Source of the DNA: a virus
IMG/VR virus record: IMGVR_UViG_3300006086_000508
Span: 1-30,456 of that record
Reading direction: 5' to 3' (one strand)
Length of the DNA: 30,456 nucleotides
Position numbers and translations under genes: made by a program. Below, piece by piece: positions 1-30,456 of this stretch (position 1 is its first letter; each line of letters opens with the position of its first letter). The notes beneath the pieces are model-generated. The model worked only from the letters and a program-made list of their open reading frames with translations, was not told where the DNA came from and ran no database searches.

Positions 1-813
1 ATGGAACGAATGATTCCGCTGCCTGTGATTTCAGTTGTTGCTGATTTCATCGCCACATTTGAAACACATGCAGGCATTGATAACTTATTTGCTTATGCTG
101 ACGCTCCCGGTGATCCCCCTGTATGTTCTAAACCTAACAAAACTCTCCATTGGCTTAGAACTATCAACAAAGAGTGTGAGGACCCGCTTGCTATCTTGGG
201 ACGGCTGATTGGCGGCTACATGGAGACCATTTTCCCCGGAAAACCAGAAACTCCAGTTGAAAGAATGTTGTTTGATTTTCAAACAAAGACAAATGAACTG
301 CTATCTCGTTATGGTCTCCAATATATCAATGGTGGATATATTTCTGATGGTTCTTCAATTTCCTCCATATCATTAAAAGAGGCCATTCATAAGCGAAACT
401 TTCCCGCTGTTGAAATGGAGTTCACCAGAGCAATTTCCAATTTATATGCTGACCCCAGAGAAGCCGTATCAGCTGCTTGCAATATTATTGAATCTACTCT
501 TAAGATTTATATTTCAGATGAAAAATTACCTACACCTGCTAAACAAGATCTTCAAGGACTTTGGAAAGTAGTTCGAGAATCATTAGGATTAGATACAAAG
601 TCCGTAGAGGATGAGGATTTGAAAAGAATTTTAAGCGGATTATATTCCTTAACCGATGGGATTGGTTCCTTGCGTACACATGCTAGTTCCGCGCATGGTG
701 CTGGAAGAAAGATTTATAATCTTAAGCCTCGGCACGCTAGGCTTGCAATAAATGCTGCACATACTCTGGTTATGTTTATCCTTGAATCTTGGGAAGAAAA
801 AAAGAAATCATGA
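1..813 (+). CDS. Abortive infection family protein (Abi_C-type)
   Basis: This 270-residue protein resembles the abortive-infection C-terminal (Abi_C) family. The diagnostic part is residues 220-265, with an LRTHASSAHG motif followed by a charged RHARLAINAAHTL helix; the family usually reads 'R...GTGHG... RHA.LAVNAA'. The N-terminal half (SKPNK, WLRTIN) also fits the family. Some proteins carrying this domain stop phage growth by disabling the infected cell; that function is inferred here. The window opens exactly on the ATG, so the upstream region is unseen; a second in-frame ATG lies at position 10. The gene is clearly AT-richer than the virion genes and sits at the attachment-site end of the prophage, a usual place for cargo genes. 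It converges with the next gene across a perfect hairpin. Confidence 0.75.
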   Translation: MERMIPLPVISVVADFIATFETHAGIDNLFAYADAPGDPPVCSKPNKTLHWLRTINKECEDPLAILGRLIGGYMETIFPGKPETPVERMLFDFQTKTNELLSRYGLQYINGGYISDGSSISSISLKEAIHKRNFPAVEMEFTRAISNLYADPREAVSAACNIIESTLKIYISDEKLPTPAKQDLQGLWKVVRESLGLDTKSVEDEDLKRILSGLYSLTDGIGSLRTHASSAHGAGRKIYNLKPRHARLAINAAHTLVMFILESWEEKKKS

Positions 814-825
814 ATATGCAATAAC

Positions 826-854
826 GTTAATAGGTGGCTTGTTCACCTATTAAC
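826..854. terminator. Bidirectional hairpin terminator between convergent genes
   Basis: Perfect inverted repeat: GTTAATAGGTG at 826-836 and CACCTATTAAC at 844-854, with a 7-nt loop. The + side is followed by a T-rich run (ATTTTATTTTA). It lies between the stop codons of the Abi-like gene (813) and the leftward DUF4760-like gene (858), so it can end both transcripts. Confidence 0.7.
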
Positions 855-857
855 AGA

Positions 858-1514
858 TCATTTTATTTTAGCCTTTGTATTTAGACTAAAATTTATTGCC
901 TTTGCATTAGGGGGTGTACGATTACTCTTTACGGGCATAGCAAGCCTAGGGCTAAATGGCAGATTATATGGTAATGCAGGATTGCCTTCCGCATTTTCCC
1001 ATGAGCGTTTTATCATCCACTTTTCTGCTAACCAGCAAAAATTCCCATAAAATTTAATATTCACGCTACGCCGCGCAGTAAGATATGGTTCAAATTCCTT
1101 AGCCAAAAAAATTACTGTAGAACCAAAAACTTTATATAGGAAAAGTTCATCATATAATCCATTTTTTATTGCGTTAGCGCACCGTTCCCACTCATTAAAA
1201 ACTGTCATCAAAGCACGCGCTTCTTTGGTTTGACGCACTTCATCCCGGCCCCACATCTCAAGCGGTATTGTTTTTCTTACTTTTAAGATATTCAACAAAA
1301 CTTGCCAGGCTTCTTCAACTTTGTCGCTACGCTTATAAGATGACTCAAAATCTAAAGAATTTTTTTCCTTAGACGTTTGTCTTTGTTTTCTTATACTTAT
1401 TATCGCAATGGCAGCCGCAACCATCGCAGCAATGATCGTGCTAAAAAAAGTGGGATTGTTATGCCAGAGATTTTCGAGAATTGTCAGTATCTTGTGATAA
1501 ACGTCTTGATTCAT
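858..1514 (-). CDS. DUF4760-like membrane-anchored protein
   Basis: The 218-residue product has one clear N-terminal membrane segment (about residues 21-40, rich in A/I/V), then a basic stretch (IRKQRQTSKEK) that should stay in the cytoplasm, then a soluble helical domain with W, E and R residues spaced as in DUF4760 proteins. I recognise the family from this architecture (TM, 'LDFESS', 'W..N..E.CA..IK.GLYDE') but cannot confirm it by search. No function is established for it here. Such proteins are frequent in prophage accessory regions, and a membrane anchor next to an Abi-like gene makes a role in excluding other phages possible (inference). The ribosome binding site before the ATG is weak. 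It is AT-rich like its neighbours. Confidence 0.6.
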   Translation of the reverse strand: MNQDVYHKILTILENLWHNNPTFFSTIIAAMVAAAIAIISIRKQRQTSKEKNSLDFESSYKRSDKVEEAWQVLLNILKVRKTIPLEMWGRDEVRQTKEARALMTVFNEWERCANAIKNGLYDELFLYKVFGSTVIFLAKEFEPYLTARRSVNIKFYGNFCWLAEKWMIKRSWENAEGNPALPYNLPFSPRLAMPVKSNRTPPNAKAINFSLNTKAKIK

Positions 1515-1535
1515 CTTGCTTAATCCATAAACAAA

Positions 1536-1559
1536 AGAGGTGGGCTTAGGCCCACCTCT
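1536..1559 (-). terminator. Rho-independent terminator of the 54-aa gene
   Basis: Perfect 10-bp stem (AGAGGTGGGC at 1536-1545 and GCCCACCTCT at 1550-1559) with a 4-nt loop. On the minus strand it is followed by TTTTGTTT. It begins 30 nt after the stop of the small minus-strand gene at 1589-1753 and insulates it from the next gene. Confidence 0.85.
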
Positions 1560-1588
1560 GAGAATCGATTAGATAAATGAGTAACTAC

Positions 1589-1753
1589 TTACTTGGAGCT
1601 GAAAACGCCCCAGTCTTCTTCGCGGTAGATTTTTTTCATATGCTTTGCCTCTTCAGTTTGCTCATCTACATCTACAGGTTCAAAACCTTGGACGTACTTT
1701 ATACACATAGACGTTTGCAACCACAAGTGAGTTCCACTTATTTCAGTCACCAT
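1589..1753 (-). CDS. Small acidic protein, 54 aa, self-contained transcription unit
   Basis: The product (54 residues) starts MVTEISGTHLWL, has a central acidic stretch (EPVDVDEQTEE) and ends IYREEDWGVFSSK. I do not recognise it. The gene is supported by its surroundings: a purine-rich ribosome binding site (GGGGGAAG) precedes the ATG, an extended -10 promoter lies 56 nt upstream, and a strong terminator lies 30 nt downstream. A promoter-gene-terminator cassette of this kind is typical of a moron expressed in the lysogen. An alternative GTG start is the second codon. There is no signal peptide or membrane segment. A longer open frame on the other strand (1577-1870) has no comparable signals and is taken as a shadow. 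Confidence 0.65.
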   Translation of the reverse strand: MVTEISGTHLWLQTSMCIKYVQGFEPVDVDEQTEEAKHMKKIYREEDWGVFSSK

Positions 1754-1808
1754 CTTCCCCCAAAGAGAAGGGAAAAAGTTTTAGATCAAACAGTTATCCA
1801 TTGCGTAA

Positions 1809-1817
1809 AGTATAGCA
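1809..1817 (-). promoter_or_regulatory. Extended -10 promoter for the 54-aa gene
   Basis: On the minus strand the sequence reads TGCTATACT: a TG dinucleotide one base before a near-consensus -10 (TATACT). No good -35 is visible 17 nt upstream, which an extended -10 can compensate. The predicted start site leaves a leader of about 50 nt before the small gene at 1753. Confidence 0.5.
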
Positions 1818-1870
1818 AATCTACGTCACTCGATCTAACTCATGAAACGAAATTTAAAAAAATACTTTAA

Positions 1871-2212
1871 TATCATGCACATAAAAAATTAGCAGAGATC
1901 CTAATGAGATCCTAAAACTGAAAAATACTGAAATTCTTTTCAATCTTTTCAGTTGGCTAACTCTGGCAGAAAGCCAGCAACCATGCGCTCTGGCGACGCT
2001 GTCTGTAAAAAAATAAAACTGAAAAATTTTTATGATCCAAAACCTGCAGGCGGGTGCGGTGTAGCGCCGATTTTGTCTGCACAGCGATTATTTTGCCGGG
2101 GCTGACGCCCAGCCAGTCCCGCGCTGTGCGGGTGATCTGTTTATGGTTGTCGTGCGAGATGGCTGAGCATGTGCGTGGCGCATAGTGCGGCTGAGGCTTT
2201 CTGGTGACGGGT
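1871..2212. other. Non-coding region between moron genes and tail operon; possible cos region
   Basis: I see no gene in this stretch. The right part of the moron side is AT-rich and holds a tandem repeat (GAGATCCTAA at 1895-1904 and 1906-1915) and a nearby inverted pair (AACTGAAAA, then TTTTCAGTT). The segment around 2030-2210 is GC-rich and has short hairpins: GGGC-TGAC-GCCC at 2099-2110 and CCCGC-GCTGT-GCGGG at 2118-2132. By position, after the last tail gene and before the attachment-site end, it is a plausible place for the packaging (cos) site of an HP1-like genome. That is inference only; I do not recognise a known cos core. Confidence 0.35.
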
Positions 2213-2239
2213 AATAAAAAACCCGCTGTGATAGCGGGT
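2213..2239 (-). terminator. Rho-independent terminator of the late operon
   Basis: Stem ACCCGCT/AGCGGGT (2221-2227 with 2233-2239), 5-nt loop, followed on the minus strand by TTTTTTATTA. It lies 13 nt downstream of the last tail gene and is the only strong terminator seen at the end of the 17-kb leftward operon. Confidence 0.9.
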
Positions 2240-2251
2240 CAGTGTGATGGC

Positions 2252-3928
2252 TTAGCCAATGACGGGGGAATACTTCTTACTGAGCGCAGCGGCCTGCTGG
2301 CCACTCTGTGCGATGGCGCTGCTGTTCGTGGGCTGCCCGGTTGACGGGTGCGTATGGCTGGCCAGCTGGTCAGCCAGCTGTTGCACCAGTGCCACGGTAT
2401 CGAGCATCAGCTGGGCCACGTTAATTTTCTCTGAACCAATCCACACCACCGGCGCGATAATTTCCTGACGCGTCCCGGCAATGCTCTGGCGCAGCTGGCC
2501 GATTTTCTCAGTCAGTGCCAGCCCGACTTTTATCGCCGCGCTGCCCGCAACGTCCGATTCGACATCGCCGCCCACTGTAATCAGCTGATTCTGCTGTGCG
2601 GCCACGCTGTAACTGCCGGTTGTTACGTGCTGAATGGCTCCGGCCATCAGTGACGCCGTTCCGATCACCGTGGTCCTGTCCGTTGCTTTCACAGTCGTTT
2701 CCCTGCTGACCAGTTCACGCTTTTCAGTATCGGCTTTAACCTCCCGGCTCATGGACGTTTCACGGATGGCCTGATCGGTCTGGCGCTCCCAGTCTCCCGC
2801 CTGTGTTACCCGCTGTGAGACTTCCGCGCGCTGCTGCTGCAGCTGTTCGCCCGGCTTAACGTCCGGCAGGCTGGTCCCGTCGGGCATCGTCTGGCGCACA
2901 AACGGCTTGTCCGGGCGTCCGCCGGTAAAACCGACCTCAACCAGCGTACCCTCTGGCGGGAACTGGAACATGCCGGAATCATTACCGGCCATCGGTACGG
3001 GTAACGGCACGGCAGGATAAACCGGCGTACTGCCGTCAGGATTGCCGTCAGCGTCCAGCAGCTGCAGATTGACGGCATAGCGCGGCCTGAAGGGGTCAGC
3101 AAAGTTTCCGCTTTTAACCGCCTCAGTCGGGGCAACAACGCGCGCCATTTTAGGCAGGTGCAGGCCGCTGGCCAGCTCCGGGTAATGGCTTTCAATCTGC
3201 CGCTGTACCGGTGTTTTCTGCAACGGCTGGCCTGTAGTGCGGTTTCGCGGCGTCCAGGTGATTGTCATGGTGTCTCTGTTCAGCTGCACCTTTGTTACGC
3301 GCTGGCCGTTGACCTCCACGCCCGGACGCAGTGACTGGATCACAGGTACGGTCATCGTATTGCCACCGGCAGTGGACTGGCTGAACTCCGGCGGGATATC
3401 CACCGGCTTACCGGCAAACAGCGCCTTCTCAGCGCCGCCCAAATACATGCTGCCATCGGGTAGCTGATACCAGATGTAATCATTAATCCCGAAGGCGCGC
3501 CCCAGACTGGCCAGCAGCTGAAATCCCGTGCCGCTGTGCGTGAAGTGCGGGATCGGCCTGTCACTGTAATCAGCCTGCGGCACGGTGACGGTCAGGCCGC
3601 TGTGTTCTTCCAGCCAGGCGGCAATCTGGCGAAGCGTCGGGTGCTGGAAGGCGCACGGCCAGGCGCGATCAAATACGCCGCACAGCTCACGGATGAAAAG
3701 TCGCTGATAGCCGGTTTCTGAAGGCTGCGAGCGCTCCACGTATCCGGTAAACCAGCGCAGCAGCCGATCAGGATAGCCGGTGTCAATGCGGACCATTTTG
3801 CCGGTGTAATCTGTGCTGGTCTTTGCCGTGATAAAGCCACGGCCACAGCTGTTAAGCTCCAGTACCAGAGCGGCATCCGTCAGATGCACTTCGTCAGTTG
3901 ACAGGTAAAGCCGGGTTACAGGTTTCAT
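2252..3928 (-). CDS. Baseplate hub/tail spike fusion protein (gpD-gpV-like, VgrG-like)
   Basis: This 558-residue protein joins two parts that are separate genes in P2. Residues 1 to about 210 look like the hub/late-control (gpD-type) fold (GYPDRLLRWFTGYVE, WLEEHSGLTVTV, GFQLLASLGRAFG). Residues about 275-360 look like the spike OB-fold (PRYAVNLQLLDADG, EGTLVEVGFTGGRPDKPFVRQ). A polar repetitive region follows that could form the spike shaft, and near the C-terminus is His525-Thr-His527 (SHTHPSTGQP), the type of His-x-His metal site found at the tip of membrane-piercing spikes. It forms the centre of the baseplate and punctures the outer membrane. Last gene of the late operon, just before the terminator; its start lies 2 nt after the preceding stop. 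Confidence 0.8.
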   Translation of the reverse strand: MKPVTRLYLSTDEVHLTDAALVLELNSCGRGFITAKTSTDYTGKMVRIDTGYPDRLLRWFTGYVERSQPSETGYQRLFIRELCGVFDRAWPCAFQHPTLRQIAAWLEEHSGLTVTVPQADYSDRPIPHFTHSGTGFQLLASLGRAFGINDYIWYQLPDGSMYLGGAEKALFAGKPVDIPPEFSQSTAGGNTMTVPVIQSLRPGVEVNGQRVTKVQLNRDTMTITWTPRNRTTGQPLQKTPVQRQIESHYPELASGLHLPKMARVVAPTEAVKSGNFADPFRPRYAVNLQLLDADGNPDGSTPVYPAVPLPVPMAGNDSGMFQFPPEGTLVEVGFTGGRPDKPFVRQTMPDGTSLPDVKPGEQLQQQRAEVSQRVTQAGDWERQTDQAIRETSMSREVKADTEKRELVSRETTVKATDRTTVIGTASLMAGAIQHVTTGSYSVAAQQNQLITVGGDVESDVAGSAAIKVGLALTEKIGQLRQSIAGTRQEIIAPVVWIGSEKINVAQLMLDTVALVQQLADQLASHTHPSTGQPTNSSAIAQSGQQAAALSKKYSPVIG

Positions 3929-3930
3929 CG

Positions 3931-4476
3931 CTATTCCAGTGCGTCATTCACAGGCTTAAGCACTTTGCGCTCAAACCACGTCATTTGTTCTTCGCTCTCG
4001 CCTGCGGCCTGCCCTCTGCCGCCCGCGCTGCCGCTGCCGGTCTGTTTCGTGGCCGTGGTTTTGCCGCTGGCGCGTGCTTCGCGCTTTTCCTGAACACTGA
4101 CATGCTCTGTCAGCGTGAACGTTATCAGCCAGGACATTTTCCCTTCCTGCTGCGGTGCGTCCACATTGCCGGTGAAAGTCGCCTCGCGAAAACTTACCGC
4201 ACGCGCTACCTCATGCGCCACGCGGTATTTCTGCCGCTGGCCACTGGCATCAGTTGCAGACGCCAGCTCAAAAATGCGCTTCAGCAGGGCAATATCACTG
4301 AACCCGATTTCGCCGCTGATCCGCAGCTCCTTTCCCTTGATACCCTGCTCTGCCTTTGCCGTTGAACTGGTCTGCCCGGACTGGTCTTTGTCCTGAAAAG
4401 CCATTGAAACGGTCACCCGCATATTTTTAAGCGGGATGCCCTCACCGTTAAGCGCCAGCGTCGGGTTTGTACTCAT
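3931..4476 (-). CDS. Baseplate complex protein (HP1 orf34-like)
   Basis: 181 residues. The first ~115 residues are beta-rich and read like a small baseplate or tail-end domain (LNGEGIPLKNMRVTVSMAF, LRISGEIGFSDIALLKRIFELA, MSWLITFTLTEHVSVQEK). The tail is a low-complexity linker (GKTTATKQTGSGSAGG) ending in a helical segment (MTWFERKVLKPVNDALE). The position before the hub/spike gene and the overall pattern match the second-to-last tail gene of HP1-type phages, annotated as a baseplate component. Its start overlaps the preceding gene by 29 nt and has a GAGG ribosome binding site 8 nt upstream. Its exact place in the baseplate is not known to me. Confidence 0.6.
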   Translation of the reverse strand: MSTNPTLALNGEGIPLKNMRVTVSMAFQDKDQSGQTSSTAKAEQGIKGKELRISGEIGFSDIALLKRIFELASATDASGQRQKYRVAHEVARAVSFREATFTGNVDAPQQEGKMSWLITFTLTEHVSVQEKREARASGKTTATKQTGSGSAGGRGQAAGESEEQMTWFERKVLKPVNDALE

Positions 4477-5176
4477 GGATCATGCCTCTTATTCCTTCAA
4501 GATTCTCACCGACCAGCATCACCGCCGCAGTATGCACAGCGGACGGCTGCGGAATGTCTTTAACCAGCTGCGTGAGTGTAGTCACCACGTCGCCGCTGCC
4601 GGTAAATACCCATGCCCGTGCGCTTTTGCCCTGCAGATCGCCCAGCCCGGCGGCAATGTCTGCCAGCATGGCATCACGCTTCTGGCCAAACGCAGCCAGC
4701 TGCGCTTTCAGGCCGTCAAGCCCTGCCGCCGCGCCTGCTTCGCTCTGTGCCTGTTTAACGGCAGCGGCTGCAAACGCGGCGCGGCTGGATGGCACGGACA
4801 GCGGCACTGACGGCGGCAGCGCAGCGCTCATACCTGCAGGCAGCTGCATCTTTGCCGTGGCCAGCGTGGCGGCTGACTGCGCCAGCCGCTTTACCTGCAC
4901 AAACGCCGGTGCCGGAAAAACCTCAGTCAGCTGGTTCAGTGAGGACATAAAACTGTCATGCGTCTGGCTGGCCACCATCAGAATCACCACATCAGACTTT
5001 CCACCGGTGCCCGCCAGCTTCTGCGCCAGATAAGCCGTGGCGTTAACCGGACTCAGATACGCGCCGTTATCAGTTTGCTGTCCCAGCCCGTAAATCCACG
5101 GATGCACCGGGACCATGCTGCAGTTCAGCGCGGTGACTGCATCCGTCAGCGCCAGCTGCGCCTCACGCCACATCAT
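4448..5176 (-). CDS. HP1-type tail/baseplate protein, function unknown
   Basis: 242 residues, with a conserved-looking N-terminus (ALTDAVTALNCSMVPVHPWIYGLGQ), a middle rich in alanine and likely helical or coiled (about residues 110-190) and a C-terminus ending GENLEGIRGMIHEYKPDAGA. I place it with the orf33-type gene of HP1-like phages by gene order: after fibre assembly, before the baseplate complex protein. I see no enzymatic motif. Two ATGs stand in tandem; the second (5173) has the better spacing to GGAG. The start overlaps the end of the fibre assembly gene by 14 nt, so it is translated with it. Confidence 0.5.
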   Translation of the reverse strand: MMWREAQLALTDAVTALNCSMVPVHPWIYGLGQQTDNGAYLSPVNATAYLAQKLAGTGGKSDVVILMVASQTHDSFMSSLNQLTEVFPAPAFVQVKRLAQSAATLATAKMQLPAGMSAALPPSVPLSVPSSRAAFAAAAVKQAQSEAGAAAGLDGLKAQLAAFGQKRDAMLADIAAGLGDLQGKSARAWVFTGSGDVVTTLTQLVKDIPQPSAVHTAAVMLVGENLEGIRGMIHEYKPDAGA

Positions 5177-5693
5177 TCAGCTCCGGCCAGACAATGTTAT
5201 CCGGGTCTGAAACATCAAGCTCAATCAGATCAAGGCGGTAATTTTTCAGCGCTGTCAGACGGGCTGACTGCTCAGCGGTTGCCCTGCCCAGTTCAACCGC
5301 ATCCAGAAGCGGGGACATTTCCGTAACCGCATCCGAAATCAGCGACAGGCGTTTTTTATCTGCCAGCTCAGCCCGTTCCGCCTGGGTGTATGTGCGCGGC
5401 ACGATTGCGGAACCGTCAAACATCCATGAACCATCAATCGAGATACTTTCGGGAACCGCTTCTTTTTCAACTTCTGCAACGGAATATCCGCCAGGGTAAA
5501 GGCGTGATGCATCAAACCCGAAAGAACGGATCACACCCTCGGTGTCGTAGCAGACTTTCAGCGTGTCATCACTGAAGCGCGTGCGGTGAAAATACCAGTC
5601 CTCACCTTTCTCACTTTGAAAATAAAGCGCGGGGATCATCAAATCCGCATATTCCGGAATGTACTGTGTGAAATTTTTAAGGATTAACATCAT
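5163..5693 (-). CDS. Tail fibre assembly chaperone
   Basis: 176 residues with the layout of the Caudo_TAP family (lambda Tfa, P2 gpG-like). The N-terminal part varies (ILKNFTQYIPEYADLM, YPGGYSVAEVEKEAVPESI). The conserved C-terminal part begins with a helical Lys/Arg/Leu segment (LADKKRLSLISDAVTEMSPLLDA), then LGRATAEQSARLTALKNYRLDLIELD and a terminal 'DPDNIVWPE'. This class helps the fibre trimerise and may stay bound to its tip. It directly follows the fibre gene with an overlapping stop/start, the normal arrangement for a cognate fibre-chaperone pair. Confidence 0.85.
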   Translation of the reverse strand: MMLILKNFTQYIPEYADLMIPALYFQSEKGEDWYFHRTRFSDDTLKVCYDTEGVIRSFGFDASRLYPGGYSVAEVEKEAVPESISIDGSWMFDGSAIVPRTYTQAERAELADKKRLSLISDAVTEMSPLLDAVELGRATAEQSARLTALKNYRLDLIELDVSDPDNIVWPELNDVA

Positions 5694-7549
5694 GCTGTAT
5701 GCCCTACATTTACCCAGCCTATTGACGGATAATATTTCTGAATCGGACGGTAAAACACCGTATCTCCACCGGGGTTATCGCCTTCATAATTCCAGCCGGT
5801 CATCACACAACCACCGGGAACACGCTGCTGACCATTTTTAACAATGAGGAACGCACCTTCGCCACCCAGAGCAACATCAGAAACCCTGTTAAGCTGCGCA
5901 TCATTCGCTTTATTCCACGCATCATTAGCCCTGTTGTTAGCATTGTCTGCATGTGTGGTAATGGCTCTCAGCGCCCCATTTAAATTAATGTTATTCCAGT
6001 AGCCCCGAAAAATACTGTTAGTACCACCGCGCTCAACGATGTCGCCGTTTTCCTGATAAACGTGGCCATTTCCGCCCCATGAAATAATCAGATTTGACTG
6101 AATAGTGACGCCGTTCGCAAATGTGACCTGTCCCGTATCGTGGTTAACCGATAGCGGACGTAAATCATTCCATGAGCCATAGGGATCGCCGGGCTTTGTA
6201 AACATCAGGTAAAAATTACTTCCATCAAATCGCCAGAACTGGGCACGCCCGTTTGATGATACGATCCTGTAATTATCGGGCTGACCTGAAACCGCCTTGC
6301 CGTTCAGCCGAATAAAGCAATCAAGTGAGGACGGGTTTATCTGAATATGGCCACCATTAAATTCAGACATCAGGCTGCCCGTATTAACTACGTTTCCGTC
6401 TTTAATTTTTTGAAAGAAGAACGCGCCCCCATAGGTATTTCCCGGTTCGGCACGCGCGACAACGTTCGCTGATACGGCTAAGACATCCCCTTTTGCCTCA
6501 AGCGAACCATCCAGCACGCCACCTTTCTGCGAGTAACGCCCGTTTGCGTTGTCCATCGCTGCCTTAACAGCTTTTGGCGTGGCGGCCAGTTTTTCGCTAT
6601 CGCTGGCCGTTCCACTGAACAGTTTTACAAAACCCTTTTCCTCAAGGGTTGCATCAGGATGATTTCGTGATTTCTCATGCGCAGTCAGGGCATTGCTGGA
6701 AGCCTGTTCGTTCAGGCTGCCTTTTGGCCGCAAATCGGTAATGTTCCCGGCAGCGTCAATGCTCGCCAGCGCTGACACGTAATGCTTCACGCCGTCCAGC
6801 TCATAATCAGCAAGATCAGCCGCCACTGTGATTTTGCTCTGTACGCCCCAGACGCTGGCCAGCGTCCCGGTAAAGCACACGTCCAGCCATACTTTTACCG
6901 GCTTCACGCCGACCGTAATATTCTGGTCAGCATCCAGCTGCGCGCGCAGGCCGCCCACGTATCCCGCACCACGGGAAACAAAAAACTGCGTGCCGCTTTT
7001 GCCGACCAGCCAGCCGTCACCGAAAAACGCCGCCGGGCCGTAAATATCGGTGTTTTCCAGCCGCTGGCGTTCATCCATCGCCCCCATGCGCGCGGTGAAA
7101 TCAATCTGCCACGTTTCCGCTGGCGTATTGATACCGGTTTCCTGCTGTGCGCCGCTGTACTCCATCAGGAATGAACGTGTCAGAACGTTGCCCTGCTGGC
7201 CTTCGCGCGTTTTCAGCTTCTGCTGTGCCGGGGCATGTACGATCATGGCCAGCGTGCCGGTTGCGCTGTTCACCAGGCCAATCCAGTTAAACGTAAAATC
7301 GCCCGTGTCCGCGCCCATTACCACCGAATGCACCACCGCATTCTGATTCACCACGCCTTTGCGCGTGACAGACTGCCGGTGAACTATCTGTGCCTCTGGC
7401 GGGATGCCCTCGCTGCGGTCTACCGGCTTAGCCGGATCGAGACCCGGCACGTTCGCAAAAATAAACCCATCCAGTAAAACCGGCTCGCCGGTTTCCGCCT
7501 GGCGCGCTTTCCACTGTTCAAATGCTGTCGTGATAACGGTCTGTGACAT
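5690..7549 (-). CDS. Tail fibre protein (DUF3751/tail-collar N-terminus)
   Basis: 619 residues. Residues 1 to about 165 are the tail-attachment domain of the DUF3751 family (MSQTVITTAFEQWKARQAE, 'LDGFIFANVPGLDP'). Around residues 285-335 is a phage tail fibre repeat (LTAHEKSRNHPDATLEEKG, then FSGTASDSEKLAATPKAVK). The distal part (from about residue 340) carries Gly/Asn-rich segments typical of receptor-binding fibre tips (YGSWNDLRPLSVNHDTGQVT) and ends RPIQKYYPSIGWVNV. It binds the host surface and sets host range. The distal half looks AT-richer than the N-terminal half, as expected for a swapped tip. A ribosome binding site (AAGGGA) precedes the ATG, 9 nt after the preceding stop. Confidence 0.9.
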   Translation of the reverse strand: MSQTVITTAFEQWKARQAETGEPVLLDGFIFANVPGLDPAKPVDRSEGIPPEAQIVHRQSVTRKGVVNQNAVVHSVVMGADTGDFTFNWIGLVNSATGTLAMIVHAPAQQKLKTREGQQGNVLTRSFLMEYSGAQQETGINTPAETWQIDFTARMGAMDERQRLENTDIYGPAAFFGDGWLVGKSGTQFFVSRGAGYVGGLRAQLDADQNITVGVKPVKVWLDVCFTGTLASVWGVQSKITVAADLADYELDGVKHYVSALASIDAAGNITDLRPKGSLNEQASSNALTAHEKSRNHPDATLEEKGFVKLFSGTASDSEKLAATPKAVKAAMDNANGRYSQKGGVLDGSLEAKGDVLAVSANVVARAEPGNTYGGAFFFQKIKDGNVVNTGSLMSEFNGGHIQINPSSLDCFIRLNGKAVSGQPDNYRIVSSNGRAQFWRFDGSNFYLMFTKPGDPYGSWNDLRPLSVNHDTGQVTFANGVTIQSNLIISWGGNGHVYQENGDIVERGGTNSIFRGYWNNINLNGALRAITTHADNANNRANDAWNKANDAQLNRVSDVALGGEGAFLIVKNGQQRVPGGCVMTGWNYEGDNPGGDTVFYRPIQKYYPSIGWVNVGHTA

Positions 7550-7558
7550 AATTTTCCC

Positions 7559-8146
7559 TTAAATTCCTGCGCTGAACGTCGCGCTGGCCACGTCCGCCCC
7601 GGCGATGCGCGCCGGGTAAACCAGATATTCACCCTGGTCCCAGCCTGCGCGGATGGCGAACGGCTGCGAGGTGATCACCTCAAACTGATAGCGGCGGCAC
7701 GTCCTGCCGTATTGCTGGATAATCTGAAGCAGCAGCTGCGCGTTGTCCGCAATCTGGCTGTCTGAAACGCGCACCTGTATTACGTCCCAGTCAATACCGG
7801 GCTGGCGCTCAATCAGCTCCACATAGCCGATCCCCAGCCGCTCAAAAATGCTGATAAACCCTGACACGGACCCGGCATCGCGCGCATTGATAAACGCAAA
7901 CGCCACGCGCCTGCGGAACAGCGAAAGCGGCTCACCGTTGAAGCGGGTAATATCCCGGTCATACGCCAGCAGATTCAGCAGCGGTTCAGAACAGGTCAGC
8001 GGATCAAACTGGCTGACCGGCCACGTAATCCAGCCGTAAACCTGTGCCCAGAACCGGCGCGCGGCTTTCAGAAGTTTGTCCGGCTCCCCTTTGCGCATCC
8101 ACGTGGGCAGACGCAGCCCGGCCAGCTTTTTATCGAAATCAGTCAT
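7559..8146 (-). CDS. I: Tail protein I (gpI-like baseplate protein)
   Basis: 195 residues, in the usual position between baseplate J and the fibre gene. The sequence has the helical N-terminal half of P2 gpI-type proteins (FDPLTCSEPLLNLLAYDRDITRFNGEP, LFRRRVAFAFINARDAGSVSGF) and a beta-rich C-terminus. gpI links the baseplate wedge to the fibres. I chose the ATG at 8146, 8 nt downstream of a GTGAG ribosome binding site, over the TTG two codons earlier. It overlaps the end of gene J by 8 nt. Confidence 0.75.
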   Translation of the reverse strand: MTDFDKKLAGLRLPTWMRKGEPDKLLKAARRFWAQVYGWITWPVSQFDPLTCSEPLLNLLAYDRDITRFNGEPLSLFRRRVAFAFINARDAGSVSGFISIFERLGIGYVELIERQPGIDWDVIQVRVSDSQIADNAQLLLQIIQQYGRTCRRYQFEVITSQPFAIRAGWDQGEYLVYPARIAGADVASATFSAGI

Positions 8147-9323
8147 GTTCAATACTCACTGTCAGGCTGTTAAGACGCGGCACACTCAGATCGCTGACGA
8201 TATCGCCCAGCGAAAAGGTGACCGAATCGACTTCCGGAAAAGCCCTGTGCAGCTCACGCCCAAGGTTCGAAAATGAAAAGCGCGCGTAGGGCCACGTCTT
8301 TTTAACGTCATAGTCAGCGTTTTCACGGAAGGCGCTGCGGATAAGGTTTCCGGCATTTTTAATCAGCAACGCCTGATTTTCGGCAGTCATGTTGTCCGGG
8401 TTTTGCAGATACATTTTCACGCTCAGATCGTGCCGGGTTTCCGGCATTCCGAAGCACTGCATATCGTCGCCGTGGCCGTGATGGCCCTGCGTGTTGATGT
8501 AGTCATTAACCGCCGTGATAAACGGATCTGACAGCACGCCGGAATCAAGCAGCAGATAGGCATTTGCCGTTCCCGGCCCGCGCGGCGCATCGTGCAGAAA
8601 GAAAATCCGGTCAATGCTCAGCCCCACTACCCCGGCAATCATTGAGCGGTAAACAGCGTCAGTGTGGTAGTTACCCACCAGGTTAAACTGATTGCGGCAG
8701 CGCTCGCGCAGCTCGTCATCACTCTCTTCATCTGCGCCCGGCACGGTCAGCCAGTCTTCCTCACTCTCCGCCTGCACAATGCCGGTGACGGCCACCGGCA
8801 GGATGCGGTAATAGCCCGGCGCAAGGTTCCACGCGGCCCCCACATCTGACGCACGCACCGGGATCAGCGCACTGGATTCCCCTGCCGGAATGGTGAAATC
8901 AGCAACGGTCACCAGCTCGTAAACCACGCCATTAATGCGCTCAGTCTGGATACGCGTACCGGCCTGCACGGTCACATCTGCCCCGGCGCTTTCCTTAGTG
9001 AACCGGATCACGCCCTCAGCCCGGCTGGCCGGTTTTGCCGTGACGTTTACCGCCCATGCCAGCAGGCGCAGCATCTGACCGCCTGCCGTGGCCACGAACA
9101 TATTCACCAGCACCGTGTTGATCATGACGTCCGCCAGCCACAGCACCGGCGCGGTGATAATGGCTGTGACCAGCCGCCAGAACGGCGACATGCGCGACGT
9201 GTTGGTGATAAGCCCCTCCTGCGCGGCAATGTCCGTAAAGCGCGCTTTCAGCTCCGCTTCCGTCACCGGCATCCCGCCTGCTTTCACCACCTCCGTAAAA
9301 TCTACCTGCGGTTTGTCCGTCAT
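8139..9323 (-). CDS. J: Baseplate protein J
   Basis: 394 residues, with the hallmarks of the baseplate J / Mu gp47 family: VNVTAKPASRAEGVIRFTK, then AGADVTVQAGTRIQTERINGVVYELV, 'IPAGESSALIPVRASDVG' and WNLAPGYYRI, and the diagnostic 'ADEESDDELRERCRNQF' about residues 200-216. It forms the wedge of the contractile-tail baseplate. It lies between the DUF2590 gene and gpI, as in HP1 and P2 (W-J-I order), with a start overlapping the upstream stop by a few bases. Two hydrophobic stretches near residues 45-85 are family-typical and need not be membrane segments. Confidence 0.93.
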   Translation of the reverse strand: MTDKPQVDFTEVVKAGGMPVTEAELKARFTDIAAQEGLITNTSRMSPFWRLVTAIITAPVLWLADVMINTVLVNMFVATAGGQMLRLLAWAVNVTAKPASRAEGVIRFTKESAGADVTVQAGTRIQTERINGVVYELVTVADFTIPAGESSALIPVRASDVGAAWNLAPGYYRILPVAVTGIVQAESEEDWLTVPGADEESDDELRERCRNQFNLVGNYHTDAVYRSMIAGVVGLSIDRIFFLHDAPRGPGTANAYLLLDSGVLSDPFITAVNDYINTQGHHGHGDDMQCFGMPETRHDLSVKMYLQNPDNMTAENQALLIKNAGNLIRSAFRENADYDVKKTWPYARFSFSNLGRELHRAFPEVDSVTFSLGDIVSDLSVPRLNSLTVSIEHD

Positions 9324-9649
9324 ATATCCACCCCGTAAGACAGTGCGCCGAAGTCGTATGTGCTGGCCGTCACCCAGAGGCGCGACAGGTTTTCTTCTGT
9401 CAGCTCAATGGTGCCGGGAATAATCCGTTCATCGTCCTCAATCAGTAATTCAAGCCGCGTCAGGATATCCGCACGCATCGTCGGACTGCGCTCCGCGATT
9501 AATTCCGTCAGCAGCCCGGATTCAAGGATTGCATGCGCAATATCCTGCTGAATACTTTTGCGGTTATTACAGGTGACCGGCTCTTTCCCGGTATTTAAAA
9601 CAAAGTTTCCGTTTTCAATCAGAAGATCGATATACAGTAATTCACTCAT
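9320..9649 (-). CDS. DUF2590 family tail protein (probable wedge component)
   Basis: 109 residues from the chosen start: LLYIDLLIENGNFVLN, NNRKSIQQDIAHAILESGLL, RADILTRLELLIEDDERIIPGT. I recognise the DUF2590 family of HP1-like phages. Its place directly before J is that of the gp25-like protein gpW in P2, and 'SIQQDIAHAILESG' resembles the start of such proteins, so a wedge role is likely (inference). I use the ATG at 9649, which has AGGAG 8 nt upstream, rather than an ATG six codons earlier. It overlaps the end of the tape measure gene by 4 nt. Confidence 0.75.
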   Translation of the reverse strand: MSELLYIDLLIENGNFVLNTGKEPVTCNNRKSIQQDIAHAILESGLLTELIAERSPTMRADILTRLELLIEDDERIIPGTIELTEENLSRLWVTASTYDFGALSYGVDI

Positions 9650-11619
9650 CCTGCCAGCTCCTGCCACTCCATCAGCTGCTGCGGCGTCATGCCACCACCT
9701 GTATTAATTTCCACTTTTTCGATGCGTTTACTGTTATCCGTTACGCTCCGGCTGCTGCTGGTAATGGTTTTATTAATTCCGCCTGTCTCAACACCTTTTA
9801 ACTGGCCGCCGGTTGTCAGATTATTTTCGACGCGTGGCGGCGGTGCGGCAGGCTCCCCAAATTCCGCAATATCTACGCCGGGGATTTTATTTATTTTGCT
9901 GATAATCCAGTTCAGCGAACTCAGCGCGGTTTTTTTAATGTTGTCCCACAGGTTCGCAAAGAGATTCATTATCCCGCTGGCCATGTTCCCCAGCGTTTGC
10001 GTCACGGAAAAACCGGACAGCAGCGCAACAAAGCTCTGCCAGCCCTCACTGATAAACGCCCAGGCTTTACCAAACACACCGGCCACAGCGGCCACCGCAC
10101 CAGATACAGCCTGAAAGGCTTCGGTGTTCATCACGGCGGCTTTGATTGCATCCCAGTGTGCGATCAGCAGATAGCAGCCTGCGGCCAGCAATGCGACTGC
10201 GCCAATAATCAGCAGAATCGGCCAGCTCATAAAGTTAATGGCGATACCGGTCATTACCGAAGCCATGCGCACGGCCAGCAGTACGCCGCGCAGGGTTCGC
10301 ATAACGATCGCGTAAGCCTTTACCGCTGCGCCAGCCAGCCAGATCGCCCCGGTGTAAAGGCGCGTTACCAGCAGCAGCCCCATTACGATGCCGCGCAACC
10401 CGGTCATAACAAACGTGGCCATGCCCATCACGATATTGGCCACCGCACCCGCACCGGCGAAGCTCAGCACGGCCAGCGCCACATATCCGACCACGCGCGC
10501 GATGTTCGGAAACATCTGCATCCAGCGCGCGAACGTCTGCCCCATATCCGCCAGGCGGTTAAGCAGCGGATAAATCACCGGAATCAGCGTCAGGCCGATC
10601 ACGCGCCGGATGGCTTCCAGAATCTGAATAAAGCGGTCCCACGGCTTAACCATCTTCGCGGCCATTTCCTGCGTGCGCTTAAGCCCGTCATTGCCGCCCA
10701 GCTCGGTGATGTTTCGCTGCAGCGCTGTCACGTTGCCCCACAGCTGCTTAACCACCGCTGAACTGTCACCAAACGCATCATCAAGCGCTTTCTGCGCCTC
10801 CACGTTACCGGTGATACTCGCCCCGTATTTTGCCTGCAGCTTGATCAGGATTTCCGGCATGGACAGCATCTTTCCGGATTCATTTTTGAAGCTCATGCCC
10901 AGCTTTTTCGCGCCTTCCTCAGCGCCGGTCAGGAAGCCTTCATACGAACCGGACGCCTCTGTACCCAGCGTGCGCTGCAGCTCCCCCATCACGGCAAGCT
11001 GCTCATTTAAGCCGATACCGTAGTTGGTGCCGACGCCGCGTGCGCCCTCCATCAAATCCTTTATTGCGCCCATTTCCACGCCGAAGCGCTGACGCATAAA
11101 CGCCACTTTCCCCGAAAGCTGCTCCGCAAACTGCACGTTGCCCAGGCGCTCCGCATCCTCGCGGAAGTTGCCGAACATCTGCCCCATGAACTCTGCCGAC
11201 TCCGCTGCCGTGCTGCCCAGCGCAGCGGCGGTCAGATTGGCAATCCGGGTAACCTTCGGCAGCTCGTCACCGGTCAGGCCGCTTATGGCGGCGTTAATGC
11301 TGGCCGTTGACTGCACAAACTCCACGGCGCTTTTGCCGTAGGTCATCGCAAAAAGGTTCGCGTCTTTCTCCACCTGCTGCAGCGCTGTGCTGTCGATGCC
11401 ACGCGCGGTCTGCTCCTGCAGCGCGTCATACATTTCAATGGCCGGACCCAGCGCGCCTTTGATGGCCTGACCCACGCCCCACAACGCCGCACCGCCAACA
11501 CCAACACGCTGAAACGCTGACCGGGACTTGTCTGCAAATTCCGTGACGCCTGCCTGTGCCTGACGAAGCGGCCGCGTTACCTTGTCGATCAGCGATAACG
11601 TAAATTCCAGCTGTTTCAT
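9646..11619 (-). CDS. T: Tail tape measure protein
   Basis: 657 residues. The N-terminus (FTLSLIDKVTRPLRQAQAGV, FADKSRSAFQRVGVG) and the helical core up to about residue 330 match the TP901-type tape measure family. Residues about 340-500 hold a run of hydrophobic segments that may help the protein enter the cell membrane during DNA ejection. The C-terminal part is polar (EINTGGGMTPQQLMEWQ). It sets tail length and plugs the tube. The ATG at 11619 overlaps the stop of the frameshifted chaperone frame (ATGA), so its translation is probably coupled to the frameshift product. Confidence 0.92.
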   Translation of the reverse strand: MKQLEFTLSLIDKVTRPLRQAQAGVTEFADKSRSAFQRVGVGGAALWGVGQAIKGALGPAIEMYDALQEQTARGIDSTALQQVEKDANLFAMTYGKSAVEFVQSTASINAAISGLTGDELPKVTRIANLTAAALGSTAAESAEFMGQMFGNFREDAERLGNVQFAEQLSGKVAFMRQRFGVEMGAIKDLMEGARGVGTNYGIGLNEQLAVMGELQRTLGTEASGSYEGFLTGAEEGAKKLGMSFKNESGKMLSMPEILIKLQAKYGASITGNVEAQKALDDAFGDSSAVVKQLWGNVTALQRNITELGGNDGLKRTQEMAAKMVKPWDRFIQILEAIRRVIGLTLIPVIYPLLNRLADMGQTFARWMQMFPNIARVVGYVALAVLSFAGAGAVANIVMGMATFVMTGLRGIVMGLLLVTRLYTGAIWLAGAAVKAYAIVMRTLRGVLLAVRMASVMTGIAINFMSWPILLIIGAVALLAAGCYLLIAHWDAIKAAVMNTEAFQAVSGAVAAVAGVFGKAWAFISEGWQSFVALLSGFSVTQTLGNMASGIMNLFANLWDNIKKTALSSLNWIISKINKIPGVDIAEFGEPAAPPPRVENNLTTGGQLKGVETGGINKTITSSSRSVTDNSKRIEKVEINTGGGMTPQQLMEWQELAG

Positions 11620-12070
11620 TCGCTTCCCTTAAACGCCAGCGCAATGCCGTTTGCTATGGCAATGCGCTGGTTTTCCCAGTGCCGGTTATCAAGCCACAGC
11701 GCGGCGGCAAGGTTATCCGCGCTGTCATCCTCTCCGGGCAGCCAGCGACGGCGTAAAATCAGATATTGTTCGAGTCCGTTGGCGTCAATATTACGGACCC
11801 GCTCACTTAGTTTTTTACGGTGATTTCCAGCTCAGGCGTATATTCTTCCAGCACCTTGCCCACAATCTGTAATGCCGCACCCGGCAGCGCCAGTAATTCC
11901 TGCAGCGCGTCTTTTGTTTCCGGCGTGACGATACGAACCAGAAAGTTATGCGCCGGGGAAACTTTATTTCCCATCGTAATTTCGTTGATATATTTGTTAT
12001 AGGCGGTGACGTTCGGCGTAAAAGAAACGTCTTTGCCTGCGATGGTCATTTCAATTTTTTTATCACTCAT
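11616..12070 (-). CDS. Tail assembly chaperone, -1 frameshift form (gpE-E'-like)
   Basis: If ribosomes slip by -1 on A AAA AAC (11810-11816), reading continues for 64 codons in the -1 frame, giving a protein of about 151 residues. The extension begins LSERVRNIDANGLEQYL, includes LPGEDDSADNLAAALWLDN and ends IALAFKGSE. It stops in a TGA that overlaps the tape measure ATG. This frame has no good start of its own and fills the otherwise unexplained 190-nt gap before the tape measure gene. Known systems of this kind are P2 E/E' and lambda G/GT, where a small fraction of ribosomes shift. The frameshift is read directly from the sequence; its efficiency is not. Confidence 0.85.
11807..12070 (-). 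CDS. Tail assembly chaperone, short form (gpE-like, DUF2765 family)
   Basis: 87 residues: IEMTIAGKDVSFTPNVTAYNKYINE, VSPAHNFLVRIVTPETKDAL, ALQIVGKVLEEYTPELEITVKN. This matches small tail assembly chaperones that coat the tape measure during tail building, and its place just upstream of the tape measure gene is diagnostic. The last sense codons are GTA AAA AAC before TAA, giving the slippery heptamer A AAA AAC at 11810-11816. The ATG overlaps the stop of the o-spanin gene (ATGA). Confidence 0.85.
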   Translation of the reverse strand: MSDKKIEMTIAGKDVSFTPNVTAYNKYINEITMGNKVSPAHNFLVRIVTPETKDALQELLALPGAALQIVGKVLEEYTPELEITVKN

Positions 12071-12354
12071 GCTTTTTTCTCTCTTAAATTAATTTCGTCA
12101 ATAAGCTGGTTATGGCGCGCCGCGCAGGTTGAATAAATATCAATCCACTGAATTAATAATTCCGCTGCGGCTCTGCCGTTGGTGCCGTTTAATCGGGGAA
12201 GATTAACGGGACATTTAGTTTTTAGATTTTCCTGATAGGGTACGCTCTGCGTTTTCACTGGCGGCGTTGTACAGCCTGAAATAATCACCAGACAGGCAAT
12301 CATTACTGAAAACAGGTTTCTCCAGTTCAGCGCGGATGCCGGCCGGTATCGCAC
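12067..12354 (-). CDS. Outer-membrane spanin lipoprotein (LysC/Rz1-like)
   Basis: 95 residues with an N-terminal hydrophobic signal and a lipobox ending IISGC (Cys about residue 28), after which comes a short soluble domain containing two more cysteines (KCPVNLP, STCAARHNQL). It would be lipidated and held in the outer membrane, pairing with the inner-membrane spanin to fuse the membranes in the last step of lysis. The start is a GTG with a strong GGAGGA ribosome binding site 8 nt upstream. The gene overlaps the i-spanin gene by 140 nt in another frame, the classic nested spanin layout, so this overlap is real and not a shadow. Confidence 0.8.
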   Translation of the reverse strand: MRYRPASALNWRNLFSVMIACLVIISGCTTPPVKTQSVPYQENLKTKCPVNLPRLNGTNGRAAAELLIQWIDIYSTCAARHNQLIDEINLREKKA

Positions 12355-12559
12355 CTTTTAATTCCTCCAGTTTGTTCTCAAGCTTCCTGGCTGACTCGCT
12401 TGCCACGCCCTGCAGCTGATCACGCGTCCTGTCAGCGGCAATCCCGGCGGCACGCTCTGCGACCAGTTCCACGCTGTCGCGCTTCCACTCAGCCCCGGTC
12501 CATCCCGCCAGAAACGCCAGCCCCAGACCGGCCAGCACAAACAGCACGTCTCTGGCCAT
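12215..12559 (-). CDS. Inner-membrane spanin (LysB/Rz-like)
   Basis: 114 residues with one N-terminal membrane segment (LFVLAGLGLAFLAGW) and a long charged helical periplasmic part (VAERAAGIAADRTRDQLQGV, ARKLENKLEELKGAIP). A single anchor plus a coiled periplasmic domain is the i-spanin architecture; with the overlapping lipoprotein gene it completes the two-component spanin. The start overlaps the stop of the endolysin gene by one base (TGATG). The sequence is too divergent for me to assign a named family, but context makes the role clear. Confidence 0.75.
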   Translation of the reverse strand: MARDVLFVLAGLGLAFLAGWTGAEWKRDSVELVAERAAGIAADRTRDQLQGVASESARKLENKLEELKGAIPAGIRAELEKPVFSNDCLSGDYFRLYNAASENAERTLSGKSKN

Positions 12560-12900
12560 CAGCGCACACCGTTATGCTCAAGGCTGAAGTGGTTGCCGTC
12601 CGGATTCGACTTAAAACGCCCGCCCCAGCTGCCGCCCAGCGATTCCCAGTATTCACCCAGCGCCCGGTAATCTTCGGTGCGGGTTTTGTACTCGCCGTTA
12701 ACAAACAGGTTGAAGTCCACTGCCAGCCGCTGCGTGTGCAGGCTGTTGGCGATGCCGCTGCCCTTTTTCGCATTCAGCGCGGCCTGCTCCGGCGTGCGGT
12801 ATGCCTCGCCGAAGGTCAGGCGCATCCCGTGATCATTCGCCCAGGTGATCAGCTGCGCAATCAGCGCGGTAAATAACTGCTGCTTTTCCGATAGCGTCAC
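12559..12900 (-). CDS. Endolysin, M15-family peptidase
   Basis: 113 residues from the chosen start. It carries the M15 (VanY/Ply-type) zinc peptidase pattern: His55 and Asp62 in SLHTQRLAVDFNLF, and His104 in DGNHFSLEHNG, with the preceding GEAYRTPEQ. It should cut peptide bonds in peptidoglycan, unlike the muramidase endolysins of P2 and HP1. There is no signal sequence, so it depends on the holin. I favour the GTG at 12900, 8 nt after AAGGAG; a GTG at 12906 overlaps the holin stop but sits too close to that site. It lies between the holin and spanin genes. Confidence 0.85.
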   Translation of the reverse strand: MTLSEKQQLFTALIAQLITWANDHGMRLTFGEAYRTPEQAALNAKKGSGIANSLHTQRLAVDFNLFVNGEYKTRTEDYRALGEYWESLGGSWGGRFKSNPDGNHFSLEHNGVR

Positions 12901-12902
12901 TT

Positions 12903-13187
12903 TCACTTCTCCTTATCGTCGCCACCCAGACGGCGGCGTAACCACATTTCACAAAACTGATAACCCAGAATCCCCAGCCCTGCCCCGACCCCGTTAACCG
13001 CCAGCGGCGACATATCCGGGAACTGCACCAGCGCCGCGCCTGCCGCGACTGAAATTGCTGACCCCAGAATGACGCGCCCGGCAATCAGGCGCGGCGTGAT
13101 TTTTTCATTACTGGCCAGCACCTTGCCCAGCGCGATAACCCCGCCGAGCAGCAGCAGCTGCATCAGTGTTTTTTCATGGTCCTGCAT
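12903..13187 (-). CDS. Holin
   Basis: 94 residues with hydrophobic segments at about 8-25, 35-55 and 62-82, and a charged C-terminus (LRRRLGGDDKEK), consistent with a small multi-span holin. It would form holes in the inner membrane at a set time and release the endolysin. The position right after the tube gene and before the endolysin follows the HP1 plan, in which lysis genes are embedded in the tail operon. A GGGG-type ribosome binding site precedes the ATG. Confidence 0.8.
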   Translation of the reverse strand: MQDHEKTLMQLLLLGGVIALGKVLASNEKITPRLIAGRVILGSAISVAAGAALVQFPDMSPLAVNGVGAGLGILGYQFCEMWLRRRLGGDDKEK

Positions 13188-13197
13188 CGTATCCCCG

Positions 13198-13653
13198 TTA
13201 GCTGATCAGGCTTTCCGTTGCCGCCGCTTCCAGATACGGCACGCCGTTAATGTTGACGAACTTCGGGCTGGTCACGAAGTACTTAACCTTGTGCGTGCTG
13301 ATCGCGCCGCCTTTCGGATCGATATCCAGCACGTTGCTCAGCACCAGTTTGCAGCCGAAGGCTTCCACCTTCGTTTCTTCGCTGCCGACCTTCGCATAAA
13401 ACAGGAAGTCCAGCGTGTCGATGCCCCGCCATGACCCTGCTGCACGCGCTTTTGCGGTCAGCTGCTGAAAGGTTTTGCTGCTCAGCTCAATCTCACCTTC
13501 TGCAGCAACTTCCCCGGCTACGTGTCCGTCAGGTACGCCGCGTGTGGACGCCGCCGCTGTGCTATCCGTGATATCGAGTGAGATTTTTTCGACGTGAAGC
13601 AACTCACCGTCGATGTTTACATCAAATGACTGACCGCTGATGCGCTGGCTCAT
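13198..13653 (-). CDS. FII: Tail tube protein (DUF2597 family)
   Basis: 151 residues, beta-rich throughout: ISGQSFDVNIDGELLHVEKISLDITD, EGEIELSSKTFQQL, 'FGCKLVLSNVLDIDP', 'HKVKYFVTSPKFVNING'. I recognise the DUF2597 family that fills the tube position in HP1-like phages; it lies immediately after the sheath gene. It polymerises into the inner tube of the contractile tail. Its start overlaps the sheath stop (ATGA). Confidence 0.85.
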   Translation of the reverse strand: MSQRISGQSFDVNIDGELLHVEKISLDITDSTAAASTRGVPDGHVAGEVAAEGEIELSSKTFQQLTAKARAAGSWRGIDTLDFLFYAKVGSEETKVEAFGCKLVLSNVLDIDPKGGAISTHKVKYFVTSPKFVNINGVPYLEAAATESLIS

Positions 13654-14786
13654 GCCGCCTCCTCAGTGCTGTCCAGGCTGGTATCCAGTAGCAGCCCCAC
13701 GGTAATTTCCTTTGGTGATTCAACCGGACGCATCACGATATAAATCTCCACCTGTTTAGCGCTTTTCCAGCTGATTGATACGTCACCATCGCGCGGTGAT
13801 TTCACCTCACCGGGGAAACGAATGCCGTTAATCTGGACTGACTGCGACATTTCACGCAGCGGCTTAGCAAAACTCTGCTGCGCGGCGGCAATGCTGCCCG
13901 GCGTGCTGTTCAGTGTGCGATCAGCGATTCGGGCGATGGCCAGCAGACGCACGCGGCGCGCAATTTTGTCAGCAATACGCAGGTATTCGATAACCTGATA
14001 ATCACCGCCTTCCACGTCCAGCGTGCGCCCGTCAGACCAGTAAAGCCCGTCATAGTCCGGATACCACATCGGCACGCTGAAACGCAGTGTTTCCAGCGCC
14101 TGCAGCGTGGCCAGCTCCAGCACACTATCCTTTCCATCAACCGGCAGACTGTCACTGCCCAGGCTTACGAGCGCCCCGGTTTTCACACGTGCCGGGCTGT
14201 CAGCAATAGTGACGGCGCGGTTACAGAGGCGACCAGCCAGCACGCCCGGTTCATTACCCCACAGGCGCGGAACCAGCTGCACCGCTGACGCGGAAATCCC
14301 GCTCTGCGGCTTGCTCATTCGCGTCAGATAATCCGCCCAGGCTTCGTCACTTTCCGGACCACCAACTGACAGCATGAACCAAACCCAGCGCCCGAATTTT
14401 GCCAGCAGCGTGTTGCGAAGCGTGGCAGCGGTATCAATCTCCTTCTTATCCGGAACATCCGCGCACAGTACGACGCCCTCCACGGATGCCACCTGTTGCG
14501 CGCTCAGTACGGCGTCTGCCCATGCCGACAGCTCTGCATCTTCGGCAAGTACATGCACATATGCGGACCAGTTCTGACCGGCATTATCCATTGCGGCCAT
14601 GACCTGGCTTTTCAGCACCGATTCCGCCGCACCCAGCTGCTTATCAAAATCGGTCTGCGTATTAACCGGCAGCGTCTTCCCGGCGTTGGTGGCGCCGTGT
14701 CCGACAAAGAGCACGACGCGCTCAATATCCTTAGTTTCACCCTGCAGCTGATTAAGCTGATTGACCGTTACATTTGGCCAGCTCAT
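13650..14786 (-). CDS. FI: Contractile tail sheath protein (DUF2586 family)
   Basis: 378 residues, matching the DUF2586 family used as sheath by HP1-like phages. Recognisable parts are VTVNQLNQLQGETKDIERVVLFVG near the N-terminus, GRWVWFMLSVGGPESDEAWADYL, 'GVLAGRLCNRAVTIADSPARVKTGAL', and DYDGLYWSDGRTLDVEGGDYQVIEYLR in the C-terminal half. It surrounds the tube and contracts on infection. The length is close to other members. It overlaps the upstream gene by 4 nt (ATGA). Confidence 0.88.
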   Translation of the reverse strand: MSWPNVTVNQLNQLQGETKDIERVVLFVGHGATNAGKTLPVNTQTDFDKQLGAAESVLKSQVMAAMDNAGQNWSAYVHVLAEDAELSAWADAVLSAQQVASVEGVVLCADVPDKKEIDTAATLRNTLLAKFGRWVWFMLSVGGPESDEAWADYLTRMSKPQSGISASAVQLVPRLWGNEPGVLAGRLCNRAVTIADSPARVKTGALVSLGSDSLPVDGKDSVLELATLQALETLRFSVPMWYPDYDGLYWSDGRTLDVEGGDYQVIEYLRIADKIARRVRLLAIARIADRTLNSTPGSIAAAQQSFAKPLREMSQSVQINGIRFPGEVKSPRDGDVSISWKSAKQVEIYIVMRPVESPKEITVGLLLDTSLDSTEEAA

Positions 14787-15490
14787 ATCCTTCCCCTGAT
14801 ATCCTGCGCATTAACGTCCCAGCCGTAGCCAATGGCCTGCAGCTGGCGCGCCAGCGCCTTATTAAAATCGTCGCTGCCCATCCCGAGAAACGGACGGGAC
14901 GGCACATCGACAGTCCATACTGTTTTTGCCGCCCGGCCCGTCAGCTTGCGGATCAGCAGACCGGCCTGCGCATATCCCATCGTTTCGGTAATTTCCTTAA
15001 ACGGCGGCTTACGCCACCGCTTCCCGCGCTTCACTTTGTAGCCCAGCTTTCGCAGCCGTTTAGCCTGCGCCAGCGTGGCCATTTTTCCTGCCGGTGCGGG
15101 GCGACTCGTTCCGCGTGCCCTGACGCTGGTTTTCATGCCTTGCTGCTGCGCATAACCCACGGTCCCTGCCGGTACTGCTTTGTTCCCGTTCCGGTATCCA
15201 CCGCCCTGCAGGTAAAGCCGCACGGCTTCAATTTCGGGCATTTCGCGGATGTGCAGCAGGTTCGGCAGGTTGCGCAGCATCTTTCCCCGGCGCCGCGTTT
15301 TTCTTGCCTGCCACGGCGTGCCGTCCGGTGACTGCTGATTACGCACGTTGCGCTTTGCAGCCGGGATCACGCCATACTTCGCCATGCGCCAGATAAGACG
15401 CTGGCGCTTTTTGTCGGGCAGCTCCAGCTTTGCAATCTCGCGGCGCATTTCACGCAGTTGCGCGGCGTTAATCTCCGCCCCGAAAATCAC
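14783..15490 (-). CDS. S: Phage virion morphogenesis/tail completion protein S
   Basis: 235 residues, strongly basic, with the gpS-family pattern near the N-terminus: 'LRRMAKYGVIPAAKRNVRNQQSPDGTPW'-like (actual text IWRMAKYGVIPAAKRNVRN), then 'ARKTRRRGKMLRNLPNLLHI' and a C-terminal 'RPFLGMGSDDFNKALARQLQAI'. The PFLG motif is common at the end of such proteins. In P2, gpS is needed to finish the tail; this one is longer than P2 gpS, as in HP1-like phages. It overlaps the upstream gene by 4 nt. Confidence 0.8.
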   Translation of the reverse strand: MIFGAEINAAQLREMRREIAKLELPDKKRQRLIWRMAKYGVIPAAKRNVRNQQSPDGTPWQARKTRRRGKMLRNLPNLLHIREMPEIEAVRLYLQGGGYRNGNKAVPAGTVGYAQQQGMKTSVRARGTSRPAPAGKMATLAQAKRLRKLGYKVKRGKRWRKPPFKEITETMGYAQAGLLIRKLTGRAAKTVWTVDVPSRPFLGMGSDDFNKALARQLQAIGYGWDVNAQDIRGRI

Positions 15491-15978
15491 TCCGCCACCT
15501 CCGTGTAAATCATCGCGCTCAGCGCCGTCCAGATTTCCGGATCGGCCAGCCGGTAACGCCCGCCCTGATAAGGAATGTGCCCGTTTTCATCCGGCACGAT
15601 AATCAGCCGTTCCGCCATCGGCACCGTAACGGACACAATTGCGGCTTCCTCGTCTATCAGCTCAATGTCCCAGTCAGGATCGGCATTCGTTATCCCGACC
15701 TGGCCGAATAAATCCCGGTCCTCTGTGTCAGTCGCCTGCCACACTTCCAGCAGCGCCATCAGCAGACGCGGATCACACTCACGGTACGGGAAGCGCTCCC
15801 AGATAAGCTCAGCGTCATAGCGGATCACCGAAAGCTGCACCTGCCCCAGACCCATATCACGCGCGGCGGGGATGGTTTTCAGTCCCGTCATTTCACTGGT
15901 AAATGACTGCATGGCACGCGGCGGCATTTCTGACTTAATGAAGCTGGTCAGTGATTCAAGCTGACTCTCTCTGCTCAT
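15487..15978 (-). CDS. R: Tail completion protein (gpR-like)
   Basis: 163 residues: LESLTSFIKSEMPPRAMQSF, 'GLGQVQLSVIRYDAELIWERF', LLMALLEVWQATDTEDRDLFG, 'WDIELIDEEAAIVSVTVPMAERLIIV'. The pattern of an N-terminal helix, a strand ending in aromatic residues, and a C-terminal strand ending in a Val/Ile run fits P2 gpR-type proteins, and it sits directly before S as in P2 and HP1. In P2 gpR is required for head-tail joining competence of the tail. Family placement rests mainly on position and pattern. Confidence 0.65.
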   Translation of the reverse strand: MSRESQLESLTSFIKSEMPPRAMQSFTSEMTGLKTIPAARDMGLGQVQLSVIRYDAELIWERFPYRECDPRLLMALLEVWQATDTEDRDLFGQVGITNADPDWDIELIDEEAAIVSVTVPMAERLIIVPDENGHIPYQGGRYRLADPEIWTALSAMIYTEVAE

Positions 15979-16427
15979 ACCTGCCTCACTGTGGCGCGTT
16001 TAAGCCCTTTGATCAGGCGGATAGTCACTGACGCCTCCGCCAGCAATCCCTTGCGCGTTTCATCGCTCTCCTGTCCCGGATGCGACTCGCGGCGGCCAAC
16101 TGACGCAAACTCACCCATAAGGTCCGCTTTTGCCCTGGCATACACCGCTTTTTTGTACTGCGCCGCCAGCTGACTGATGCCGTTCATGCTGACCCCCGGC
16201 ACGTCAGCAGCGGTCTGATATCCTGCCGCCCGGTGCTTTTCCTGCACACCGGCAAGCCCGCTGTTTACCTCCGCTGCCGCCGTAAGCAGCGCATTCGCCA
16301 CTGTCTCCGCGTCCACGTCAGCCGGAATACTGCGGCTGCGCTGGAAGTCTGACAGATTCATATCCGGCCAGAATCCGTCATTGGTCAGCGGGCTGTCCTG
16401 GTACTCAATCGGCTTGCCACTGAACAT
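15975..16427 (-). CDS. L: Head completion/stabilisation protein L
   Basis: 150 residues from the ATG at 16427, starting MFSGKPIEYQDSPLTNDGFWP. This is the P2 gpL pattern: a short N-terminal segment with 'I.NDGFWPD...F....R...DV', then an alanine-rich helix (ALLTAAAEVNSGLAGVQEKHRAAGY), AQYKKAVYARAKADL and a C-terminal basic helix. gpL is thought to finish the head connector. A longer open frame starts at 16505, but its first 26 residues do not fit the family, and GGGGGA stands just before the ATG used. The stretch 16428-16522 before it is a non-coding gap, unusual in this operon. Confidence 0.85.
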   Translation of the reverse strand: MFSGKPIEYQDSPLTNDGFWPDMNLSDFQRSRSIPADVDAETVANALLTAAAEVNSGLAGVQEKHRAAGYQTAADVPGVSMNGISQLAAQYKKAVYARAKADLMGEFASVGRRESHPGQESDETRKGLLAEASVTIRLIKGLKRATVRQV

Positions 16428-16439
16428 AAAATCCCCCGT

Positions 16440-16506
16440 AAAAAGGTGGGCTGACCGGAATCCACGGCGCATTACACTGCGTGTTCTGCCCTCATCCGCG
16501 CCCACC
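16440..16506 (-). terminator. Possible attenuator hairpin between M and L
   Basis: On the minus strand GGTGGGC (16500-16506) and GCCCACC (16445-16451) pair perfectly and are followed by TTTTT. The 48-nt loop itself contains ACAC-GCA-GTGT. The T-run lies just before the ribosome binding site of gene L. The long loop makes a simple terminator less likely than a regulated or partial one. Confidence 0.4.
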
Positions 16507-16522
16507 CGGCTTGCGGTAGTCG

Positions 16523-17224
16523 TTATTCAGCCGTAAGCGCCCGGATGCGCGCCGCAATTGTCTTGCGCATCGTGCCTACGCCTGCCTTGTGATACTTCGC
16601 CTCGGCGGCCGCCAGCAGCCGGTCAGCCTCAGACAGCGTTTCGACGCTATCTGACGCCGCCGCCCGCGCCTGTCCTGATTCATCACGCAGCAGCAGCAGC
16701 CCTGCGAACTTGAACCATTTGGCGGTGATTTCCTCGTGCAGCCGCCAGCGCTGCGTGACGTTCTCAAACGTCCGCGAGAAATAAGGCTCTAAGTCTTCAC
16801 CCGCCTGGCTTGCCTGCTCTGCCCAGTTCATCATCTGATCGGCCACAAAGACCGGGAATCGTGATTTGATGTTCTCCGGCGTGGCCTGCTCCTGCGCAAT
16901 GGCAATGTCTGCCCAGTCCAGCGCCTGATCGAACTCGCCCACGTCAAACAGCCAGACGACGCAGTAAGCGAACACCGGATTGGCATACACGCGCCCCAGT
17001 TCAAGGTAACTTTCCACCGTGGGCATCCACTTCGGCAGCAGCACATCACGCTTCATGGCCACGCGCTCTGCCGTTGTACCGAGACTGCGTAATACCGCCA
17101 CGTCTTCCATGATTTCCTGCATCTGCAGGTGAAGGCTGGCCGTGGTGTTCACTTCCTCAAGCCGCGCCTGCTGCTGCTGCATGGCCACGCGCTGGCTGTG
17201 TCGCTGTGCGGGTGAAAGACTCAT
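16523..17224 (-). CDS. M: Terminase small subunit (gpM)
   Basis: 233 residues: LSPAQRHSQRVAMQQQQA at the N-terminus, LLPKWMPTVESYLELGRVYANPVFAYCVVWLFDVGEFDQALDWADIA-type core (two blocks, about residues 70-115), and a C-terminal AAEAKYHKAGVGTMRKTIAA. This is the Phage_term_smal family of P2 gpM. It recognises the packaging site and works with the ATPase subunit encoded divergently at 19301. In P2 the small subunit also carries out cos cleavage together with gpP. It directly follows the capsid gene, as in P2. Confidence 0.92.
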   Translation of the reverse strand: MSLSPAQRHSQRVAMQQQQARLEEVNTTASLHLQMQEIMEDVAVLRSLGTTAERVAMKRDVLLPKWMPTVESYLELGRVYANPVFAYCVVWLFDVGEFDQALDWADIAIAQEQATPENIKSRFPVFVADQMMNWAEQASQAGEDLEPYFSRTFENVTQRWRLHEEITAKWFKFAGLLLLRDESGQARAAASDSVETLSEADRLLAAAEAKYHKAGVGTMRKTIAARIRALTAE

Positions 17225-17226
17225 GA

Positions 17227-18246
17227 TTAGCCCTCTGCCGGTTCGGTCACCTTGCCGATGGTTACCGCATCTTCGTCAATGGCCGCATACAGCTCCGGCT
17301 CCTCGACGGCGTAACCTTCATTGCGCAGGTACTTGTTTTCGTACTGCTTGCGGTCTTCCACAAACTCCGCCTTACGCTGGCGCGTGCCGCGCTGCGTGTA
17401 GATGTGCAGGTTTGACAGTGGCGTGACCACCATGCGCTTGCCCGGCATAAACGGCGGGATAATCGCGGTGCGCCCGGCAATGGTGCTGCCCAGCATCTGC
17501 GCGGCGATTTTCTCCGTGGGCTTGTCCGCCTTCTGATACAGGCGGTATTGCTCCGCCGCGACCAGATCGGCACCGACCAGCACCACCAGACGCGGATCGT
17601 TACGGAACTGTGCCGGGATTTTGGCGTTGATCAGGTCAGAGGCCATCGCATCCAGCGAGCGATAATCACCGGCATCGTCCAGGGTGACCGCATCGGTCAT
17701 AATCTGGTAACCGTCTTTGAAGCCTTTCATGCGCTGATGCCAGCCGATATTGACGTCCTCGCCGTTCGGGTTTTTATCCGGATCGGTTGTCGTCGCCACC
17801 TCTTTACCGTTAAAACCAATGCGCAGCATGTCCAGCGCAAACGCCTGATTGGAAAACGTCTGCACCATCTGGAAAAACTCACCTTCATCACCGGCGTTTG
17901 CCCACAGTGAAAGCAGATCCCACTGAAGTTCGGCGCATGAATCCGTTTCAACCAGCTTGTAATCGTTGCCGTCCACACCGACTTTGCGACGAAAACGCCC
18001 GCCAGCTACGCGCCCGGTATGTAATCCAGATTTACCAACCTGAACCACCTGACCGCTCAGCTGGTCCACGTCCGCGATAGTGATCAGGTCAATAAACTCC
18101 ACGGACTCCAGCAGCGCAGCGCGGAGGCTGGTTTCCTGCGGATCGGTGAGGCTGAATGCGCGGGCCGGATTCGTTACGCCGTAATGCTCAGCCAGTCCGG
18201 CGGAGAAAGCGTCAATGAACGCCAGTGCGCGTTTGTTTAACTTCAT
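17227..18246 (-). CDS. N: Major capsid protein (gpN)
   Basis: 339 residues, P2 gpN family: 'FDAFSAGLAEHYGV'-type start (actual FIDAFSAGLAEHYGVTNPA), FSLTDPQETSLRAALLESVEF, 'QLSGQVVQVGKSGLHTGR', WANAGDEGEFFQMVQTFSNQ, 'GWHQRMKGFKDGY', and MLGSTIAGRTAIIPPFMPG near residues 245-263. It builds the T=7-type shell and is normally processed by the gpO protease encoded just upstream. The length agrees with the family (P2 about 357). Confidence 0.95.
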   Translation of the reverse strand: MKLNKRALAFIDAFSAGLAEHYGVTNPARAFSLTDPQETSLRAALLESVEFIDLITIADVDQLSGQVVQVGKSGLHTGRVAGGRFRRKVGVDGNDYKLVETDSCAELQWDLLSLWANAGDEGEFFQMVQTFSNQAFALDMLRIGFNGKEVATTTDPDKNPNGEDVNIGWHQRMKGFKDGYQIMTDAVTLDDAGDYRSLDAMASDLINAKIPAQFRNDPRLVVLVGADLVAAEQYRLYQKADKPTEKIAAQMLGSTIAGRTAIIPPFMPGKRMVVTPLSNLHIYTQRGTRQRKAEFVEDRKQYENKYLRNEGYAVEEPELYAAIDEDAVTIGKVTEPAEG

Positions 18247-18302
18247 AAATAACCCTCTCGCAAATAATGCGATTTATAGAAACTTCCCTGACGAAGGCGA
18301 AA

Positions 18303-19115
18303 TTAGATGAATTTAAATTTGCGGCTTTCCTGCTTATCGCCGGGATTACGCTTCGGCAGCTGTGTAATCTTGTTATCCAGCTTTCCAAAGTTTTTAATGA
18401 CTGCCCCGATATTTTCACGCAGCGTTGCAAATTCCTGCGTATCCACCACTTCGGCAATGGTATCCACATCTTCCTGCGTGGAAGCCAGCTGCGTTTCGAT
18501 TGCAGACACACGGCCTTCCAGATTATTCAGGGCTTCAGCCAGCGCCTGTAATTTATCGCTGTCTTCAGGCGCGTCAGTATTCACGTCATCTTCAGCGAAT
18601 TTTTTAGGCTGAATGCCAAACAGCTTTTGCCAGTTTTTCATTTTTGTTTCCTGTTCCACTTTTCCATTCCGGCCAAACTTATAGCGATAGCAGCCGGGTT
18701 TGATTTTTTTGCGCTGGCTAAAGCGCATACGTGAAGTGCCCACGCTGGCAGGCGAGTCCGTTGCCGCCAGCCCTTCGAGATAGCTGCGCCCTGTGCCGCG
18801 AAAGTTTCCGTCTTCGGTCAGTTCTACCGAAAAATAAAGAAGCTGATCGCGCTTATTGGCTTCAATCAGGCTCATGTTCGGACTGATTTTTGCGTAAAGC
18901 CTTACCAGCCCGTCATCACCTTCCTGCCACATCACCTGTTTTACGCAGCCCCCATTTCCGTAATCGCGTTCATGCTCCGGCCAAATAAGTGCGGCGTATA
19001 ATTCAGGGTCATATGTTTCAGCAGCATCAATTAACCATTCCCGTTTTAATTCGCGGCGGTCAACCGTATCTCCCTCGGTGGCAATACACAGCCAGTCAGT
19101 ACATAACTGTGACAT
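18303..19115 (-). CDS. O: Capsid scaffolding protein/protease (gpO)
   Basis: 270 residues from the chosen start (MSQLCTDWLCIATEGDTVDRR). The N-terminal half is the P2 gpO protease domain; Asp19, His48 and Ser96 fall where the serine-protease triad of this family is expected (inferred from alignment by eye). YLEGLAATDSPASVGT is strongly conserved. The C-terminal half is scaffold, with a coiled-coil region (LAEALNNLEGRVSAIETQL) and a basic tail. It directs capsid assembly and then cleaves itself. The open frame extends 39 codons further up, but the family starts at this Met, which has AGGG 7 nt upstream. Confidence 0.9.
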   Translation of the reverse strand: MSQLCTDWLCIATEGDTVDRRELKREWLIDAAETYDPELYAALIWPEHERDYGNGGCVKQVMWQEGDDGLVRLYAKISPNMSLIEANKRDQLLYFSVELTEDGNFRGTGRSYLEGLAATDSPASVGTSRMRFSQRKKIKPGCYRYKFGRNGKVEQETKMKNWQKLFGIQPKKFAEDDVNTDAPEDSDKLQALAEALNNLEGRVSAIETQLASTQEDVDTIAEVVDTQEFATLRENIGAVIKNFGKLDNKITQLPKRNPGDKQESRKFKFI

Positions 19116-19300
19116 ATATTTCCCTGCCCTCCGTAACAGCAGAGCCATTATTAATGAATTAAACGCCTGCTGCATCCTGACAAATTCCGCTGTGTTCGGA
19201 TAAAGGCAATTAGGCGAACCATAAAGAATCAAAGCGGGATTTTTATTTACTCTGCATCGGCATAATAGCGTTCAGGCAAATAAAGGAATGAAACTACCGG
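19116..19300. promoter_or_regulatory. Divergent late promoter region (O operon and P-Q operon)
   Basis: The scaffold operon (-) and the terminase operon (+) start back to back here, as at the P2 PO/PP promoters, so late promoters must lie in these 185 nt. I could not find the P2-type activator site (TGT-N12-ACA) on either strand, so the Ogr-like protein of this phage may recognise a different sequence. Just before the terminase ATG is a six-codon frame (ATG at 19288, stop at 19306-19308) that overlaps it. Confidence 0.5.
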
Positions 19301-21082
19301 ATGGCTAAATACAGTGAAGAATTACGCGGCGTTGCACGCGCCCTGTATTTAAGGCGATATACGCCGAAAGAAATTGCCAGTGAATTAAATCTGCCGAATG
19401 CGCGGATCATTTATTACTGGGCAGAAAAGGAAGGCTGGGCAGACATGCTGAGCCACGAAAGCACTGAAGATGCGATTGAGCGCCGCATCCAGCTGCTGAC
19501 CGGGCGCGACGGCAAAACAGAGCTGGAACTGAAAGAACTGGATCAGCTGATTGCCCATTCAGTAAAGCTGCGCGCGCAGCATAACAAACATAAAGAGAAA
19601 CTGGCCGCCGCGCGCCCGGCATCTGCAGGCAGCAGCAACGGCGGCAGCGAAGAGGAAGGCGATCAGCCTCGCAGTAAGCGCAAATACAATAAAAACGACG
19701 TATCCGGACTGACGGAAGACGACCTGAACCTATGGGCTGAAGAACACCTGTTTGGCTACCAGAAACACCTGCGCCTGAACATTGGCCAGCAGGTGCGCAA
19801 CATCCTCAAAAGCCGCCAGATCGGTGCGACCTGGTATTTTGCTTTTGAGGCGTTTGAAAATGCCGTGCTGACCGGCGACCCGCAGATTTTCCTTTCCGCT
19901 TCGCGTGCGCAGGCGGAGGTTTTCCGCTCATATATCGTCAACATCGCACAGGAATATTTCGGTATCACGCTCACCGGCAACCCTATCCGCCTGAGCAACG
20001 GCGCAGAGCTGCGCTTTCTGTCCACAAACAAAAACACGGCGCAGTCATACAGCGGCCACCTCTACTGTGACGAATATTTCTGGGTTCCAAACTTCGCGCG
20101 GCTGAATGAAGTGGCGTCTGCGATGGCCACACACGACAAATGGCGCACCACCTATTTCTCAACGCCGTCAGCCAAAACGCACCAGGCTTACCCGTTCTGG
20201 ACCGGCGAAGAGTGGAAAAAAGGCAGCAAAAAACGCGCCGCCGTGGTGTTCCCCACGTTCAACGCCATGCGCGACGGCGGACGCCTCTGCCCCGATGGCC
20301 AGTGGCGCTACGTCATCACGATGGAAGACGCCATTGCCAACGGCTTCAACCTCGCCAGCATCGACAAGCTGCGCAACCGCTACAGCAAAGACACTTTCGA
20401 TATGCTGTACATGTGCGTGTTCGTCGACAGTAAGGACGCGGTATTCAGCTTTTCCGACCTGGAAAAATGCGGCACGGATATCACGTTCTGGCAGGACCAC
20501 GACCCGAAAGCGCGCCGCCCGTTTGATGATCGTCCGGTCTGGGGCGGTTATGACCCTGCCCGTTCCGGTGACCTGTCTACCTTCGTGATTTTGGCACCGC
20601 CGGTGCTGGCCGGTGAGAAGTTCCGCGTGCTGGCGATTATCAACTGGCGCGGCATGAACTTCCGCCATCAGGCCAGCGAGATCAAAAAACTCTTTGCCCG
20701 GTACAACTTCACCTATCTGGGCGTAGACGTGACCGGCATCGGCCAGGGCGTTTATGACAACATTCACCCCTTTGCCATGCGCGTGCTGAAACCTATCCGC
20801 TACGACCTGAGCACAAAAAATCGCCTGGTACTTAAAGCGGCAGACGTTATTGAAAGCGGACGCATCGAATGGGATGCGGATCTGAAAGAGGTGGCCGCGT
20901 CATTTATGTCCATCCGGCGCGCCGTCACGAAATCAGGCAGCGCGGTGACCTTCGTCGCTGATCGCACGGCAGAAACCGGCCACGCAGAGGCAGCCTGGGC
21001 AATTATGCACGGGCTGGACAATGAGCCGCTCAACTACGAGCACAAACCTAAATCTAAATGGAAGTTTCAGAAGGCAGCATGA
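19301..21082 (+). CDS. P: Terminase ATPase/nuclease subunit (gpP)
   Basis: 593 residues, P2 gpP family. Residues about 15-45 hold a helix-turn-helix (YTPKEIASELNLPNARIIYYW). The ATPase has a variant Walker A (KSRQIGAT, 170-178) and a Walker B ending Asp257-Glu258 (LYCDEYFW). The nuclease domain shows Asp418 (WGGYDPARSGD), Asp476 (LGVDVTGIGQG) and a C-terminal HAEAAWA block around 561. It powers DNA packaging and cuts at cos. It is transcribed away from the scaffold gene and overlaps the portal start by 4 nt. The ribosome binding site is weak and distant. Confidence 0.95.
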   Translation: MAKYSEELRGVARALYLRRYTPKEIASELNLPNARIIYYWAEKEGWADMLSHESTEDAIERRIQLLTGRDGKTELELKELDQLIAHSVKLRAQHNKHKEKLAAARPASAGSSNGGSEEEGDQPRSKRKYNKNDVSGLTEDDLNLWAEEHLFGYQKHLRLNIGQQVRNILKSRQIGATWYFAFEAFENAVLTGDPQIFLSASRAQAEVFRSYIVNIAQEYFGITLTGNPIRLSNGAELRFLSTNKNTAQSYSGHLYCDEYFWVPNFARLNEVASAMATHDKWRTTYFSTPSAKTHQAYPFWTGEEWKKGSKKRAAVVFPTFNAMRDGGRLCPDGQWRYVITMEDAIANGFNLASIDKLRNRYSKDTFDMLYMCVFVDSKDAVFSFSDLEKCGTDITFWQDHDPKARRPFDDRPVWGGYDPARSGDLSTFVILAPPVLAGEKFRVLAIINWRGMNFRHQASEIKKLFARYNFTYLGVDVTGIGQGVYDNIHPFAMRVLKPIRYDLSTKNRLVLKAADVIESGRIEWDADLKEVAASFMSIRRAVTKSGSAVTFVADRTAETGHAEAAWAIMHGLDNEPLNYEHKPKSKWKFQKAA

Positions 21083-22110
21083 AAAAACGATATAAGCAAC
21101 GCGCCAGCGGCGCACAGCAGGCGGCAGGTAAGCGCAAAATGTCCGTGCTGCGCTTCGGCAAGCCTGAACCGGTACTGACCACTGGCACAGATTACCGTGA
21201 CGTCTGGTATGACAACGATTTTGATCACTACAGTCTGCCGATTGACCGCCTTGCGCTGGCGCAGCTGGTAAACCTCAACGGCCAGCACGGTGGCATTCTG
21301 CACGCGCGCAAAAACATGGTGCTGTCGGATTATCTGGGCGGCGGTCTGACGTTTGACAGCCTTGAAGCTGGCGCGATGGATTTGCTGACGTTCGGGGATC
21401 TGGGGCTTGTAAAAATCCGCAACGGCTGGGGCGACGTTGTTGCCCTGGAACCCATGCCCGGCCTGTATATGCGCCGCCGCAGGGACGGTGAATTTGTGGT
21501 GCTGCAGCAGGGTGAACCGCTGGTTTACGCTGAAGAGGATGTGATTTTTATCCGGATGTATGACCCGCAGCAGCAGATTTACGGCCTGCCGGATTATATC
21601 GGCGGCATTCACTCAGCCCTGCTCAACAGCGAAGCGGTGATTTTCCGCCGCCGGTATTATCACAACGGCGCACACACCGGCGGCATTCTCTACACCACAG
21701 ACCCGAACATGACGGATGAGGTTGAAGAAGAGATAGAGCAGCAGCTGGCCAACAGCAAGGGGATCGGCAACTTCAGCACTATTCTGGTGAACATCCCCGG
21801 CGGCGATAAGGAAGGCGTGCAGTTTATCCAGATGGGGGATATTGGTGCGAAAGATGAATTTGCCAACGTGAAGAACATCAGCGCGCAGGACGTGCTGAAC
21901 GCGCACCGCTTTCCGGCTGGCCTTGCGGGGATTATTCCGCAGAACACTTCCGGCCTGGGTGACCCGGAAAAGGTGGAAGCCACCTATAAGAAAAACGAGG
22001 TTGCCCCACTCCAGCGCCGCCTCATGATGGCGGTGAACGGTGATCCGGAAGTACCGGAACACCTTCACCTGAAATTTGCCCAGCAATCAAAGAACAAGGA
22101 TGCGGCATGA
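21079..22110 (+). CDS. Q: Portal protein (gpQ)
   Basis: 343 residues, nearly the length of P2 gpQ. Family blocks: WYDNDFDHYSLPIDRLALAQ, 'HGGILHARKNMVLSDYLGGG', DLGLVKIRNGWGDVVALEPMPG, 'FIRMYDPQQQIYGLPDYIGG', ALLNSEAVIFRRRYYHNGAH and 'NAHRFPAGLAGIIPQNTSGLGD'. It forms the dodecameric channel through which DNA enters and leaves the head. I use the ATG at 21079 (ATGA overlap with the terminase stop, AAGG upstream) rather than the in-frame ATG seven codons earlier. Confidence 0.96.
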   Translation: MKKRYKQRASGAQQAAGKRKMSVLRFGKPEPVLTTGTDYRDVWYDNDFDHYSLPIDRLALAQLVNLNGQHGGILHARKNMVLSDYLGGGLTFDSLEAGAMDLLTFGDLGLVKIRNGWGDVVALEPMPGLYMRRRRDGEFVVLQQGEPLVYAEEDVIFIRMYDPQQQIYGLPDYIGGIHSALLNSEAVIFRRRYYHNGAHTGGILYTTDPNMTDEVEEEIEQQLANSKGIGNFSTILVNIPGGDKEGVQFIQMGDIGAKDEFANVKNISAQDVLNAHRFPAGLAGIIPQNTSGLGDPEKVEATYKKNEVAPLQRRLMMAVNGDPEVPEHLHLKFAQQSKNKDAA

Positions 22111-22160
22111 GGCGTAATCGGATAAAATCCAGGCAAACTTACAACGCCGGAGCCGCAAAT

Positions 22161-22421
22161 ATGCGCGTGTTAAAAATTGAGTGCCCAGAGTGCAAATCAA
22201 AGGCGGTCATCCGTAAAACAAATCGCAAACATCGCGATATTGCTGATATTTATTGCTCATGTGCAGACGTTGAATGTGGACATACTTTTGTTATGAATTT
22301 GACGTTTTCCCACACAATCAGCCCTAGCGCCAAAAAAGGCGATTTACTGATTCAGCAGGTAATCAGCGGCATGTCAGCAGAACAAAAACAGCTGACTTTA
22401 AAACTTCTGCAGGCATCTTAA
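22161..22421 (+). CDS. ogr: Ogr/Delta-type zinc-finger late transcription activator
   Basis: 86 residues with the Ogr/Delta pattern: Cys8-x2-Cys11 (IECPECKSKA) and Cys34-x4-Cys39 followed by HTFV, the four zinc ligands of P2 Ogr and P4 Delta. These proteins bind upstream of late promoters and contact RNA polymerase alpha. The C-terminal tail is longer than in P2 Ogr. The start is the ATG with GGAG 8 nt upstream; an open frame extends 18 codons to an ATG overlapping the portal stop. Unlike in P2, where ogr lies after gene D, it is placed behind the portal gene and so would be made with the packaging operon. Confidence 0.88.
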   Translation: MRVLKIECPECKSKAVIRKTNRKHRDIADIYCSCADVECGHTFVMNLTFSHTISPSAKKGDLLIQQVISGMSAEQKQLTLKLLQAS

Positions 22422-22615
22422 TAAGAACGCCCCTCACTAACTGGGGCGCTTCTCCTCGCTTCGCTTTTCAGGTCAGCTAAAAGGTCTTCCGTCAGTTCAC
22501 CCAGCCATTCATCAAGTAATGCGCGGCGTTTATCTTCCACAAGTGAATGAGTCATCATTTTCACTATAAAATCAATCCGTTCCACTTTAACTATCTGACT
22601 TAACGACGCAGACAT
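22418..22615 (-). CDS. Small LexA-controlled protein; candidate antirepressor
   Basis: 65 residues, charged and likely all-helical: MSASLSQIVKVERIDFIVKM, then SLVEDKRRALLDEWLGELTE and ADLKSEARRSAPVSEGRSY. I do not recognise the family; it does not look like DinI. The start is the ATG at 22615, with AGGGAGG 5 nt upstream; the frame continues up to an ATG at 22666, but that part overlays the promoter. A perfect LexA box lies 24 nt upstream. In phage 186 the LexA-controlled tum gene, which inactivates CI, has a comparable place at the end of the early region; by regulation and position this is the best candidate here for that job (inference). Confidence 0.6.
   Translation of the reverse strand: MSASLSQIVKVERIDFIVKMMTHSLVEDKRRALLDEWLGELTEDLLADLKSEARRSAPVSEGRSY
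22428..22448. terminator. Hairpin between convergent ogr and SOS gene
   Basis: Inverted repeat CGCCCC (22428-22433) and GGGGCG (22443-22448), 9-nt loop. It lies just after the ogr stop and inside the last codons of the leftward gene. The flanking tails are T/C-rich on + and TTCTTATT on -, so termination in both directions is possible but not strong. Confidence 0.45.
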
Positions 22616-22638
22616 TTCAACCTCCCTTACATTAAACA

Positions 22639-22654
22639 CTGTATAACCATACAG
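22639..22654 (-). promoter_or_regulatory. LexA (SOS) box
   Basis: CTGTATAACCATACAG fits the LexA consensus CTG-N10-CAG exactly, with the preferred AT-rich centre and flanks (A before, T after). On the minus strand a good -10 (TATACT) overlaps its edge, so LexA would block the promoter of the 65-aa gene until DNA damage. Confidence 0.88.
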
Positions 22655-22674
22655 TATAATATTCATTACAAAAT

Positions 22675-22698
22675 ATGAATCTTTTTTTTGAGATTCAT
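22675..22698 (-). terminator. Possible weak terminator after replication gene
   Basis: Perfect 8-bp arms ATGAATCT (22675-22682) and AGATTCAT (22691-22698), with a homopolymer-rich 8-nt loop. On the minus strand ATTTTGT follows. It lies 34 nt after the end of the replication gene and before the LexA-controlled promoter. The stem is AT-rich, so termination is uncertain. Confidence 0.35.
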
Positions 22699-22732
22699 CC
22701 GCTATAAATTCTATGTAATACCGGGTGTTAGC

Positions 22733-24757
22733 CTACGGCCAGCACTCGTTTTCATTGGTATCAAGAATGTCTATCAACCGCTCCGCCTGATACTTCAAAA
22801 GGCCATGTCCCCTGAAAGAGATCGCAGCCCCACTTAATAGCCGCTCAATTTCTTCATCACTGCCTTCAAATCCCCTGGCTTTCAGCTCCACCTCTAACCT
22901 GCGGCGCTTCGGCCCCGTACAGTTATTGACAGAACTCCAAGGGGCGGCGTTGCCGCCATGAAAACCAGCCTCCGCTGGCGCTTCGGCCTGTTTGGCTATT
23001 TTTTCCCACTTAACCAGGCGGGTGAGCACTTCGGAATTTGCAAATCTAGGTGAGTAAATCCCCTGCACGCGCTGTACGTCTTCACCGTATTCATTACCCA
23101 TTTCGGTAATTTCATAACAAAGGCGGATCATCAGATCTTCGCGCGCAACCAACGGACCTCCCTGCGCCATTGTGTAGGACGCCCAGCAACTGGCCACTGA
23201 CGCAGAGGCCAGCACCGCATCCATCTGCGGGTTATCCAACTGCGCATCACCCAGACGGCGCAGTTCACGCCAGACTGTGACCGGCGCGCCGCCTATCTGC
23301 TGGAACTGACGGATACGCCAACGGGACGCCCATGCAGAAACAGCCTTCGCCATTTCACGCATGTTCTCGCCGGTTTCATCGTCTTTCTCACCTTCCAGCG
23401 CAAAGCCGTCGATATTTTTTGAAATGTATTTCGCTATGTAGCCCGTTGCGCTGCCCTTCTCAGGATCGATAGGCTCAGCATGAAAGCGGGCCTTCCGTGA
23501 AGCATCAGAGTTCATTTCGTGCGCGTCTTCTTCCCGTGCATAGCGGGCCATGATATCGCCCACACGCTCGATGTTTTCAGGCAGCATAAACAGCAACATA
23601 TGCCAGTGCGGCGTTCCGTCGTGATGAGGCTCAACCACACGAAAACCAAAAACATGAATATCCTTACGGGAAAGCGCGGCGCGTATTTTTGACCAGACCT
23701 TGCAAAGATACCGCTGCGTATCTTTGGGACTGGAGCCGTTCCATTGCGAGACAAAACCGCCCTTGCTGTATGCGGCGTGGAACTTTGAAGGCGCGGTCAG
23801 GGTATAGAACATACCCACGCATCCCGTTTCGTCAGCTACGTCTTCAAAGCCGCGCATTCTGGTCATTAGCTCACGGCGGCGGATCGCCGGATTGGCCACG
23901 CTGCGGTTAACCATTTCATCCATCGCAATCCGGTCACCATCCTGATTAATCAGGTCGAATCGCTTCAACGCCTCACGGTTTCGCCTCTTCTGCTCTACCC
24001 ATTCGGCCAGCGTTCCGCGTGAGACATAAGGCGAGGCTGATTTCTGTACCTGCCCTACCGCTATAGCCATGTGCTCACGCTGCAGATCGCGCATCTGCTT
24101 TAATCGCCCACGCCACCATTCAGGCGCTGTCATGCGCAAAATGCCCGACTGCGCCTTACGCAACGACAACTCACCTTTACTGGAACCGTATTCCGCCCAG
24201 TAAGGTGGCTGCGTGCCTGTCAGCGCAGCCAGCTCAGCCACATAGCGATATGCAACGCGGGTTACAGTCACTTCATCCGATTCCTGCGGCAGTGAAACTT
24301 TGCTGACAAAATCGGCCATGCTTAGCGAAAGGAAGGAAGCGATTTTATAGGACAGATCGCGCAGCTCCTGCCGGTCTAACGTTGGCAGGCGATCAAGCTG
24401 TTTGATGAAAGGCAGTTCATGCTGTGCCGCATCGTTAATGCGGTAGCGGCTGCGGACAAGCTGCAGGCGTGGTAATACATTCTGGCCAACTGTCTGGCGA
24501 AGAAATGCATTAGCCCGGCGACGGCCATTTTGTGCAGAAAATATTTTGGTGTAACGGTCAGCAAAATAACCGGCAAGGTAATCCGGAATTTCGTGTAAGA
24601 AAGGGCTGCGCCAGTCATGGTCTTCGGGATTAAGATTCCATAACCGACGCTCTGAAAGAGACATGCCAGCAGGCGCAGACATGCCAAAAAACTCACGCCG
24701 CTGACGATCTACGGCGTGGTATTCACCCTGCAACAAATCAGGCTGCATTTCAGACAT
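22733..24757 (-). CDS. A: Rolling-circle replication endonuclease (gpA)
   Basis: 674 residues, P2 gpA (Phage_GPA) family of HUH nucleases. Motif 1 is FYTLTAPSKFH (about 317-327). Motif 2, the metal site, is His384-Trp-His386 in GTPHWHMLLF. Motif 3 is Tyr440-x3-Tyr444 in ATGYIAKYISKN; the paired tyrosines act alternately to cut and rejoin the strand, at nearly the P2 positions (Y450/Y454). It nicks the phage origin, which in P2 lies within the gene itself, and starts rolling-circle replication. The start is the ATG at 24757, overlapping the upstream gene by 8 nt, with AGG before it. Confidence 0.95.
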   Translation of the reverse strand: MSEMQPDLLQGEYHAVDRQRREFFGMSAPAGMSLSERRLWNLNPEDHDWRSPFLHEIPDYLAGYFADRYTKIFSAQNGRRRANAFLRQTVGQNVLPRLQLVRSRYRINDAAQHELPFIKQLDRLPTLDRQELRDLSYKIASFLSLSMADFVSKVSLPQESDEVTVTRVAYRYVAELAALTGTQPPYWAEYGSSKGELSLRKAQSGILRMTAPEWWRGRLKQMRDLQREHMAIAVGQVQKSASPYVSRGTLAEWVEQKRRNREALKRFDLINQDGDRIAMDEMVNRSVANPAIRRRELMTRMRGFEDVADETGCVGMFYTLTAPSKFHAAYSKGGFVSQWNGSSPKDTQRYLCKVWSKIRAALSRKDIHVFGFRVVEPHHDGTPHWHMLLFMLPENIERVGDIMARYAREEDAHEMNSDASRKARFHAEPIDPEKGSATGYIAKYISKNIDGFALEGEKDDETGENMREMAKAVSAWASRWRIRQFQQIGGAPVTVWRELRRLGDAQLDNPQMDAVLASASVASCWASYTMAQGGPLVAREDLMIRLCYEITEMGNEYGEDVQRVQGIYSPRFANSEVLTRLVKWEKIAKQAEAPAEAGFHGGNAAPWSSVNNCTGPKRRRLEVELKARGFEGSDEEIERLLSGAAISFRGHGLLKYQAERLIDILDTNENECWP

Positions 24758-25109
24758 GGGCAACCTGCTGCGCACTCAGCTTTTCAAACGCGACATGAGT
24801 CAGTTCCGTAAGACGTCGCGTTTCGCTGACGAACGCGGCGAACGTATCCATATCACCCTGACGCACCAGCCGCCCGGTGACGTCCGAAATGAGATCGCGC
24901 AGCAGCAAAATCTTACTACTGTAAATAGCCATGGTCTGCGGCACCTGCTCCCGCACACCCTCGACGTCCAACCATCCCAATCTTTCCAGCGCAACAAGCG
25001 CGTCTTCGCCTGGCTGCTTATTTCTGATTGCACGGATAAAATAAACATCATCAATCTTTACTCTCACAGCGCTGCGCTCTCTGCTTTTGAGAGGTGGCTT
25101 AATGCTCAT
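24750..25109 (-). CDS. Early phage protein, possibly DUF5347-like
   Basis: 119 residues: AVRVKIDDVYFIRAIRNKQPGEDALVALERLGWLD-type N-terminal block (around residues 14-50) and a helical C-terminus (LLLRDLISDVTGRLVRQ, FAAFVSETRRLTELTHVAFE). Small proteins with this layout precede gene A in P2-like phages; I think it belongs to DUF5347, but I am not sure. No enzymatic motif is visible. The start overlaps the stop of the DUF3850 gene by 11 nt and the end overlaps gene A, so it is part of one translationally linked early operon. Confidence 0.6.
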   Translation of the reverse strand: MSIKPPLKSRERSAVRVKIDDVYFIRAIRNKQPGEDALVALERLGWLDVEGVREQVPQTMAIYSSKILLLRDLISDVTGRLVRQGDMDTFAAFVSETRRLTELTHVAFEKLSAQQVAHV

Positions 25110-25401
25110 AGCTCACCCCGAAATACATATAACTGCGCGCATCTGCTGGACTGACAGGCTTGATTGACAAAACAGCATATTCATAGGCATTTGGTATTAC
25201 GACGTCTGCAGGCAGGACGTGAGTTACAACCGCCGCCCACTCCCGCCCGGTATACTGATCGTTAACGCACTCCAACAGCGCCAGAACATCCCCGGCCTTA
25301 AAATCGCGGTCATTTTTCCGCAGTTCAGCTTTTTTACTTCCATCAAGCACCGAATTTAAATGCTCAGGAGCTATTTTGAGGTGATGCTCTCTTATTGCCA
25401 T
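25099..25401 (-). CDS. DUF3850 (ASCH/PUA-like) protein
   Basis: 100 residues beginning with HHLKIAPEHLNSVLDGSKKAELRKNDRDF, the signature of DUF3850, then GDVLALLECVNDQYTGREWA and a beta-rich end (VVTHVLP, YAVLSIKPV). The fold is related to ASCH/PUA domains, which bind RNA or modified nucleosides; no specific role is established for phage members that I can rely on. It is encoded in the early operon and overlaps both neighbours by about 10 nt. Confidence 0.85.
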   Translation of the reverse strand: MAIREHHLKIAPEHLNSVLDGSKKAELRKNDRDFKAGDVLALLECVNDQYTGREWAAVVTHVLPADVVIPNAYEYAVLSIKPVSPADARSYMYFGVSYEH

Positions 25402-25631
25402 AACGCACCGCCTTTGCCGTCAATGACTTCGGCTTCCTGCCGGATCAGTTCAACAATCTCAACAGCAGATAGCCCTTTATTGGCTGCGTGCGTGGCAAGA
25501 CGATCAAGGCGGCCAGAAAGCTTAGTTGCCATATCTTTGCCACCCTCAATACGCGCCTGTTTGCACAGTTCCTGTACCAGTTCATTGCTGCCGGCCGTTT
25601 CTTTTTTTAAATCCTGACGGGTCATTCTCAT
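25392..25631 (-). CDS. Small early protein, DUF2732-like
   Basis: 79 residues, all-helical in appearance: LVQELCKQARIEGGKDMATK, LSGRLDRLATHAANKGLSAVE, VELIRQEAEVIDGKGGA. I recall DUF2732 proteins of P2-like phages with this arrangement ('A...EE......S.RL..LA.....GLSG.EA.ELLR.EA'). The function is unknown. The ATG at 25631 has GGAG 8 nt upstream. It overlaps the start of the DUF3850 gene by 10 nt. Confidence 0.6.
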   Translation of the reverse strand: MRMTRQDLKKETAGSNELVQELCKQARIEGGKDMATKLSGRLDRLATHAANKGLSAVEIVELIRQEAEVIDGKGGALWQ

Positions 25632-25704
25632 GGCGATTTCTCCATTTAAGGGCGCACGAATCCCCGGCTATCCGATGGAAAGCCAAAAATCGTGCGGCAA
25701 GTTA

Positions 25705-26133
25705 TTAGCGGTTAAACAGCGAATTAAGGATCGAGGAACGGAAAGGCTTCACATACATCTGCGACTGGTTAGGTGATGACAGCGAATGTAATTCGTAAGA
25801 TGCGCTCCACCATGAACGGATAAGCGCCACAACGGGCGATACTCCAAGGAAGCCCGCGGCAAAGTAAATCCCGCGGATTGCGCTCAGTGCTTCAGTCTGC
25901 TGCGCATGGGTTTCCGCCTCGCGAAATGCACGACACCAGAAAGCAGAACTTACGAGCAGCCACTGTATTTTGTCGTCCAGGTGGATCGTGTCATTGAAGA
26001 CGAAAGACCTTAGTGCAACAGTGCTGCCTTCGGCGTCGCATTTGCTGATGAAGAACTCTGCATAATCCGGGTTAACGCCCCAGTCGCGGAAATCTTCAAG
26101 CAGCCCTTTTTTTTCAACGGTGATGATATTCAT
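25705..26133 (-). CDS. Early phage protein of unknown function
   Basis: 142 residues that I do not recognise. Features visible: an acidic N-terminal half (LLEDFRDWGVNPDYAEFFIS, CDAEGSTVALRSF, IHLDDKIQWLLVSSAFWCRA) and a more hydrophobic stretch (IYFAAGFLGVSPVVALIRSW, about residues 90-110) that is too broken by polar residues to be a clear membrane segment. A GAGGA ribosome binding site precedes the ATG. It lies 9 nt after the preceding gene; a 73-nt gap separates it from the next. Confidence 0.6.
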   Translation of the reverse strand: MNIITVEKKGLLEDFRDWGVNPDYAEFFISKCDAEGSTVALRSFVFNDTIHLDDKIQWLLVSSAFWCRAFREAETHAQQTEALSAIRGIYFAAGFLGVSPVVALIRSWWSASYELHSLSSPNQSQMYVKPFRSSILNSLFNR

Positions 26134-26142
26134 AACATTTCC

Positions 26143-26535
26143 TCAGTGGGCGTGATTGTCAGCGGGTTTACGCAGCTGCTGCCGCGCCTTTATCAGCTCA
26201 TGTACTGGTGTTCCCGGTACAGTGGGTACTGCTCGCGCTGCGTTCAGCGCGCTCGGTGATGGTTTCTTTTCCTGTTGAAACGCCAGCGGCCCCAGCCCCT
26301 TGAACATTTCAACCATGCATTTCAGACGCTGCAGGCCGCGCTTAATCTGGTGTAACTCGTGGTCAGTGAACTGGCCCCACGAATAACGACAGTGACGCGC
26401 CTTTAAACCTGCGGCGTGCAGAATAATTCCGCGCTGATGTTCACTAAGCCGCTCCCAGATGCTGTATGCCTGTGTGCTATGGCCAGAAACCATCTGGCGC
26501 AGCACCCCCAGCCATTTTTCATCGTTTGCATTCAT
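26143..26535 (-). CDS. Early phage protein of unknown function
   Basis: 130 residues from the chosen start (MNANDEKWLGVLRQMVSGHS). The middle is rich in basic and aromatic residues (LHAAGLKARHCRYSWGQF, HQIKRGLQRLKCMVEMFKGL), suggesting a small nucleic-acid-associated helical protein, but I recognise no family. The start is decided by TGAGG lying 6 nt before the ATG at 26535; ATGs further up lie in the overlapping small gene. It overlaps that gene by 17 nt. Confidence 0.6.
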   Translation of the reverse strand: MNANDEKWLGVLRQMVSGHSTQAYSIWERLSEHQRGIILHAAGLKARHCRYSWGQFTDHELHQIKRGLQRLKCMVEMFKGLGPLAFQQEKKPSPSALNAARAVPTVPGTPVHELIKARQQLRKPADNHAH

Positions 26536-26671
26536 GCTTTGCCTCATGATTTTTACGGGTAAAAGCAGGATTCCAGCGCTGCCCGTTTGGCAGCTGGATG
26601 GTGCCGTGGCCATACGCAGGCAGCTGCTTCGATGGCGACTGGCGCTTTAGCAGATTCACGAATACGAACAT
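26519..26671 (-). CDS. 50-aa early protein, possibly Fil-like
   Basis: A short gene encoding 50 residues: MFVFVNLLKRQSPSKQLPAY, then GHGTIQLPNGQRWNP and a basic end rich in H and K. The ribosome binding site is excellent (TGAGGTGAAC before ATG) and the start lies 7 nt after the CII-like stop, so it is very likely translated. The layout 'LL..QSP...Y.HG.I...NG.RW.P' recalls the small P2-like Fil (DUF2724) proteins, which affect host cell division when overproduced; I hold this only loosely. Confidence 0.6.
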   Translation of the reverse strand: MFVFVNLLKRQSPSKQLPAYGHGTIQLPNGQRWNPAFTRKNHEAKHECKR

Positions 26672-26678
26672 GTTCACC

Positions 26679-27185
26679 TCACGCAACAATGCCAGGCATT
26701 GAGGCGCTTACCACATCAACGGCAGCAGCCAACACCGGCACGGTTTGAAAACGACTTTCAACGGAATAGACGAGTAAAGACAGGCTGCGGATAGCATCAC
26801 TGGCTCTGTTAAGAATCTGATTGCGGCGTGCAACGGTCATCTTTTCCGTTGAAACCGCTTCCCCAGCGATTACCCCGACACTGGCCACAGCAGTTAATGC
26901 GCAAAACTGCATGTTTTCAGGTCTGGCGTTGTTGACCGGTACAGAAGGCTGACAATTAATCTGCCGTAGAAAACCGTCCAGAATGGTTGGGTCTTCAGTG
27001 AGATCGATGATCGCCAGCAGTTCAGGTAATGTCAGTTGGTGCGATTGGTCCGGGTTCAGCTTGTTGCGCAGTGTTGCCGGTTGCATACCAACTTTTTTAG
27101 CCAGGTCTGTGATGTTATGTGCCAGCGAAAACTGGCGGCAGGCATCATCAAGGTAGTTTCGTACTGAAACTTTATAATCGTACAT
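26679..27185 (-). CDS. cII: CII-like phage regulatory protein
   Basis: 168 residues of the phage regulatory CII (CP76) family found in 186 and relatives. The N-terminal half holds the helix-turn-helix (ACRQFSLAHNITDLAKKVGM, 'QPATLRNKLNPDQSHQLTLPELLAI'). The C-terminal half is helical and hydrophobic (CALTAVASVGVIAGEAVSTE), likely for oligomers. In 186, CII activates the establishment promoter for the CI repressor. The gene is second in the early operon after Cox; AAGG serves as ribosome binding site inside a palindrome directly before the ATG. Confidence 0.88.
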   Translation of the reverse strand: MYDYKVSVRNYLDDACRQFSLAHNITDLAKKVGMQPATLRNKLNPDQSHQLTLPELLAIIDLTEDPTILDGFLRQINCQPSVPVNNARPENMQFCALTAVASVGVIAGEAVSTEKMTVARRNQILNRASDAIRSLSLLVYSVESRFQTVPVLAAAVDVVSASMPGIVA

Positions 27186-27186
27186 G

Positions 27187-27203
27187 ATTCGTACCTTACG
27201 AAT
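27187..27203. promoter_or_regulatory. Palindrome covering the cII ribosome binding site
   Basis: ATTCGTA (27187-27193) and TACGAAT (27197-27203) form a perfect 17-bp palindrome with a 3-bp centre. It starts 2 nt upstream of the cII ATG and contains its AAGG ribosome binding site. The half-site resembles that of the palindrome in front of cI (AATTCGA), so it may be a second operator, or an RNA hairpin hiding the ribosome site. Confidence 0.5.
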
Positions 27204-27215
27204 TGATAGCCTGAA

Positions 27216-27437
27216 TTACGCGTGAAGCGAAATGCGGCATTCGCTTAACGCTTCAACAGTAAGGGCAGCCATGTTTACTTCGACTCGTGCACGCGGCTTA
27301 TCACCTTTTCCGCGAATAGGTAAGCGGCCATCGCGAACCATGTCACGGGCAGTACCCATAGCGATGCCTGTTAGGCGGCAGTACTCTTCAAGGGGCAGAT
27401 AGGGCGTAGGGATGGTGATTGTAATGTTAGGACGCAT
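27216..27437 (-). CDS. cox: Cox-like excisionase/repressor
   Basis: 73 residues from the ATG at 27437, which has AGGAG 8 nt upstream; the open frame extends 12 codons further. The core TPYLPLEEYCRLTGIAMGTA and 'RDMVRDGRLPIRGKGDKPRARVEVNM' has the winged-helix pattern of P2/HP1 Cox proteins ('Y.EFA...G...G.VR.MI..GKLP'). Cox directs excision by integrase and represses the lysogeny promoter. It is the first gene of the early leftward operon and faces away from cI. Confidence 0.82.
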   Translation of the reverse strand: MRPNITITIPTPYLPLEEYCRLTGIAMGTARDMVRDGRLPIRGKGDKPRARVEVNMAALTVEALSECRISLHA

Positions 27438-27545
27438 AGGGCAAACTCCTGATTCGTTTGAATGCAGCAACATTCAACAATATTCACGTTTATCGAACTT
27501 ACAACACGGAGACTAATTCGACTTAATCGAATTTGCAACCAATAA
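27438..27545. promoter_or_regulatory. Lysis-lysogeny switch region
   Basis: The divergent cI (+) and cox (-) genes leave 108 nt that must hold both promoters and operators. A perfect palindrome AATTCGA-CTTAA-TCGAATT spans 27515-27533. Related half-sites occur nearby (ATTCGTTTGAAT around 27453-27464 and TATCGAA around 27491). On the minus strand TTGTAA and TATTGT are spaced 16 nt apart and could be the early promoter. No clear ribosome binding site precedes the cI ATG. Confidence 0.6.
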
Positions 27546-28133
27546 ATGCGAGATACTGGAAAATTCACCCTACCAACTGATAGCGCATTGGTCTTAGATC
27601 GTGTTTGTGAGGCTTACGGCTTCAGCACATCCCTGCAGCTGGCAGATCATTTAGAAATGGCTGCAAGTAGCATGTCAGCCAGAAGAAAGCGCGGCACTTT
27701 CCCGGCGGATATTGTTGTGCAGTGCGTACTGGAAACCGGTGTTAGCTTGGAGTGGCTAACAACCGGTTCAGGCAAAAAGTTTGAAGATGATTCGTTAGAT
27801 ATACTAAAACTACCGCGCAAAAAACTTATTGAAGGGAAGCTGTTCGATTCTGGATTTGTAATGCTTGATAAAGCCTTCTTTCGCGAAGGTGCACCATTAC
27901 CTACAGATGCCTTTTGCCTTTTAGACGAGAACGCCCAGTACGTTATTGATAGAAAATTCTCTGAAATATTCGATGGGGAATGGCTGGTCAATATCGAAGG
28001 TAAAGTGAGCGTCAGAACTTTAGGCCGCATACCCATCAGGAAAATCAGAGTTAGCGGAATTGGCATGGCATTTGATTGCAATATTGATGATATAGAAGTG
28101 CTGGGACGCATAGCGTTAAAGATTTCTAACTAG
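27546..28133 (+). CDS. cI: CI-type phage repressor
   Basis: 195 residues. The N-terminal domain (about 10-70) has the Phage_CI_repr helix-turn-helix: VLDRVCEAYGFSTSLQLADHL, 'MAASSMSARRKRGTFPADIVVQC', GVSLEWLTTGSG. The C-terminal domain (about 95-195) is beta-rich with the layout of 186 CI (FREGAPLPTDAFCLLDE, 'DGEWLVNIEGKVSVRTLGRIP'). I see no Ser-Lys peptidase pair of LexA-type repressors, so self-cleavage on DNA damage is unlikely and induction should need an antirepressor. The ATG has no visible ribosome binding site, suggesting weak or leaderless translation. Confidence 0.9.
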   Translation: MRDTGKFTLPTDSALVLDRVCEAYGFSTSLQLADHLEMAASSMSARRKRGTFPADIVVQCVLETGVSLEWLTTGSGKKFEDDSLDILKLPRKKLIEGKLFDSGFVMLDKAFFREGAPLPTDAFCLLDENAQYVIDRKFSEIFDGEWLVNIEGKVSVRTLGRIPIRKIRVSGIGMAFDCNIDDIEVLGRIALKISN

Positions 28134-28149
28134 CGAAGGAATGATTGAC

Positions 28150-28701
28150 ATGATTAATTTTAAGACTGCAACACAGCAGCAGCTGAAAGAAGAATATAAA
28201 AGACTTGCCGAAGTTGTTAAGAACTTTTCGTTTGGCACAAAAAAGGAATTTTACCATCTACCTAATATCATTGGTGACAATGAGCAACCTCTGGCTGTTG
28301 CAAGCGGCATGATGGACGGTAATACATGGCTTATCACATTAACTAACCAACGTGTAATATTTCTAGATAAAGGAATGCTGTTTGGTGTGAAACAGGTTGA
28401 TATTAACCTGAAAGATATTGTAAGCGTTGGCGGACAAACGGGAATGATTTTGGGTTCAATCACAATTTCGACTAGCGGCCAGAATTACACTATTAAGGAC
28501 GTTGCTAAACAAAGCGTCATTCCTTTTACTAACTTAGTTAATTCCACACGCAATAACTTAAACACCCCAGCCGAAAAAATCACATCGTCGAATGATAACG
28601 ATATTGTTGCACAGCTCGAACGACTGGCATCGTTAAAAGAAAAAGGCATTCTTACTGAAGAAGAATTCTCGCAACAGAAACAAAGAATCCTCAATTCATA
28701 A
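28150..28701 (+). CDS. PH-domain (YokE-like) and SHOCT-domain protein
   Basis: 183 residues from the ATG at 28150, 9 nt after AAGGA; an ATG at 28141 touches that site and is less likely. Residues about 40-135 form a bacterial PH (YokE/bPH_8) domain: NTWLITLTNQRVIFLDKGML, 'GVKQVDINLKDIVSVGGQTG', ITISTSGQNYTIKDV. The C-terminal ~30 residues are a SHOCT motif (IVAQLERLASLKEKGILTEEEF-type helix pair). No enzyme motif is visible. It lies between cI and int on the same strand with tiny gaps and so should be expressed in the lysogen. Its role is unknown; exclusion of other phages or lysogenic conversion are possibilities. Confidence 0.82.
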   Translation: MINFKTATQQQLKEEYKRLAEVVKNFSFGTKKEFYHLPNIIGDNEQPLAVASGMMDGNTWLITLTNQRVIFLDKGMLFGVKQVDINLKDIVSVGGQTGMILGSITISTSGQNYTIKDVAKQSVIPFTNLVNSTRNNLNTPAEKITSSNDNDIVAQLERLASLKEKGILTEEEFSQQKQRILNS

Positions 28702-28703
28702 TT

Positions 28704-29801
28704 ATGTCTATTCGCAAGCAAACTGATGGCAAATGGTTACTGGATTTCTACCCGGAAGGCAAACCGAAAGGAAAACCCAGTAAGCGAATCCGTAAGACCT
28801 TTTCCACAAAAGGCGAGGCCATTGCATATGAAAATTATGTAATGGAGACATTAGTTGAGAAACCTTGGTTAGATGGCAAAGAGGATCGCCGCAAATTATC
28901 AGAGCTTGCACAGCAATGGTTCGATGAACACGGCATCACCCTGGACGACGGCACAAAACGCCTTAAGGCGATGAAGTTTGCCTGTGAGAGCATGGGCAAC
29001 CCGCTTGCCCATGAGTTCAGCGCAACCATGTTCTCTGTATATCGTAAAAAAAGACTGTCAGGCGAAATAGCTAGGACTGCGCGAGTGCAAAAGGTTTCGC
29101 CACGAACCATGAATTTAGAGTTGGCTTACTTCCGGGCGGTCTTCAACGAACTAAAGCGGCTGGGCCATTGGAAGAAAGATAACCCTCTTGAAAACTTGCG
29201 CCCGTTCAAATCTGAAGAAGCAGAACTTGCTTACCTTGAGGCAGAGGAAATAAAGCGACTTCTTGATGAATGTAAAAATAGCCGTAATCCGCATGTTTAC
29301 CATGTAGCACATCTATGCTTAGTAACAGGTGCAAGATGGGATGAAGCAGAATCACTGACTACTAAACAGATCAAAAGCCTTAGAGTAAGTTTCATAAAGA
29401 CAAAAGGTAATAGGAATCGGACCGTACCTATCAGTCAGGCCGTTTATGACAGCATTCCGAAACCCGAAAAAGCCGGGCGTTATTTTGACACCTGTTATTC
29501 TGCTTTTCGCAGTGCTGTTAAAAGAGCTGATTTAGATTTACCAGATGGGCAACTTTCCCACGTATTACGCCATACTTTTGCATCACATTTTATGATGAAC
29601 GGTGGCAATATTTTGGTGCTTCAACGTATTTTAGGCCACACGGACATTAAAATGACAATGCGTTATGCACACTTCGCTCCAAGTCATTTGCAGGAGGCAA
29701 TCACATTTAACCCTATGGCTAAAATTGCCCCCTTTTCGTCCCCCCAGAACGCAAATATTCAACATTATCCCACAACATTCAAATCAGATTCTGAAGAATA
29801 A
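28704..29801 (+). CDS. int: Tyrosine integrase
   Basis: 365 residues with a complete tyrosine recombinase set: Arg211 (VTGARWDEAESL), Lys234 (IKTKGNRNRT), His286-x2-Arg289 (SHVLRHTFASHF), His312 (LGHTDIKMTM) and the nucleophile Tyr321 (MRYAHFAPSH). Residues 1-60 form the arm-binding domain (RKQTDGKWLLDFYPEGKPKG) and 65-165 the core-binding domain, as in P2/186/HP1 integrases. It inserts the phage at the tRNA-Ile2 gene; the attachment core lies 38 nt downstream. Only 2 nt separate it from the preceding stop, and its ribosome site is weak, so it is probably made by coupling from the lysogeny operon. Confidence 0.96.
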   Translation: MSIRKQTDGKWLLDFYPEGKPKGKPSKRIRKTFSTKGEAIAYENYVMETLVEKPWLDGKEDRRKLSELAQQWFDEHGITLDDGTKRLKAMKFACESMGNPLAHEFSATMFSVYRKKRLSGEIARTARVQKVSPRTMNLELAYFRAVFNELKRLGHWKKDNPLENLRPFKSEEAELAYLEAEEIKRLLDECKNSRNPHVYHVAHLCLVTGARWDEAESLTTKQIKSLRVSFIKTKGNRNRTVPISQAVYDSIPKPEKAGRYFDTCYSAFRSAVKRADLDLPDGQLSHVLRHTFASHFMMNGGNILVLQRILGHTDIKMTMRYAHFAPSHLQEAITFNPMAKIAPFSSPQNANIQHYPTTFKSDSEE

Positions 29802-29802
29802 T

Positions 29803-29821
29803 CAGTAAGTTACTGTTTTAT
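29803..29821 (+). terminator. Short hairpin after integrase
   Basis: CAGTA (29803-29807) and TACTG (29811-29815) with a 3-nt loop, then TTTTAT. A small but well-placed candidate terminator for the lysogeny operon, directly after the int stop. Confidence 0.4.
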
Positions 29822-29838
29822 AAAGAGTGAGCACCGTT

Positions 29839-29883
29839 CTCATAATCGCTTGGTCGCTGGTTCAAACCCAGCAGGGGCCACCA
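29839..29883 (+). repeat. Prophage attachment site: displaced 3' half of tRNA-Ile2(CAU)
   Basis: The 45 bases from CTCATAATCGCTTGGTCG to GGGGCCACCA match the anticodon arm, T arm and acceptor 3' end of tRNA-Ile2(CAU) (ileX/ileY in E. coli). The 5' half of the tRNA is absent: upstream sequence is integrase and its terminator. So this is not a working tRNA but the att core on the host side. Phage 186 uses the same type of target. The reconstituted intact tRNA gene should lie at the other prophage end, left of the window. Confidence 0.9.
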
Positions 29884-29891
29884 AATAAAAC

Positions 29892-29930
29892 AAGGAGTTA
29901 GATGAGAAATCGTCTGACTCCTTTTTCTTT
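29892..29930 (+). terminator. tRNA-operon terminator of the host
   Basis: Arms AAGGAGTTAGA (29892-29902) and TCTGACTCCTT (29913-29923) pair along their length with one G-T pair, 10-nt loop, then TTTTTCTTT. It lies 8 nt after the tRNA CCA end and is the original terminator of the tRNA transcript, now separated from the tRNA by the prophage. Confidence 0.88.
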
Positions 29931-30122
29931 GGGCGCGAATCAGGTGATGTAGTGGGTGACGTAAGTGAATGGCTGGGTGACGTAAGTAGTGTGGGTTTAA
30001 ATGTCTGGCTGGCCGGTTGCCAGAAACCTGATTTCCTTTTTCGAAAAGCCTGACAGCCATCCAGATTCAATCATTAAGACAGCCTTATCTGACCCCCCAG
30101 GATTGCAGTACAAAAACAAGCC
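29931..30122. other. Host intergenic region with a 13-bp direct repeat
   Basis: No gene is seen here. GGGTGACGTAAGT occurs at 29954-29966 and again at 29975-29987, a 21-bp period (two helical turns), with a degenerate copy (AGGTGATGTAGT) at 29942-29953. An apparent minus-strand open frame across this stretch and the att core is a translation of the tRNA fragment and not a gene. Confidence 0.5.
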
Positions 30123-30338
30123 ATGAGTTTCGACGATTCCATTCAGCAATTGCGTAATGAGCAACTCGCGCGCCGGTCCGATACAGAACGCTTCATCAGT
30201 GTTAAGACTCTATTTGAACAGCTCAAACAGCGTTATCCAGATCAGAGCTACAACGCCCTGTGCCTTTTAGCGCTGAAAAAGTATCGACGTTCAGAGCATC
30301 AGCCTTCGCTGTATTGGTTTAGATATGAAAGCTGGTAT
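30123..30338 (+). pseudogene. Host gene truncated by an IS3-family element
   Basis: An open frame starts MSFDDSIQQLRNEQLARRSD and continues through FISVKTLFEQLKQRYPDQSY and ALKKYRRSEHQPSLYWFRYE for 72 codons, where the IS end begins. The frame then runs on into the IS without stopping before the window edge, which adds meaningless residues. I do not recognise the protein; the visible part is helical and rich in Q, R and Y, with no motif I can name. No strong ribosome binding site precedes the ATG. The rest of the gene, if present, should lie beyond the IS. Confidence 0.5.
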
Positions 30339-30456
30339 TGTAAACAGACCCGTTTTAGTTCCACACACTTTTTGAGATTTCCGGTTTCTCAGCCATCAGC
30401 CGATATTCTTCCGGCGTCAGGTTATTCAGGGATTCATGAGGCCGCTCGCTGTTGTA
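30339..30456 (-). mobile_element. IS3-family insertion sequence, partial
   Basis: The window's right end enters an insertion sequence. The probable terminal inverted repeat starts at 30339 (TGTAAACAGACCCG), 3 bp beyond the stop of the transposase reading into it from the right. The rest of the element is outside the window. The terminal TG and the short gap to the transposase stop are normal for the 3' end of IS3-family elements. Confidence 0.75.
30355..30456 (-). CDS. IS3-family transposase OrfB, C-terminal end (partial)
   Basis: The last 33 residues are visible: YNSERPHESLNNLTPEEYRL, then MAEKPEISKSVWN. The 'YN..RPH.SLN.LTPEEY' block is the conserved end of the rve-type integrase core of IS3-family OrfB (DDE transposase); the catalytic Glu lies upstream outside the window. 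The gene is cut only by the window edge. Confidence 0.9.
   Translation of the reverse strand, partial: YNSERPHESLNNLTPEEYRLMAEKPEISKSVWN

Follow-up and report, generated by a model that had tools for sequence, protein, structure and literature searches.

Phage 186 encodes the 146-aa protein Tum, which binds the CI repressor and prevents it from binding to its operators (PMC3121763) and which, when induced by UV, relieves pR from repression by CI (PMC7708051). The tum gene lies directly after gene A in a phage with a 186-type CI and covers, as a single gene, a TumA part fused to a DinI-like C-terminal half. In phage PSP3, these parts are annotated as the separate genes tumA and tumB, of which tumA is noted as "similar to 5' end 186 tum"; a personal communication quoted in PMC3121763 assigns the antirepressor function to the upstream half and describes the downstream half as a DinI homologue. 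PSP3 TumA (PHROG 1993) is a short stand-alone frame directly after gene A and has been linked to UV induction. Similarly, Fels-2 encodes STM2728, and the DinI-family gene after it carries a note of similarity to PSP3 TumB; E. coli HS encodes ECHS_RS04495, again with a separate DinI-like gene (tumB) next. Both proteins are 62 aa long (PHROG 698), and their genes lie downstream of A with a LexA box upstream. Deletion of tum or an uncleavable LexA abolishes induction of the E. coli HS prophage DuoHS (PMC12055606), which has a split tumA (62 aa) plus dinI; the text of that study leaves open which of the two is its "tum". GfoA and GftA of Gifsy prophages are likewise small and LexA controlled and act on noncleaved repressors.

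A 65-aa gene downstream of gene A

The window analyzed here is the whole stretch of 30,456 nucleotides, positions 1 to 30,456 of the IMG/VR record IMGVR_UViG_3300006086_000508, and represents a P2/186-like prophage whose nearest relatives with a named host are found in Erwinia phyllosphaerae and an uncultured Pantoea. As the original prediction held, a 65-aa gene lies between the replication gene (Phage_GPA) and ogr (Ogr_Delta), just downstream of gene A like tum of 186 and its counterparts in PSP3 and Fels-2 (Table 1). Because ogr overlaps the stop end of this convergent gene by 4 bases, there is no room for a dinI or tumB gene. Comparison to 11 relatives revealed purifying selection (pN/pS 0 to 0.44), and the product is predicted to form a two-helix hairpin (residues 5–23 and 28–56; pLDDT 87.4).

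Table 1. Features of the tumA-type locus and the immunity region, in coordinates of the window.
Feature	Position	Strand	Basis or context
ogr-type late activator (Ogr_Delta)	22107–22421	+	downstream of the tumA-type gene, convergent
tumA-type gene, 65 aa	22418–22615	-	ORF, homology to the Tum N-terminus, pN/pS, structure model
Ribosome-binding site AAGGGAGG	22621–22628	-	read from sequence
LexA (SOS) box TACTGTATGGTTATACAGTG	22637–22656	-	sequence, 20-mer score, conservation in related loci
Probable -10 hexamer TATACT	22653–22658	-	inferred from sequence; overlaps the LexA box
Replication gene A (Phage_GPA)	22733–24775	-	immediately precedes the tumA-type gene; same order in 186, PSP3, and Fels-2
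Candidate CI operator, copy 1 of 24-bp direct repeat	27482–27505	+	cI-cox/apl gap; function inferred
Candidate CI operator, copy 2 of 24-bp direct repeat	27516–27539	+	cI-cox/apl gap; function inferred
CI repressor, 186 type, presumed target of the TumA-type protein	27546–28133	+	PF07022 + PF16452

The promoter region of this gene carries a LexA box, as originally predicted. Its core, CTGTATAACCATACAG at 22639–22654, is the sole CTGTN8ACAG in the window, where 0.26 would be expected; such a core alone is not rare, being present in 21 of 100 shuffles. The box as a whole (20-mer) is near-consensus with 16 of 20 consensus positions, a score reached by none of 200 simulated Markov-1 windows, and the runner-up CTG..CAG site in the window scores 11/20. 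Each of the 15 related prophage loci retrieved initially (L005–L019) has kept a box scoring 16 to 18 at a distance of 40 to 42 bp from the start codon, and throughout our locus survey each TumA locus without DinI has one (16 to 19 matches, 38 to 43 bp before the start). When the family of the L005 host was searched by protein alone, 54 of 295 genomes were found to carry a TumA, and 57 of the 64 matches in the stretches retrieved have a LexA box within 130 bp, compared to 371 of 20,000 random positions (1.9%); four of the seven matches lacking a box are fragments or second matches of a broken or fused frame. Sequence and conservation of the box thus support the proposed SOS control. We also noted three TumA-like ORFs without a recognizable LexA box (L253, L255, and L243), two of which (L253 and L255) lie beside a 186-type CI.

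The box takes a similar position in both phages, at -38 in 186 and at -41 in the window, and the annotated -10 element of p95 in phage 186 overlaps its LexA box just like the probable TATACT hexamer here, though a promoter scan did not return this -10 at 22653–22658. Just upstream of the promoter, positions 22675–22698 hold a perfect 8-bp inverted repeat (ATGAATCT / AGATTCAT) with a spacer of 8 bp. A second LexA-like box (17/20) was seen in Escherichia phage ev129 (L021:1441–1460), 55 bp before an integrase ORF, which suggests possible SOS control of this integrase.

Homology to the N-terminal half of 186 Tum

At the level of sequence, the 65-aa protein is related to 186 Tum through the N-terminal half of the latter (residues approximately 1 to 50) and belongs to the same family, TumA. 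This relationship is not evident from direct comparison, as pairwise BLASTP of the two proteins gave no match and 186 Tum was not detected using the window's clade alone. A bridge is provided by Yersinia phage vB_YenM_324, in which the product of an unannotated ORF downstream of A is 46% identical to 186 Tum (pairwise E 1e-12) and 36% identical to the window protein (pairwise E 2e-8). Furthermore, an HMM built from 18 relatives, with 186 and PSP3 left out, scores the N-terminal 60 residues of 186 Tum at 30.0 bits, compared to 12.5 bits for the best of 20,000 shuffles. Independently of this HMM, the same two PHROG families match the window protein (PHROG 698 at 1.3e-7; PHROG 8554 at 7.7e-5) and the N-terminus of 186 Tum (2.7e-5 and 1.4e-11, respectively). 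Fels-2 STM2728 and ECHS_RS04495 are about 31% to 37% identical to the window protein, and tblastn against phage records found matches of 36% to 38% identity in Fels-2, SopEphi, SEN8, and Klebsiella phages. PSP3 TumA is too diverged for direct detection, scoring just 2.9 bits with the 18-relative HMM (equalled by 320 of 20,000 shuffles), and is tied to the window family solely via 186, to which PHROG 1993 links it (2.7e-32 for PSP3 TumA and 1.4e-22 for 186 Tum). PHROGs 698, 8554, and 1993 are all listed as unknown function.

M1, R13, and E40 are invariant across the aligned groups; a pattern scan was precluded by the high diversity of the whole-family alignment. Structure added little: Foldseek of the window protein against viral models gave 407 weak matches with none at E ≤ 0.001, which is uninformative because of the simple shape of a two-helix hairpin, and the model of a full 186-type Tum is poor (pLDDT 62.7), so that we base no structural claim on its two predicted N-terminal helices (3–22 and 28–46). 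A PDB sequence search with the window protein found no match, no Pfam or NCBIfam model covers it, and the tumA-type gene has no DNA-level match in E. coli genomes. Sequence searches against 186 Tum, proposed at the outset as a check, were thus informative through profiles and the bridging ORF, not pairwise or by fold, and no clear match to an unrelated family emerged.

TumA with and without DinI

Compared to 186 Tum, the window protein corresponds to the front half, followed by a short C-terminal tail of its own. The original prediction had correctly described it as much shorter than Tum (65 versus 146 aa), but this is no sign of unrelatedness, since the absence of the DinI half alone explains the difference. 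This half is neither fused to the window protein nor encoded as an adjacent tumB. Among 194 TumA matches in the loci surveyed, 79 are fused to DinI, 84 are followed by a dinI-like gene, and 31 have no detected DinI, a count that may be too high given the narrow DinI profile used in this survey and in the search of related genomes. The Fels-2-type module of tumA plus dinI occurs in 1,070 of 5,426 complete E. coli genomes.

Because our custom profile is narrow, the assignment of the window's group as DinI-less rests on the Pfam model (PF06183). This model has no match anywhere in the window record, confirming that the 65-aa protein is not DinI-like. Nor does it match in any of 12 records belonging to the groups of the window, ESSI-2/ev129, and YenM_324, with Fels-2 and 186 giving the expected scores; the front half of Tum thus stands alone in these groups. 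In Cronobacter phage ESSI-2, Escherichia phage ev129, and Yersinia phage vB_YenM_324, the TumA ORF occupies the interval that separates A from the next convergent gene; it has a LexA box, and, like in the window, there is no DinI anywhere in the record. Their TumAs belong to different sequence clades and are unannotated or hypothetical in the records. In the L005 host, DinI is encoded on a contig other than the one that harbors the prophage gene. We found no description of a TumA without DinI in the literature searched, which did not cover most subscription journals. On the annotation side, PHROG 189 (match at L003:9083–9523) is named "RecA filament binding protein DinI", and its profile spans the whole of 186 Tum, so that fused Tum antirepressors become annotated as DinI.

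The CI repressor and the unequal divergence of TumA and CI

In agreement with the original prediction, the domain search found no peptidase domain in the CI of the window, which is composed of PF07022 and PF16452. Its best PDB match is 2fjr (entry "Repressor protein CI"), which is 186 CI, and LexA-type self-cleavage is therefore not expected. A 186-type CI is also present in every DinI-less TumA locus whose retrieved stretch reaches the cI region. The two copies of the 24-bp direct repeat that we consider candidate operators are 34 bp apart and, within the window, are confined to the cI-cox gap. Between cI and int, a gene at 28141–28701 (+) encodes a protein with bPH_3 (bacterial PH) and SHOCT domains (PHROG 2700) that is likely expressed in the lysogen together with cI.

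Within the clade, TumA and CI do not diverge together. The TumA of L005 is identical to that of the window (100%) with CIs only 62% to 69% identical, L007, L010, and L013–L015 combine TumAs of 94% to 100% with CIs of 56% to 67%, and L006 shows the reverse (TumA 69%, CI 86% to 88%). These mismatched identities indicate exchange of the immunity region and of the A-tumA-ogr segment, which in turn suggests that one TumA may act on several CI types. It is conceivable, though we consider it rather doubtful, that a DinI-free TumA serves as the single antirepressor for many immunity types, as hinted by near-identical TumAs with CIs differing by 31% to 44% in Erwinia and Pantoea. The last approximately 50 residues of CI are among the most conserved stretches in the groups compared, a conservation that may stem from TumA binding or from CI assembly.

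Function of the 65-aa protein

Taken together, the gene very probably encodes a TumA-type antirepressor, i.e., a LexA-controlled counterpart of the Tum N-terminus that would inactivate CI after DNA damage. By analogy to its relatives, we expect SOS expression, CI binding, and prophage induction to proceed as follows: LexA would hold the gene off in the lysogen until DNA damage, when RecA would stimulate LexA cleavage and the 65-aa protein would be produced. This protein would then inactivate CI, which lacks a self-cleavage domain, and, with CI off its operators, the early lytic promoter would fire. In the window's group, the antirepressor would act alone without a DinI-like half. Counting against this interpretation are the missing pairwise similarity to 186 Tum, the poor score of PSP3 TumA as the member with a stated antirepressor assignment, and the separate divergence of TumA and CI, which weakens a naive co-evolution argument for their binding.

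The latter pattern would also be compatible with an SOS-induced accessory protein that targets the host (e.g., RecA, cell division, or replication) and not CI. Several LexA-controlled phage genes, including DinI-like ones, act on host SOS functions and set a precedent for this. Nevertheless, we consider such a role improbable since the window protein is homologous to the N-terminal half of Tum and not to DinI, since TumA co-occurs with 186-type CI across distant groups, and since the window's CI would have no known SOS route without the tumA-type gene.

The original prediction was that of a new type of antirepressor, possibly an unrelated solution to the task of Tum. An antirepressor remains the most likely function, but its novelty did not hold up, as the protein falls into the same family as the front half of 186 Tum and Fels-2 STM2728. 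Independent evolution might still be argued from the absence of a BLAST match to 186 Tum and from the different lengths, yet it is contradicted by the profile results and by a graded chain of homologues that leads to the Tum N-terminus with the same gene position and the same placement of the LexA box, leaving it a very small chance. We assign just as little probability to a small antirepressor of the GfoA/GftA family that moved from a Gifsy-type phage into a P2-like one. Size, LexA control, and action on noncleaved repressors (PMC3121763) would fit, but the TumA profile found nothing among all ORFs of Gifsy-1 (best E 0.76), the one Gifsy prophage compared, so that no sequence relation is detectable there. 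In its mode of action, the TumA-type protein probably works like GfoA and GftA.

Other genes of the prophage

At the prophage end, positions 1–813 (+) encode a protein of 270 aa that contains an Abi_C domain (PF14355, 4e-22) and matches AbiJ in PADLOC (7e-15), marking a candidate abortive-infection defense gene. Adjoining it is a gene for a 218-aa DUF4760 protein (858–1514, -), and a 100-aa DUF3850/ASCH-type protein is encoded in the early region (25099–25401, -).

Implications

Given its relationship to the front half of 186 Tum, the tumA-type gene most likely wakes this Erwinia/Pantoea prophage by a known mechanism. This would provide a likely function for PHROG families 698, 8554, and 1993 and for genes annotated as "hypothetical". 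If a single TumA indeed served many immunity types, the TumA of one prophage would also free heteroimmune prophages in the same cell from repression, and one would expect it to bind CI at the conserved C-terminal face. With the stand-alone TumAs, nature offers a way to test whether the Tum front half suffices for induction and how promiscuous it is among CI types.
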